In this document: in pieces, positions 1 through 48,057 of the stretch | Numbering within the stretch: position 1 is the stretch's first letter | How the letters are laid out: every line of letters starts with the position of its first letter | Assembly (NCBI GenBank): GCA_017484085.1 | Contig: JAFUTW010000016.1 | Coordinates: forward strand, 1-48,057 | Origin: Clostridia bacterium | GTDB taxonomy: Bacteria > Bacillota > Clostridia > Christensenellales > Aristaeellaceae | Length of the DNA: 48,057 nucleotides | Reading direction: 5' to 3' | Made by a program: the position numbers and the translations under genes | Notes under the pieces: generated by a model | What the model was told of the DNA's origin: nothing | The model's input: the letters and a program-made list of their open reading frames with translations, nothing else | The model's database searches: none

Positions 1-90
1 ATGATTGCGGACGAAGCCGATGAAGAAGGAGTCCTGGTTGATGATGACGGCTACGCTATTCTTGGAGAATGGATTTATAAGGAGGTATAA
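1..90 (+). CDS. C-terminal end of a small acidic phage protein
   Basis: The frame is open from the first base of the window to a TAA at 88-90 and gives 29 residues, rich in Asp and Glu, ending in GEWIYKEV. It begins with ATG at base 1, but the window starts there, so it may be the end of a longer gene. Its stop codon lies inside the AAGGAGG ribosome binding site region of the next gene, so the two are tightly packed. I recognise no family. Confidence 0.45.
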   Translation: MIADEADEEGVLVDDDGYAILGEWIYKEV

Positions 91-93
91 ACA

Positions 94-969
94 ATGTTGA
101 GTAGAAAATTCTCTGACTATCTGGAAACGCTTACCTGTGAAGATACAGGTATGCTCCTGTACTATGACGGGAACGGAGTGAAGCGCATTTCTATTGAAAC
201 CCTCAAGAGTGACCTGCGGGCAACGGAAGCCGCCCTGGATAAAATTCTGACGGCAATTTCCTTCCCCGGTGCGGGAGCGCATAACGGTATCTATCGTGGC
301 AAGAACCTGGGTACGTCCGTGACTGCTGAACAGTGGGCGGCTATCAATGCGGGTACTTTTGATGACCTGTACATTGGTGACTACTGGGTGATTAACGGTG
401 TGAACTGGCGCATTGCTGCGTTTGATTACTACCTTAATACGGGTGACACCAACTGCACCACTCACCATGTGGTCATTGTCCCGGACACCTGCCTGGGTGA
501 GAACAAGCAGATGAACACCAGTAACGTGACCACTGACGGCTACACTGGTTCTGCCATGTACAAGACCAACCTTGCTGACGCAAAGACCATTATCAACAAT
601 GCGTTTGGGTCTGGACACATTCTGAACCATAGGCAGTATCTTACTACCACGGTTGCGAATGGTAGACCGTCTGCGGGTTCCTGGTTCGACAGCACTGTAG
701 AACTGATGAATGAGCAGAATGTGTACGGCGGTAAGTTCTTTGCGCCTACTTCTGACGGTTCTACCGTGCCTGCACTGTACACCATTGATAAGAGTCAGTT
801 CCCGTTGTTCGCACTGGAACCGTCCCGTATCACGAACAGGGCTAATTACTGGTTAAGGGACGTAGTGTCCGCTGCCGGTTTCGCCCTTGTCTTCTACAAC
901 GGTTTTGCGGACTACTACGTCGCTTCTAACTCTTTTGGGGTGCGTCCCGCTTTCTCTATTAAATCCTAA
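94..969 (+). CDS. DGR target protein, probable phage tail/receptor-binding protein
   Basis: The protein has 291 residues and starts at an ATG preceded by AAGGAGGTATAAACA. The N-terminal 80 residues are probably the attachment part. From about residue 90 (DDLYIGDYWVINGVNWRIA) to the end it resembles the DUF6273 / C-type-lectin-like domains that DGRs of gut Firmicutes diversify, with the hallmark end NYWLRD...GVRPAFSI. The last part (residues 258-287) is encoded by the variable repeat, whose substitutions sit only where the template has adenine. Known for the family: such domains display variable surface residues for host-receptor binding. Inference: it is the tail-tip adhesin of this prophage. 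It has no signal peptide, as expected for a virion protein. Confidence 0.85.
   Translation: MLSRKFSDYLETLTCEDTGMLLYYDGNGVKRISIETLKSDLRATEAALDKILTAISFPGAGAHNGIYRGKNLGTSVTAEQWAAINAGTFDDLYIGDYWVINGVNWRIAAFDYYLNTGDTNCTTHHVVIVPDTCLGENKQMNTSNVTTDGYTGSAMYKTNLADAKTIINNAFGSGHILNHRQYLTTTVANGRPSAGSWFDSTVELMNEQNVYGGKFFAPTSDGSTVPALYTIDKSQFPLFALEPSRITNRANYWLRDVVSAAGFALVFYNGFADYYVASNSFGVRPAFSIKS
867..954 (+). repeat. DGR variable repeat (VR)
   Basis: These 88 bases align without gaps to the template repeat at 1546-1633. There are 16 mismatches, and all 16 lie at positions where the template has A (24 template adenines, 64 other bases, none of which differ). Changes are A to T, G and C. The reading frame is the same in both copies, so the template AAC/AAT codons become Gly, Leu, Phe, Tyr, Asp and Val here. 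The invariant GC-rich end GGGGTGCGTCCCG plays the position of the initiation-of-mutagenic-homing sequence. Confidence 0.96.
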
Positions 970-978
970 ATCTTAAAT

Positions 979-1001
979 CTGCACCCCCTTGTGGGGTGCA
1001 G
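979..1001 (+). promoter_or_regulatory. hairpin/cruciform just downstream of the variable repeat
   Basis: There is a perfect 9-bp stem, CTGCACCCC with GGGGTGCAG, and a 5-base loop. It lies 24 bases past the end of VR and before the Avd ribosome binding site. In the Bordetella phage DGR a short stem-loop just after VR is needed for target recognition during retrohoming, and this element has the same place and size. It is not followed by a T run, so a terminator is less likely. Confidence 0.7.
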
Positions 1002-1015
1002 GGGAGGTATCAAGT

Positions 1016-1648
1016 ATGTCTGTTCTGAAAAGCAAACGGAAAGCGTCACAGTTTGAGGTTTTCCACCAACTGACAAAGTTGAGGAAGGACATTACCGACT
1101 TGCTACTGCGGGATTTCGGTTACAGCTATGAAAAGTGTGACAAGAAACTGCAAAAGGCTTTCGGCGGCAGGACGTATGACCAGTTGACCGAAGCTGAACG
1201 CCTGCGGTATGACCGTATGAAACAGAAATGGGAAGCGTTTGACGATTGGTTCATCTATGACCAGAGACAGGTCATTGTGGACTGTCTGCGAGAGATTACG
1301 AAGGAAGTCTATGTGGCAAACAGTATCTACCCTACCTGTATGGAAGAACTGATTGAGCGCAGGCTTCACCAGGACAATGCCATTGGACAGTGCTACAGAC
1401 TGGTACAGGAACTTCAATACGCCATAGAAACGCTGCCTGTAGACGTGAACACCTTTACCCAGTTTGGTAATGCAATTCAGACGGAGATTAACTTGATTAA
1501 GGGTTGGAGAAAGGCTGACAACAAATTCAAAGGGGCAATCTCTACGTCCGCTGCCAATTTCGCCAATGTCAACAACAACGGTAATGCGAACTACAACAAC
1601 GCTTCTAACTCTAATGGGGTGCGTCCCGATTTCGATAACCCGGTTTAA
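1016..1648 (+). CDS. avd: DGR accessory variability determinant (Avd) with in-frame template repeat
   Basis: The product has 210 residues. I chose the ATG at 1016 because GGGGAGG precedes it; an upstream TTG at 989 would lie inside the hairpin loop. Residues 1-170 are mainly helical, as in the four-helix-bundle Avd family (FHQLTKLRKDITDLLLRDFGY near the start, IKGWRKADNKF near the end). Avd binds the reverse transcriptase and nucleic acid and is needed for template-primed mutagenic cDNA synthesis. The last 30 or so residues are read from the template repeat and are almost all Asn, Ala, Ser and Gly. The usual protein would end near WRKADNKF, so this tail is probably tolerated rather than functional. 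Confidence 0.85.
   Translation: MSVLKSKRKASQFEVFHQLTKLRKDITDLLLRDFGYSYEKCDKKLQKAFGGRTYDQLTEAERLRYDRMKQKWEAFDDWFIYDQRQVIVDCLREITKEVYVANSIYPTCMEELIERRLHQDNAIGQCYRLVQELQYAIETLPVDVNTFTQFGNAIQTEINLIKGWRKADNKFKGAISTSAANFANVNNNGNANYNNASNSNGVRPDFDNPV
1546..1633 (+). repeat. DGR template repeat (TR)
   Basis: This is the 88-base adenine-rich donor copy of VR. It contains eleven AAC/AAT codons in the frame shared with VR. Randomising the first two adenines of AAY codons cannot make a stop, which is the usual DGR design. It is translated here as the C-terminus of Avd and ends 65 bases before the reverse transcriptase ATG. Confidence 0.96.
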
Positions 1649-1698
1649 TAGCCACTTGAGCGTTCCGGGTATAGAGAAAGGAGAGATTGTCCTTCCTT

Positions 1699-2721
1699 AT
1701 GGTAAATACTAAACACGACACTACTTCTTACGAGAACTGTAGTTATAAGCGTGAAAGGGGCAAGGTGAGACATATAACAGGCGAACAGATACGGGACAGG
1801 GTAGCCAAACACGCACTGTGTGACGAGATATTGAGTCCCGCCGTAAGGAAGTACCTAATATATGACAATGGTGCAAGTCTCAAGGGCAAGGGTATTGATT
1901 TCACCCGGAGAAGGTTGCTGACTCACCTGCGGAAGTTCTACCAGAAGAACCGTTCTAATGACGGGTACATACTGCTGATGGACTTTTCAAAATACTATGA
2001 CAATATACGCCATGACGTATTGATGGAACAGTTCAGAAAGTATGTGAATGATGAAGTGGCACTGAACTATCTTGCACAGGTGATAGACCGCTCCAAAGTG
2101 GACGTTTCGTACATGACGGACGAAGAATACGCAGGGTGCATGGAGGAAGTCTTTAATTCTCTGGAATATGAGAAGGTGGACAGACGGCTTCTCACAGGTG
2201 AGAAGTTCATGTACAAGCACCTAAACATTGGTGACCAGGTGGCGCAGGTTGCGGGTATCATGTACCCCATACCGATTGACAACTATATCAAGATTGTCAG
2301 AAGCGTCAAGTTCTACGGACGGTATATGGATGACTCCTACGTTATCCACGAAAGCAAAGAGTTTCTTGAGGACTTGCTTCAAGAGATTATCCGTATCGCA
2401 AAGAACATTGGTATCACCGTGAACACCCGTAAGACCCGGATATGTAAACTCTCAAGTATGTGGCGGTTCCTTCAAATACAGTATTCTCTTACCGACACAG
2501 GAAGGGTGATACAGAAAATCAACCCAAAGCGTTTGACCTGTATGAGAAGAAAGATGAAGAAACTTGTCCACAAGCTATCCGAAAAGCAGTTTGAGGACTG
2601 GTATCAATCCTGGTTCTGCAATCATTACCGTGTTATGAGCAACCAACAGAGGGACAATCTCAATGCCCTCTACAAAGAACTAAAGGAGGTAAATTATCAT
2701 GTACACACTAAAACTGGCTGA
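1699..2721 (+). CDS. DGR reverse transcriptase
   Basis: The product has 340 residues. The palm motifs are visible: LLMDFSKYYDNIRHDVL (first catalytic Asp), IGDQVAQ in the place of the QGxxxSP motif of group II intron enzymes (DGR enzymes typically have a [G][N/D]xx[S/A]Q form), and GRYMDDSY with the YMDD catalytic pair. The thumb region has WRFLQIQYSL. There is no maturase or endonuclease domain. It copies TR RNA with adenine errors into VR. The start is uncertain: AAAGGAGAG lies 3 bases before a TTG at 1687 and 15 before the ATG at 1699. The N-terminus looks short for the family. The gene overlaps the next one by 23 bases. Confidence 0.93.
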   Translation: MVNTKHDTTSYENCSYKRERGKVRHITGEQIRDRVAKHALCDEILSPAVRKYLIYDNGASLKGKGIDFTRRRLLTHLRKFYQKNRSNDGYILLMDFSKYYDNIRHDVLMEQFRKYVNDEVALNYLAQVIDRSKVDVSYMTDEEYAGCMEEVFNSLEYEKVDRRLLTGEKFMYKHLNIGDQVAQVAGIMYPIPIDNYIKIVRSVKFYGRYMDDSYVIHESKEFLEDLLQEIIRIAKNIGITVNTRKTRICKLSSMWRFLQIQYSLTDTGRVIQKINPKRLTCMRRKMKKLVHKLSEKQFEDWYQSWFCNHYRVMSNQQRDNLNALYKELKEVNYHVHTKTG

Positions 2722-3004
2722 CGGTACGCAGATTAAAAATCTGGGTATGAACGGCAACAACCTTGTCAGTAAAAACAAGGTGGATGAAAGTTTGTTTGAG
2801 GACAATCTTTCCACCGTGACCATTACTGGTGAGGGAGAAACTACCGTCCTGCACAACGCTATGTTCACAGGACAGCAGGAGTTTGATGACGGGTGGTATT
2901 TCAGCTTTACGGAAATTCCCCCGCAGGAGCAGGTAAACATTGCTGTCAACGGCAAGATTGAGTACCTTGCCATGATGACAGACGTAGACTTGGAGGAGGT
3001 ATAA
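2699..3004 (+). CDS. small phage protein downstream of the DGR
   Basis: The product has 101 residues and starts at an ATG with AAAGGAGG eleven bases upstream, inside the 3' end of the reverse transcriptase gene. It is acidic, with no membrane segment, and rich in beta-type sequence (YTLKLADGTQI, LSTVTITGEG). I do not recognise a named family. Its place between tail/DGR genes and the XkdX-like gene suggests a small tail-associated or chaperone-like protein (inference only). Confidence 0.75.
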   Translation: MYTLKLADGTQIKNLGMNGNNLVSKNKVDESLFEDNLSTVTITGEGETTVLHNAMFTGQQEFDDGWYFSFTEIPPQEQVNIAVNGKIEYLAMMTDVDLEEV

Positions 3005-3008
3005 GACA

Positions 3009-3182
3009 ATGGCTGAACTTACTCATAGCAAGAAGTTTGATACTGTCAAACGCTACTACCATGCAGGAGTCTGGACAAAGAAGATGGTCTGGAACGCAGT
3101 AGGCAGATGGATTACCGCAGAGGAATACCAGGAGATTACCGGGGAGCCGTATGTGGTGGAGGACGAAGTAACGGAGGGTTAA
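3009..3182 (+). CDS. XkdX-like small phage protein
   Basis: The product has 57 residues. The sequence VKRYYHAGVWTKKMVWNAVG followed by ITAEEYQEITGE matches the XkdX pattern (aromatic pair, Gly, then IT-EEY-EITG) of PBSX-type and other Firmicutes prophages. Such genes sit between the tail fibre and lysis genes, as here. The molecular role is not known. Confidence 0.8.
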   Translation: MAELTHSKKFDTVKRYYHAGVWTKKMVWNAVGRWITAEEYQEITGEPYVVEDEVTEG

Positions 3183-3186
3183 GACA

Positions 3187-3486
3187 ATGGTAATAGATGT
3201 CCCTATTCTCATTTCTGCATTGTCTTTGTTGGTTGCTATCATAGTGGCTATCACAAGCATACGCAGTAGGAACGCTTCTACCGATAAGCAGGAAGCGTCC
3301 CAGATAACAACCCTCATAGTCAAGTTGGAGAATATCGCAGACGGCGTAAATGAGATTAAGTCTGATATGCGTAATGTAAAGAACGATGTTCAAGACTTGA
3401 GGGACAGGCTTATCATTGTGGAACAGTCTACGAAGTCCGCACACCATAGGTTGGATGGTCTGGAAGGAAAACGAGTAGACGATTAA
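3187..3486 (+). CDS. phage membrane protein with coiled coil (XhlA/holin-accessory type)
   Basis: The product has 99 residues. An N-terminal membrane segment of about 20 residues (ILISALSLLVAIIVAI) is followed by a basic stretch. A long heptad region follows (residues 40-90, LENIADGVNEIKSDMRNVKNDV and on). This layout and position just before the holin resemble XhlA/BhlA-type lysis accessory proteins. The likeness is one of architecture, not a firm family match. Confidence 0.7.
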   Translation: MVIDVPILISALSLLVAIIVAITSIRSRNASTDKQEASQITTLIVKLENIADGVNEIKSDMRNVKNDVQDLRDRLIIVEQSTKSAHHRLDGLEGKRVDD

Positions 3487-3530
3487 GTAACAACATAAAC
3501 CGCAGAGGTAAAGACCTTTGCAAGTCCAAT

Positions 3531-3567
3531 GGGGCTATGGCGCACTGCGCTGTAGCCCCTTCATTTT
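3531..3567 (+). terminator. stem-loop with T run before the holin gene
   Basis: GGGGCTA pairs with TAGCCCC, and an inner GCGCA/TGCGC stem continues the helix. TTCATTTTT follows. It separates the tail-end genes from the lysis genes and may reduce lysis gene expression. No clear promoter is visible between it and the holin ATG, so it is probably an attenuator. Confidence 0.7.
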
Positions 3568-3583
3568 TAAGGAGGTAAAGAAA

Positions 3584-3847
3584 ATGATTAACTGGAAAGT
3601 CCGTATTAAGAACAAGAATTTTTGGGTTGCCCTTATTCCCGCTCTGCTACTTCTGGTACAGGTAGTAGCTGCTGTCTTTGGCTTTGTGATTGACCTGGGT
3701 GACCTGGGTAACAAACTGCTTGCCGTGGTAAACGCTGTGTTTGCCGTACTGTCCATTCTGGGTATCGTTACTGACCCCACTACCCAGGGTGTTGCTGACT
3801 CCAACCTGGCACTGACCTATGAGGAACCGAAGAAGAAAGGAGAGTAA
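3584..3847 (+). CDS. phage holin, phi-LC3 type
   Basis: The product has 87 residues and starts at an ATG preceded by AAGGAGGTAAAGAAA. It begins MINWKVRIKNKNFWVALIP, the typical start of the phi-LC3 holin family, with two membrane segments (about residues 13-35 and 45-65), then the conserved ITDPTT-type motif (VTDPTTQGVADSNLAL) and a basic tail EEPKKKGE. It makes membrane lesions that release the endolysin at 3957. Confidence 0.92.
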   Translation: MINWKVRIKNKNFWVALIPALLLLVQVVAAVFGFVIDLGDLGNKLLAVVNAVFAVLSILGIVTDPTTQGVADSNLALTYEEPKKKGE

Positions 3848-3852
3848 CCGTC

Positions 3853-3957
3853 ATGGATGATAAGAGAGTTTTTGATGACATTGAGATTGGTGAGGGTGAA
3901 GTTTTCACCGAAGAAACCGTTGACGAACTGACAAACGGGAAAGGAGAAGATGAATAA
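3853..3957 (+). CDS. 34-residue acidic phage ORF
   Basis: The gene runs from an ATG at 3853 to a TAA that overlaps the endolysin ATG by one base (TAATG). The product is very acidic (DDKRVFDDIEIGEGEVF). The preceding AAAGGAGAGTAACCG gives a good ribosome binding site, and the stop-start overlap implies translational coupling to the endolysin. No family is recognised. Confidence 0.6.
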   Translation: MDDKRVFDDIEIGEGEVFTEETVDELTNGKGEDE

Positions 3958-5486
3958 TGGCTTATACTAATAGCCCTATGGTGGCATATACAAAGTTGAG
4001 TCCTAACCATTCTGGACAGCGGACACATAGCATTGACCGTATCACCCCGCACTGCGTGGTGGGTCAGTGCAGTGTGGAAACCCTGGGTAATATCTTCTAT
4101 CCTACGTCCAAACAGGCTTCTTGTCAGTACGGCATTGGTGCTGATGGACGTGTGGGTATGTACGTGGAGGAAAAGAACCGTTCTTGGTGTACTTCCTCCA
4201 AAGAGAATGACCAGAGGGCAATTACCATTGAGTGCGCTTCTGACACTACCAGTCCCTACGCTTTCAAGGATATTGTCTACCAGACTCTTATTAAGCTGTG
4301 CGTGGATATTTGCAAGCGTAACGGGAAGAACAAGCTACTGTGGCTTGGGGACAAGAGCAAGACCCTGGCTTATGAACCGAAGGAAGGGGAAATGGTACTT
4401 ACCGTCCATAGATGGTATGCCAACAAGTCTTGTCCCGGTGATTGGATGCACGCCCGCATGGGTGACCTTGCAGCGAAGGTTACCGCACAGCTTGGCGGCA
4501 CTACCACCACAACCCCGGAGCCTGTGAAAGAGGAAACCCAGACCGTCACTCCCGTTGCTACTTCTACCAGTGACAACGAAAAGACAATCTGGGACTTCCT
4601 CAAGGGTAAGGGTCTGAATGATTTTGCTGTGGCAGGTATCATGGGTAACCTGTATGCTGAAAGCGGTCTGCGTCCTAACAACTTACAGAATACCTATGAA
4701 AAGAAACTGGGTATGACCGATGACCAGTACACGGCGGCGGTTGACAAGGGAACCTATGGGAACTTTGTCAAGGACAGTGCCGGGTATGGTCTGGCACAGT
4801 GGACATATTGGAGCCGTAAGCAGGCACTTCTTGAGTTTGCAAAGGCGGCAGGTAAATCCATTGGTGACCTGGCTATGCAGCTTGACTTCCTGTGGAAAGA
4901 GTTGCAGACCTACACAGGTACTATGAAACTGCTGAAAGCTGCGGAGTCTGTCAAGGCTGCGTCCAACGCTATTCTGACTGGCTATGAAAAACCTGCTGAC
5001 CAGGGAACGTCTGTTCAGAATAAGCGGGCGGGGTATGGTGTAACCTACTATGATAAATACGCAGGAAAAACTACCACAACCCTTTCCGCTTCTGGTACAC
5101 TGTACAGGGTACAGGTAGGTGCTTTTTCCAAAAAGGAAAACGCTGATAAGCAGCTTGCCGCAGTACAGGCGAAGGGCTTTGACTCCTTTATCACGAAGGT
5201 AGGCAATCTGTACAAGGTACAGGTAGGAGCCTACAGTGTGAAGTCCAATGCGGACGCACAGTTGAACCGTCTGAAAGCTGCCGGGTTCTCTGACGCTTTC
5301 ATTACCACGGCGGGAGCAGGAACAGTGGTAGCCACTACTCCTGCCGCCACAAAGACCGTGGAGGAACTTGCCCGTGAGGTTATCGCAGGTAAGTGGGGCA
5401 ACGGTGATGACCGCAAGAAAGCACTGACAGACGCAGGATATGACTACTCTGCCGTACAGCAGGCAGTCAATAGTATTCTGGCGTAA
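3957..5486 (+). CDS. endolysin: amidase + tail-lysozyme + SPOR + CW_7 domains
   Basis: The product has 509 residues and no signal peptide, so it depends on the holin. Residues 1-180 form an Amidase_2/PGRP-type N-acetylmuramoyl-L-alanine amidase (zinc-type His in DRITPHCVVGQ, later NKSCPGDWMHARM). A Thr/Pro linker follows at 180-207. Residues 208-360 resemble phage tail lysozyme domains (AGIMGNLYAESGLRP, with Glu in the catalytic place, and GYGLAQWTYW). Residues 378-450 hold two SPOR repeats (YRVQVGAFSKKENADKQL and YKVQVGAYSVKSNADAQL), which bind glycan stripped of peptide. Residues 466-508 form one CW_7/Cpl-7 wall-binding repeat (AREVIAGKWGNGDDRKKAL). Two enzymatic and two kinds of binding module in one protein is an unusually full set. 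Confidence 0.92.
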   Translation: MAYTNSPMVAYTKLSPNHSGQRTHSIDRITPHCVVGQCSVETLGNIFYPTSKQASCQYGIGADGRVGMYVEEKNRSWCTSSKENDQRAITIECASDTTSPYAFKDIVYQTLIKLCVDICKRNGKNKLLWLGDKSKTLAYEPKEGEMVLTVHRWYANKSCPGDWMHARMGDLAAKVTAQLGGTTTTTPEPVKEETQTVTPVATSTSDNEKTIWDFLKGKGLNDFAVAGIMGNLYAESGLRPNNLQNTYEKKLGMTDDQYTAAVDKGTYGNFVKDSAGYGLAQWTYWSRKQALLEFAKAAGKSIGDLAMQLDFLWKELQTYTGTMKLLKAAESVKAASNAILTGYEKPADQGTSVQNKRAGYGVTYYDKYAGKTTTTLSASGTLYRVQVGAFSKKENADKQLAAVQAKGFDSFITKVGNLYKVQVGAYSVKSNADAQLNRLKAAGFSDAFITTAGAGTVVATTPAATKTVEELAREVIAGKWGNGDDRKKALTDAGYDYSAVQQAVNSILA

Positions 5487-5554
5487 ACTTGCGCCATTGG
5501 TGGGGCTTAAACTCCCGGTGAATGGTGTGAACCACTACACAACCGTGGATTGTC

Positions 5555-5590
5555 GGATTTGTCCCCACAACTGGTGGGGGACCATGCCGA
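5555..5590. other. probable attachment site (prophage/host junction)
   Basis: Flavodoxin-like coding sequence begins abruptly at about 5569 (NWWGTMP), directly after phage DNA. GC content and codon use change at the same place. The junction contains an imperfect inverted repeat, GTCCCCAC at 5561-5568 and GTGGGGGAC at 5574-5582. This could be the arms of an integrase site or coincidence. The other junction is outside the window, so the core cannot be defined. Confidence 0.55.
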
Positions 5591-5802
5591 TGTGCGTCTA
5601 TACATTCCTGGAGCACTACGACCTGACAGGCAAGAAGATCGTGCCCTTCTGCACCAACGAAGGCAGCGGCCTGGGCGGGAGCGAGCGGGAACTGAAGAAG
5701 ATCTGCAAGGGCGCGACGGTGGCCCCCGGCCTGTCCATCCACGGCGCGGAAGCGGCGCAGAGCGAAAGCAAAGTAGCTGCCTGGGCGAAGAAAAACGCAT
5801 AA
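5569..5802 (+). pseudogene. 3' fragment of a flavodoxin gene, split by the prophage
   Basis: Reads NWWGTMPMCVYTFLEHYD, then KKIVPFCTNEGSGLGGSE and a helical C-terminus to a TAA at 5800. This is the second half of a short-chain flavodoxin (NWWGTMP flavin-loop motif, followed by the FCTHEGSG-type motif). The FMN phosphate-binding N-terminal half is missing and the frame runs on into phage DNA. The host codon pattern (GC-rich third positions) begins here. The 5' half should lie at the far end of the prophage. If the attachment site restores codons the gene could still be functional after excision. Confidence 0.8.
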
Positions 5803-5825
5803 TGAAGAATGCGGGTGAAAACTGC

Positions 5826-5860
5826 AAAAAGGGCCTGCCGCGATCCGCGGCAGACCCTTT
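5826..5860. terminator. bidirectional terminator
   Basis: A stem of GGGCCTGCCGCG with CGCGGCAGACCC is flanked by AAAAA on the left and TTT on the right. It can end the flavodoxin remnant on the plus strand and the SDR gene on the minus strand. Confidence 0.75.
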
Positions 5861-5883
5861 GATATTGAACAGGGAGAGGGTTT

Positions 5884-6633
5884 TCAGTAGCCGAAGGCCA
5901 GGGCGCCGCCGTCCACGGCGAAGTCCTGCCCGGTGATGTAGGAGGCGCCGGGCCCCAGCAGGAAGCGGGCCATCTCACCCAGATCGCGGGTGTCACCGTA
6001 GGCGTGCATGGGCATGCGCGCCAGGATCTTGGCCTCCCGCGCCTCGTCGACGATCTGCTGGTTCATCTTGCTGCGGAACCAGCCGGGGGCAATGCTGTTG
6101 ACCGTGATATTATCGTCTGCCCACTCCACGGCCAGCGCCCGCGTCATAGCCAGGACTGCACCTTTGCTGGTGCAGTAGGGGACGACCAGGGAGAAGCCCA
6201 GGTGCGCGCTCATGCTGGTGATGTTGAGGATGCGGCCTTTGCCGGGACTCTTGCGGAGATAGGGGTAGCAGACGCGGCTCATCGTAAAGACATGGCGCAC
6301 ATTGGTCTGCAGGATGCGGTCGAACTCCTCCATCGGGAAATCCTCGGCGCGGCATTTGTAGCTGACGCCAGCGTTGTTGATGAGAAAATCCAGATGCCCG
6401 CCGTGCGCTTCGGCCACCTCTTTACAGAGCGCTTTCATGGCGGCCTCGTCTCCGATGTCCCCTTTCACATGGACGACACCCGGACGGCTCTCGCCGACCC
6501 CTTCTTTGGGGCGCCCGGTGCGGGAGACGACGGTGACCTCGGCGCCGGCATCCGCCAGCACGTTGGCGATGGCAAAACCGATACCGCTGCTGCCGCCGGT
6601 GAGGATACCCGCGCGGCCATCCAGTTCCTTCAT
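5884..6633 (-). CDS. short-chain dehydrogenase/reductase (gluconate 5-dehydrogenase-like)
   Basis: The product has 249 residues and starts at the ATG at 6633, which has AAGGAG six to seven bases upstream; an earlier GTG would sit on the ribosome binding site. The classical SDR fold is clear: GGSSGIGFAIA nucleotide-binding loop, LINNAGVS, catalytic Ser in ITSMSAHLG, YCTSKGA (YxxxK) and APGWFRSKM. The C-terminus ITGQDFAVDGGALAFGY is typical of FabG/gluconate-5-dehydrogenase relatives. It lies 35 bases downstream of an enolase-superfamily gene on the same strand, so the pair is likely an operon that oxidises or reduces a sugar-acid intermediate. The substrate cannot be told from the sequence. 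Confidence 0.9.
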   Translation of the reverse strand: MKELDGRAGILTGGSSGIGFAIANVLADAGAEVTVVSRTGRPKEGVGESRPGVVHVKGDIGDEAAMKALCKEVAEAHGGHLDFLINNAGVSYKCRAEDFPMEEFDRILQTNVRHVFTMSRVCYPYLRKSPGKGRILNITSMSAHLGFSLVVPYCTSKGAVLAMTRALAVEWADDNITVNSIAPGWFRSKMNQQIVDEAREAKILARMPMHAYGDTRDLGEMARFLLGPGASYITGQDFAVDGGALAFGY

Positions 6634-6668
6634 AGATTTCACTCCTTCTTTGCTGATGCGAAACGGTA

Positions 6669-7787
6669 TTACAGTTCAAGCACGCGGTGACTCTTGCAGC
6701 TGCGGGCGATCAGATCCCAGTCCAGCTCCGCGCCGACGCCGGGCGCATCAGGCACGTGGATGATGCCGTTTTCGTCGATGGGGAGACGGCCCTTCATGGG
6801 GAGGGTGTAATCCTCCTCCGGGACGAAGTACTCAAAGAACTCGCAGTTCTTGATGGCGCAGCTCACATGCAGGTTGACGAGGTCCATGTAATTCATGGTC
6901 GTCGTGTGGATCTCGCAGTTGAGGCCGAAGGCTTCCGCCAGATGCGCGATCTTCAGCGTGCCGGTGATGCCGTCCTTCCAGCTAACATCGGCGCGCACGA
7001 TATCCGCGGCGCGCTGGGCGATGACCTGCGCCACGCCCCAGTGGCACCCCCGGGTGGTTTCCGTCGCGGCGATGGGGATGTCCAGCGTGCGGCACAGCTC
7101 GGTGTACTTCCAGAGCTCGAAATCGCGGAAGGGCTCTTCAAACCAGCGGTACCCAAGGCGCTCCAGCTGGCGGCCGACGCGCACGGCCTCGTCCAGTGTG
7201 TAGTCGCCGACGGGATCGCTCATCAGCATGTAATCGTCCCCGACGGCGCGGCGAACGGCTTCGTGCACCTCCAGGTCGAAGGCGACCGGCCCGCCCGGAT
7301 GCGCTTTATAGCCCTGAATACCCAGCGCCTTGTAGTGCAGCGCTTCGTCCACATAATCCTTTACGGTGGGGTGGAAGTTGCCGCTGGCATAGGCGGGCAG
7401 GGAATCCCGGTAAGCGCCGATGTACTTGTACAGCGGCAGGCCTGCTTCCTTGGCGCAGATATCCCACAGGGCCACATCCACCGGGCCGGGCAGGAAGACG
7501 GGGAAGAAGGCTTCGTGCCTGTCGACGACCCAGAGCTGCTGGAAGATGGCTTCACGGTCGTGCGGATCGCGCCCGAGGACGACCGGGCCGATGCTCTCCT
7601 GCAGGTATGCTTCGCTGAGCGCTCCGCTGCGCGCGGCCATGCAGGTGGCGATGCCTTCGATGCCGGTATCCGTCGTCAGCTTCACAACCAGAACATCCCA
7701 GCCCATCTTGGCGCCGCCCTGGCGTTTTTCATCAAAGAGGCAGCGGCCGCGTTCCACCCACCAGGTTTCGAATTTTGTGATGATCAA
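6669..7787 (-). CDS. enolase-superfamily (mandelate racemase/muconate lactonizing type) dehydratase
   Basis: The product has 372 residues. I chose the TTG start at 7787 because AGGAGG lies seven bases upstream; upstream residues would run through the divergent promoter. The capping domain (1-120) has LPGPVDVALWDICAKEAG. The barrel has GYKAHPGG in place of the KxK motif, then the metal ligands in MSDPVGD, FEEPF and AATETTRG, and a His in CEIHTTTM as likely general base. A KxH in place of KxK marks acid-sugar dehydratase-like subgroups rather than mandelate racemase. It is probably first in an operon with the SDR gene. The exact sugar acid is unknown. Confidence 0.88.
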   Translation of the reverse strand: MIITKFETWWVERGRCLFDEKRQGGAKMGWDVLVVKLTTDTGIEGIATCMAARSGALSEAYLQESIGPVVLGRDPHDREAIFQQLWVVDRHEAFFPVFLPGPVDVALWDICAKEAGLPLYKYIGAYRDSLPAYASGNFHPTVKDYVDEALHYKALGIQGYKAHPGGPVAFDLEVHEAVRRAVGDDYMLMSDPVGDYTLDEAVRVGRQLERLGYRWFEEPFRDFELWKYTELCRTLDIPIAATETTRGCHWGVAQVIAQRAADIVRADVSWKDGITGTLKIAHLAEAFGLNCEIHTTTMNYMDLVNLHVSCAIKNCEFFEYFVPEEDYTLPMKGRLPIDENGIIHVPDAPGVGAELDWDLIARSCKSHRVLEL

Positions 7788-7838
7788 AGCGATTCCTCCT
7801 GTCTTGGTCGATTTACTGTCGTCTGAGGTGATGCGGTG

Positions 7839-7847
7839 TGGTATAAT
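7839..7847 (+). promoter_or_regulatory. extended -10 promoter of the RraA-like gene
   Basis: TGGTATAAT is a perfect extended -10 element, 52 bases before the chosen ATG at 7899. There is no good -35 box, which extended -10 promoters do not need. It lies in the divergent space between the enolase-type and RraA-like genes. Confidence 0.65.
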
Positions 7848-7898
7848 GAGAGGGTAATGAAGATGCATCCGAAGGATGCGGAAAGCGAGGGAGATTCA

Positions 7899-8606
7899 AT
7901 GGCACTTTGGAAAGACTACCATGAAATGCTGCAGCAGATGAAGGAGAAGCTCTATACCCCGGTCGTCGGGGATATACTGGATGCTATGGGGTATAAGCAC
8001 CAGTTTCTCCCGGCCCAGATCCGCCCACTGGCCTGCCAGGTGCCTGCGGAAGTGATCGCTCCGATGGGAGAGCGGGAAAACCGCCTGAAGGTGGCCGGCT
8101 TTGCCTGCACGGTGCTGGAGAACGACGTTTTCGGCGTGCCGAAGAAGCCCTTCGGCTACCTGACGGAGGCGCTGGACCAGCTGCAGCCGGACGAGATCTA
8201 CGTGGCGACCGGCGCGCACAACAGCGCCCTGTGGGGCGAACTGCTGACGGCGACGGCCAAGAGCCGCGGTGCGGCCGGCGCTGTGCTGGACGGCTACAGC
8301 CGGGATACGCCGCAGGTGCTGGAACAGAACTTCCCGGTCTTCTGCAGCGGCGTGTGGGCGCAGGACTCCTCCGTGCGCACCTATGTGTTCGACTTCCGCT
8401 GCGATATCGAGATCGGCCAGGTCACCATCCACGACGGCGACATCGTCTTCGGCGATGTGGACGGCGTGCTGATCATCCCGAAGGAGGTCGCGCCGGAGGT
8501 GATCGAAAAGGCGCTGGAGAAAGCCTCCAAGGAAAAGACGATGCGCAAGGCAATCGAGGGAGGCATGAGCAGTACGGAGGCTTTTAGGACCTTCGGCGTC
8601 CTCTGA
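7899..8606 (+). CDS. RraA-family protein (HMG/oxaloacetate-aldolase-like)
   Basis: The product has 235 residues and starts at an ATG with GAGGGAG six bases upstream. The RraA fold motifs are present: VVGDILDAMG at the start, ATGAHNSALWGELLTATA, GAVLDGYSRDT (the usual DGxxRD substrate loop) and GDIVFGDVDGVLIIPKE. Relatives include 4-hydroxy-4-methyl-2-oxoglutarate/oxaloacetate aldolases and, without aldolase activity, RNase E inhibitors. In a sugar-acid locus an aldolase or decarboxylase role is more likely. It is divergent from the enolase/SDR pair and followed by a strong terminator. Confidence 0.85.
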   Translation: MALWKDYHEMLQQMKEKLYTPVVGDILDAMGYKHQFLPAQIRPLACQVPAEVIAPMGERENRLKVAGFACTVLENDVFGVPKKPFGYLTEALDQLQPDEIYVATGAHNSALWGELLTATAKSRGAAGAVLDGYSRDTPQVLEQNFPVFCSGVWAQDSSVRTYVFDFRCDIEIGQVTIHDGDIVFGDVDGVLIIPKEVAPEVIEKALEKASKEKTMRKAIEGGMSSTEAFRTFGVL

Positions 8607-8618
8607 GCACTCCCCCAA

Positions 8619-8647
8619 AGAAAGCGGGCAGCCGCTTTCTTTTTTTA
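8619..8647 (+). terminator. rho-independent terminator of the RraA-like gene
   Basis: A 9-bp stem, AGAAAGCGG with CCGCTTTCT, has a 4-base loop and is followed by an unbroken T run. Confidence 0.9.
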
Positions 8648-8654
8648 TAGCTGC

Positions 8655-9287
8655 TCAGCGCAGGGACTGCATGAGCGCGATCATCGAGGTGTTGATGTGT
8701 GCGGTGATGCTGGCGCGGATCTGCTCCCTGTCCTCGCTGAGCAGCGCGCGCAGGATGCGCTCATGCTCCGTGCCGTTTTCGGTGCGCTGCGTCTTGCCGC
8801 GCATGGCGGCGTAGATGGCGAGCCGGTACTGGTGCCACATCAGATCGGTAAAGATGGCGGTGAGCCGCCGGTTGTTCGCGGCTGAAACCAGATAGGTGTG
8901 AAAATCGATGTCCAGCGAATAGAAGGCGGCATCGCTCTCCTCCATCGCGCGGCGGAGACCGTCCCGGTAAGAGAGAAGCTTCGCCTTGGAGTAAAGGGGA
9001 CAGTAGGCAGCAGCGACCGCGGGCTCGATCAGCTTGCGCGTCTGATAAAGGTTGGAGACCAGCTCTTCGGAAAAGGGAGAGATCCGCATACCGCGCCGCG
9101 GGTAGATCTCAACCAGTTCTTCCTTCTGCAGCTGCAGGAGCGTCTCCCGGATCGGCGTCCTTCCGAAAGGCAGCTCCTCATATAGCTGCTTTTCGGAGAT
9201 TTCCTGTCCGGGCAGGTAGCGGCAGTTGTAAATAGCGTCCTTGAGGAAGGCATAAACCTGCTGCGTCTGTGTTCTGCTGTCTGACAT
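8655..9287 (-). CDS. GntR-family regulator, FadR/FCD subfamily
   Basis: The product has 210 residues and starts at an ATG with AGGAG ten bases upstream. The N-terminal winged helix has ISEKQLYEELPFGRTPIRETLL and the GntR signature RTPIRE. Residues 75-205 are the FCD ligand domain, with metal-type ligands in SLDIDFHTYL, EHERIL and ITAHINTS. FCD regulators bind sugar acids or carboxylates and usually repress catabolic operons. A palindrome TCTGACATATCAGA overlaps its own start codon and recurs upstream of the divergent operon, so I infer autoregulation and control of 9599-14629. Confidence 0.92.
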   Translation of the reverse strand: MSDSRTQTQQVYAFLKDAIYNCRYLPGQEISEKQLYEELPFGRTPIRETLLQLQKEELVEIYPRRGMRISPFSEELVSNLYQTRKLIEPAVAAAYCPLYSKAKLLSYRDGLRRAMEESDAAFYSLDIDFHTYLVSAANNRRLTAIFTDLMWHQYRLAIYAAMRGKTQRTENGTEHERILRALLSEDREQIRASITAHINTSMIALMQSLR

Positions 9288-9293
9288 ATCAGA
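9280..9293. promoter_or_regulatory. operator copy 1 (regulator start codon)
   Basis: TCTGACATATCAGA has TCTGA/TCAGA half-sites with a 4-base centre. It overlaps the ATG of the GntR-type gene, a position suited to autorepression. Confidence 0.7.
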
Positions 9294-9334
9294 ATTTCTC
9301 CTCTGATCATTATATAATTTAATCGCTAAGCAGC

Positions 9335-9363
9335 ATTATAAATCAAAGTAAGAGAAAATACAA
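9335..9363 (-). promoter_or_regulatory. probable promoter of the GntR/FCD gene
   Basis: On the minus strand TATAAT (9340-9335) is preceded at 17 bases by TTGTAT. A second TATAAT lies at 9314-9309 without a good -35 box. Both are in the right place for the regulator gene, so the choice is uncertain. Confidence 0.45.
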
Positions 9364-9387
9364 CCAAAATACACGCTAAAAGTTGCA

Positions 9388-9403
9388 TTCTGATATATCA
9401 GAA
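9388..9403. promoter_or_regulatory. operator copy 2 (perfect 16-bp palindrome)
   Basis: TTCTGATATATCAGAA is a perfect 16-base palindrome in the middle of the 311-base divergent space. It carries the same TCTGA/TCAGA arms as copies 1 and 3. Confidence 0.75.
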
Positions 9404-9499
9404 ATGAATGAGGGTGAATTTCACGAGCTGATTATACTACAGATTTCACTAACGGAAAAGATGGAACCCATAAAAATTTAAAATAATTGGAATTAAATA

Positions 9500-9528
9500 T
9501 TGCAGGAAGTACAAAAAGATGATAGAAT
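9500..9528 (+). promoter_or_regulatory. promoter of the enolase/ADH/TRAP operon
   Basis: TTGCAG, a 17-base spacer and TAGAAT form a good sigma-A promoter, 71 bases before the first gene. Operator copy 3 starts three bases after the -10 box and would cover the transcription start. Confidence 0.75.
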
Positions 9529-9531
9529 GTG

Positions 9532-9545
9532 CCTGACATATCAGA
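9532..9545. promoter_or_regulatory. operator copy 3 over the transcription start
   Basis: CCTGACATATCAGA shares CTGACATATCAGA with copy 1. It lies directly downstream of the TAGAAT box, the classic place for a repressor. A weaker copy, GGACATGTCAGA, lies at 11715-11726 before dctP. Confidence 0.72.
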
Positions 9546-9598
9546 AATGAGATGATTAGGCGCTGACTGTGACACGGTGAAGAACGGAGGGAAATACC

Positions 9599-10687
9599 AT
9601 GGAAGCTGCAAGAATCAAGGATCTGCGCATCTACAGCGCGCTGTCCAGCATCACGAAACCCATTGCGGACTCCACACACGATATCTCCAAGATCGCCTTT
9701 TACGTCCTGGAGGTTGAGACGGAGAGCGGCGTTGTGGGACAGAGCAATCTGCTCTCCTTCCACTACAGCCCGAAAGCCATCGAAGGCGCGCTGAAGGATC
9801 TGGCTGCGTTTGTGCTGCCCCGCGGATACGCCGTCAATGAGACGCGCCGCATCCAGAAGGAAGTGGAGATGGAGCACGAGTACTTCGGCATCGTCGGCCT
9901 GCAGCGCTGGGCGCTGGCCGCGCTGAACACCGCGTGCTGGGACGCATGGGCGCGTCTGCTCCACCAGCCGGTTTGGAAGGTGCTGGGCGGCAGCATGCAG
10001 AAGATCCCAGTATACGGCAGCGGCGGATGGATCAGCTATTCCGACGAGGAGCTGCTGGAAGAGGTGCTGGACTACAAGTCCCGCGGCTTCACGGCGGTGA
10101 AGATCAAGGTCGGCTCGCCCGACATGGAGCGCGATATCCGCAGGCTGAACAAGTGCCGCGAGGCGCTGGGCAGCGGCGTCAAGATCATGATGGACGCCAA
10201 CCAGGGCATGGATGTGCCCAGCTCCGTGGCGCTCATCCATGCGGTGGAGCACCTGGGCATCTTCTGGTTCGAGGAGCCGGTGCGCAATGACGATTTTGAA
10301 GGATACGCGACCATCCACAGCAAGACGAAGGTTTCCCTGGCGATGGGCGAGCGCGAGTATTCCACGGTGGCCCTGCGCGAACTGATCGGCCGCCGTGCGC
10401 TGGATCTCTGGCAGCCCGATCTCATCCGCCTGGGCGGTGTGGATGCCTGGCGTGATTCCGCTGCCCTGGCGGAGGCGTACAACATCCCGGTGCTGCCCCA
10501 TTATTACAAGGACTACGACGTGCCGCTGCTGTGCACCATCAAAAAGCCGTTCGGCGCGGAGTCCTTCGACTGGATCGACGGCATCATCGACAACACGATG
10601 CGCATCGAAAACGGCTTTGCCTATCCGCGCGAGGGCGAGGGCTGGGGCTTCCGCTTCAAGCCGGAAGCGCTGCAGGAGGTAAAGTAA
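9599..10687 (+). CDS. enolase-superfamily (mandelate racemase/muconate lactonizing type) enzyme
   Basis: The product has 362 residues and starts at an ATG with GGAGGG upstream. The barrel motifs are all visible: TAVKIKVGSPD (KxK catalytic lysines, about residues 163-169), MMDANQGMD, WFEEPV and MGEREYST (three metal ligands), then LIRLGGVDAW and LPHYYKDYDV near the end. It differs clearly from the enzyme at 6669-7787, which has KxH, so the two are not recent duplicates. It is the first gene of an operon with a zinc dehydrogenase and a TRAP transporter. It likely dehydrates or epimerises an imported sugar acid. Confidence 0.9.
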   Translation: MEAARIKDLRIYSALSSITKPIADSTHDISKIAFYVLEVETESGVVGQSNLLSFHYSPKAIEGALKDLAAFVLPRGYAVNETRRIQKEVEMEHEYFGIVGLQRWALAALNTACWDAWARLLHQPVWKVLGGSMQKIPVYGSGGWISYSDEELLEEVLDYKSRGFTAVKIKVGSPDMERDIRRLNKCREALGSGVKIMMDANQGMDVPSSVALIHAVEHLGIFWFEEPVRNDDFEGYATIHSKTKVSLAMGEREYSTVALRELIGRRALDLWQPDLIRLGGVDAWRDSAALAEAYNIPVLPHYYKDYDVPLLCTIKKPFGAESFDWIDGIIDNTMRIENGFAYPREGEGWGFRFKPEALQEVK

Positions 10688-10688
10688 A

Positions 10689-11702
10689 ATGCGTGCGGTA
10701 TGGATGCCGGAACCCTGGCATGTTGAGGTCCGTGAGACCGAAAAGCCCGTCCGCAAGGACGGCGAGACGCTGCTCCGCCTGAGAATGGGCGGCATCTGCG
10801 GCAGCGACCTGGGCAGCTACCGCGGCAAGAGCGCTTACATGAAGTACCCGAACATCATCGGACATGAGTTCGCCGCGGAGGTCGTGGAGACGGATTCTCC
10901 CGACCTGCATTCCGGCCAGCTGGTGACGGTCAATCCCTACTTCAACTGCGGGAAGTGCTACGCCTGCCGGCGCGGCTTCGTCCACTGCTGCATCAACAAT
11001 CAGACGATGGGCGTGCAGCGGGAAGGCGCGTTTGCGGAGTACATCACGGTGCCGACCGTCCGCGTTTACGACGGAACGGGGATTGATCCCAGGGAGCTGG
11101 CGCTGGTGGAGCCCTTCTGCATCAGCCATCACGGCGTTTCGCGCGCGGAGATCAAGCCGGGCGAGCGCGTGCTGGTGATGGGCGGCGGCGCTATCGGCAT
11201 CCTGGCGGCGCTGACGGCGCACCTGCAGGGTGCGAAGGTATACCTCTGCGACATCGCGAAAGAAAAGCTGGACTTCATCGGCGCGAACTTCCCCGTGGAC
11301 GGCGTCGTGCTGAACGAAGGGCCGGAAGCGCTGGAGGCGGAAGGCATGCGCCTCACGGACGGGGACGGATTTGACGTGACGGTGGAGGCGGCCGGCGTAC
11401 CGGAGTCCTTTGTGGACTGCGTGAAGCTCGCGGCCAGCCGCGGCCGCCTCATCCAGATCGGCGTCAGCGCCCGGAATGCGGACTTCCCCTTCCTGCTGCT
11501 GCAGAAGAAGGAGCTTACGGCGATGGGCTCCCGCGCGGCGACGAAGGGCGATTTCATGAAGACGATGGACTATGTACGCAGGGGAGAGGCGCCGCTTTCC
11601 CGGCTGATCTCGAAGACCTACCCGATGGCGGACGCCGCCCAGGCCTTCCGGGATCTTGATGAGCACGCGGGCTCCTACATCAAAATGGAGCTTGAGTTTT
11701 AA
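10689..11702 (+). CDS. zinc-binding alcohol dehydrogenase (MDR family)
   Basis: The product has 337 residues and starts one base after the previous stop, with AGGAGG in the end of that gene. Motifs: catalytic-zinc GGICGSD and IIGHEFAAEVV, structural-zinc cysteines in NPYFNCGKCYACRRGFVHCC, VEPFCISHHGV and the NAD-binding VMGGGAIGILAAL. It resembles sorbitol, L-threonine and galactonate-type dehydrogenases. Its probable job is NAD-dependent oxidation of a polyol or sugar acid in the same pathway as the enolase-type enzyme. Confidence 0.9.
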   Translation: MRAVWMPEPWHVEVRETEKPVRKDGETLLRLRMGGICGSDLGSYRGKSAYMKYPNIIGHEFAAEVVETDSPDLHSGQLVTVNPYFNCGKCYACRRGFVHCCINNQTMGVQREGAFAEYITVPTVRVYDGTGIDPRELALVEPFCISHHGVSRAEIKPGERVLVMGGGAIGILAALTAHLQGAKVYLCDIAKEKLDFIGANFPVDGVVLNEGPEALEAEGMRLTDGDGFDVTVEAAGVPESFVDCVKLAASRGRLIQIGVSARNADFPFLLLQKKELTAMGSRAATKGDFMKTMDYVRRGEAPLSRLISKTYPMADAAQAFRDLDEHAGSYIKMELEF

Positions 11703-11746
11703 AAGGAAACCCACGGACATGTCAGAAAAGAAAGGATGGTAGTCAC

Positions 11747-12748
11747 ATGAAGAAACTGCTGACCCTGGCCCTCGCGCTGGCCCTCATGCTCACCTGCTGC
11801 CTCGCGCTGGCGGATGACGTGCTGGAAATCAACATCGGCTTCGAAAACACCCTGGAAGAGCCGATCGGACAGGCCCTCGTCAAATGGCAGGAGCTGCTCG
11901 ATGAGCAGTCCGGCGGAACGATGCACATCAACCTCTTCCCGAACAGCTCTCTGGGCTCCAAGGTCGAGCTGATCGACCAGATGGTGATGGGCGAGAACAT
12001 CATCACCATCGCGGACGGCGCCTTCTATGCGGATTACGGCGTGCCGGATCTCGGCATCCTTTACGGGCCCTTCTTCTTCGGCACCTGGGATGAGGTCTGG
12101 ACGCTGCTGGATTCCGACTGGTATGCCGAGCAGCATGCGAAGCTGGCGGAAAAAGGCATCTACGTCATCTCTTCCAACTGGGTATACGGCGAGCGCGAGC
12201 TCATGACCAAGACCAAGGTCGTCATGCCTGAGGATGTCAAGGGCATGAAGATCCGCCTGGCCAACTCCAAGATCTACCTGGAAGGCTTCAACGCGCTGGG
12301 CGCGACCGCGATCGGCATGGCGCTGGGCGATGTCTACCAGGCGCTGCAGACCGGCACCATCGACGGCGTTGAGAACCCGCTGTCCACCCTGTGGGGCCAG
12401 AGCTTCCAGGAGGTCAACAAGTTCATCCTAATGACCGGCCACATCAAGAACTTCACCACTTGGTGCGCGGGCACCGACTGGTTCACCAGCCTCACCGAAG
12501 AGCAGCAGGCGCTGCTGATCAAGACCGGCAACGAGGCGGGCCTCTACAACAACGAGCTGCAGGAAGCGGCGATCGACGGCTACAAGCAGAAGATGATCGA
12601 CGCGGGCGTCGAGATCACCGACCTGACCCCCGAGCAGATGGCTGCCTGGCAGGAAGCTGCGGTCAGCTTCTACGATCTGGGCGACGAATTCGGCTGGACG
12701 CCGGGCCTCTACGACACCGTGAAGGCCGCCATGACCAAAGCGGAGTAA
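11747..12748 (+). CDS. dctP: TRAP transporter substrate-binding protein DctP
   Basis: The product has 333 residues with a signal peptide (MKKLLTLALALALMLTCCLALA, cleaved near ALADD). A lipoprotein-type cysteine pair is present but the context is not a clean lipobox. DctP features: MHINLFPNSSLGSKVELIDQ, then MKIRLANSKIYLEGFNALGA with the conserved Arg that binds the carboxylate, and GTIDGVENPLSTLW. It delivers an organic acid to the DctQM permease encoded next. The uronate-binding subgroup is a fair guess from the neighbouring enolases and dehydrogenases. Confidence 0.93.
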   Translation: MKKLLTLALALALMLTCCLALADDVLEINIGFENTLEEPIGQALVKWQELLDEQSGGTMHINLFPNSSLGSKVELIDQMVMGENIITIADGAFYADYGVPDLGILYGPFFFGTWDEVWTLLDSDWYAEQHAKLAEKGIYVISSNWVYGERELMTKTKVVMPEDVKGMKIRLANSKIYLEGFNALGATAIGMALGDVYQALQTGTIDGVENPLSTLWGQSFQEVNKFILMTGHIKNFTTWCAGTDWFTSLTEEQQALLIKTGNEAGLYNNELQEAAIDGYKQKMIDAGVEITDLTPEQMAAWQEAAVSFYDLGDEFGWTPGLYDTVKAAMTKAE

Positions 12749-12773
12749 AAGCCTGAACCGATATCCGTTACAC

Positions 12774-12799
12774 CCCGCCGCCGCTAATACGGCGGCGGG
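12774..12799 (+). other. GC-rich stem-loop between dctP and dctQ
   Basis: A perfect 10-bp stem, CCCGCCGCCG with CGGCGGCGGG, has a 6-base loop and is followed by CTTTG rather than a T run. Such stems after binding-protein genes often protect the upstream mRNA and lower expression of the membrane genes. Partial termination is the alternative. Confidence 0.6.
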
Positions 12800-12833
12800 C
12801 TTTGAAACGGGATGATTCCGAGGTGATGCAACA

Positions 12834-13340
12834 ATGAAAAAGAAAGACCTCCTGCTGAAGATCCTGGGCAATGCAGAGGCTGCCGTAGCCGGCGTCGTCA
12901 TGGTCGCGCTGGTGCTGGCAACCTTCCTCGGTGTATTTGCCCGGTACATCTTCAACAAACCGTTCAACTGGCTTGAGGAGATGCAGATGGCTGCGATGGT
13001 GTGGGTCAGCTTCCTCATGGCAGGCGTCTGCTTTCGCAGGGGCAGCCACGTGGCCATCGAGATCGTCGTGGATTCGCTGCCGGAAAAGGTGCAGCGCGTC
13101 ATCGAGATCCTCATCGCCGTTGTGGTCTACTTCGTGCTGATCTATTTCTTCCGGTCCTCTATGAAGTACATTCAGCTGTTTGTGAAAACGGGGCGCAAAA
13201 CGCCGATCCTGCAGATCCCGTACAGTTACGTCTACGGTATCGGGCCGGTCGGTTCCATACTGATGATGATTTCCTATACCGTGATGCTGGTGCAGAAGAT
13301 CGCGGGCTGGCGCAACGGAGGGAAGGGGGCTGAAGCATGA
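12834..13340 (+). CDS. dctQ: TRAP transporter small membrane subunit DctQ
   Basis: The product has 168 residues and four membrane segments (about 17-38, 50-68, 86-107, 127-148). FARYIFNKPFNWLEEMQMAA is the DctQ signature. It pairs with DctM in sodium-driven uptake. Its stop overlaps the dctM start by four bases (ATGA). Confidence 0.9.
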   Translation: MKKKDLLLKILGNAEAAVAGVVMVALVLATFLGVFARYIFNKPFNWLEEMQMAAMVWVSFLMAGVCFRRGSHVAIEIVVDSLPEKVQRVIEILIAVVVYFVLIYFFRSSMKYIQLFVKTGRKTPILQIPYSYVYGIGPVGSILMMISYTVMLVQKIAGWRNGGKGAEA

Positions 13341-14629
13341 GCGCTGCAGTTATCGTCATGGTCATCCTCCTGCTCGTCTTCCTCTTCATGAAGGTTCCTG
13401 TGTTTATCGCGGTTTTCGGGGCGTCGGCTGCGTACTTCATCATGACGCCGAAGACCAACATCATGGTGTTTGCCCAGCAGGCGATCACGGGCACGGAGGG
13501 GATCTCCCTGCTGGCGATCCCGTTCTTCGTCGCTGCCGGTGCGCTGATGAACTATACGGGCGTGACCCGCAGGATCATGAACTTCTGCAAGGTTGTTACG
13601 GGGCGGATGCACGGCGGCCTGGCACAGGTCAACGTGCTGCTGTCCACCCTCATGGGCGGCCTGTCCGGCTCCGCGCTTGCGGATGCGGCGATGGAAGCCA
13701 AAATGCTCGTGCCCGAGATGGAGCGCGGCGGTTTCTCCAAGCCCTTTTCTGCGGTGGTAACGGCGGCCTCCTCTATGATCACGCCGCTGATCCCGCCCGG
13801 AATCTGCCTGATCCTCTACGGCTGCATCGCCAATATTTCCATCGGCAAGCTGTTTGTGGCCGGCGTCGGACCGGGCGTGCTGCTCTGCGTATCCATGATG
13901 CTGCTGGTGTCCAGGATCTCCAAAAAGCGCGGGTACGGCTCCATCCGCAAGGAGAAGATGACCGGCAAGATGTTCTTCGGCTCGCTGAAGCCGGCATTTC
14001 TGCCGCTCATGCTGCCGATCATCATCATCGGCGGTATCCGCATCGGCGTCTTTACCGCGACGGAAGCGGGTTCTGTGGCGATCATGTATGCGCTGCTGCT
14101 GGGCATCCTGTACCGGGAGCTCAGCTGGAAGGACTTCCTCAAGGCGGTTCAGGAGACGCTCATCACCACCTCATCCATCCTGCTCATCGTCGCGGCGGCA
14201 AGCACCTTCTCCTGGGTGCTGACCAAGGAGCAGCTGCCGCAGCGGCTCACGGCCTGGATGATCGAGCACATCCACAACAAGTGGGTCTTCCTGGTGGCGG
14301 TGGATGTCTTCCTCATCATCGTGGGCATGTTCATCGAGGGCAACGCCTCCATGATCATCCTGGTGCCGCTGTTTGCGCCGGTGGCTGCTGCCTACGGCAT
14401 CGACCCGATCCACTTCGCCGTGATGTTCATCTTCGCGAACATGATCGGCGCCTTCACTCCGCCGATGGGAACGCTGATGTTCGTCGTGTGTTCGGTGACA
14501 AAATGCGGTACGAAGGACTTCATCAAAGAAGCGGTCCCCTTCTATCTGCTCTGCGCGCTGGATCTTGCGTTTTTGACCTTTGTGCCGTTCTATTCGACCT
14601 TCCTGGTCAGGCTGATCTTCGGAGCATGA
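13337..14629 (+). CDS. dctM: TRAP transporter large permease DctM
   Basis: The product has 430 residues with 11-12 hydrophobic segments, the usual size. It begins with VMVILLLVFLFMKVPVFIAV and has GGLSGSALADAAMEAKMLVPEM and SSMITPLIPPGICLILYG, which are conserved in DctM, plus GAFTPPMGTLMFV near the end. It forms the transport channel with DctQ. A strong terminator follows at 14672, so the operon 9599-14629 is complete. Confidence 0.93.
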   Translation: MSAAVIVMVILLLVFLFMKVPVFIAVFGASAAYFIMTPKTNIMVFAQQAITGTEGISLLAIPFFVAAGALMNYTGVTRRIMNFCKVVTGRMHGGLAQVNVLLSTLMGGLSGSALADAAMEAKMLVPEMERGGFSKPFSAVVTAASSMITPLIPPGICLILYGCIANISIGKLFVAGVGPGVLLCVSMMLLVSRISKKRGYGSIRKEKMTGKMFFGSLKPAFLPLMLPIIIIGGIRIGVFTATEAGSVAIMYALLLGILYRELSWKDFLKAVQETLITTSSILLIVAAASTFSWVLTKEQLPQRLTAWMIEHIHNKWVFLVAVDVFLIIVGMFIEGNASMIILVPLFAPVAAAYGIDPIHFAVMFIFANMIGAFTPPMGTLMFVVCSVTKCGTKDFIKEAVPFYLLCALDLAFLTFVPFYSTFLVRLIFGA

Positions 14630-14671
14630 CCCGGAGAGGCCGGAAGTCCCGGCAAACCGGTTCACCGTTTT

Positions 14672-14698
14672 CGCCCTTCCGCAACGGAAGGGCGTTTT
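14672..14698 (+). terminator. terminator of the enolase/TRAP operon
   Basis: A perfect 10-bp stem, CGCCCTTCCG with CGGAAGGGCG, has a 3-base loop and is followed by TTTT. Confidence 0.9.
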
Positions 14699-14830
14699 CT
14701 CTTGGCGCAAAAGGGCGGCAAAGCGCCCGAGGCTTGACAGATAAAACACGTACGGTTAAAATGTCATTTGGATATCTATATGGATTTTAGCCCGAAGGGA
14801 GGAGGCTCCATACCGGAGCCTGTGGGGGAT

Positions 14831-16903
14831 ATGATGAAGCGCTTGTTCTGTATACTCCTCACGATCAGCCTGCTGTTTGCCATCGGGGCCGCCGCGGAAT
14901 CGGACGACGTCATCCGCGTGTCCTCCCGCAGCGAGCCGCAGTCGGTCATCTCCGAGCAGGACGTGTCTGTCACCATCAAGGTGTACAACACGGGTTCGGA
15001 GGATGTTGAGGGGAGCATCACGCTTTTTAATTCCGACGGTCAGTCCGTGGAGAAGTACAACGGGCTGAAGGCCGGACAGACGGTGACCTATACCGGCCCC
15101 TGGCATGTGACGAGCGATCAGATTTCCAAGGGAAAGATCAGTTACTATATCCGCTATCCCGCCAAAGAGGAAGGGGCGGAGCCGCTGCTGCGCACCATCC
15201 CCATCACCATCCAGACGGAGGCGCCTGCCCCGCAGCTGACGGTGACCTATACCGTAAGCCCGACGAGCGCGAGGACGGGACAGCAGATAACGGCGACCTA
15301 TACGCTTTCCAACACCGGCAATATCGAGCTGCGCAACATCGCAATCGACAATGCGGCGTTCAGCGAGAAGAAGCTGACGGCGGCCTCCCTGTCCGTAGGG
15401 GAGCGGATCGTCCTTACAGATACCGTGGCGATGGGCGAGGAGAACCTCATCTGCGAGCCGCAGGTCACCTACCGCTCGGCGGATTCCGACAAAGAGCTCA
15501 CGGTGGAGGATCTCGGCCGGCGCACGGTAGCGCTGACGCAGAACGGCCTTTCTGCGGAGCTTGCCTCCGACGATGCCGAGAACGTCTATCCCGGCGCGGA
15601 TATCGGGCTCACGCTGAAGCTGAAGAATACGGGCGAAACGGCCCTGCAGAACATCACGGCGGCGCTTGATGACGGAACGACACTGCTCAGCCTGGCGGAA
15701 CTGGCTGCCGGCGGCTCCTATGAAAGCAAGGCGGACTATGCGCCCGCCGGTGACGGCACCCTCAGCGCGACGGTTACGGGCAGCACGCCCGGCGGCGAAA
15801 CGGTGACGGTGCAGACCAACGAGATCACCGTCGCGATGCAGGATGCCTCCACCGCGCTCATCCTGGAGGTGAACGCCGCGGCGGAGAATGAGACGATCTA
15901 TTCGGAGCCGGCGGTAGTCCGCTTCGGCGTTGAAGTCAAAAATACCGGTGAAACGGATGCCGCGACGCTGACGGTGACCGAGTCCGGCAAGACGGTCGGA
16001 ACGATTTCCTCCCTGCCTTCCGGCGAAGCGCGCTCCCTCGTCTTTGACGCGGAGCTCAGCATGGCAGGCCAGGTGCAGTTTGCCGTCTCCGGCAAGGATG
16101 CGCTGGGCAACGAGCGGACGTACCGCTCCAACATCATCGAGATGGTCTATGTCGCGCCGACGCCCGCGCCGACCGCGGCGCCGACCCCGACGCCCGTTCC
16201 GCCGACCCCGAGCCCCGTGCCCACGGCGACGCCTGCGCCTACGCTGATGGAGCAGATCAGCGAGCATGTCGACCCCATGATCCTGGCGATTGCGGGCGGC
16301 GTGCTGCTGGCGCTCATCCTCCTTGCCGTCATCCTGCGGGCGGTGAGAAGCGCAAAACAGCAAAAGCGCATGAAGGATGCCGTCGACACCATGACGATGG
16401 AGACGGACGTGCGGGATTCCTTCGGACACAGGAAGGGGCGCAGGCGTACGGCAAAGCCGTCAAAGCAGGAGCGCAGCCAGATCGTCTCCACCACGGAGCT
16501 GACCGAAGAGGATACAAAGGCCCCTGCGGCGCAGGAGACAAAAGAGGAGGCGGAGGACAGCCGCCGAAGGCGTCCGGCGCATGAAACTGCAGAGGTTTCG
16601 GATGCCAAGACGCTGAGGGTATCCCCTGCCGACGAGAGGCCCGAATATGTGGAGAATCCGAAGGTGACCGACTCGCAGACGAAGGTCTTCAGCCGCGTGA
16701 CCCCGCCGGACGGGCCGGCCAAAGAGGGCGAGACGATCCGCCTGGACCGTGCCGCTATCGCAAGGAGCGTTTCCGAGGCCGAAAAGGAAGCCGCTGCCGC
16801 CGAGCCGGAAGCGCCGCAGAAAAAGCGCGGACTTTTCTCCAGGCTGGGGAAGAGGGACCAGCAGGCGGAGCAGACGGCGGACGATGACGATCTCTATGAA
16901 TAA
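14831..16903 (+). CDS. membrane-anchored surface protein with CARDB-like repeats and Pro linker
   Basis: The product has 690 residues and starts at the first of two ATGs, with GGGGGAT before it. There is a signal peptide (KRLFCILLTISLLFAIGAAA). Four or so immunoglobulin-like beta domains of about 100 residues follow, each with a CARDB-type turn (VKVYNTGSEDVEGSI, YTLSNTGNIELRNI, LKLKNTGETALQNI, VEVKNTGETDAATL). A Thr/Pro linker comes next (about 440-470), then one membrane segment (PMILAIAGGVLLALILLAVI) and a charged cytoplasmic tail of about 190 residues. Such proteins act as extracellular scaffolds or wall/adhesion factors. The long intracellular tail, rich in Glu and Lys, is unusual and may link to a cytoplasmic partner. 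Confidence 0.8.
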   Translation: MMKRLFCILLTISLLFAIGAAAESDDVIRVSSRSEPQSVISEQDVSVTIKVYNTGSEDVEGSITLFNSDGQSVEKYNGLKAGQTVTYTGPWHVTSDQISKGKISYYIRYPAKEEGAEPLLRTIPITIQTEAPAPQLTVTYTVSPTSARTGQQITATYTLSNTGNIELRNIAIDNAAFSEKKLTAASLSVGERIVLTDTVAMGEENLICEPQVTYRSADSDKELTVEDLGRRTVALTQNGLSAELASDDAENVYPGADIGLTLKLKNTGETALQNITAALDDGTTLLSLAELAAGGSYESKADYAPAGDGTLSATVTGSTPGGETVTVQTNEITVAMQDASTALILEVNAAAENETIYSEPAVVRFGVEVKNTGETDAATLTVTESGKTVGTISSLPSGEARSLVFDAELSMAGQVQFAVSGKDALGNERTYRSNIIEMVYVAPTPAPTAAPTPTPVPPTPSPVPTATPAPTLMEQISEHVDPMILAIAGGVLLALILLAVILRAVRSAKQQKRMKDAVDTMTMETDVRDSFGHRKGRRRTAKPSKQERSQIVSTTELTEEDTKAPAAQETKEEAEDSRRRRPAHETAEVSDAKTLRVSPADERPEYVENPKVTDSQTKVFSRVTPPDGPAKEGETIRLDRAAIARSVSEAEKEAAAAEPEAPQKKRGLFSRLGKRDQQAEQTADDDDLYE

Positions 16904-16917
16904 TCAGCAATAATATG

Positions 16918-16978
16918 AAACGGGCCTGTTGCAGGGACGCGGTTTATGCAACTGCTGTCCCTGTAGCAGGCCCGGTTT
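16918..16978 (+). terminator. long stem-loop terminator
   Basis: AACGGGCCTGTTGCAGGGAC pairs with GTCCCTGTAGCAGGCCCGGT (with small mismatches), followed by TTCT. It ends the surface-protein gene just before the DUF2461 gene. Confidence 0.7.
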
Positions 16979-17000
16979 CTGTGCCGCAAGGAGACTCGGG

Positions 17001-17798
17001 ATGTTTCAGGGGTTTTCTCAGGAAGCGCTGGATTTTTTGACAGGGATCCGGCTCAACAACAATCAGGGCTACTTTGATGCCAACCGGGAAAAGTACGAAC
17101 GGTTCGTGAAAGCGCCGCTCCGTGCGCTGTGCGAGGAGCTGACGCCGGTCGTGCAGCTGATCGATCCGGCGCTGGATACGCGGCCCGGCAGCGTGATGTC
17201 CCGCATCCGCAGGGATACGCGCTTCACCCGGGATAAATCCCCCTTCCGGGATCATGTGTGGCTGGGCTGGCGCTATCCGGGAGAGCGGCGGAGCGAGGGC
17301 TTCCACATGTACTGGGGCTTCGGGCCGGACTGGCTCGGCTGGGGCTGCGGGAGCTACGGCCCGGACAAGCCGCTGATGGACGCGCTGCGTGCACGCATCC
17401 GGCTGCAGCCGGAGGAGGTCCGATCGGCGCTGGCCCCGCTTGAGCTGTGCGGCGAACGGCGGAAAAACGGGCGCTTTACGCTCTACGGGGAGCCTTTCAA
17501 GCGGATGGCTGTGCCCGCCGGCGTGCCGGAGGACCTGCGGGAGTTGTACGGCATGAAGTATTTCGGCGCGGAATCCGTGCCGGAAACGGAAGCCTGGGAG
17601 CAGCTGCACAGCCACGCGATCGCGGAGAGGCTGACGGGGGAACTGGAGCGCATGGCCCCAATCCTGCGGCTGATGAAGGAACTGCGCGCCCAGGCGGGCG
17701 CGCCGGAGCTGCCGCAGAACGCCCCGGACAGGCAGGGGGGCGGGGCGCCGTCGGCCAAAGGGCTGGCGATCCGCACTGAGGAAGAATTTGAGTTTTAA
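17001..17798 (+). CDS. DUF2461 family protein
   Basis: The product has 265 residues and starts at an ATG with AAGGAG eight bases upstream. The family marks are clear: FLTGIRLNNNQGYFDANREKYE at the start, then SRIRRDTRFTRDKSPFRDHV and FHMYWGFGPDWLGWGCG. DUF2461 proteins are conserved, probably cytosolic, and of unknown function. The last 35 residues (Pro, Gly, Gln rich) are not part of the domain. uppP follows 42 bases later on the same strand. Confidence 0.85.
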   Translation: MFQGFSQEALDFLTGIRLNNNQGYFDANREKYERFVKAPLRALCEELTPVVQLIDPALDTRPGSVMSRIRRDTRFTRDKSPFRDHVWLGWRYPGERRSEGFHMYWGFGPDWLGWGCGSYGPDKPLMDALRARIRLQPEEVRSALAPLELCGERRKNGRFTLYGEPFKRMAVPAGVPEDLRELYGMKYFGAESVPETEAWEQLHSHAIAERLTGELERMAPILRLMKELRAQAGAPELPQNAPDRQGGGAPSAKGLAIRTEEEFEF

Positions 17799-17840
17799 GG
17801 CTGTCCGGCGCAAGCCGGGCCCTGCAAAGGAGATTGATCC

Positions 17841-18680
17841 ATGATACTGGATATGCTGAAAGCGATCCTCTTCGGGATCGTGGAAGGGGTTACCGAGTGG
17901 CTGCCCGTCAGTTCCACGACGCACCTGAGGCTGCTGAACCTGCTGATACCGATCGCTGCGCCGGAGTCGTTCATGGCGCTGTTCGAGGTGGTCATCCAGC
18001 TGGGCGCGATCCTTGCGGTGGTGGTGCTGTACTGGCAGAGGCTGTGGCTCTTTGTGAAGCCGGGCAGGGGCTCCGGCCCCGCGGGGGTGCTGCGGATGGA
18101 CGCGGTTCACCTCTGGCTGATGGTCCTCATTGCCATCGTGCCCAGCGCGCTGGTGGGCATCCCGCTGGATGACTGGATCGATGCCCGGCTGGACCGCTGG
18201 GGCGTCATCGCCGTCATGCTGATCCTCTACGGCATCGCTTTTATCGTGGTGGACAGGCCGGAGCGCAGCGGTGGGATCGACAGGGCGGAGGGGATCGGCA
18301 TCCGCACCGCGCTGCTCATCGGCCTTGCGCAGACGCTGGCGCTCATCCCCGGCACCAGCCGCTCGGGCGCTACGATCATGGGCGGCGTGCTGGCGGGCTG
18401 TGCCCGTTCGGCCGCCGTGGAGTTCAGCTTCTTCATGGCCATCCCCACGATGGCGGGCGCCAGCCTCATCAAGCTGATCAAGCTCGGGGGCGGGCTGACG
18501 GCAAAGGAGTGCTTCATCCTGGCTGCGGGGCTGCTCTCCGCCTTCATCGTCTCCCTGTTCTGCATCAGCAGCCTGGTCAGCTACCTGAAGCGCCGCAGCT
18601 TCGCGATTTACGGCTGGTACCGGATCGCGCTGGGGCTTGTGCTGTTCCTGTTCATGATACTGAAAAAACTGCCGGCGTAA
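17841..18680 (+). CDS. uppP: undecaprenyl-diphosphatase UppP/BacA
   Basis: The product has 279 residues and about eight membrane segments. Motif 1: EGVTEWLPVSSTTHLRL (catalytic Glu pair and Ser; the usual SSTGHL has Thr for Gly here). Motif 2: LIPGTSRSGATIMGGVLAG. It removes one phosphate from undecaprenyl diphosphate at the membrane, recycling the lipid carrier for peptidoglycan, and often confers low-level bacitracin resistance. AAGGAG lies nine bases before the ATG. Confidence 0.95.
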   Translation: MILDMLKAILFGIVEGVTEWLPVSSTTHLRLLNLLIPIAAPESFMALFEVVIQLGAILAVVVLYWQRLWLFVKPGRGSGPAGVLRMDAVHLWLMVLIAIVPSALVGIPLDDWIDARLDRWGVIAVMLILYGIAFIVVDRPERSGGIDRAEGIGIRTALLIGLAQTLALIPGTSRSGATIMGGVLAGCARSAAVEFSFFMAIPTMAGASLIKLIKLGGGLTAKECFILAAGLLSAFIVSLFCISSLVSYLKRRSFAIYGWYRIALGLVLFLFMILKKLPA

Positions 18681-18702
18681 CGCTTACGCCGGCAATTCTT
18701 TT
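18665..18702. terminator. bidirectional terminator between uppP and sufB
   Basis: A 10-bp perfect stem, GCCGGCGTAA with TTACGCCGGC, has AAAAA on the left and TTCTTTTA on the right, so it can serve both convergent genes. Confidence 0.88.
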
Positions 18703-18714
18703 ATAGGTGATTTC

Positions 18715-19641
18715 TTATTTGAGGAAGCCGTTGATGATCTGCTCCTCGGCTTCCTGCTCGGTGAGACCCAGGGTCATCAGCTTGATGATCTGGTCGCCCG
18801 CGATCTTGCCGATGGCGGCTTCGTGCACCAGCGCCGCATCCACGTCGTTGGCTTCCAGGCCCGGGACAGCCAGGATGCGGCCCTTGTCCATGATGATGGA
18901 GTCGCATTCCGTGTGCCCGCTGCAGGCGGCATTGCCGACGAGCTTGGCATCGAACTTCTGATAGGAATCGTCTCTGGCGACGGAGCGGGAGACCACATCC
19001 GCGCTGGCGCCTTCACCGTTCAGGCTGACCACGTAGGTGGAAATGGCCCGCTGGCTGCCGTGCGTCATCAGGCGCTCGCGCACGACGAGCTTCGCGCCCT
19101 TGGCCAGCTCGGCGGTGGTGGTGCGGTTGGTGTCATCCACGCCCTTGATCTGCACCATTTCCATCTCGACGCTGCTGCCCTCCTCCTGGTAGACCTCCGT
19201 ACCGGGGTTCAGGATGCGCTTGCCCGTGCCGCTGCCGGAGCCGTAGTGCTTTTCCACGTAGCGGATGCGGGCATTTTTGCCGACGTAGAAACGGTGGATG
19301 CCGTCATGCTCGGAATCCTTGGGGCCGCAGTTGTCGATGCCGCATCCGGCCACGATGGTGACGTCCGCGCCTTCTCCGATGTAAAAATCGTTGTAAACGA
19401 GCTCCGTGAGGCCGCTCTGGGTCATGACCACGGGGATGTGCACGCTTTCGTTCTTCGTGCCGGGCTTGATGCGGATATCCAGACCGCTCACGTCCGTTTT
19501 CGGCGTGATTTCGATGTTGGCCGTCGACTGCCGCCCCGCGGACTGGCTGTTCGAACGGATGTTGTAGGCGCCTTCCGGCACCTTGTGCAGATCGGCCACC
19601 TCGCGCAGCAGCCTCATTTGTATTTCGTCCAGCTTCAGCAT
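18715..19641 (-). CDS. sufB: SufB/SufD-family Fe-S cluster scaffold (SMS-type)
   Basis: The product has 308 residues and starts at the ATG at 19641, which overlaps the sufC stop by seven bases (ATGCTGA), so translation is coupled. The beta-helix core of SufB/D is visible (ITPKTDVSGLDIRIKPGTKN, DVTIVAGCGIDNCGP, EVYQEEGSSVEMEMVQIKGV, LVGNAACSGHTECDSIIMD) with Cys residues in CGIDNCG and CSGHTEC. The C-terminus HEAAIGKIAGDQIIKLMTLGL carries the conserved helix. It is shorter than E. coli SufB (about 495 residues) and matches the two-gene SufBC systems of Clostridia and archaea. No desulfurase or SufU gene is adjacent. Confidence 0.85.
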   Translation of the reverse strand: MLKLDEIQMRLLREVADLHKVPEGAYNIRSNSQSAGRQSTANIEITPKTDVSGLDIRIKPGTKNESVHIPVVMTQSGLTELVYNDFYIGEGADVTIVAGCGIDNCGPKDSEHDGIHRFYVGKNARIRYVEKHYGSGSGTGKRILNPGTEVYQEEGSSVEMEMVQIKGVDDTNRTTTAELAKGAKLVVRERLMTHGSQRAISTYVVSLNGEGASADVVSRSVARDDSYQKFDAKLVGNAACSGHTECDSIIMDKGRILAVPGLEANDVDAALVHEAAIGKIAGDQIIKLMTLGLTEQEAEEQIINGFLK

Positions 19642-20390
19642 ACGGCGACCTCGTCTTTCTTCACGATGGTTTTGCGGCATTCCGGCACGGCGGACTGTGT
19701 GCCGATGAGCCCGGGCAGGATCTCGTCCCTCGGGCCGTGGGCGGCGACGCGCCCTTCCCTCAGCACGACGATCTCATCCGCGATGGACAGGATGCGCTCC
19801 TGATGGGAGATGATGAGGATGGAGCTGCCCCGGATGTTTTGCCGCATCCCTTCAAAGACCTGGATGAGGTTCTGGAAGCTCCACAGGTCGATGCCGGCCT
19901 CGGGCTCGTCAAAGATGGACAGGCTGGGCGCCTTGGCCAGGACGGTCGCGATCTCGATGCGCTTGAGTTCGCCGCCGGACAGGCTGGCGTTGACTTCCCG
20001 GTCGATGTAGTCGCGCGCGCAGAGGCCGACCTGCACCAGATAGTTGCAGGCATCCGCCGCGGTGATCTGTTTGCCGGCGGCGATGCGCAGCAGGTCCAGC
20101 ACCTGGATGCCCTTGAAGCGGACGGGCTGCTGGAAGGCGAAGCCGATGCCCTTCTTCGCCCTGTCCGTGATGGAGAGGCTTGTGATGTCCTCCCCGTTAT
20201 AGAGGATGCGGCCGGAAGAAGGCTGTTCCACTCCGGCGATGAGGCGGGCCAGCGTGGACTTTCCGCCGCCGTTGGGGCCTGTGATGACGACGAGACGCCC
20301 GTCCCCGATGGTGAGGCTGACGTCGCGCAGGATTTCCTTTTCCTGGCTCTCCGAGTCCACGGCAAAGGATACGTTTTGAAGTTCGATCAT
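19635..20390 (-). CDS. sufC: SufC ABC-type ATPase
   Basis: The product has 251 residues. It has Walker A GPNGGGKST, the signature LSGGELKRIEIA, Walker B PSLSIFDEPEAGIDLWS and a His switch in LIISHQE. The FAFQQPVRFKGI segment and Glu after the D-loop are typical of SufC rather than transporters. It powers assembly of Fe-S clusters on the SufB-like partner. AGGAGGT lies before the ATG. Confidence 0.92.
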   Translation of the reverse strand: MIELQNVSFAVDSESQEKEILRDVSLTIGDGRLVVITGPNGGGKSTLARLIAGVEQPSSGRILYNGEDITSLSITDRAKKGIGFAFQQPVRFKGIQVLDLLRIAAGKQITAADACNYLVQVGLCARDYIDREVNASLSGGELKRIEIATVLAKAPSLSIFDEPEAGIDLWSFQNLIQVFEGMRQNIRGSSILIISHQERILSIADEIVVLREGRVAAHGPRDEILPGLIGTQSAVPECRKTIVKKDEVAVC

Positions 20391-20460
20391 GAAGATATAC
20401 CTCCGGGTTTCCAGTTTGGCATTGATTCAGAGACAGAAAGCTGCGCGCCTTGCATGACGC

Positions 20461-21156
20461 TCAGAAGATCCAGGGCGGGATGAGGCGCAGGCCGCGCACA
20501 AGGACGAGCAGGATGAGGTGAAGGGGCGCAGCGGCGTAAAATGCGCAGGTGAGCGCGCGGCCATGCGGCCCCTGCCTGCCGCTGTACAGAAAGACGGGCA
20601 GCGCCGAAAGCGGCGCGGCGAGGCTGGCGCGCACCCAGGAGGGATCGACGCCGGCCAGCGCGAGAAAAAGTGAATACAGCAGCGGGAGGGCAAAAGCGGC
20701 CAGCGCGGCACGCCGCCTGCTTACTCTTGCGCGGTAAAAGGCGAAGACGAGCGCAGGGCCCAGCCAGCCGTACGAAAGGCGCAGCAGCATGGAAAGCAGA
20801 CAGGCCGCGGCCGGCACGAGAAACCGTCGCGCGCCGGATTGGCCCTGCAGCACCGTCAGCATCCCGAGGCAGAGCAGCAGCGAGAAGGCGGCGTTCTGCT
20901 CCGCAGCGGAGAAGAAAACGCCGAAGTGCAGCAGGTCAAAGGGGATCTCGCAGGCGAGAGCGACAAACAAAAGCCGCAGCGCATAATGCCCGCGGCTGTG
21001 GGTGTGCAGGAAGCCCTGAACCAGCAGAAAGCAGTACAGCGGAAAAGCCAGCGCGCCCGGCATCCGCAGGGCGGCGCCGGAAGGGAGCAGCGCCAGCGCG
21101 GCGTGGTCAAAGAGCATGCACAGCAGCGCGGAAAGACGCACGGCAAACGAGGACAT
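20461..21156 (-). CDS. TraX-family membrane protein
   Basis: The product has 231 residues and about seven or eight membrane segments. The opening (MLFDHAALALL, LGRLAFPLY-like ALAFPLYCFLLVQGFLHTHS) and the EIPFDLLHFG motif are typical of TraX proteins, which acetylate F-pilin in plasmids but are widespread and uncharacterised in Firmicutes chromosomes. GGGAG lies before the ATG. Nothing conjugative is nearby, so a plasmid role is unlikely. Confidence 0.85.
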   Translation of the reverse strand: MSSFAVRLSALLCMLFDHAALALLPSGAALRMPGALAFPLYCFLLVQGFLHTHSRGHYALRLLFVALACEIPFDLLHFGVFFSAAEQNAAFSLLLCLGMLTVLQGQSGARRFLVPAAACLLSMLLRLSYGWLGPALVFAFYRARVSRRRAALAAFALPLLYSLFLALAGVDPSWVRASLAAPLSALPVFLYSGRQGPHGRALTCAFYAAAPLHLILLVLVRGLRLIPPWIF

Positions 21157-21227
21157 GCAGGCGCTCCCTTCATCATGACGATGACGAAATTTTACCGCAA
21201 CTGTCAGGTGCTGTCAAGAAAAAGGGC

Positions 21228-21256
21228 TTGACACAGGAAAACAATTCCGATAAAAT
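21228..21256 (+). promoter_or_regulatory. promoter of the ylxM-ffh operon
   Basis: TTGACA, a 17-base spacer and TAAAAT lie 40 bases before the GTG start of ylxM. This is close to the sigma-A consensus. Confidence 0.88.
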
Positions 21257-21295
21257 AAGCAGGCTGTCAAGGTTTTATACTTTACGGAGGGCGCC

Positions 21296-21646
21296 GTGGA
21301 AGACCGACTGGAAACGGGATGGCTCTTTGATTTTTACGGGCCGCTGCTGACAGACAGGCAGCGGCAGATCCTCACGCTGTGGTGTGAGGACGATCTTTCC
21401 CTGTCTGAGATCGCCTCCCAGGAGGGCATATCGCGCCAGGGGGCGTACGATACGGTACGGACTGCCCAGCAGCGGCTGCGGGGACTGGAAGAGCGCCTGG
21501 GGCTGCTCGCCCGTTACCGGCGGCTGACCGGCGGGCTTCGCGCGTGCCTGGCCGAGGTGCGGGGGATCCCCGGCGACAGGGCCAGGAAGGCGGAAGCGCT
21601 GCTTGCGCAGCTGCTGGCTGAAGAGGAGGAAGAAGATGGCGTTTGA
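21296..21646 (+). CDS. ylxM: YlxM/UPF0122 helix-turn-helix protein
   Basis: The product has 116 residues and a GTG start with CGGAGGG upstream. It begins with FDFYGPLLTDRQRQILTLWC, followed by the sigma-region-4-like helix-turn-helix LSLSEIASQEGISRQGAYDT. YlxM is encoded next to ffh in most Firmicutes and is thought to modulate the SRP pathway. The stop overlaps the ffh start by 11 bases. Confidence 0.92.
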   Translation: MEDRLETGWLFDFYGPLLTDRQRQILTLWCEDDLSLSEIASQEGISRQGAYDTVRTAQQRLRGLEERLGLLARYRRLTGGLRACLAEVRGIPGDRARKAEALLAQLLAEEEEEDGV

Positions 21647-22976
21647 AGGACTGACAGGCCGGCTGCAGCAGGCCTTCGGCAAGCTGCGCGGAAAGGGCAG
21701 GCTGTCGGAGGAGGACGTCAAACTCGTCATGCGCGACGTGCGCATGGCCCTGCTGGAAGCGGACGTCAACTATAAAGTCGTCAAGGATTTCGTGAAGCGC
21801 ACGACGGAGCGCTGCGTGGGGCAGGAGACGCTGGAAAGCCTGAACGCCCAGCAGCAGATCCTGCGGGTCGTGAACGAAGAGCTGACGGCGCTGATGGGCG
21901 GCAGCAACGCGCGGCTCATCTACAGCTCTTCCCCGGTGTCGGTCTTCATGCTCTGCGGCCTGCAGGGCGCAGGCAAGACGACGATGGCGGGCAAGCTGGC
22001 GGGCTGGCTGCGCAAGGACGGCAAAAAGCCTCTGCTGGTCGCCTGCGACATCTACCGCCCTGCGGCGATCAAGCAGCTGCAGGTGGTGGGCTCCCAGGTG
22101 GGCGTCCCGGTCTTCGAGCGGGGCACGCAGGACCCGGTCGCAACGGCAAAGGAAGCGGTGGAGTATGCGAGGAGCCACCAGAACGACGTGGTCATCCTGG
22201 ATACGGCCGGCCGGCTGCACGTGGATGAAGCGCTGATGGATGAGCTCGCGCGGATCTGCGGCGCAGTGCACCCCACGGAAGTGCTGCTGACCATCGACGC
22301 GATGACGGGCCAGGACGCGGTGAACGTCGCGGAGAGCTTCGGCACGAAGCTGGAACTCACCGGCGTCATCCTGACCAAGCTGGACGGCGATACCCGCGGC
22401 GGCGCGGCACTCAGCGTGCGCGAGGTGACGGGCAAGCCCATCAAGTTCTCCGGTATCGGTGAAAAGCTGACGGATATCGAACCCTTCCACCCGGAGCGCA
22501 TGGCATCCCGCATCCTCGGCATGGGCGACATGATGACCCTGCTGGAAAAGGCGCAGGAGAACTTCGCGGCCGAGCCGGAGCAGGCGGAGGATCTCGCCCG
22601 CCGGGCCAAGAACGCCGACCTTACGCTGGATGACTTCCTCACCCAGATGCAGCAGCTGAAGAAGATGGGCCCGCTCTCGGGCATCCTCAAGATGCTGCCG
22701 GGGATGAGCGCCATCGGGGACATCGACATCCCGGACGACGCGATGAAGAAGCCGGAAGCGATCATCCGCTCCATGACGCCGAAGGAGCGCCGCCATCCCG
22801 AGGTGCTGAACGCCAGCCGGCGCAGGCGCATCGCCGCCGGCAGCGGTACGACGGTACAGGACGTCAACCAGCTGATCCGTCAGTTCGAGGACATGAAAAA
22901 GCAGATGCGCCAGATGATGAACCAGGCCAAGGGCAAGAAGGGGCGCATGCGCTTCCCGCTGGGCCGGTTCCGTTAA
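21636..22976 (+). CDS. ffh: signal recognition particle protein Ffh
   Basis: The product has 446 residues and starts at an ATG with GAGGAGG upstream. N domain: ALLEADVNYKVVKDF. G domain: GLQGAGKTTMAGKLA, DIYRPAAIKQL, DTAGRLHVDEALMDE, TKLDGDTRGGAAL. The Met-rich M domain (MKKQMRQMMNQAKG) is followed by GKKGRMRFPLGRFR. GTP-dependent targeting of membrane proteins with 4.5S RNA and FtsY. Complete and of normal length. Confidence 0.97.
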   Translation: MAFEGLTGRLQQAFGKLRGKGRLSEEDVKLVMRDVRMALLEADVNYKVVKDFVKRTTERCVGQETLESLNAQQQILRVVNEELTALMGGSNARLIYSSSPVSVFMLCGLQGAGKTTMAGKLAGWLRKDGKKPLLVACDIYRPAAIKQLQVVGSQVGVPVFERGTQDPVATAKEAVEYARSHQNDVVILDTAGRLHVDEALMDELARICGAVHPTEVLLTIDAMTGQDAVNVAESFGTKLELTGVILTKLDGDTRGGAALSVREVTGKPIKFSGIGEKLTDIEPFHPERMASRILGMGDMMTLLEKAQENFAAEPEQAEDLARRAKNADLTLDDFLTQMQQLKKMGPLSGILKMLPGMSAIGDIDIPDDAMKKPEAIIRSMTPKERRHPEVLNASRRRRIAAGSGTTVQDVNQLIRQFEDMKKQMRQMMNQAKGKKGRMRFPLGRFR

Positions 22977-23050
22977 ACGATGCCGACAATCGACAAGATT
23001 GAGGACATAAACAATCCAAAATAAAGGATCATTTGAAGGAGGAAAACCCC

Positions 23051-23293
23051 ATGGTCAAGATTCGTCTCAAGAGGATGGGCATGAAGAAGAAGCCCTTCTA
23101 CCGTATTGTTGTCGCCGACGAGCGCGCTACCCGCGACGGCCGTTTCATCGATGAGATCGGCTACTACGATCCGCTGCAGAACCCCGCTCTGGTCCGCGTC
23201 GACACCGAAAAGGCCAAGACCTGGATGAAGAACGGCGCCCAGCCCACCGATACCGTACGCGGCCTGCTGAAGAAGGCCGGCGCGCTGGACTGA
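23051..23293 (+). CDS. rpsP: 30S ribosomal protein bS16
   Basis: The product has 80 residues: [20 protein letters not shown], then [14 protein letters not shown] and a [16 protein letters not shown] end, all standard for S16. I chose the ATG at 23051 because AGGAGG lies eight bases upstream. It follows ffh by 74 bases. Confidence 0.97.
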
Positions 23294-23311
23294 TAAAAGC
23301 GGGGCCGCGCC

Positions 23312-23542
23312 ATGGAAGAACTGGTACGCATGATCGCCGAATCCCTCGTGGATCATCCCGAGCAGGTGCAGGTGAAAACGGTCGAAGGGCCGGATTCGAT
23401 CGTGCTGGAGCTCAGTGTCGGCCCGGACGACATGGGCAAGGTCATCGGCAAGCAGGGCCGTATCGCCAAGGCGATCCGCACCGTCGTGAAGGCGGCGACA
23501 GCGCGCAGCGAGAAGCCTGTTTTTGTCGAGATTCTGGAATAA
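23312..23542 (+). CDS. khpA: KH-domain RNA-binding protein KhpA
   Basis: The product has 76 residues: a single type II KH domain with the GxxG loop in MGKVIGKQGRIAKAIRTVVK. It sits between rpsP and rimM, as in most Firmicutes. KhpA pairs with KhpB in RNA binding, cell elongation and division control. A terminator follows at 23552. Confidence 0.93.
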   Translation: MEELVRMIAESLVDHPEQVQVKTVEGPDSIVLELSVGPDDMGKVIGKQGRIAKAIRTVVKAATARSEKPVFVEILE

Positions 23543-23551
23543 TGAGCTGAG

Positions 23552-23579
23552 ATGGGTCTGTTGCGGCAGACCCATTTTC
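23552..23579 (+). terminator. terminator between khpA and rimM
   Basis: A 9-bp stem, ATGGGTCTG with CAGACCCAT, is followed by TTTC. It suggests rimM is partly uncoupled from the ffh-rpsP-khpA transcript. Confidence 0.75.
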
Positions 23580-23606
23580 ACCTTATTTTAGTCCTTTGGG
23601 TATACT

Positions 23607-24152
23607 ATGAAGAACGAATATCTTGAAATCGGCGAGATCGTCCGCCCTCAGGGCATCCGCGGGGAAGTGAAGCTCCGCCAGGAGAGCCAGGATGAGACGC
23701 GGTATGCGCGCCTTAAGACCGTCTGGCTGAAGCAGGGGGACGCCTATGTCCCCCGGAAGGTCCTGCGCGGCAGGGCTTCCGGCGGTTTTGCCTATCTTAC
23801 GCTGGAGGGCGTGGAGTCTCGGGAGGCGGCGGAGGCCCTGCGGGGCACCCGCGTCTACGTGGACAGGGCCAACGCGCTGCAGCTCCCGGAAGGGGAGCAC
23901 TTCATCTGCGATCTCATCGGCCTGCGCGCTGTGACGACGGCGGGCGAGGAGATCGGCGTGCTGAAGGACGTGCTGACAGGCAACCCGATGTGCGACGTCT
24001 ATGCCTTTGCCACGGAAAAGGGCGGTATGATGATGCCGGCGCTGAAGCGCGTCATCCTTTCCGTGGATGTTGAGCGCGGGGAAATGCTGCTGGATGCGGA
24101 CGCGCTGCGCGAGGTCGCCTTCTGGCAGGACCAGGAGACGGAAACGGTGTGA
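23607..24152 (+). CDS. rimM: 16S rRNA processing protein RimM
   Basis: The product has 181 residues: YLEIGEIVRPQGIRGEVKLR at the start (RimM signature), then a PRC-barrel half (FICDLIGLRAVTTAGEEIGV, PMCDVYAF). It aids 30S maturation. There is no clear ribosome binding site, and a TATACT box directly abuts the ATG, probably by chance. The usual next genes trmD and rplS are absent; a secreted protein follows after seven bases. Confidence 0.93.
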   Translation: MKNEYLEIGEIVRPQGIRGEVKLRQESQDETRYARLKTVWLKQGDAYVPRKVLRGRASGGFAYLTLEGVESREAAEALRGTRVYVDRANALQLPEGEHFICDLIGLRAVTTAGEEIGVLKDVLTGNPMCDVYAFATEKGGMMMPALKRVILSVDVERGEMLLDADALREVAFWQDQETETV

Positions 24153-24159
24153 GGCGCTT

Positions 24160-25428
24160 ATGAAGAGAATCATCGCGGCGGCCGGTGCCATGCTGCTTGC
24201 GGCTGCCCTTGCGGCGGCGGAAACGGCAGTGCCCGGCTTTGACGACTTTTCCCCCGCCTTTCGCGGCATCGGCAATCGGATCGCTTCCGGAGAGACCGTT
24301 CTGACGGAGACGAGGCTTACAACTGCGGCGGCTTTTTACATCCGTGATCTGAGCGTGATGCGGGACATCTTCTCCGGGCTTTGCATCCGCACCCGAACGG
24401 GGACGGACGCCGGCGCGCAGATTACGGAATTGGCCCTGCTGGACGGGGAGACCGTTCTGGAGGAAGCGGCGCTTTGCAGCGACGGAGAAGAGCAGCTGCT
24501 CTTTCTGGACGGACAGGTGCTGCATCTGGGACAGGAAACGCTTACCGGCCTTGTGCCGCACGGCATCCCGGACGCGCTGGGCGTGAGGAGAACGGACCGG
24601 CTGCCCGCTCTTCCGGCGGCCTGGCCGGAGCGGTTCGGGCGCCTGCAGCCGGAAGGGCTGTCCGCGCTGCTGGAAGGCGGAAGCATCGGGAGCTTTACCT
24701 GTACCCCGGTTTCATCGGAGGACGGACTGCTGACAGGCTTCGGCTTTTCCGGACAGCTGAATGCCGGCCTGCTGCCGGGCGGCGAAGCGTGGAGCGCGGA
24801 AGGCTCCTTCTCGCGCGGGACGGGAAAGGCGCCGAAGGATACGGCCGAGCTGACGCTGAAAAAGGACGACGACAATGCGCTGACGCTGACCTTCAGCGCA
24901 CAGTACAAGGCGTCGGAGCAAAAAAAGGGCGAGCAGGGCACGCTGACCCGGACGACGCGCGCGCGGCTTTCCGGAAAGCTCGGCGGCTATGCGCTCGACG
25001 CCGTGCTCGAGCTGAAAGAAAAGAACGCCTGGAAGCTGAAGGAAGGCGCGCTGGCGGAGAAGATCACCGTAAGCGCCAAGCTGGACTGGCAGGACAAGAC
25101 GCCGGCGCACAGCACGCTGCGGCTTGGCAACGGTTCTGTCACGATCGATGAGGAACTGGGCGTCTCTTCTTCAGAGGGAGAGGCAAACGCCTGGACGGAT
25201 TCGGTTGCGCTGAAGCTTTATATGAACGGCGAAAAGACGATCGACGGCAAGGCGGAAAGCGCATCCCGGTTTGATGCCGGGCTGCCGGCTTTCCCGGAGG
25301 GGGAAGCTGCGGAGGCGGACGGCACGGCGTTTGCGCAGGCGGTGAGGAATGCCGCAAAGCGTGTCGCCCGCGCGGTATACAGCCGTTTGGGACCCAAATC
25401 GCAAGGGACGATCACAAAAGGGCTTTAA
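24160..25428 (+). CDS. secreted protein of unknown function
   Basis: The product has 422 residues and a clear signal peptide (MKRIIAAAGAMLLAAALAAA). The mature part is rich in beta-strand patterns with alternating charged residues and Thr (LSGKLGGYALDAVLELKEK, EKITVSAKLDWQDKT), which recalls large beta-sheet sandwich or lipid-binding folds, and ends in a short helical tail (AFAQAVRNAAKRVARAVYSR). I recognise no family. It begins 7 bases after rimM, so it is likely co-transcribed with it. Confidence 0.75.
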   Translation: MKRIIAAAGAMLLAAALAAAETAVPGFDDFSPAFRGIGNRIASGETVLTETRLTTAAAFYIRDLSVMRDIFSGLCIRTRTGTDAGAQITELALLDGETVLEEAALCSDGEEQLLFLDGQVLHLGQETLTGLVPHGIPDALGVRRTDRLPALPAAWPERFGRLQPEGLSALLEGGSIGSFTCTPVSSEDGLLTGFGFSGQLNAGLLPGGEAWSAEGSFSRGTGKAPKDTAELTLKKDDDNALTLTFSAQYKASEQKKGEQGTLTRTTRARLSGKLGGYALDAVLELKEKNAWKLKEGALAEKITVSAKLDWQDKTPAHSTLRLGNGSVTIDEELGVSSSEGEANAWTDSVALKLYMNGEKTIDGKAESASRFDAGLPAFPEGEAAEADGTAFAQAVRNAAKRVARAVYSRLGPKSQGTITKGL

Positions 25429-25444
25429 GCCCGGGAGGTAACTG

Positions 25445-27130
25445 ATGAAGCATCTGATGAAGGGATTGGCATGGGCGCTTTGCTTTATGCTGGCGCTCCC
25501 CGCCTTTTCTCTGGCACAGGAAGGAAACTACGAAGCCGGACAGATGACGGCGACCGTCGCGTCCGACAGCTACAGATACGGCCAGCAGATCAACGTGGAT
25601 CTGACCTACGAAACGACGGAAGCCGCAGCAGAGGTCTCCAAGCGCGTGGCGGCGGCAGCTGCGCTGCTGGAGCAGTGCGAGCTCTCCATGTCCTTCTATG
25701 ACGACTACGGGACAGCGCAGATCCACGGCGTGTTCTCGCTGGACGGCGTTGAACTGCTTGACGTGACCGTGCTGCTGCCGCAGGACGGTTCCCTGCAGAT
25801 GCAGACGAACCTGACCGGCAACAGCACGCTGACGCTTCCGGCCGGGGCGCTGACGCGGGGGGGAAGCCTTCAGGATATGTTCTACGGCTCCATCGTGCGC
25901 CGCAAGACGGACGTCAGCCTGACGGAGATGACCGCAACGGAGCGCCTGAAGGCGACCAGCAGCGATGTGCTGATCCTGGTGTTCAACCACCTGCTGGGCT
26001 GGACGAGCTACCAGCAGATGGAGCGCGAGGAGACGCTGTACGTCTTTGACGATACGCACTTTGACGCGACCGAGACGCGCGACGCTGTGGAGCAGCGGAT
26101 GATCGGCACCGTGTACGCGAGCGAGTTCACCGAGCTGCTGTGGAACATCACCGCCACCATCGATGCGGAGATGGGCGACTTCCAGCAGGCGCTGGCCGAT
26201 GTGCTGGCCGAGCGGGGCGTGACCCGCCTGCAGGTGCGCCATCTGGTGGATCAGCTGTTTACCAAGGAGACCATCGATCCCGCGACGGATTACGTGCAGC
26301 CGACCCACGCCATCCCGGACGACGGCGCGCTGTGCACCTACAACGACATTTCCTACTTCTTCAAAAAGCTGGTCAAGTGCACGGACTCCATGTGGGAGAA
26401 CTGCACGGAGGAGACGCTGTCCCTCATCGTCAGCTATGATGAAAACGGGCGCATGGTGGGCTTTGACGCGGTGCTGCCCAAGTTTACGCAGGATCTGCCC
26501 TATGAAGGCAATTATTCCTGGTCCCTCGTGCACGACGAAAACGGGCAGGAAAAGCAGACGATCCACGGCGAGCTGGAGCTCTTCAACGACAACCGGCTGA
26601 TGGGCGATGCGGTCCTCGTGCTGGGCAAGGATATCGAAGGCGTGTGCGAGAGCAGCGTGCAAGGCCATCTGGATCTGGTGAACCGGGCAGACGGACAGCA
26701 GACGAGCACCGGACTGGGTGTCGCGGGCAGCCTGACCTCCACCCTGACGCAGGACGGGACGACGGAAGGGGAAGCCGTGGAAGGCGCCCTGGTCCTGAGC
26801 CTGCGGCAGAACGGCGAGGAGAACGATGCGCTCTCCGTGACGCTGGACTCTCAGACCAAGACGGAGGACGGCGTCACCTTCACCCTCGACGCGGATATCG
26901 GCATCGAGGCGGCCGGTCTCTTGCCGGTGCGCACCAACCTGAATATCACGACGAGCGATCCGGAGGAGCTGAATTTCGCAGGCGGGCAGGCGATCGACCT
27001 GACGAACCTGAGCGAGGAGAATATCGAAACGCTGATCAGCACGGTGAAAAAGCAGGGCGCAGCCCTTCTGCCGCAGATGATGCTGCATCCGTCCGTTCTT
27101 TCGAACCTCACCCGGCTGGTGTCAGACTGA
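25445..27130 (+). CDS. secreted protein of unknown function, related in layout to the previous one
   Basis: The product has 561 residues, with a signal peptide (MKGLAWALCFMLALPAFSLA). The start has GGAGGT five bases upstream. Like its neighbour it has a mature body with repeated beta motifs (NVDLTYETTEAAAEV, ALVLSLRQNGEENDALSVTL, FTLDADIGIEAAGLLPVRT) and a helical C-terminal tail (LISTVKKQGAALLPQMMLHP). The two share layout rather than clear identity, so they may be distant paralogues. It may be a surface or periplasm-facing protein, but the function is unknown. Confidence 0.75.
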   Translation: MKHLMKGLAWALCFMLALPAFSLAQEGNYEAGQMTATVASDSYRYGQQINVDLTYETTEAAAEVSKRVAAAAALLEQCELSMSFYDDYGTAQIHGVFSLDGVELLDVTVLLPQDGSLQMQTNLTGNSTLTLPAGALTRGGSLQDMFYGSIVRRKTDVSLTEMTATERLKATSSDVLILVFNHLLGWTSYQQMEREETLYVFDDTHFDATETRDAVEQRMIGTVYASEFTELLWNITATIDAEMGDFQQALADVLAERGVTRLQVRHLVDQLFTKETIDPATDYVQPTHAIPDDGALCTYNDISYFFKKLVKCTDSMWENCTEETLSLIVSYDENGRMVGFDAVLPKFTQDLPYEGNYSWSLVHDENGQEKQTIHGELELFNDNRLMGDAVLVLGKDIEGVCESSVQGHLDLVNRADGQQTSTGLGVAGSLTSTLTQDGTTEGEAVEGALVLSLRQNGEENDALSVTLDSQTKTEDGVTFTLDADIGIEAAGLLPVRTNLNITTSDPEELNFAGGQAIDLTNLSEENIETLISTVKKQGAALLPQMMLHPSVLSNLTRLVSD

Positions 27131-27158
27131 TCCGGGTACAATTCGGCAAGTCATACAG

Positions 27159-27192
27159 CAGCGCCGGGCCTTGTGGCCCGGCGCTGATCTTT
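27159..27192. terminator. terminator between convergent genes
   Basis: A perfect 12-bp stem, CAGCGCCGGGCC with GGCCCGGCGCTG, has a TTGT loop and is followed by ATCTTTA. It ends the secreted-protein gene and may serve the ggt-like gene from the other side. Confidence 0.85.
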
Positions 27193-27204
27193 ATCTGATC
27201 TATA

Positions 27205-28833
27205 TCAATAGCAGGCGATGCAGCTGTCGGTGCGGGATTCCGTGCCGCCGACCAGAACGCCGTTGGGCAGCCGTATGATCATCTGACCGCGCCCGAAGCT
27301 GGGGGTATTCAGATCCACGCGGATGCGGTGTCCCCTGCGGCTGAGCGCGCGGGCCATCTGGCTGTCAAAGCGGGTTTCCACCGTGACGCTGTTGTCCCGC
27401 ATCCACTGCCACCTCGGGGCGTCCAGCGCCTGCTGGGGATCCATGCCGAAGTCGACGGTGTTCATGACGACCTGAAGGTGGCCCTGGGGCTGCATGTACC
27501 CGCCCATGACGCCGAAGGGCCCGACGGGAAGGCCGTCCTTCATGAGGAAGCCGGGGATGATGGTGTGGTAGGTGCGCTTGCCCGGCATAAGGCAGTTGGC
27601 GGCGGAGGGATCCAGAGAAAAGTCTGCGCCGCGGTTCTGCAGGGAGATGCCGGTGCCTTCCACCACGATGCCGGAACCGAAGCCCATGTAGTTGGACTGG
27701 ATATAGGAGACCATGTTGCCCTCCGCGTCGGCGCAGCAGAGGTAGACGGTGCCGCTGGCAGGCGGGACGTCGTGGCTCCAGATCCTGGCCCTGTCCGTCA
27801 TCTCCCGCGCGCGCCGGGCGCCGTAGGCGGGATCGAGCAGGGAATGGTAGTCGATCTCCATCTTCCCCGGATCGGTGACATAACGGAAAGCGTCGGCAAA
27901 GGCCATCTTGATGGCTTCCAGCTGGCGGTGGTAGGTCTCCGGGTTCTCCTTTTCGGGGAAGCTGAATTCCTTCAGGATGTTGAGCGCCATCAGCGCCACG
28001 ATGCCCTGACCGTTTGGCGGGATCTCGCACACCTCCCAGCCGCGGTAGGCGACGCGGATCGGTTCCACCCATTTGGCCGTGTAGGCGGCCAGATCCTCAT
28101 AGCGCAGATACCCGCCGTACTTCCGGCTCTCCTGGTCGATCCGTTTGGCCAGGCTGCCGGTATAGAAGGCTTCCGCATTCGTTTCGCCGATAGCTTCCAG
28201 CGTGTCCGCATGGTCGGGCAGCCGGACGATGTCGCCGGCCTCCGGCGTATGCCCGTCCGGGGCGAAAACGCGGAACAGCTCCCGGAAGGCCGGGCCGTCC
28301 AGGATCGCGCGGTAGCGCTCGAAATCCGTCCGCCAGATCCCGGCGATGTTGGGGGAGCAGGGATATCCTTCCCGGGCGTAACGGACCGCGGGCGCCAGGT
28401 TGCGGGAGAGGGGCAGGCGGCCGAAACGCGCCGTCAGTTCCGCCCAGGCCTTGGGCGCGCCGGGAACCGTGACGGGCGCCCAGCCCAGCGCAGGCATTTT
28501 CCCGGCCTGGACGAGGCCGTCCTCCCGGATGCGCTCTATGCTGGCCAGCTGCGGCGCTGGACCGCTGGAGTTGAGCCCGAAGAGGCGGTGCTCCCGCGCT
28601 GACCAGACGAGTGCGAAGGCATCGGAGCCGATGCCGTTGGAGATGGGTTCTGTAACGGTAAGAGCCGCGGCCGCGGCGACGGCGGCGTCCACGGCATTCC
28701 CGCCGCTGCGGAGCACCTCCAGACCGGCTGCGGCCGCCTGCGGGCACGAGCAGTTGACCATCCCTCCGGATGCGTACAGGGGGAAGCGCTGGGAGGGGTA
28801 CGTTTGCCGGAGGGGATCAAAGGTCGTCTTCAT
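27205..28833 (-). CDS. gamma-glutamyltransferase (cytosolic YwrD-like)
   Basis: The product has 542 residues with no signal peptide, so it is probably cytosolic (unlike secreted Ggt). Family motifs: VLRSGGNAVDAAVAAAAAL, the nucleophilic Thr in SGTVYLCCADAEGNMV (Thr that becomes the N-terminus of the small subunit after self-cleavage, aligned by the downstream D-x-x-G-N), GFGSGIVVEGTGI and MGGYMQPQGH. It hydrolyses gamma-glutamyl bonds such as those of glutathione or gamma-glutamyl dipeptides. Complete, of normal length. Confidence 0.9.
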   Translation of the reverse strand: MKTTFDPLRQTYPSQRFPLYASGGMVNCSCPQAAAAGLEVLRSGGNAVDAAVAAAAALTVTEPISNGIGSDAFALVWSAREHRLFGLNSSGPAPQLASIERIREDGLVQAGKMPALGWAPVTVPGAPKAWAELTARFGRLPLSRNLAPAVRYAREGYPCSPNIAGIWRTDFERYRAILDGPAFRELFRVFAPDGHTPEAGDIVRLPDHADTLEAIGETNAEAFYTGSLAKRIDQESRKYGGYLRYEDLAAYTAKWVEPIRVAYRGWEVCEIPPNGQGIVALMALNILKEFSFPEKENPETYHRQLEAIKMAFADAFRYVTDPGKMEIDYHSLLDPAYGARRAREMTDRARIWSHDVPPASGTVYLCCADAEGNMVSYIQSNYMGFGSGIVVEGTGISLQNRGADFSLDPSAANCLMPGKRTYHTIIPGFLMKDGLPVGPFGVMGGYMQPQGHLQVVMNTVDFGMDPQQALDAPRWQWMRDNSVTVETRFDSQMARALSRRGHRIRVDLNTPSFGRGQMIIRLPNGVLVGGTESRTDSCIACY

Positions 28834-28923
28834 GGCAGTATCCTTTCTTGCAGGCCCTTCGGGGCGGTGACGGGCGCGGCGGTTCGGCGCACTTGTGAAA
28901 AGCCGGTTCCGCGCCTATAATAC

Positions 28924-28942
28924 AAAAGCCGGGAACCCGGCT
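28924..28942 (-). terminator. terminator of the acetyltransferase gene
   Basis: On the minus strand AGCCGG GTTC CCGGCT is followed by TTTTGTA. It is 24 bases past the stop at 28966. Confidence 0.65.
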
Positions 28943-28965
28943 GCACCACTGTAGCGTGCGGGCTC

Positions 28966-29448
28966 TTACAGCAGGTGGTAATAGGGGCAGATGTTCTCGT
29001 AACGGCCGTCGGGCATCCTGAAGCCGCCGGGAATCGTGCCCAGCTGCTGGAAGCCCAGGCGGGCATACAGGTGACGGGCGTGGGTGTTGCTCTCCACGAC
29101 GGCGTTGAACTGCAGGATCTTAAAGCCCAGCTGCTTTGCCGTGGCCAGGCAGTGGAGGACCAGCTGCTCGCCGATATGCCGCCCGCGCGCGGAGGACGCG
29201 ACCGCGTAGCTGGCGTTGCAGATGTGCCTGCAGCGGCCGATGTTATTGGGGTGGAGGATGTAGAGCCCCAGTACCTGTCCGTCCTCTTCGGCGACGCCCG
29301 TATAGCTCTGCTCCGCAAAAAAAGCCGCTCCGCTTTCCCTGTCCAGATAGTCCTCCTGCGGGAAGGCGACGCCGTCGCGGACGACCTCGTTCCAGATCGA
29401 AACGAGCGCATCCGTGTCCTGCGGGGTATAGGCTCTGACGATGATCAT
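28966..29448 (-). CDS. GNAT-family N-acetyltransferase
   Basis: The product has 160 residues. GNAT features: IVRAYTPQDTDALVSIWNEV (N-terminal strand-helix), VASSARGRHIGEQLV (acetyl-CoA pyrophosphate loop, R-G-x-G-like RGRHIG) and LQFNAVVESNTHARHLYARLGF. It resembles phosphinothricin-type acetyltransferases with a FAEQSYTGVAEEDG segment. The substrate is unknown. GGGAGGG lies before the ATG. Confidence 0.88.
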   Translation of the reverse strand: MIIVRAYTPQDTDALVSIWNEVVRDGVAFPQEDYLDRESGAAFFAEQSYTGVAEEDGQVLGLYILHPNNIGRCRHICNASYAVASSARGRHIGEQLVLHCLATAKQLGFKILQFNAVVESNTHARHLYARLGFQQLGTIPGGFRMPDGRYENICPYYHLL

Positions 29449-29586
29449 GAAGAATCCCTCCCGGTACCGGCCGGCGGCAGGCCCTCATGCCGCGCGGAAC
29501 GGAAACTGTAACTGACCTGATTATTCTGCACCAAATCCGCTGAAAAGTAAAGCGCCGTGACAGGCGCGCTGAAAGGGTGTTTCACA

Positions 29587-30885
29587 ATGTCCGCAAGAGT
29601 CCTGATCCTGGCGGTGGAAGGCTGCGGCCTCCTCTGGCGTCTGGTCAAAATGCGCCTGGCCGATCTGCAGCGCAGGCAGCCGCTGCCGCCCGAGGTGGCG
29701 GATGTGTATGACGCCGCCCGTTACCGCAAGTACCTTGATTACGTTGCCGACAACCGCAGGGCGGCCCTCGTCTTCGGCTGCATCCGCCTGCTGCTCACGG
29801 CCCTGCTGTGGCTCTCCGGCCTGTTTGCCGCGCTGGAGGGTGCGCTCGGCGGGAATCCGTATCTCACCTATCTGGCCGCCTGCGGGATCTTTCTCGCCGC
29901 GGAGACGGCGGTGGACATTGCCGCCGGTTACTACGACACCTTCCATATCGAGGAGAAGTACGGGCTGAACCGCCAGAGCAAAAAGGGCTTTGCGAAGGAT
30001 ACGGCGCTGGATCTCCTGCTGGAGGTCTTCCTCATGGGCGGCCTGGGGCTGCTGCTCGTCTTCATCGGCGAGCATATGGCCGTTTGGACGAAGGGCTTTT
30101 CCGTCGGGCCCGCTGCCGCGCTGCTGATCACCGCAGCCATCACGGCTGTCATTTCGCTGTTTGCCCTGTTATCGGCCCTTCTCTCGCTGTGGGTCTTCAA
30201 AAAGCAGTACACCTTCACCCCGATGCCGGAGGGCGAGCTGCGCACGAAGATCATGGCGCTGCAGGAGGGTTCGAAAAAGAAAGTCCGCCTCATCTACGTT
30301 TACGACGAGTCGAAGAAATCGACCACGAAAAACGCTTTTCTGCTGAAGCTGCTGTGGCACAGGGAATTCGGCATAGCGGACAATTTCATCAATGAAAACG
30401 CCGAGGAGGAGCTGCTGGCCGTCCTCAGCCATGAGATCGGCCATCTGAAGCATAAAAAGAATCTCCTCAACTATGCGGGGTATGCTCTCGTGGCGCTCGT
30501 GTTTGCCGCGGTGGCGTGGCTGATTTGGCAGCCTTCGCCGATCCTGCGGATGAACGCATGGGTCCGCGCGTCCTTTTCGCTGACCGCGAACAATTACTAT
30601 GCACTGCTGGGCACCCTGTCCGCGCTGCTGACGCCCCTCCTCCGGATCACGGGAACGTTTGGCCGGTACCGCTCCCGTCAGGAGGAACACGAGGCGGACA
30701 GGGAGGCCGTGCGCAACGGGTACGGCGAGGCGCTGATCGGTACCTTCAAGAAGCTGAGCAGCGACGAACTGGTGAACGTGAACCCGCATCCTGTCATCGA
30801 ATTCATGGAATACGATCATCCGGGCATGGCGCAGCGCATCCGCGCGATCCGTCAGGCGGAAAAGGCCCTGTCAGCCCGGGAATGA
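29587..30885 (+). CDS. M48-family integral membrane zinc metalloprotease (Ste24-like)
   Basis: The product has 432 residues and starts at the ATG at 29587, with AAAGGGTG eight bases upstream. There are several membrane segments in the first 210 residues and around 290-325. The zinc motif HEIGHLKH lies near residue 283 and the third ligand in EEHEADREAV near 370, as in Ste24/HtpX proteases. FHIEEKYGLNRQSKKGF is a Ste24 motif. It likely takes part in membrane-protein quality control. Confidence 0.92.
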   Translation: MSARVLILAVEGCGLLWRLVKMRLADLQRRQPLPPEVADVYDAARYRKYLDYVADNRRAALVFGCIRLLLTALLWLSGLFAALEGALGGNPYLTYLAACGIFLAAETAVDIAAGYYDTFHIEEKYGLNRQSKKGFAKDTALDLLLEVFLMGGLGLLLVFIGEHMAVWTKGFSVGPAAALLITAAITAVISLFALLSALLSLWVFKKQYTFTPMPEGELRTKIMALQEGSKKKVRLIYVYDESKKSTTKNAFLLKLLWHREFGIADNFINENAEEELLAVLSHEIGHLKHKKNLLNYAGYALVALVFAAVAWLIWQPSPILRMNAWVRASFSLTANNYYALLGTLSALLTPLLRITGTFGRYRSRQEEHEADREAVRNGYGEALIGTFKKLSSDELVNVNPHPVIEFMEYDHPGMAQRIRAIRQAEKALSARE

Positions 30886-30896
30886 GCGCATATAAA

Positions 30897-30926
30897 CGGC
30901 GGGCACTCCCGAAGGAGGCCCGCCGC
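30897..30926. terminator. stem-loop between convergent genes
   Basis: CGGCGGGC pairs with GCCCGCCG, with an inner CTCC/GGAG helix. There is no T run on the plus strand, so it may mainly serve the symporter gene on the minus strand. Confidence 0.6.
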
Positions 30927-30938
30927 TTGCAGCCGTTA

Positions 30939-32396
30939 TCAGATTTTTTGATTCGAAGCCACCAGGTCAAACAGGTCCGTCACGTCCTTGTCCGGGGCTT
31001 TGCCCAGCAGGGAAACGGCCAGCGCCGCGATCAGCCCGCAGGCAAAGCCGGGGATGATCTCATAGAGGCCGGTGCCGCTGAGGAAGATGAGCCAGAGGAT
31101 ATCGACAGCCGCGCCCGCGACGATGCCGGCCAGCGCGCCGTTGAAGGTAAGCCGCCGCCAGAAGAGGCTGAGCAGGATGACCGGGCCGAAGGACGCGCCG
31201 AACACGCCCCAGGCGTTTTCTACCAGATTCATGATGGTGCCGCTTGCCGGGTTGGACGCTATGAGCAGCGCCACGACGGCGATGCACAGCACCACGATTC
31301 GGCTGACCCAGAGCATCTCCCGGTCGCCGGATTTCCCTTTGCGCAGGATGGGCTTGTATACGTCGCTGGCGAACGCGGAGGCGCTGGCGAGCAGCTGGCT
31401 GTCGGCGGTGGACATGCTGGCCGCGAGGATGGCCGAGAGCAGCACGCCGCTGATGAGGGGCGGGAAGATCCTGCGCACCATCTGGATGAACACGGTCGAG
31501 GTGTCGCTGATTTCGCCCAGGAACAGCCGGGCGACCAGCGCGGAGCCGACGGAGAAGCCGAGGATGAGCAGCGTCCAGACGATGCCGATGCCGGCGCTCT
31601 TTTTGATGTCCTCATCCGAGCGCACCGACATGAAGCGGATGATAATGTGCGGCATGCCGAAGTAGCCGAGCCCCCAGCCCAGGCCGGAGGCGATATCCTG
31701 CCAGCTTGTGAACAGCTTCCAGTAGGCGGGACCCACCTCGCCCAGCGTGGAGGTGCCCTGGCCGCTTCTCACCAGCATCAGGGCGAAGATGGGGGCGATG
31801 AGCAGCGCGCCCAGCATCAGCAGGCCCTGAAAGAAGTCCGTCCAGCACACGGCGGAGAAGCCGCCCAGGAAGGTGTAGCTGATGATGATGACCGCCGCGA
31901 GGTACATGGCCGCCCGGGCATCGATGCCCGCCACGGTGTGGAACAGCGTGCCGCAGGCTTTGATGCTGCTGGCGGCGTAAATGGTGTAGGCCACCAGGAA
32001 GATGACGGCGCAGACCACCTGCATCGCGCGGTTGTCCGTCAAAAAACGGTTGGTGAGAAACTGGGGGATGGTGATGCTGTCCCTGGCCGCGATAGAATAG
32101 CGGCGCAGGCGGGATGCCTCAAAGATCCAGCTGAGCGCATAGCCGATCGCCAGGCCGATGGCGATCCAGGTCTGCCCGACGCCCAGGGCGTACACGGAGG
32201 CGGGGAGGCCCATCAGCACCCAGGCGCTCATGTCCGAGGCGCCGGCGCTGAGCGCCGATACCCACGGGCCCATCTTTCGCCCGCCCAGGAAGTAATCCTT
32301 TTCGCCGCCGCTCCGGCTGCGCAGGAAGAAGTAAAAGCCGATGCCCACCATGAAGACCAGATACACGATGAAGACGATCATTTCGGTATTGCCCAT
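30939..32396 (-). CDS. sodium:solute symporter (PutP-like, SSS family)
   Basis: The product has 485 residues with 12-13 membrane segments and starts at the ATG at 32396 (AAGGAGG five bases upstream). PutP-like features are present: GGRKMGPWVSALSAGASDMS, LMGLPASVYALGVGQTWIAI and SMSTADSQLLASASAFASD. It probably imports proline or a related amino or organic acid with Na+. Its promoter faces and overlaps that of the divergent LysR gene. Confidence 0.92.
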   Translation of the reverse strand: MGNTEMIVFIVYLVFMVGIGFYFFLRSRSGGEKDYFLGGRKMGPWVSALSAGASDMSAWVLMGLPASVYALGVGQTWIAIGLAIGYALSWIFEASRLRRYSIAARDSITIPQFLTNRFLTDNRAMQVVCAVIFLVAYTIYAASSIKACGTLFHTVAGIDARAAMYLAAVIIISYTFLGGFSAVCWTDFFQGLLMLGALLIAPIFALMLVRSGQGTSTLGEVGPAYWKLFTSWQDIASGLGWGLGYFGMPHIIIRFMSVRSDEDIKKSAGIGIVWTLLILGFSVGSALVARLFLGEISDTSTVFIQMVRRIFPPLISGVLLSAILAASMSTADSQLLASASAFASDVYKPILRKGKSGDREMLWVSRIVVLCIAVVALLIASNPASGTIMNLVENAWGVFGASFGPVILLSLFWRRLTFNGALAGIVAGAAVDILWLIFLSGTGLYEIIPGFACGLIAALAVSLLGKAPDKDVTDLFDLVASNQKI

Positions 32397-32443
32397 GGGA
32401 ACCTCCTTCATAAAACATGAATATCTTTTATGGAAATCATCGA

Positions 32444-32472
32444 TTGACTTCATATATGTGTGGCATTATACT
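32444..32472 (+). promoter_or_regulatory. promoter of the LysR-type gene
   Basis: TTGACT, a 17-base spacer and TATACT lie 39 bases before the LysR start codon. The -10 box overlaps the -10 box of the opposite promoter. Confidence 0.8.
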
Positions 32473-32493
32473 TTAAACAGAAGTGAAATGCAA
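32465..32493 (-). promoter_or_regulatory. promoter of the symporter gene
   Basis: On the minus strand TTGCAT (32493-32488), a 17-base spacer and TATAAT (32470-32465) form a good sigma-A promoter. The two divergent -10 boxes share four bases, so the promoters exclude each other unless a regulator intervenes. Confidence 0.7.
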
Positions 32494-32511
32494 GAAGTGA
32501 GGCAAAATTAA

Positions 32512-33408
32512 ATGGCTGTTTTTTCTCAATATACGCTCCTGCTCCGGGCGGCGGAACTGGGCAGCCTGACCCGCGCGGCAAAGGAGCTGGGGTGTACGCA
32601 GTCCAACATCAGCCACGCCGTGGCAGCGGCCGAGAGGGAATTCGGCTTCCCGCTGCTGATACGGGGGCGGAACGGAGCGCGGCTGACCGCGGAGGGCGAA
32701 AAGCTGCTGCCCTACCTGAAAGCGGTGTGCGAGAGCGAGCAGGCCTTGCTGCGCAGGGCCGAGGAGCTGCGCGGGCTGCAGGCCGGACAGCTGCGGGTGG
32801 GGAGCTTCAGCAGCGTCGCCGTCAACTGGATGCCGCAGATCATCAAGCGCTTTAGGGCCCAGTATCCGCAGATCACCTTCGAGCTCTTCAACGGAGACTA
32901 TCAGGATGTGGATACCTGGCTGTCCTCCGGCCAGGTGGATTGCGCTTTCACCCGCCTGCCTTCCTCGCTGCCCTGCAAGTTCATCCCGCTGTACGAGGAT
33001 CCGCTGGTGGCCATCCTGCCGCCGGATCACCCCAAGGCGAAGCGGAGCAGCTTCCCCATGGCGGATATCGAGGGGGAGACGCTGATCAGCCTTCTGGAGG
33101 GGAGCGACCACGATTCCATCCGCACCCTGCGTCAAGCCGGGCTGGACCCGAAGCCCGGATACGTCACCAGCGACGACTACGCCCTGATCGCCATGGTGGA
33201 AAACGGTCTGGGCATCAGCATCGTGCCGGAGCTTTTGCTGGAGGGGAGCACCCAAACGGTGGCGCGCCTGCCGCTGGAGCCTCCGGCTGCCCGCACCATC
33301 GCCCTGGCTATTCCGAAGGAAAGCGAGGCCAGCCCCGCGGTGGGGGTGTTCGCCTCGTTCGTGTGCGAATGGGCAAAGGAATACCGTGTGAAAAAAGACA
33401 GAGCATAA
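32512..33408 (+). CDS. LysR-family regulator
   Basis: The product has 298 residues. The N-terminal helix-turn-helix has LTRAAKELGCTQSNISHAVAAAE, then the effector-binding domain (LRVGSFSSVAVNWMPQII; GLGISIVPELLLEG). LysR regulators usually control the divergent neighbour, here the symporter, in response to its substrate. The start has no strong ribosome binding site: AAGTGAGGCAAAATTAA precedes the ATG. Confidence 0.92.
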   Translation: MAVFSQYTLLLRAAELGSLTRAAKELGCTQSNISHAVAAAEREFGFPLLIRGRNGARLTAEGEKLLPYLKAVCESEQALLRRAEELRGLQAGQLRVGSFSSVAVNWMPQIIKRFRAQYPQITFELFNGDYQDVDTWLSSGQVDCAFTRLPSSLPCKFIPLYEDPLVAILPPDHPKAKRSSFPMADIEGETLISLLEGSDHDSIRTLRQAGLDPKPGYVTSDDYALIAMVENGLGISIVPELLLEGSTQTVARLPLEPPAARTIALAIPKESEASPAVGVFASFVCEWAKEYRVKKDRA

Positions 33409-33581
33409 AGAAAATCTCCCGGGCCGTCCATGCGGTTCCGGGAGATCCTTTTGCGGTTGTAGATCTTTTTGCTGTCCAGCTTTTTTGTCGCGGGGGAGAA
33501 GGCCCAGGTGCTGCGCTGCTTCGCGTCCAGCTCCTTGCGGGCTTTCTTGCCCATCTTGTTCCTGGGGACGAATTTGTCCAT
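33177..33581 (-). CDS. small basic conserved protein with read-through tail
   Basis: The ATG at 33581 has AAAGGACGTGATCCT upstream. The first 57 residues (MDKFVPRNKMGKKARKELDA, then WAFSPATKKLDSKKIYNRKR) are very basic and look like a family of short Clostridia proteins of about 55-65 residues that I recall only as hypothetical. Here no stop follows: the frame runs on for about 77 residues antisense to the LysR gene. Either the stop was lost or the protein is really longer. The first 57 residues lie in the gap between the LysR gene and the next regulator. Function unknown, possibly ribosome- or nucleic-acid-binding given its charge (inference). Confidence 0.55.
   Translation of the reverse strand: MDKFVPRNKMGKKARKELDAKQRSTWAFSPATKKLDSKKIYNRKRISRNRMDGPGDFLYALSFFTRYSFAHSHTNEANTPTAGLASLSFGIARAMVRAAGGSSGRRATVWVLPSSKSSGTMLMPRPFSTMAIRA
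33414..33450 (+). terminator. terminator of the LysR gene, inside the opposite small gene
   Basis: A 9-bp stem, ATCTCCCGG with CCGGGAGAT, is followed by CCTTTT. It lies within the coding region of the small minus-strand gene. Confidence 0.75.
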
Positions 33582-33636
33582 AGGATCACGTCCTTTCTGG
33601 AAGTGGGGTTGTTGATTTGATGGAAAGATAAGAAAA

Positions 33637-34350
33637 CTATTTTTCAGCTTCAGGGCCGAAAAGTGCATCAAGATCCCGCTCTACATGTCTGCGCATGTAA
33701 ATGCAGGACAGTTCCTCTTCACCGTCTTTCAAAGCGTCGAGAATACTTCGGTGCTGCACGTAACCATGCGAACGGCGGGGAATAAACCCCAGCTTTCCCC
33801 AAACATAGGACCACAGGGCATGCACTTGCTGCTGCTGAAGAATCAGGATCTTGTTGCCTGTCATGGCGGCTATTGCTTCTTCAAAGCGAAAGTTATACCT
33901 ATAGCCGGCATAGAGCTTATGGCTGCCGCTCTGCTCATCTTCTTTTAGCAGATCTTCAAGCGATGTCAGATTTTCCGGTGTTCGCCCTCGGACGAAGAAA
34001 GCGTGCAGAACAGAAAGCTCGATGCTGCAACGGGCATAAATCAGATCCTGGACGCCCTTTCTATCGATATCTATATCTTGAATGCTGATCTGGGGAACCT
34101 GATCCGGGCAGAGATAGGTACCGCTGCCTACACGGGTCTCCAACCGGCCGATGGACTCCAGCACCTTGATGCCCTGGCGTAAGGTTGTCCTGCTTACGCC
34201 CAGTTTCTCCGCCAGTATCCTTTCAGAAGGAAGACGGTCTCCGGGTTTCAGGTTGCCCTCTTCAATGAGGGTATTGATTCGGTCTATGACTTCACGGTAG
34301 ACATCTGTACGGTGGATAGGCGTGAGACCCTCGTTTCTGGTCGCTTCCAT
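33637..34350 (-). CDS. GntR-family regulator, FadR/FCD subfamily
   Basis: The product has 237 residues. The winged helix has GDRLPSERILAEKLGVSRTTLRQGIKVLE (split as LPSERILAEKLGVSRTTLRQ), and the C-terminal FCD-type helical domain follows, with HALWSYVW and HRSILDALKDGEE. It is divergent from the tripartite transporter operon and its likely repressor. A 7-bp palindrome overlaps its own -10 box and a TGGTNNNACCA site lies before the transporter operon. Confidence 0.9.
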   Translation of the reverse strand: MEATRNEGLTPIHRTDVYREVIDRINTLIEEGNLKPGDRLPSERILAEKLGVSRTTLRQGIKVLESIGRLETRVGSGTYLCPDQVPQISIQDIDIDRKGVQDLIYARCSIELSVLHAFFVRGRTPENLTSLEDLLKEDEQSGSHKLYAGYRYNFRFEEAIAAMTGNKILILQQQQVHALWSYVWGKLGFIPRRSHGYVQHRSILDALKDGEEELSCIYMRRHVERDLDALFGPEAEK

Positions 34351-34384
34351 AGTTAGTTATACCTGCCTGTTCTGAGATATTTTC

Positions 34385-34413
34385 ATCATATCATGAAAAA
34401 GTCTTATTTGCAA
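34385..34413 (-). promoter_or_regulatory. promoter of the GntR/FCD gene
   Basis: On the minus strand TTGCAA (34413-34408), a 17-base spacer and TATGAT (34390-34385) form a good promoter. The inverted repeat TTTTCAT/ATGAAAA at 34380-34399 covers the -10 box and suggests autoregulation. Confidence 0.7.
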
Positions 34414-34428
34414 TAAAAACTCACAAAC

Positions 34429-34439
34429 TGGTACAACCA
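34429..34439. promoter_or_regulatory. GntR/FadR-type operator
   Basis: TGGTACAACCA fits the TNGTNNNACNA pattern of FadR-subfamily operators. It lies between the divergent regulator and the tct operon, about 57 bases before the tct -35 box. Confidence 0.55.
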
Positions 34440-34495
34440 ATAAGTCAATTAAGATGGAAAATCTCAAAGAAATTCAAAAAAGATTTAAAATTGGG

Positions 34496-34524
34496 TAGAC
34501 AACTATACAATTATGTGTTAAGAT
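34496..34524 (+). promoter_or_regulatory. promoter of the tct operon
   Basis: TAGACA, a 17-base spacer and TAAGAT, with a TG extension one base before the -10 box. It lies 106 bases before tctC, so the 5' leader is about 100 bases; I see no riboswitch fold in it. Confidence 0.7.
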
Positions 34525-34629
34525 AGAACCAGAAACGGATCAGAAGCACTGAAAGACCCAAAAATGAAAAAATTGGTCCTACAGATTATGATCCAAGAAC
34601 AAATGGAGAAAGAAAAAGGAGGAACTATC

Positions 34630-35601
34630 ATGAAGCGCACCCTGCTGGCCGTTCTGGCTGCCGTATTGATCTGCCTGTCCTTTGCTGCATTGGCAGAGAA
34701 TGCAACCCTTACAAAGGCTCCCGACGGATTCCCGGAGAAGCCCTTCACCCTGTATCTGGACAGTGACCCTGGTACGGAGACCTACACCATTTGTCAGAAG
34801 TTTGCGGAAATCTCCGCTAAGTATACCGGCGTGAACATGGAACTGAAACCCTATGAGGGAAGTTCCGGCGTTCTGGCTCTCGCCGAGCTCATGAAGAGCA
34901 AGGATGACGGTTACAGCCTGCTGCACCAGTCCCTTACCCTGCCGCTGACCATCGGCTTTGGTACGGCTCCCTTTGCTGCGAGCGACATCCAGCCGGTTGC
35001 GGGCCTGTTTGGTGACTCTCTGGTAGTATCCGTTCTTCCGGACAGCCAGTTCCAGTCGATTGAAGATATCGTTACCTTCGCCAAAGAAAACCCCGGCAAG
35101 TTCAACTGGGGCGGCGCCAAGACGAAGGCTGCTATCCAGGTTGGTTCCGCGATGTTCTGGAACAACGCTGGCATTAAGGTGAATTACATTGCCTACGGCT
35201 CCGGCACGGATGCACTGGTCGCTGTGCTGGGCGGCAACACCATGTGCAACGCCAGTTCTGTTTCCGGCGCCCTCGACTACTATAAGAACGGCGAGCTGAA
35301 GATCCTGGCTGTCTCCGCTCCTGAGCGTCTGGCGATTCTGCCGGAAGTGCCCACCTTTGAAGAACTGGGTTACACGGATATGACCGGCTACTCCATCTAC
35401 CGCGGGACTTATACCAAGGCGGGTATCTCCGCGGAGCATCTGGCCGTGCTGGAACAGCTGCATGAGCTGGTCTTCAACGATCCGGAGTGGGTTGAATTCA
35501 TGGCCGGCCTCAACAAAGAGACCAACTTCATGGGTACCGAAGCCTATACCGAGTGGTTCAATCATATCGTCAATTTCACCACCACATTTAACTTTGACTG
35601 A
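34630..35601 (+). CDS. tctC: tripartite tricarboxylate transporter substrate-binding protein TctC
   Basis: The product has 323 residues. The ATG at 34630 has AAAGGAGGAACTATC upstream; the earlier ATG at 34564 has none. There is a signal peptide (MKRTLLAVLAAVLICLSFAALA). The Bug/TctC fold has the carboxylate-binding loops in YEGSSGVLALAELMKSKDDG and FNWGGAKTKAAIQVGSAMFW. It feeds an organic acid to TctBA. Confidence 0.9.
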   Translation: MKRTLLAVLAAVLICLSFAALAENATLTKAPDGFPEKPFTLYLDSDPGTETYTICQKFAEISAKYTGVNMELKPYEGSSGVLALAELMKSKDDGYSLLHQSLTLPLTIGFGTAPFAASDIQPVAGLFGDSLVVSVLPDSQFQSIEDIVTFAKENPGKFNWGGAKTKAAIQVGSAMFWNNAGIKVNYIAYGSGTDALVAVLGGNTMCNASSVSGALDYYKNGELKILAVSAPERLAILPEVPTFEELGYTDMTGYSIYRGTYTKAGISAEHLAVLEQLHELVFNDPEWVEFMAGLNKETNFMGTEAYTEWFNHIVNFTTTFNFD

Positions 35602-35680
35602 GCTTACAGCACGATGAGTATAAAAGGGGCTGGCTGGCTTCGCCGGCCGGCCCCGCTTCTGTCGGAAGGGAGGAGCCTTT

Positions 35681-36139
35681 TTGAGTAAAAAATGGACGAG
35701 TATAGTGACAGAGATCGTTCTGGCTGTCTGCAGCCTTGTCTTTTTTATCATGGCGTATAACTTCAATGACGGTGGTACCAGTGTCTATGCCGGGGCCGGA
35801 TACTATCCCATGCTGGTCAGCGGTCTCATGGCACTGTTCTCCATCACCGGCATCCTAACGGATCTTTTCGGCAAAGAAAAAAACAGTAGGAAGACCATTG
35901 ATATTTCCCGCATCCAGAACGTGGGTTTTGTCATTACAGCGATTGCTATTATTCTGATTTTCTGGCAATTCCTTGGCCTGTTTTACGTGGGGGCAGTTAT
36001 CGGTGTCGGTATGTTGCTCATTCTGCTGGATCCGAAGCCAAAAACCGGAAAACGAATCGGCATGATGCTTGCGATTGCGGTGGGGATGACGGCTGTGACC
36101 TGGCTGGTATTCGAAATCGCCCTCAAGATTCACGTGTAA
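35681..36139 (+). CDS. tctB: tripartite tricarboxylate transporter small subunit TctB
   Basis: The product has 152 residues and a TTG start with GGGAGGAG upstream. There are four membrane segments in the usual TctB layout (TEIVLAVCSLVFFIMAYNF, PMLVSGLMALFSITGIL, VITAIAIILIFWQFLGLFYV, LAIAVGMTAVTWLVFEIAL). It completes the membrane part with TctA, whose start is 13 bases after its stop. Confidence 0.85.
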   Translation: MSKKWTSIVTEIVLAVCSLVFFIMAYNFNDGGTSVYAGAGYYPMLVSGLMALFSITGILTDLFGKEKNSRKTIDISRIQNVGFVITAIAIILIFWQFLGLFYVGAVIGVGMLLILLDPKPKTGKRIGMMLAIAVGMTAVTWLVFEIALKIHV

Positions 36140-36151
36140 GGAGGATGCAGA

Positions 36152-37654
36152 ATGTCGTGGCTTTTCAATTATAACTGGTCGTTGATGCTGAACCCGCTCT
36201 GTTTTCTCATGATTGCTTTCGGAACGTTGATTGGTTTGCTCATTGGTGCGCTGCCGGGTCTTGGACCCACAGTAGGTATCGCCCTGCTGCTCCCTCTCTC
36301 CGCCACTTTGGAACCTGTACCGGCGATCGCTCTGTTGATTTCATTGTATATGGCTGCCGAATACGGCGGCGCAATTACCGCGGTCGTGATGGGCATCCCC
36401 GGAACAGCGGCAGCTGTTCCCACTGTGTTTGACGGCTATCCAATGGCAAAGAGCGGCAAACCGGGAAAGGCAGTCGCCTATTCGCTGACAGCTTCCACCA
36501 TTGGTGGGTTCTTCGGATGGATCGTCGTCGCCTTTCTTACCGTGCCTCTGGCGCGTGTGTGCATCAAGTTCTCTGACCCGGAACTGTTTCTCATCGCGCT
36601 CTTCGGTCTGCTGAGCGTATCCGGCCTCAGCAGCGCAAACCTCTCCAAGACGATGGTTTCCATCCTGATTGGCTTGCTGCTGGGCACGGTCGGACTGGAT
36701 ACCTTTACAGGGGTGCCTCGCTTCTGCCGGGGAATCATCAATCTCTATGACGGCTTTGACCTCGTCTCCGTGCTCATCGGCATGTTTGCCATCACGGAGG
36801 TGTTGAACATGGTTCTCAGTGATTTCTCCGTCCACACTGTCCCCAAAGGGGAGGACATGAAGGTCAGCCTTAGCCTCAAAGAGACGAGGCATATCATGCC
36901 TACGGTTCTCAAGAGTTCGGTTGTCGGTACGATCTGCGGCATCGTCCCCGGCTTGGGCGGCGGCGTAGCGGCTATGCTGTCTTATTCGGAGGCCAAGCGC
37001 TCCTCCAAGCATCCGGAGACTTTCGGTACAGGTGAGCCGATTGGTATTGCAGCTTCCGAATCTGCCAATAACGCAGTAGTCGGTGGTGCACTGCTGCCCT
37101 TCCTCACGCTGGGCATCCCTGGGTCTTCCACCATCGCCATCATCTCAGGAGCCTTGATGATGCAGGGCATCACTCCCGGTATCACGCTGATGAGGGACCG
37201 GCCCGAGCTCGTCTACAGCATCTTTGTGGCATTGTTTTTCGCGATCATCGCTATGTATGTGATTGGCCGGTTTACGAATTCCCTCTGGGCACGGGTTCTG
37301 GTGCTGCCCAATAATATCTTGGCTCCGATCGTCCTGCTGCTGGCTCTGCTAGGCGCGTACGCGAGCCGCGGCTACGTTTTTGACGTATGGGTTTGCCTTG
37401 CTTCTGGCGTCGCGTGGTGGTTCCTCAGCAAAGTCGGTTTTTCCCGCGCGGCTTTCGTCCTGGCCTATATCCTGTCCGACTTGTTTGAAAGCGGATTCCG
37501 CCGCAGTCTGCAGCTTTCTTACGGCAGCTATGGCATCTTTGTAAGCCGGCCGATCTGTGTCGTCTTCCTGTGCGCGATTGCGCTGATTTTCGGAGGGCGC
37601 TATGTCTCCGGTCTCATCAAGAAGCGTTGTGAGCAGAAGAAGGAGGAAGCATGA
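36152..37654 (+). CDS. tctA: tripartite tricarboxylate transporter large permease TctA
   Basis: The product has 500 residues and about 12 membrane segments. LIGALPGLGPTVGIALLLP and GIVPGLGGGVAAMLSYSEAK are the two repeated TctA signatures, with LTLGIPGSSTIAIISGALMM in the second half. It transports carboxylates with Na+ or H+. Its stop overlaps the next start by four bases. Confidence 0.93.
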   Translation: MSWLFNYNWSLMLNPLCFLMIAFGTLIGLLIGALPGLGPTVGIALLLPLSATLEPVPAIALLISLYMAAEYGGAITAVVMGIPGTAAAVPTVFDGYPMAKSGKPGKAVAYSLTASTIGGFFGWIVVAFLTVPLARVCIKFSDPELFLIALFGLLSVSGLSSANLSKTMVSILIGLLLGTVGLDTFTGVPRFCRGIINLYDGFDLVSVLIGMFAITEVLNMVLSDFSVHTVPKGEDMKVSLSLKETRHIMPTVLKSSVVGTICGIVPGLGGGVAAMLSYSEAKRSSKHPETFGTGEPIGIAASESANNAVVGGALLPFLTLGIPGSSTIAIISGALMMQGITPGITLMRDRPELVYSIFVALFFAIIAMYVIGRFTNSLWARVLVLPNNILAPIVLLLALLGAYASRGYVFDVWVCLASGVAWWFLSKVGFSRAAFVLAYILSDLFESGFRRSLQLSYGSYGIFVSRPICVVFLCAIALIFGGRYVSGLIKKRCEQKKEEA

Positions 37655-38103
37655 TCTTCGACCGAATCGAAAACCTGAAAAGCTATCGCGGTCTTATGCC
37701 GAACATCGACCGATTTATTGACTACGCTGCCGGCTGCGACCTTGCGACCCTCGAGCCCGGAGAATATACGGTTTGCGATGGGGTAAGCTTTACGATCAAA
37801 ACCTATGAACCGCGGACCCCGGAAGTCGCCAAGTGCGAAACACACCGCGACTACATTGATCTGCAGTATCTGATCGAAGGATATGAGCGTATGTATGTCG
37901 GCTGTCCCGCGCAGCTTACTGTCCGCCAGGAATATGATCCAAAGACGGATAAGCAGCTGTACTTCCCTTCCAGCGAGATGTCCACGCTGCACATGGGCCC
38001 TGGGGACTTTGCGCTGCTGTTCCCACAGGATGCACATCATCCCGCCATCATCGACGGAAAGATTACACGCAACAAAAAAGCCGTTGTGAAAATCCACATC
38101 TGA
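37651..38103 (+). CDS. YhcH/YjgK/YiaL-family (DUF386) protein
   Basis: The product has 150 residues. The cupin-type core has THRDYIDLQYLIEGYERMYV and GDFALLFPQDAHHPAI, with the His and Glu ligands of the family. Members accompany sialic-acid and other sugar-acid uptake genes and may act as anomerases or isomerases. Here it sits between a carboxylate transporter and an RraA-like gene. Confidence 0.85.
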   Translation: MIFDRIENLKSYRGLMPNIDRFIDYAAGCDLATLEPGEYTVCDGVSFTIKTYEPRTPEVAKCETHRDYIDLQYLIEGYERMYVGCPAQLTVRQEYDPKTDKQLYFPSSEMSTLHMGPGDFALLFPQDAHHPAIIDGKITRNKKAVVKIHI

Positions 38104-38138
38104 GCCATGACTGACAGCAGAAAACGGAGGAACAAATC

Positions 38139-38822
38139 ATGAGCGTAGGTAATCGTATCGTTGTCAATTTCAAGCGTCCTGCCAAGGAGACCATCGAATT
38201 ATTCCGTGGTGTTCCTGTCGCGAATATTGACGATCAGATGAGCAGAATGTATGCGGTAGATGGGGGAATCAAACCGCTGAATAAGGTGCCGTTGCTTGGG
38301 CCTGCCTTTACGGTACGCGCACCGGCGGGAGACAATTTGATGTTCCACAAAGCACTGGACATGGCGCAGGAGGGGGATATACTCGTTATCTCTGGCATTG
38401 GGGGTGTGGACCGGGCCTTTTCCGGCGAGGGCATGATCCGCTACGCCATGCTGAAGAAGCTAGGCGGATTCGTCATTGATGGATATGTGCGTGACTTGGA
38501 GGCAACCCAGAATCTGCCCTTCCCGGTCTATGCCAGAGGTATCCAACCCAACGGGCCGCTGAAGAACGGTGCTGGTGAAATCAATCTGCCGGTAGCTATC
38601 GGCGGACAAGTGGTGCGTCCGGGCGATATCTTGGTTGGAGACCAGGACGGGATCGTCGTCATCCGTCCGGAAGACGCAGAAGCGATTGCTCCTGCTGCCC
38701 GTGCTCTTCAGGAGGCAGAGGTCGTCAAATTCGGTGGGCTGAGCAAAGGAATCAACACCTTTAAGCGGGAATGGATTGCTTTGGGATTGGAACGCAACGG
38801 CTGCGAGATTATAGAAGGCTAA
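38139..38822 (+). CDS. RraA-family protein (HMG/oxaloacetate-aldolase-like)
   Basis: The product has 227 residues and starts at an ATG with CGGAGGAAC upstream. RraA motifs: PVANIDDQMSRMYAVDG, AFSGEGMIRYAMLKKLGG, FVIDGYVRDLEA (DGxxRD) and GDQDGIVVIRPEDAE. The DGYVRD loop is closer to true aldolases than the DGYSRD of the copy at 7899. It is the last gene of the tct operon and probably splits or decarboxylates the imported acid. Confidence 0.87.
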   Translation: MSVGNRIVVNFKRPAKETIELFRGVPVANIDDQMSRMYAVDGGIKPLNKVPLLGPAFTVRAPAGDNLMFHKALDMAQEGDILVISGIGGVDRAFSGEGMIRYAMLKKLGGFVIDGYVRDLEATQNLPFPVYARGIQPNGPLKNGAGEINLPVAIGGQVVRPGDILVGDQDGIVVIRPEDAEAIAPAARALQEAEVVKFGGLSKGINTFKREWIALGLERNGCEIIEG

Positions 38823-38874
38823 GAAGCGTAGTCAATTCTTGTTTGAGCTTCGCAAAATTTAGCCTGCCGGGCTA

Positions 38875-38903
38875 ATGACAAATAAAACAGCCTGTGTTAG
38901 AAT
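38875..38903 (+). promoter_or_regulatory. strong promoter of an orphan short transcript
   Basis: ATGACA, a 17-base spacer and TAGAAT, five of six bases of each box matching consensus. The predicted transcript, from about 38910, ends at the terminator at 39090-39121, so it is about 210 bases. Confidence 0.75.
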
Positions 38904-38935
38904 AAGCCGAACCTGAAAGAAAGGAGCCCTGTAAA

Positions 38936-39067
38936 ATGATGCTGATGTTTTCCGCGCTGAACCCAATAAGCAGCCGTGAACAGTATACGCATTGCGCCCC
39001 GAAGTGGGTTTGTTTTTGCACGCGGAAACAGGGGATCAAAGGGCCTGACAGGGTACCCGGAGCATAA
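38936..39067 (+). CDS. 43-residue ORF or small RNA transcript
   Basis: The ATG at 38936 has AAAGGAG nine bases upstream and gives 43 residues with several Cys (HCAPKWVCFCTRKQG) to a TAA at 39065. The promoter before it and the terminator after it bound one short transcript. The ribosome binding site favours a peptide, but a small RNA cannot be excluded. No known family, and no fit to SRP RNA, 6S RNA or tmRNA. Confidence 0.4.
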   Translation: MMLMFSALNPISSREQYTHCAPKWVCFCTRKQGIKGPDRVPGA

Positions 39068-39089
39068 AAGAACGCCAGACGCTTTTTTG

Positions 39090-39121
39090 CCGCCCATTCC
39101 GCGAGGGATGGGCGGTTTTTT
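39090..39121 (+). terminator. terminator of the orphan transcript
   Basis: An 11-bp stem, CCGCCCATTCC with GGGATGGGCGG, has a GCGA loop and is followed by TTTTTTG. It lies 14 bases before the first tRNA. Confidence 0.9.
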
Positions 39122-39135
39122 GTATGCTCTGCTTC

Positions 39136-39211
39136 GCTGCCGTAACTCAAGGGTCAGAGTTCCGGCCTTATAAGCCGGCGGCTGCCTGTTCGAATCAGGC
39201 CGGCAGTACCA
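39136..39211 (+). tRNA. tRNA-Ile (anticodon UAU)
   Basis: The cloverleaf folds fully over 76 bases. Acceptor GCTGCCG/CGGCAGT, D arm ACTC/GAGT with a GGG loop, anticodon stem CCGGC/GCCGG with loop CTTATAA, variable loop CGGCT, T arm GCCTG TTCGAAT CAGGC, A73 and encoded CCA. The anticodon reads TAT (UAU), so it decodes AUA. Most bacteria read AUA with a CAU-anticodon tRNA modified by TilS; a genuine UAU anticodon is rare. Confidence 0.93.
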
Positions 39212-39219
39212 TTTCTTTA

Positions 39220-39295
39220 CTGGGTGTAGCGCAGTTGGCAGCGCACGGCATTCGGGATGCCGGGGCCGTCCGTTCGAGCCGGACCACCCAGACCA
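39220..39295 (+). tRNA. tRNA-Pro (anticodon CGG)
   Basis: The cloverleaf folds over 76 bases. Acceptor CTGGGTG/CACCCAG with C1-G72 (the bacterial tRNA-Pro hallmark), D arm GCGC/GCGC, anticodon stem CGGCA/TGCCG with loop TTCGGGA (anticodon CGG, G37), T arm GTCCG TTCGAGC CGGAC, A73 and encoded CCA. Eight bases separate it from tRNA-Ile, so the two are one transcript. Confidence 0.96.
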
Positions 39296-39337
39296 TTTTA
39301 ATGAATCGCGCTTCGGCGCATGAAAGGGGGATTTCCT

Positions 39338-39580
39338 GTGCTTGTTCCCGTCGTCGATATGAAGAAGACCGGACAGAGAATCGTTTCACTGAGGACCCAG
39401 CGCGGCATTACCGTCCGCGATCTGCAGTCCATGCTGGGCTTTACAACGCCTCAGGCCATCTACAAGTGGCAGCGCGGGGAGACCCTCCCCACCATTGAGA
39501 ACCTGGCAGCGCTGGCCTGCATCCTCTCCGTCCCCATGGAAGAGATCCTGTCCGTGGATTGCAGGAAGGTGGGAGGATAA
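39338..39580 (+). CDS. XRE-family helix-turn-helix regulator
   Basis: The product has 80 residues from a GTG at 39338, with GAAAGGGGG seven bases upstream; a later ATG at 39359 has no ribosome binding site. It is a lone XRE domain: LRTQRGITVRDLQSMLGFTT, PQAIYKWQRGETLPTIENLA, LACILSVPMEEIL. It follows tRNA-Pro by 42 bases with no terminator, and precedes two WYL genes. Confidence 0.9.
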   Translation: MLVPVVDMKKTGQRIVSLRTQRGITVRDLQSMLGFTTPQAIYKWQRGETLPTIENLAALACILSVPMEEILSVDCRKVGG

Positions 39581-39667
39581 AACCCTGTCCCGGCGGCGCC
39601 TGTCTTGATCACCTCTGCAGCGCGGGGTAAAATACTCCTTGTCAGAGACAGAGAGGGGGAAGACCCA

Positions 39668-40891
39668 GTGGCCTACAGCGAATTGATCAAGAATTTTGAG
39701 AAGGTCCGCTCTTATATGCGGGATTTTTACGTCTATGGTTTCAAGGGCCGCAATGAGTTTGATGCCAAAAGCGCCAGGATCTATGACGATGAATACCGCA
39801 GGGTGAAGGCCTGGCTGGAAGGCTATATGAATTCCTATACCGATGAAACCGGGAAAAAGGTCTTCATCTCCATCGACAGCCGTGCGGTCTTTCACAACCC
39901 GCTGTATACTGCTTTCAAAACCAAGAGCTTTACGGACTGGGATATCACGCTGCATTTCTTTCTGCTGGATATCCTTTCGGACGGGCCGGCCACGGTCGGC
40001 GACTGTGTTCAGAGGATCACGGAGGTTTATCTGAAGGATTTTCCCGCCGAGTTTCCGGATGAGCGCACCGTCCGGAACAAGCTGAGCGAATACGAGAAGA
40101 TGGGGATCCTGGTTTCACGGAAGCGGGGGCGGAACCTTGTCTACTCGTTTTCAGAGGAATTCCGGGAGTCTCCCGCCTGGCGGGACGCCATCGCTTTTTA
40201 CACAGAAGCGATGCCGCTGGGGGTCATCGGGAGCTATTTTCCGCAGAGCGGCGCATCGCCTTTCGGATTCAAACACCGGTACCTGCTGGATGCGCTGGAC
40301 AGCGAGATCGTGTATGACCTGTGTGAATGCATGAATGAGAGCCGCGCAGCGGAGCTGACCCTCTTTTCCCGCAGGAAAAAGCAGGAGAATACGCACACCG
40401 TTTATCCTGTCCGGTTCTATTTTTCCGTGCAAAGCGGAAGGCAGTACCTCCTGGGTTATCATTACCGCTTCCGGAGGCCGATGTTTTTCCGCCTGGACTG
40501 CCTGAAGAAGGTCAAAGCGCTGGAGACGGAAAAGGATCCTGAAAGGTACGAGGCTTACTGGCAGGCGTTTGACCGGTATCTCTGGGGCGTCTCGCCGGGG
40601 GACCATACGCTGGACCATCTGGAGATGCTGATCCACGCCGGCCCTGATGAGGGATTCATTGCCGAAAGGCTGATGCGGGAAAAACGGCACGGCACAGTGG
40701 AGCAGGCGGACGGGGAAACCTGGAAGTTTACTGCGGATGTGTACGATGCAACTGAGATGCTGCCGTGGATCCGCACGTTTATCGGCCGGATCGAGCAGCT
40801 GACCTGCACGAGCGATTACGTTGTCCGCTGCCTCCAGGACGACCTGACGGCGATGAACCGTATGTACGGGGGTGATACCGGTGCTGTTTGA
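39668..40891 (+). CDS. WYL-domain transcriptional regulator 1
   Basis: The product has 407 residues from a GTG with GAGGGGGAA upstream. Residues about 95-165 are winged-helix-like (DERTVRNKLSEYEKMGILVS). The C-terminal part carries a WYL fold (VYPVRFYFSVQSGRQYLLGY, YRFRRPMFFRLDCLKKVKAL) and a C-terminal extension (WIRTFIGRIEQLTCTSDYVV). WYL domains bind nucleic acid or nucleotides and regulate DNA-damage, defence and RNA-repair genes. The stop overlaps the start of the second WYL gene, so the two are likely partners. Confidence 0.87.
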   Translation: MAYSELIKNFEKVRSYMRDFYVYGFKGRNEFDAKSARIYDDEYRRVKAWLEGYMNSYTDETGKKVFISIDSRAVFHNPLYTAFKTKSFTDWDITLHFFLLDILSDGPATVGDCVQRITEVYLKDFPAEFPDERTVRNKLSEYEKMGILVSRKRGRNLVYSFSEEFRESPAWRDAIAFYTEAMPLGVIGSYFPQSGASPFGFKHRYLLDALDSEIVYDLCECMNESRAAELTLFSRRKKQENTHTVYPVRFYFSVQSGRQYLLGYHYRFRRPMFFRLDCLKKVKALETEKDPERYEAYWQAFDRYLWGVSPGDHTLDHLEMLIHAGPDEGFIAERLMREKRHGTVEQADGETWKFTADVYDATEMLPWIRTFIGRIEQLTCTSDYVVRCLQDDLTAMNRMYGGDTGAV

Positions 40892-41795
40892 CGAGTATTA
40901 CGGCGAGTATTATGCCTGTGTTTCGGAGATCCTGCAGGAAGCGTTGAAAGGGACCCTCACTAAAGAGAAGCTGATCGATATCACAAGACGCAGGGGATTT
41001 GCCGAAACCGTTCTGACCATACCGGGGCATCTGAAGGACGGCTCTTGGCCGCTGCTGACAGCGGATCTCAAAACGGCGCTTCGGCATCCCCCGCAGCATC
41101 CGGTCACCCTGCTGCAGAAGCGGTGGCTGAAGACCTTGCTGGATGATCCGAAGATCCGTCTGTTCAATGTGCCGGAAACCGGGCTGGAGGACATCCGGCC
41201 GCTGTTTGACCCGCGGAAGATCATCTGGTACGACCGGTACGGCGACGGAGATCCTTATGAAGATCCGGGGTACATCGAGCGTTTCCGGCTGCTGCTGGAG
41301 GCTGTGAAACAGCACCGCAGGGTGCAGGTGACGTTTACCAGCCACAGGGGCAGGCAGAACACCTGGACCGTGTTACCGTACCGGCTGGAATACTCCGGCA
41401 CGGACGACAAATTCCGGCTGCTGTGCGAAAGCGACAGGCAGAGATACCGGACGCTGAACCTGCAGCGCATCTCCGCCTGCCGCCTCTTGGAGGCCTTTGA
41501 TCCGGAGGAGCATCCATCGCCGCTGCTGCAAAACGACAGTGTGCAGCTGGAGATCGTCGATGAGCGCAACGCGCTGGAACGGGCTATGCTGCAGTTTTCC
41601 TACCTGGCCAAGAAGACGGAGCGGACCGGAGAAAACACTTACCGGATGACGCTGCAATACCGCAGGGAAGACGAAACGGAGCTGCTGATCCGCATCCTCT
41701 CGTTCGGCCCTGTGATACGGGTGGTGGAGCCGGACCGCCTGGCCATGCTGATCCGGGAGCGGCTGCAGCGGCAGTCCCTTTGCCATTTTCCCTGA
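40881..41795 (+). CDS. WYL-domain transcriptional regulator 2
   Basis: The product has 304 residues. The GTG at 40881 has GGGGGTG seven bases upstream; another GTG at 40872 is an alternative. There is no obvious N-terminal helix-turn-helix, unlike its partner. A WYL fold lies at about residues 135-200 (VQVTFTSHRGRQNTWTVLPY, YSGTDDKFRLLCESDRQRY, LNLQRISACRLLE), then an extension with ILSFGPVIRVVEPDRL. Two adjacent WYL genes with split roles recall heterodimeric WYL pairs such as PafB/PafC. A weak terminator follows. Confidence 0.85.
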   Translation: MLFDEYYGEYYACVSEILQEALKGTLTKEKLIDITRRRGFAETVLTIPGHLKDGSWPLLTADLKTALRHPPQHPVTLLQKRWLKTLLDDPKIRLFNVPETGLEDIRPLFDPRKIIWYDRYGDGDPYEDPGYIERFRLLLEAVKQHRRVQVTFTSHRGRQNTWTVLPYRLEYSGTDDKFRLLCESDRQRYRTLNLQRISACRLLEAFDPEEHPSPLLQNDSVQLEIVDERNALERAMLQFSYLAKKTERTGENTYRMTLQYRREDETELLIRILSFGPVIRVVEPDRLAMLIRERLQRQSLCHFP

Positions 41796-41802
41796 AGAAG
41801 AG

Positions 41803-41821
41803 AAGTTCGCAACTTTTTTTT
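41803..41821 (+). terminator. weak terminator after the WYL pair
   Basis: A short AAGTT/AACTT stem with CGC loop is followed by eight T. It would separate the regulators from the RNA/Ro/RtcB unit. Confidence 0.55.
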
Positions 41822-41825
41822 CATG

Positions 41826-41851
41826 ATCTGCGCGGCAGATTCTGTTATCCT
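41826..41851 (+). promoter_or_regulatory. operator palindrome and -10 box of the RNA array
   Basis: ATCTGC GCG GCAGAT is a perfect 6-3-6 inverted repeat at 41826-41840. Six bases later TATCCT (41846-41851) could be a -10 box whose start site would be 41857-41858, exactly the 5' base of the first predicted RNA helix. No good -35 box is present, as expected for an activated promoter. The palindrome lies where a WYL or XRE regulator could act. Confidence 0.5.
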
Positions 41852-41856
41852 TTGCT

Positions 41857-42010
41857 CAAGATACCGACAGCAATCCAATACATAGGAATGCCAGTAGCCA
41901 CGCAGCGACGGCGGGAACGATACCGGTAAAGACCGACGAAGCGCAAAGGGCAAACGGCCACGGCCGGGTTTTCGGAGGTGAAAGCCCTCCGCTGGAGGCA
42001 GGGTATCTTG
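41857..42010 (+). ncRNA. Y-RNA-like RNA 1
   Basis: CAAGATACC (41857-41865) pairs perfectly with GGTATCTTG (42002-42010), closing a 154-base RNA. GACAGCAATCC follows the 5' strand directly. Inside are hairpins such as GGGTTTTC/GAAAGCCC and CCTCC/GGAGG. There is no ribosome binding site or long reading frame. It is the first of three modules with the same closing-helix layout. Bacterial Y RNAs have a helix joining 5' and 3' ends that binds Ro60; the next gene is Ro60-like. Confidence 0.75.
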
Positions 42011-42018
42011 CCGGTGAA

Positions 42019-42082
42019 AAGACGCAGACAGCAATCCTCTATCGCACATTTATTTCGTCTGATAAACGAAGCCCTGCGTCTT
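42019..42082 (+). ncRNA. Y-RNA-like RNA 2
   Basis: AAGACGCAG (42019-42027) pairs with CTGCGTCTT (42074-42082), closing 64 bases. ACAGCAATCC follows the 5' strand as in RNA 1, and a TTCGT/ACGAA hairpin fills the loop. Eight bases separate it from RNA 1 and seven from RNA 3. The smallest module, it could be the minimal Ro-binding unit. Confidence 0.75.
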
Positions 42083-42089
42083 GTCTTCA

Positions 42090-42200
42090 AAGATGCCGAC
42101 AGCAAATCAAAACGTTCGTTAGTCCAGGGGAGGACAACGGGACCATGCGTTCCGCCTTGCGGGGGTTCGACTCCCTCACGAATTTGAAAAACGGCATCTT
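42090..42200 (+). ncRNA. Y-RNA-like RNA 3 with tRNA-like domain
   Basis: AAGATGCC (42090-42097) pairs with GGCATCTT (42193-42200), closing 111 bases. GACAGCAAATC follows the 5' strand. The interior from 42113 to 42185 folds as a full tRNA-like cloverleaf. Bacterial YrlA-type Y RNAs contain just such a tRNA mimic. It ends 17 bases before the Ro60-like gene's ribosome binding site. Confidence 0.8.
42113..42185 (+). other. tRNA-like cloverleaf inside RNA 3
   Basis: Acceptor CGTTCGT/ACGAATT (6 of 7 pairs, one wobble), D arm GTCC/GGAC with AGGGGA loop, 5-bp stem CGGGA/TTCCG with 7-base loop CCATGCG, 6-base variable region, T arm GGGGG TTCGACT CCCTC. It lacks CCA, has C33 in place of U33, and is enclosed in another helix, so it is not a working tRNA but a mimic. 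Confidence 0.8.
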
Positions 42201-42233
42201 GTTCTCAAAATACAGCAAAGGAGGACGATGAAC

Positions 42234-43691
42234 ATGCTGAATGAATTGAAAAACGAAGCCGGCCGCACACTGACGGAAAACGGAGCGGCAGCCCTGCGGA
42301 GCACGGGATCCGATTGCCTGGATCTGTTTGCGACGATTGGCGCGCTGAGAAACGCAGGAGAGCGTGAGATCATCGCCCGCTTTGTCCGCGCATATGCCGA
42401 AGACCGGGATCTGGCGATGAAGATGCTGTTCTACAGCCGGGATATCCGGGGAGGACTGGGCGAGCGCCGCGTCTTCCGCATCATCCTGAGGGAACTGGCG
42501 GATACCCGGCCGGAGTCCGTCCGCAGGAACCTGCACCTCATCAGTGAGTACGGCCGCTGGGACGACCTGACCGTGCTCTTTGACACGCAGTGCGAAAAGG
42601 ATGCCCTGAAGCTGATCCGGGAGCAGCTCGGTCGGGATCTGGCAGCGCTCCGGGCCGGCGGGGAGATTTCCCTGATGGCAAAGTGGCTGCCCTCCGTCAA
42701 CACGTCAAACCCTGAAACCGTGCGAAACGGAAAGCGCATCGCAAAAGCGCTGAAACTGTCGGATGCGGAGTACCGCAGGACGCTGGTCCGGCTCCGCGAA
42801 AGGATCCGGATCATCGAAAACCGGCTGCGCACGAAGGATTATACGTTTGATTATGCGGCGCAGCCCTCCAGGGCTATGCTCAAATACCGCAAAGCGTTTC
42901 AAAGAAACGACCGGGAGCGCTATGAAAGCTACCTGGACAGCGTCTCCATGGGGACGGAGAGCCTGAAAACGGCGGCGCTGAATCCTTACGACATCGTGGA
43001 GAAGGCGATCCGCTGGAAGGGTGATCCTCTGGAGCGGAAGGCGCTGGATGTGACCTGGAACGCGCTTCCCGACTACGCGGCCCGGGAAAACGCGCTGTGC
43101 GTGATCGACGGTTCGGGCTCCATGTATGGCGGGGGTACGCCGTATCCCATCACCGTGGCGCTGTCCCTGGGCCTGTATTTTGCGGAGCGCAATACCGGTG
43201 AATTCCGTAACCATTTCATCACCTTTTCCCGGACCCCGCAGCTGGTGGAAATCAAAGGACAGGACCTGACGGAAAAGGTCCGCTACTGCGCTTCGTTCAA
43301 TGAAGTCGCAAACACGAACGTTCAGAAGGTGTTTGAACTGATTCTCTCAACAGCGGTCAAAAACAGGCTGCCGCAGAGCGAAATGCCGGGGACGCTGTAT
43401 TTCATCTCCGATATGGAGTTTGACTTCTGTACGGATGACGCCTCCCTGACGAATTTCGAGTATGCCGGGCGTCTGTTCAGGGAGAACGGGTACGCGCTGC
43501 CCAGGATCGTCTTCTGGAACGTCCAAAGCCGTAACCGGCAGCAGCCCGTCCGCATGAATGACAAAGGCGTCATCCTCGTGAGCGGATGCAGCCCGCGCAT
43601 CTTCTCGATGGTAGCCGGCGGGGCACCGGATCCCTTGACCTATATGCGGCAGACGCTCCTCGGGGAGCGGTATGCGCCGGTCTGCGCGTAA
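42234..43691 (+). CDS. Ro60-like protein (TROVE/DUF2828-type, with vWA domain)
   Basis: The product has 485 residues. AAAGGAGG lies nine bases before the ATG at 42234; an ATG at 42228 is only three bases away from it. Residues 1-270 form a helical-repeat ring-type domain (TENGAAALRSTGSDCLDLFA, RDIRGGLGERRVFRIILREL, SLMAKWLPSVNTSN). Residues 280-460 are a von Willebrand A domain with MIDAS motif VIDGSGSMYGG and FNEVANTNVQKVFELIL. Ro60 proteins bind Y RNAs and misfolded RNA through the ring and degrade or store it with nucleases. Here RNAs lie directly upstream and an RNA ligase downstream. Confidence 0.9.
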   Translation: MLNELKNEAGRTLTENGAAALRSTGSDCLDLFATIGALRNAGEREIIARFVRAYAEDRDLAMKMLFYSRDIRGGLGERRVFRIILRELADTRPESVRRNLHLISEYGRWDDLTVLFDTQCEKDALKLIREQLGRDLAALRAGGEISLMAKWLPSVNTSNPETVRNGKRIAKALKLSDAEYRRTLVRLRERIRIIENRLRTKDYTFDYAAQPSRAMLKYRKAFQRNDRERYESYLDSVSMGTESLKTAALNPYDIVEKAIRWKGDPLERKALDVTWNALPDYAARENALCVIDGSGSMYGGGTPYPITVALSLGLYFAERNTGEFRNHFITFSRTPQLVEIKGQDLTEKVRYCASFNEVANTNVQKVFELILSTAVKNRLPQSEMPGTLYFISDMEFDFCTDDASLTNFEYAGRLFRENGYALPRIVFWNVQSRNRQQPVRMNDKGVILVSGCSPRIFSMVAGGAPDPLTYMRQTLLGERYAPVCA

Positions 43692-43709
43692 GCGGCCTCC
43701 TGAACCGTT

Positions 43710-43816
43710 TGCCGCAGTTCATATTACCTGATATCCCTGCGGACGCGGCAGGGCGAAAGCAGGCGCGGTCGGCGGCGGGGATGGCGCAGACAGCTAATCT
43801 GCAGGCTCACCCCGCC
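43710..43816 (+). other. structured gap between the Ro60-like and rtcB genes
   Basis: The 150-base gap has two hairpins: TGCCGC (43710) with GCGGCA (43745), and GGCGGGG (43774) with CCCCGCC (43810), the latter enclosing GCAGA/TCTGC. The loop of the second reads GACAGCTAA, close to the GACAGCAA motif of RNAs 1-3. It may be a fourth, degenerate module or a processing/attenuation site. Confidence 0.45.
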
Positions 43817-43841
43817 GGCCGGCTGTCTGAAGGAAGGCATT

Positions 43842-45047
43842 ATGATGGAAATAAAAGGAAAGTTTGCGACGGCGATCAGCTATGCAAAGGAAATGGAGGA
43901 GCTGGCTGAGAGCCAGATCCGCACCCTGTGTGATCAGCCGTTTGCCGAGGGCTGCCGGGTGCGGATCATGCCCGATGTGCACGCCGGAAAGGGCTGCACC
44001 ATCGGCACGACCATGACCATCCGCGGGAAGGCGGTCCCCAATGTCGTGGGCGTGGATATCGGCTGCGGCATGTATGCCACAAGGCTGGAGGACGGGCAGA
44101 TGGACTTCGGGCGCATCGATGAGATCTGCCACCGGATTCCCAGCGGGATGAACGTATGGGAGTCCCCCCGGGAGGCCTTTGACCTGGAGCAGCTCCGCTG
44201 CTATGAGAAGCTGCACAGCAGGACGCGGCTCAAAAACTCGCTGGGGACGCTGGGCGGCGGCAACCACTTTATCGAGATCGACCGTTCCGAAAGCGGGGCA
44301 TACTGGCTGGTCATCCATTCCGGCAGCCGGAATCTCGGCAAGCAGGTCTGCGAGTTTTACCAGCAGCTGGCCGTGGATATCGCGGAGGGGAAGGAAGAAT
44401 ACAAAGAATCCTCTCCCGAGCTGATCGCCCGGCTGAAGGCGGAGGGCAGGCAGAAGGAGATCCAGAAGGAACTGAAAGCCCTGCGCCTGAGGCTGAATCA
44501 CAAGACCGCGCCGGACAGCCTGTGCCATCTGGAAGGGCAGCCGCTGGAGGATTACCTGCACGACGTCCGGATCTGCCAGGCCTTCGCCAGGCGCAACCGG
44601 GAAATCATGACGGAAATCATCCTGGAGCAAAGCGGCATGAGAGCCGCGGAGAGCTTCCACACCATTCATAACTACATCGACACGGACGAGATGATCCTGA
44701 GGAAGGGCGCCATCGCGGCGCATGCCGGCGAGCGGGTGCTGATCCCCATCAACATGCGGGACGGCAGCATCATCGCCATCGGGCGCGGCAACGAGGAGTG
44801 GAACTTCTCCGCCCCGCACGGCGCCGGGCGGGTCATGTCCAGAAAGACGGCCCGGGACACCCTTTCCCTGGAGGCGTACCGGGAGGCCATGAAGGGCATC
44901 TACACCACGACGGCCAACCTGGAGACGATCGACGAAGCGCCCATGGCCTACAAGCGGATGGAGGACATCCTGGAGGCCATCCGCGAGGCGGTCGACATCG
45001 TGGAGATCATCAAACCGGTTTACAATTTCAAGGCGGCGGAACAGTAG
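43842..45047 (+). CDS. rtcB: RNA ligase RtcB
   Basis: The product has 401 residues, AAGGAAGG before the ATG. RtcB features: VGVDIGCGM (metal-binding Asp and Cys), LGTLGGGNHFIEID (GMP-binding GGGNH), WLVIHSGSRNLG, and NFSAPHGAGRVMSR with the His that is guanylylated. RtcB joins 2',3'-cyclic phosphate or 3'-phosphate to 5'-hydroxyl RNA ends using GTP and Mn, healing broken tRNAs and other RNAs. No archease or RtcA gene is adjacent. It ends in a stem overlapping its own stop codon. Confidence 0.96.
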   Translation: MMEIKGKFATAISYAKEMEELAESQIRTLCDQPFAEGCRVRIMPDVHAGKGCTIGTTMTIRGKAVPNVVGVDIGCGMYATRLEDGQMDFGRIDEICHRIPSGMNVWESPREAFDLEQLRCYEKLHSRTRLKNSLGTLGGGNHFIEIDRSESGAYWLVIHSGSRNLGKQVCEFYQQLAVDIAEGKEEYKESSPELIARLKAEGRQKEIQKELKALRLRLNHKTAPDSLCHLEGQPLEDYLHDVRICQAFARRNREIMTEIILEQSGMRAAESFHTIHNYIDTDEMILRKGAIAAHAGERVLIPINMRDGSIIAIGRGNEEWNFSAPHGAGRVMSRKTARDTLSLEAYREAMKGIYTTTANLETIDEAPMAYKRMEDILEAIREAVDIVEIIKPVYNFKAAEQ

Positions 45048-45065
45048 CTCCGCCGCTGTATTTTT
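45033..45065 (+). terminator. terminator overlapping the rtcB stop
   Basis: GCGGCGGA pairs with TCCGCCGC around the TAG stop, followed by TGTATTTTT. Confidence 0.8.
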
Positions 45066-45115
45066 GAAATGACAGGCGTTTTTATTTCAAAGCCGAACTA
45101 TAACATACAAGCCGG

Positions 45116-45124
45116 TGATATAAT
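45116..45124 (+). promoter_or_regulatory. extended -10 promoter
   Basis: TGATATAAT is a perfect extended -10 element, 23 bases before the ATG of the repeat protein. There is no clear -35 box. Confidence 0.6.
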
Positions 45125-45147
45125 AGATTGACGAAGGGGTGGAGGGA

Positions 45148-45546
45148 ATGAAAGACAAAAGGATCACCAGCATTCCCGGCCTGCTGGGGCGGGTGGATCA
45201 TTACGACGAGAACGGGGAGCTCATCGGCTACAGCATGCCGGGGCTTCTCGGGGGGATGGACCACTTTACCGCCGACGGCACTCCGGCAGGCTGCAGCGTC
45301 GAGGGCGTGCTGGGCGGGCTGGAGCATTACGACAGAGCGGGGAAGCACGCGGGGTACAGCGTGGATGGCCTCCTCGGCGGGTATGCCCACTACGGCTCCG
45401 ACGGCAGCTACGAGGGGTTCAGCGCGCCGAACATCCTTTCCGGCAGCACCTTCTACGGCAGCGCGGGCGGCGCTTCCGGGATCTTTGAGGATACGGGGGA
45501 GGCCGGCGACGGGTGCGACGGGCCGGATCCCTTTGACGACATTTAA
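45148..45546 (+). CDS. protein of four to five 21-residue tandem repeats
   Basis: The product has 132 residues and starts at an ATG with AAGGGG eight bases upstream. The repeats read GLLGRVDHYDENGELIGYSM, GLLGGMDHFTADGTPAGCSV, GVLGGLEHYDRAGKHAGYSV, GLLGGYAHYGSDGSYEGFSA, then a decayed fifth. The pattern is GLLGGxxHYxxxGxxxGYSxx. A short acidic end follows. The motif suggests a beta-hairpin repeat with a G-turn like MORN or YD repeats, though it matches neither exactly. There is no signal peptide. Function unknown; it follows the RNA-repair locus but has its own promoter. Confidence 0.75.
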   Translation: MKDKRITSIPGLLGRVDHYDENGELIGYSMPGLLGGMDHFTADGTPAGCSVEGVLGGLEHYDRAGKHAGYSVDGLLGGYAHYGSDGSYEGFSAPNILSGSTFYGSAGGASGIFEDTGEAGDGCDGPDPFDDI

Positions 45547-45587
45547 GGGGACGCGCCGGGGCAAACTGCTACGGCCTGATCTTCAGG

Positions 45588-45716
45588 ATGCTGATCGATA
45601 AGAAACCGGTCAAAGAGGCCCTGTTCGGCTCTGACAGCATCACCTTCCTGATTGCCGCCATCGTCGTGGAACTCATCATTTTCTACTTTACCCGCGCAAA
45701 GAAGGAGAAAGCATAA
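45588..45716 (+). CDS. 42-residue membrane peptide or gene remnant
   Basis: From ATG at 45588 to TAA at 45714. MLIDKKPVKEALFGSDSITF is followed by a membrane segment (LIAAIVVELIIFYF) and a basic end (TRAKKEKA). There is no good ribosome binding site, and the same frame stays open upstream with sensible residues (NCYGLIFR), so it may be the end of a longer gene that has lost its start. Confidence 0.45.
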   Translation: MLIDKKPVKEALFGSDSITFLIAAIVVELIIFYFTRAKKEKA

Positions 45717-45769
45717 GCATAAAGCCGGCCGGTGTTCCCGGCCGCGGGAATGCAGAATTTTACAGAAGG

Positions 45770-45791
45770 ACGGGATAACCCGCCCGTTTTT
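45770..45791 (+). terminator. terminator in the gap at 45.7-46.0 kb
   Basis: ACGGG pairs with CCCGT, followed by six T in all. The stem is short. An additional GGCCGG/CCGGCC hairpin lies at 45726-45742. Confidence 0.5.
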
Positions 45792-45814
45792 TGCGTCTTA
45801 AGAATGGAAAGCAA

Positions 45815-45910
45815 ATGATAAAGTATATCTGTATCTGCAATATGGACGATCCGTATATGCATACAACCGGAGCGGAGAACAATTGGGGCATCCCTTTTAC
45901 CTGGAATTGA
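45815..45910 (+). CDS. possible 31-residue ORF
   Basis: ATG at 45815 to TGA at 45908 gives a Cys-containing peptide (MIKYICICNMDDPYMHTTGA, then ENNWGIPFTWN). The ribosome binding site is weak (GGAAAG). The Trp- and Pro-rich end looks protein-like, perhaps a remnant. This is the only thing seen in the 285-base gap before 46001 apart from the terminator stems. Confidence 0.25.
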   Translation: MIKYICICNMDDPYMHTTGAENNWGIPFTWN

Positions 45911-46000
45911 GAAGGACGGTTGACAGGAACGGGGGATCGGTTACACAATAGGAGTATGACTAGAACGGGCTGAAAAGGCGGTAAAAGTGAAGGAGTGTAA

Positions 46001-46492
46001 ATGACCGTGAGCAGACTTACAGCGATGCTTCTCACGATGGGGATGTTGCTTGCATGCGCGGCACATGCGCTGGCAGAGGCAGATGAGCAGAAAAGCCGCC
46101 TGCTGCAGAAGCGGGAAGAGATCTGCACAGCGCTTGGAGAAAAGACGGAAATCGGAGAAATATTGTCAGCGGTCATGCCTGCATGGCAGTTTGAAGGGAA
46201 TGAAGAATTTTATCCTGAGCTTTTGCTACAGTCAGGCGTATTCGACTTTGGGGCAGGAGAGCAATTCCGGATTTCTTGGACCTATCAGGAAAGTGATGAC
46301 GGGAGCGATGAATTCTATCAGCTTCGCATCACGATAGAGTATCCGCCTGACACCGGGAACAGACATATTTATGAGACACAGTGGCTTTATGCGGGGGATG
46401 ACTTCGAATCGGCTGTACGAAATATGAAGGCTTATCAGTGGGCAAAAGGGAAAAGCGCAGTGCGGGTCACCGTAGAACTGGAGAAAACATAA
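46001..46492 (+). CDS. secreted or lipid-anchored protein of unknown function
   Basis: The product has 163 residues, with AAGGAG six bases before the ATG. The N-terminus MTVSRLTAMLLTMGMLLACA is a signal peptide, with LLAC as a possible lipobox and ALA-EA as an alternative cleavage site. The mature domain (about 135 residues) is acidic with alternating strands and no recognised family. Codon use is more A/T-rich than in the genes to the left. Confidence 0.7.
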   Translation: MTVSRLTAMLLTMGMLLACAAHALAEADEQKSRLLQKREEICTALGEKTEIGEILSAVMPAWQFEGNEEFYPELLLQSGVFDFGAGEQFRISWTYQESDDGSDEFYQLRITIEYPPDTGNRHIYETQWLYAGDDFESAVRNMKAYQWAKGKSAVRVTVELEKT

Positions 46493-46526
46493 GAGACAAT
46501 GATAACAGTGAGAGGAGAGCGGACGG

Positions 46527-47684
46527 ATGGCTTTGGCCGTGATAGCACTCTTTGGGATCCTCATTCTGGGTGTGGCATTTTGTCTGGCTGTATCGCGCGC
46601 AATCCGGGGTAAAGAAGGATTGACCGGGAAAAGCACTAAAAAAGCAGGCATAGCGGATGCAATGGTGTTTTGCGGTGCTGTCCTCTACAGTTTTTTTCAT
46701 GCTGCCATGGATTTTAGTCTGTATCTGGACTATGAGTTTCCTGCTGCAGCGATGGAGAAAAGCCTACTCACGCTGACAGAAACACTCCTGTTGGTTGTTC
46801 TGGTGACAGTGCCGGCACTGATTTTCGGGTATGTGGTTTATCGTTGCCGGGATCGTGTTGTGAAGTTCGCATTGGCTGTTGCTTTCCTGCTGGCCGACTT
46901 TGTCATGATCCTGTTCGGTTTGGGAGGGGTGTTTTCACATTCACCGGAGTTGATAAAAGAAGCGCTGTTCCCCATTCAGGGCATGCCGGAAACTTCGGCC
47001 GATATTGCGCGTGGCGCAGCGTATATCATTTCCCATGTGTTTACCTTGGGTATGATCCTTTATACACTTTACGACATACTCGGTCTGTTCTTCAGCAGAT
47101 TAAGAGGAAAGCGCGGTGCGGCAGCACTGGCGTGCATGCTTGTGCTAACAATGTGCGGCCTTTGGGCAGCAGGGACGGTCAAGCAACGCGCGGACAAGAA
47201 AAAATATGCGGAGTATTCTGTCCTGCGGGCAGTGGTACAGGAAGAGAATGGACGGGGTAAAACAGCGTATTATGGCATAGCATCAGACAAGACATATGGC
47301 TCAATCAAACCCTTTAATCCGGCAAATGGGACGATCTATTCGACAAGGTATACCGGCACTAATTATGAGAGAAATAAACTGGCAGAGAAACAGATAGTGG
47401 ATAGAAAGGGAGAACCGGCAGAGAAGACGCGGGAGATGGATCGCATCCTTGAACTGGGTGAGGAGAATAAGCACTCAATCCTTGACAGGTGGCTGATTTA
47501 TACGGACGGGCTCTGGTTTTTGCAGGTCATGCTGAATGTAAATCTCTGGACGCCTTATGAACTGTATTGGTACAACCCCGCAAGCGACAAACTGGTTGAG
47601 ATGACCACTTTCGATGGAAAGAAAGTCGTGGGGCTGGAAGTGGCTGACAGAGCGTATTTTGAAAGCATGATGGTGAGACACTGA
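46527..47684 (+). CDS. multi-pass membrane protein of unknown function
   Basis: The product has 385 residues. About six membrane segments in the first 230 residues (VIALFGILILGVAFCLAV, LTETLLLVVLVTVPALIFGY, FALAVAFLLADFVMILFGLG, AAYIISHVFTLGMILYTLY, GAAALACMLVLTMCGLWAAG). A soluble C-terminal part of about 150 residues follows, with WYNPASDKLVEMTTFDGKKV. It starts 34 bases after the previous stop and is probably co-transcribed. No family recognised. Confidence 0.7.
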   Translation: MALAVIALFGILILGVAFCLAVSRAIRGKEGLTGKSTKKAGIADAMVFCGAVLYSFFHAAMDFSLYLDYEFPAAAMEKSLLTLTETLLLVVLVTVPALIFGYVVYRCRDRVVKFALAVAFLLADFVMILFGLGGVFSHSPELIKEALFPIQGMPETSADIARGAAYIISHVFTLGMILYTLYDILGLFFSRLRGKRGAAALACMLVLTMCGLWAAGTVKQRADKKKYAEYSVLRAVVQEENGRGKTAYYGIASDKTYGSIKPFNPANGTIYSTRYTGTNYERNKLAEKQIVDRKGEPAEKTREMDRILELGEENKHSILDRWLIYTDGLWFLQVMLNVNLWTPYELYWYNPASDKLVEMTTFDGKKVVGLEVADRAYFESMMVRH

Positions 47685-47725
47685 CAGATTTGAGAAGCGA
47701 CACAGCAAGGAGGAGGCAAAACAGG

Positions 47726-48057
47726 ATGAAAAAGCTTTTAACAGTGCTCGTGGCTGCGTGCCTGGTCGCTGCCTTTGCATGTGCCGAGGAGACAACCCCA
47801 AAGTATATTACTGCGCAGGAGGGGGAACCCTATGCAATACAGATCCGGTCTCTTGAAGGCGACAAGTCCGTCGGAATTCACGGGATTGAAAGCGAACCCG
47901 TTGCAAGAAGCTTTGCGGATTTTCGGGATGTGTTCATAGGGTTTATCAGAAAAAACTGGGAAGCAGAAGCAGCCTTTTCAGAGGCGGTCTGGTCTGACGG
48001 AGCATTCGTCCATATCTGTGATATGGGAGATGTTGTGCTGCGTGTGTATACAGCCGG
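47726..48057 (+). CDS. secreted protein, N-terminal part (runs off the window)
   Basis: The ATG has AAGGAGGAGG upstream. The signal peptide is MKKLLTVLVAACLVAAFACA, with a cleavage site before EETTP. 110 residues are visible with no stop. The mature part has beta-type sequence (YAIQIRSLEGDKSVGIHGIE; DMGDVVLRVYTAG). It is third in a co-directional set with 46001 and 46527. No family recognised. Confidence 0.7.
   Translation, partial: MKKLLTVLVAACLVAAFACAEETTPKYITAQEGEPYAIQIRSLEGDKSVGIHGIESEPVARSFADFRDVFIGFIRKNWEAEAAFSEAVWSDGAFVHICDMGDVVLRVYTA

What the first reader, a model, noticed from the sequence alone, without database searches (positions are those of the whole stretch)
41857..42200. Three tandem Y-RNA-like RNAs with a shared, co-varying closing helix
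Seen: three consecutive modules are each closed by a helix of 8-9 perfect pairs whose 5' strands read AAGATACC, AAGACGCA(G) and AAGATGCC and whose 3' strands change to match (GGTATCTT, (C)TGCGTCTT, GGCATCTT). Each 5' strand is followed at once by (G)ACAGCAA. The co-variation between modules is internal evidence for real helices. They lie between WYL regulators and a Ro60-like gene followed by rtcB. Known: Ro60 binds Y RNAs by a helix joining the two RNA ends, and bacterial RNA-repair operons can encode rsr, Y RNAs and rtcB. A tandem array of three sizes (154, 64 and 111 bases) under WYL control, to my knowledge, is not a described arrangement. Inference: the GACAGCAA-plus-helix element is the Ro-binding site.
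Basis: partly seen in the sequence, partly recalled or inferred. Interest (0 to 1): 0.92.

Follow-up and report, generated by a model that had tools for sequence, protein, structure and literature searches.

The report
Tandem tRNA-mimic RNAs beside Ro-like gene
Just before a gene for a Ro60-like RNA-binding protein and an RNA-repair ligase lie three predicted small RNAs that imitate pieces of transfer RNA, and the same kind of array recurs in other bacteria and in phages, perhaps as decoys for enzymes that cut transfer RNAs.

Summary
Three covarying closing helices lie at 41858-42009, 42019-42082 and 42090-42200, each with CAGCAA 10 nt from the helix start. The 16-nt 5' motif occurs three times in the 2.43 Mb genome, all here.

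The array belongs to a widespread modular RNA family. 56 of 63 related DUF2828 loci carry modules upstream (143, against 5.05 in shuffles); 118 of 137 motif sites have their own matching strand, against 7% with swapped strands.

Many interiors are tRNA mimics: whole tRNA-like domains (module 3), permuted tRNA cores like YrlA, and anticodon stem-loops with authentic loops (module 2: Ile-GAU). On viral contigs Lys-UUU and Asn-GUU loops are over-represented.

The neighbour protein is DUF2828/DUF7788, not TROVE. Arrays can be unlinked from it: three genomes hold WYL pair, promoter box, module, tRNA-Lys, tRNA-Asn, tRNA-Lys, module.

Best reading: Ro-like RNPs presenting tRNA pieces as baits for anticodon nucleases, within a tRNA-damage regulon with RtcB. 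The RNA family is well supported; the bait mechanism is inferred. Expression, binding and protein fold were not tested.

The parts
41858..42009 (+). module 1, 152 nt: 8-bp closing helix AAGATACC/GGTATCTT, CAGCAA; interior perhaps a degenerate tRNA-like domain with an enlarged D-loop (T-arm-like GGAGG-TGAAAGC-CCTCC at 41974-41990)
   Evidence: the T-arm reading is by eye and tentative, the minimum-energy fold pairs this stretch differently
42019..42082 (+). module 2, 64 nt: 9-bp closing helix, CAGCAA, anticodon stem-loop mimic
42054..42070 (+). anticodon stem-loop in module 2: TTCGT-CTGATAA-ACGAA; loop identical to this genome's tRNA-Ile(GAU), stem different (CCCGC/GCGGG in the tRNA)
   Evidence: 19 of 177 modules carry a hairpin whose loop is identical to an anticodon loop of this genome, against 0.08 (max 3) in 200 shuffles
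42090..42200 (+). module 3, 111 nt: 9-bp closing helix, CAGCAA, whole tRNA-like domain inside
42112..42186 (+). tRNA-like domain (ARAGORN: tRNA-His, anticodon atg) inside module 3; not reported by Rfam tRNA
   Evidence: Rfam
41805..41819 (+). box GTTCGCAACTTTTTT, unique in the genome at up to 1 mismatch; shared with unlinked arrays and with DUF2828 genes in three other genomes
41843..41851 (+). extended -10-like TGTTATCCT; would start RNA at about the first base of module 1
   Evidence: sequence; inference, no promoter scan was run
42228..43691 (+). DUF2828 (PF11443) + DUF7788 (PF25043) Ro60-like protein; PHROG 850 'RNA-binding protein'
43842..45047 (+). rtcB RNA ligase
39605..40891 (+). WYL-domain regulator 1
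40872..41795 (+). WYL-domain regulator 2 (WYL; WCX just under its cut-off)

Best explanation
The array encodes three small structured RNAs of a widespread modular family. Shown by sequence: each unit has a 7-9 bp helix joining its ends and an internal CAGCAA element at fixed distance, around an interior that varies; many interiors are tRNA-derived (an anticodon stem-loop, a T arm, a whole D-anticodon-T domain, or a circularly permuted tRNA core). Inferred: the helix and CAGCAA dock on the neighbouring DUF2828 Ro-like protein, as Y RNAs dock on Ro60, and the insert is displayed. Most likely function (inferred): the displayed anticodon loops and tRNA bodies are baits that bind or absorb anticodon nucleases. 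They belong to a tRNA-damage regulon with WYL regulators, the RtcB ligase that rejoins cut tRNAs, and in some genomes spare tRNA-Lys and tRNA-Asn genes in the same array. Phages carry the same system, often beside tRNA clusters, as counter-defence.
For: Family: 143 modules upstream of the gene in 63 loci against 5.05 (max 9) in 20 shuffles, 5 on the other strand, 1 in the genes, 6 on the genes' other strand, 6 downstream. Covariation. tRNA mimicry, 177 modules: 44 T-loops against 0.125 and 19 loops identical to an anticodon loop of the window genome against 0.08. Viral contigs, 381 modules: 64 hairpins with an anticodon loop found in tRNA genes of the same contigs against 1.48 (max 6); Lys-UUU 18 of 64 against 3.7% of those tRNA genes, with 11 different stems; Asn-GUU 10 of 64 against 4.6%, 10 different stems; by distinct stem-loops over all modules 14 and 13 of 83. 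Trans action: in three related genomes whose DUF2828 locus lacks modules, the array follows the WYL pair elsewhere, ends in a terminator-like hairpin (by eye) and encloses tRNA-Lys(UUU), tRNA-Asn(GUU) and tRNA-Lys(CUU); the DUF2828 gene there has the same upstream box. Repair link: RtcB in the fetched stretch of 25 of 57 loci, WYL of 17 of 57; in 11 of 17 phage regions a tRNA gene, RtcB or RNA ligase lies in the fetched stretch. Published: Lys tRNA is cut by PARIS AriB (PMC11455837, passages) and PrrC (PMC10264068, passages); Hughes 2020 proposed that YrlA's tRNA-like part may competitively inhibit an anticodon nuclease (PMC7790460, passages).
Against: No expression, binding or nuclease data. 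Salmonella YrlA was reported not cleaved by the nuclease tested (PMC7790460, passages). More than half of the modules show neither a T-loop nor an anticodon-like loop by my hairpin test (101 of 176 in the bacterial/phage set, 228 of 381 viral). The anticodon loops are biased to A or U at position 36 (73 of 83 against 533 of 930 tRNA genes), which also fits t6A/i6A modification enzymes (recalled). RtcB was not found in 32 of 57 fetched stretches and in only 1 of 183 viral stretches; 6 of 17 phage regions show no tRNA or ligase neighbour. The complete tRNA genes beside arrays are Lys or Asn in 19 of 44, nine of these from three related genomes. Sequences are related, so counts are not independent events. 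The protein fold was not predicted and homology to TROVE is marginal.
Confidence: 0.5

Rival explanations
1. Classical Y-RNA tether: the modules are scaffolds that dock the Ro-like protein onto effectors (PNPase or another nuclease), the tRNA-like part being the effector-binding or gating module, as for Deinococcus Y RNA and YrlA; function is RNA decay or quality control, not decoying.
For: Permuted modules share the YrlA tRNA-like core (L101 3580-3702: 47.4 bits, E 1.5e-7). Tether function is published for D. radiodurans (PMC7790460, PMC8394870, passages).
Against: A single tether would not need many different anticodon loops; the authentic loops, the Lys/Asn excess and the tRNA genes within arrays are unexplained. 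The Rfam YrlA consensus shows T, acceptor and D arms but no anticodon arm (my reading).
Confidence: 0.22
2. Modification-enzyme sponge or scaffold: the anticodon loops attract enzymes that modify position 37 or 34 (t6A, i6A, Q), changing tRNA modification in stress or infection.
For: Position 36 is A or U in 73 of 83 distinct stem-loops against 533 of 930 tRNA genes, and position 37 is A in 77 of 83. YrlA is reported to be a substrate of tRNA-modifying enzymes (PMC8394870, passages).
Against: T-arm-only and permuted modules have no anticodon loop; tRNA genes in arrays and RtcB point to cleavage rather than modification.
Confidence: 0.13
3. Cis-acting leader: the modules are tRNA-shaped sensors in the 5' UTR of the DUF2828-rtcB mRNA whose cleavage or ligand binding controls expression.
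For: In most of the 63 loci modules lie upstream of the gene; a -10-like box lies just before module 1.
Against: Modules also lie downstream of the gene (L207, L208; phages L088, L090, L093, L095, L099, L102), in front of rtcB rather than of DUF2828 (L201, L203), or at other places in the genome with a terminator-like hairpin (L209-L211).
Confidence: 0.1
4. Damaged tRNA genes or mobile repeats without function.
For: Interiors are partly tRNA-derived and vary greatly.
Against: Conserved end helix with compensatory change at a fixed distance from CAGCAA, strand and position bias, authentic anticodon loops on many different stems.
Confidence: 0.02

Closest known systems
YrlA / bacterial Y RNAs (Rfam RF02553) in rsr-yrlBA-rtcBA operons
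   Same: RNA with paired ends, a tRNA-like body, a Ro-like gene and rtcB alongside; the permuted modules share the T-arm/closed acceptor/D-arm core
   Different: Different outer stem and a CAGCAA element; tandem arrays with inserts of several kinds including authentic anticodon loops and unpermuted tRNA bodies; DUF2828 instead of TROVE; WYL genes in the window where RtcR would be; no window match to RF02553
Deinococcus and vertebrate Y RNA / Ro60
   Same: Helix joining the RNA ends, next to a Ro-like protein gene (recalled for the known ones)
   Different: No Rfam Y RNA match; protein not recognised by Pfam TROVE
Phage tRNA clusters that resist anticodon nucleases (PMC10264068, passages; PARIS/T5 tRNA-Lys, PMC11455837, passages)
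   Same: tRNA genes, Lys among the commonest, near modules or the DUF2828 gene in part of the loci
   Different: The modules are not tRNAs: the closing helix stands where a tRNA would have its acceptor or anticodon stem, and often only an anticodon arm is kept
Putative phage Y RNAs of Listeria phage CKA15 (PMC12282133, passages)
   Same: Ro-like CKA15_055 with highly transcribed non-coding regions upstream; the related cka16 record has three modules upstream of its DUF2828 gene
   Different: In the passages seen there is no motif, array or anticodon mimicry; the paper's strongest region (26,236-26,727) would not coincide with the modules (25,290-25,552 in cka16) if coordinates transfer, which I did not check

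Membership tests
Bacterial Y RNA (YrlA, RF02553) | helix joining the 5' and 3' ends | tested here: met
Bacterial Y RNA (YrlA, RF02553) | score above the Rfam gathering cut-off | tested here: not met
   no window hit; best relative among eight sources 47.4 bits against 69
Bacterial Y RNA (YrlA, RF02553) | permuted tRNA-like domain (T arm, closed acceptor, D arm) | tested here: not met
   not seen in the three window modules; read by eye in relatives L006, L016, L019, L035, L057, L087, L101, with RF02553 hits in L016, L019, L035, L057 and L101
Bacterial Y RNA (YrlA, RF02553) | encoded beside a TROVE Ro60/Rsr protein | tested here: not met
   neighbour is DUF2828; no TROVE match in this genome, which is about 81% complete
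Bacterial Y RNA (YrlA, RF02553) | bound by the Ro protein | not testable with these tools
   needs a binding assay
Ro60/Rsr (TROVE, PF05731) | Pfam TROVE match | tested here: not met
   DUF2828 and DUF7788 in 28 of 28, no TROVE in the 25 of 26 families shown
Ro60/Rsr (TROVE, PF05731) | profile-level homology | tested here: inconclusive
   hhalign of 28 DUF2828 against 4 TROVE proteins: collinear N-terminal match, E 0.008 but probability 5%; the PDB sequence search gave only one chance-level match, E 0.91 to a kinase
Ro60/Rsr (TROVE, PF05731) | HEAT ring plus vWA fold | not tested
   structure machine busy at every attempt; VWA_2 matched in 19 of 28 at E up to 1, best 1.5e-5
RNA-repair operon | rtcB adjacent | tested here: met
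   in relatives 25 of 57 fetched stretches
RNA-repair operon | rtcA and sigma-54 activator RtcR | tested here: inconclusive
   not among the nine window proteins scanned; the rest of the genome was not searched for them
tRNA gene | acceptor stem with a CCA or charging end | tested here: not met
   module 3 body ends ...GAATTTG and runs into the closing helix
Anticodon-nuclease decoy RNA | binds or inhibits an anticodon nuclease | not testable with these tools
   only indirect: loop identity and Lys/Asn bias

The most novel reading that the evidence does not exclude
A modular RNP immune and counter-immune system: bacteria and phages carry cassette arrays in which one fixed protein-docking frame displays interchangeable tRNA pieces (anticodon loops, T arms, whole or permuted tRNAs) as baits for tRNA-cutting toxins. 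The cassette set records which nucleases a lineage meets, and it is co-regulated with RNA ligase and spare tRNAs.
Probability: 0.4. Interest if true: 0.94.

Novelty: new variant of a known kind. Interest (0 to 1): 0.86.

Why it matters
Bacterial Y RNAs are known as tRNA-like tethers. Here the same idea appears as tandem cassettes with a constant frame and exchangeable tRNA pieces, shared by bacteria and phages, often beside RNA ligase or tRNA genes. It gives the large DUF2828 family (homologues in 680 of 50,697 phage records) a probable RNA partner. It also makes an open question, what bacterial Y RNAs and their tRNA mimicry are for, directly testable: each anticodon-loop cassette names the tRNA whose cutter it should bind.

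Tried and rejected
Rfam did not name the modules at gathering score or at E up to 10. A scan of IMG/VR with peptides of the window protein found no relative; DNA patterns of the modules did. My first detector required AAG/AAA stems and missed the Felix-like, Listeria, Aeromonas, Klebsiella, Campylobacter and mycobacteriophage modules. With any 7-bp stem, 14 of 19 phage/plasmid loci have at least one hit, 48 in all against 2.6 in shuffles and 1 on the other strand; a few of the 48 lie in coding sequence and are probably chance. L089, L096, L098, L103 and L104 have none. ARAGORN alone calls few inserts (6 of 134), so hairpin statistics were used. The reading of module 1 as a tRNA-like body is tentative.

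Specificity across genomes: the 5' motif alone is found in 96 of 300 genomes of the family. By my recount of its table these are 31 of the 47 genomes with a DUF2828 match and 65 of the 253 without; isolated hits are therefore often chance. Of 15 regions fetched around such hits or arrays, six (L204, L205, L212-L215) have no module and no gene of the set. G231 has no DUF2828 match but a four-module array between a WYL pair and rtcB.

DUF2828 paralogues 39-44% identical (L138-L153, 16 loci) have no modules by the strict detector. The relaxed one gives 7 hits in 20 paralogue loci against 4.6 in shuffles, but three of those (L154-L156, 50-53% identical) share a 175-180 nt unit with another stem. 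Loci L011 and L028 of the 63 have none by either detector.

Dropped rows: L037 (gene fragment); L038 and L039 (copies of the window and L003) and L001, L002 (window); L100 (near copy of L087); 3 overlapping modules, those longer than 260 nt and those not at spacing 10 (143 to 134); L082 and modules over 180 nt from the added set. Duplicate genomes (L069=L005, L070=L008) were removed only where module sequences were identical.

Literature: listings, and passages of PMC7790460, PMC7824862, PMC8394870, PMC11455837, PMC10264068, PMC7765460 and PMC12282133; no paper found on DUF2828-linked RNAs or anticodon-loop arrays. DUF2828 appears in four plant papers only (listing). Chen 2014, Sim and Wolin 2018, Sim 2020, Wang 2018 and one further paper are not held, so earlier description of some phage modules cannot be excluded; PMC12282133 says Chen 2014 found Y RNAs in mycobacteriophages.

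Full report
OBSERVATION. The three modules exist at 41858-42009, 42019-42082 and 42090-42200. Each is closed by 8-9 perfect pairs and has CAGCAA starting 10 nt after the first stem base. The motif AAGRYRCNNRCAGCAA occurs three times in the 2,426,127-base assembly, all here. Each module folds better than the mean of its dinucleotide shuffles, z -2.50, -3.64 and -2.28.

FAMILY. Loci with relatives of the 42228-43691 protein were fetched from named genome contigs (35 loci) and from 300 genomes of the family (47 with a match, 30 loci). In 63 loci (L037 and copies left out), 143 modules were detected on the coding strand upstream of the gene, against a mean of 5.05 (max 9) in 20 shuffles, 5 on the other strand, 1 inside the genes, 6 on the genes' other strand and 6 downstream; 56 of 63 loci have at least one. 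After strict filtering there are 134 modules, 1 to 7 per locus. Of the seven exceptions, two (L052, L054) have a module with another stem. Three (L045, L048, L049) belong to genomes with an array elsewhere. L011 and L028 have none by either detector. A further draw of 391 genomes of the class gave 18 with a match; of the 17 new loci, 15 have modules upstream, and the other two are gene fragments (L082, whose one hit lies in the gene, and L084; L069 and L070 repeat L005 and L008). The most distant of these, L083 at 30% identity, still has two short ones.

COVARIATION. Seeding on the 5' motif alone, 118 of 137 sites have their own reverse complement within 260 nt; with arms swapped between sites the mean is 7.1%. 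In 177 modules the eighth pair, not required by the detector, forms in 134 against 68.6 for shuffled partners. Consensus: AARRYRC-NN-NCAGCAA ... A-rich ... GYRYYTT, mostly followed by G.

INTERIORS. ARAGORN reports a tRNA inside module 3. In 177 modules, hairpins of 5 bp with a 7-nt loop number 136 against 31.7 in shuffles; T-loops 44 against 0.125; loops identical to an anticodon loop of the window genome 19 against 0.08, maximum 3. Module 2 has the tRNA-Ile(GAU) loop CTGATAA on a stem unlike that tRNA's. In 153 modules loop length 7 shows by far the largest excess (121 against 30.2; lengths 4, 5, 6, 8, 9 give 37-57 against 24-29). Long modules in several loci (L006, L016, L019, L035, L057, L087, L101) read as circularly permuted tRNAs: T arm, acceptor stem closed by a short loop, D arm (by eye). 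In a call over eight sources, Rfam YrlA matches those in L016, L019, L035, L057 and L101 below its cut-off of 69, best 47.4 bits, E 1.5e-7, weakest 27.2 bits, E 0.11; the alignments shown are carried by the tRNA-like core, not by the module's outer stem. More than half of the modules show no tRNA piece by the hairpin test.

PHAGES AND VIRUSES. 680 of 50,697 phage records hold a DUF2828 homologue. Of 17 phage regions read, 11 have a tRNA gene, rtcB or RNA ligase in the fetched stretch: tRNA clusters in PJN02, wV8, EF1, LMTA-148, phi1_175008, CPX and phiSHEF16, single tRNAs in Finnry and SEP9, rtcB in LMTA-148, RNA ligase in LAh_8 and GAP32. Six (L086, nt-1, Alsa_3, CELFI, SNUABM_44, D480) show none. 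A relaxed detector finds 48 hits in 19 phage/plasmid loci against 2.6 in shuffles, 14 of 19 loci with at least one. Two exact module patterns hit 84 and 108 stretches of the 2.9 million viral contigs. In the 183 distinct loci, the DUF2828 gene is found in 95, a tRNA in 147, either in 169, RtcB in 1. Of 381 distinct viral modules, 64 hairpins carry an anticodon loop seen in at least two tRNA genes of the same contigs, against 1.48 in shuffles. Lys-UUU makes up 18 of 64 against 3.7% of those tRNA genes (binomial 1e-11, not corrected for relatedness; 11 different stems); Asn-GUU 10 of 64 against 4.6%. Counting distinct stem-loops over all 558 modules, Lys has 14 and Asn 13 of 83.

TRANS ARRAYS AND REGULON. 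In the related genomes G104, G082 and G055 the DUF2828 gene has no modules. Behind their WYL1-WYL2 pair lies a separate unit: a GTTCGCAACTTTTTTACCGGGAAA box, a permuted-tRNA unit (in L211 it fails the detector), tRNA-Lys(UUU), tRNA-Asn(GUU), tRNA-Lys(CUU), a module, and a terminator-like hairpin seen by eye. Nearly the same box precedes the DUF2828 genes of those genomes and the window array, 52 nt before module 1, where it is unique in the genome. Three spellings of its 8-nt core are found upstream of 17 of 68 arrays; a variant (TTCGCAGCTTTTTTTCCGTGAT) occurs in others. 12 of 68 array loci have a complete tRNA gene within or after the array; of 44 complete tRNA genes within or near arrays, Lys and Asn are the commonest, 19 (Lys-CUU 7, Asn-GUU 6, Lys-UUU 6), nine of them from the three related genomes. 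In 8 of 13 tRNA-Lys(CUU) rows position 33 is C instead of U (L208 repeats L053). RtcB lies in the fetched stretch of 25 of 57 loci and a WYL match in that of 17 of 57, one of these only 36 residues long; stretches are short, so both are rough. The motif scan of 300 genomes and its chance hits are told under Tried and rejected.

PROTEIN. The protein matches DUF7788 (5.9e-42), DUF2828 (6.6e-31) and PHROG 850 'RNA-binding protein'. No TROVE row was returned and no convincing PDB sequence relative. TROVE itself is found in 4 of 291 genomes of the class and not in this one. Profile comparison with four TROVE proteins gives a collinear N-terminal match with E 0.008 but 5% probability: suggestive only. 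The Listeria CKA15 paper reports Rsr as the best HHpred match of CKA15_055, found that protein in purified particles, and saw strongly transcribed non-coding regions within 2 kb upstream, which its authors suggest may be Y RNAs (PMC12282133, passages). That CKA15_055 is the DUF2828 protein is my inference from its place and the related record. In cka16 three modules lie at 25,290-25,552. The paper's strongest region would be elsewhere if coordinates transfer, so it does not prove expression of the modules.

MECHANISM. The constant frame with changing tRNA pieces, authentic anticodon loops on many different stems, the Lys/Asn excess, tRNA genes in arrays, RtcB and the phage setting are best explained by baiting of anticodon nucleases. 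Lys tRNA is the target of PrrC (PMC10264068, passages) and PARIS AriB (PMC11455837, passages); that colicin E5 cuts Asn among GUN tRNAs is recalled. Hughes and others proposed that YrlA might inhibit an anticodon nuclease, and saw that it was not itself cut (PMC7790460, passages). Modification-enzyme binding is a serious rival because position 36 is A or U in 73 of 83 stem-loops. Docking on DUF2828, expression and nuclease binding are inferences.

NOVELTY. Bacterial and mycobacteriophage Y RNAs with a tRNA-like domain are known. The distinct CAGCAA frame, the tandem cassettes, the anticodon-loop mimics and the tie to DUF2828 and WYL were not found in the searches; key papers and reviews were not held.

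Counts of complete tRNA genes ('mostly' to 19 of 44), of phage neighbourhoods (11 of 17) and of the class-level draw were put right, and the 300-genome motif scan was added.

Noticed in passing
window 43692-43841: The gap between the DUF2828 gene and rtcB holds a conserved element (CCTGCGGACGCGGCAGGGCGAAA ... CAGACAGCTAATCTGC ... CACCCCGCC) also seen in L040 and in part in L059. CAGCTAA resembles the module core but there is no AAG-type stem.
   Followed up: partly
L042, L052, L054, L058, L064, L209, L210, L211: tRNA-Lys(CUU) genes in or near these loci carry C at position 33 instead of the usual U (loop CCCTTAA). Possibly a nuclease-resistant variant.
   Followed up: partly
genome G000 (loci L105-L134, L158-L170): The window genome has a tRNA-Lys(UUU) with G at position 33 (loop CGTTTAA).
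   Followed up: no
window 39136-39295: A tRNA-Ile(UAU) and tRNA-Pro(CGG) pair just upstream of the HTH and WYL genes.
   Followed up: no
L209-L211: Stand-alone RNA-only unit behind a WYL pair: permuted-tRNA unit, three tRNA genes, module, terminator-like hairpin.
   Followed up: yes
L154, L155, L156: Related DUF2828 genes (50-53% identical) share a 175-180 nt unit closed by ACGATGC/GCATCGT with CAGCAA at the same distance.
   Followed up: no
L101 328-678 (Enterococcus phage phiSHEF16): A tmRNA gene in a phage tRNA cluster (Rfam 130.4 bits, E 9.4e-51).
   Followed up: no
L092 2010-3000 (Listeria phage LMTA-148): About 1 kb without annotated genes, holding a tRNA-like stretch, near where CKA15 would be strongly transcribed if coordinates transfer; perhaps another large non-coding RNA.
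   Followed up: no
window 45139-45546: Small protein of repeated units (YS..GLLGG..HY) after rtcB, no Pfam match at E 0.001.
   Followed up: no
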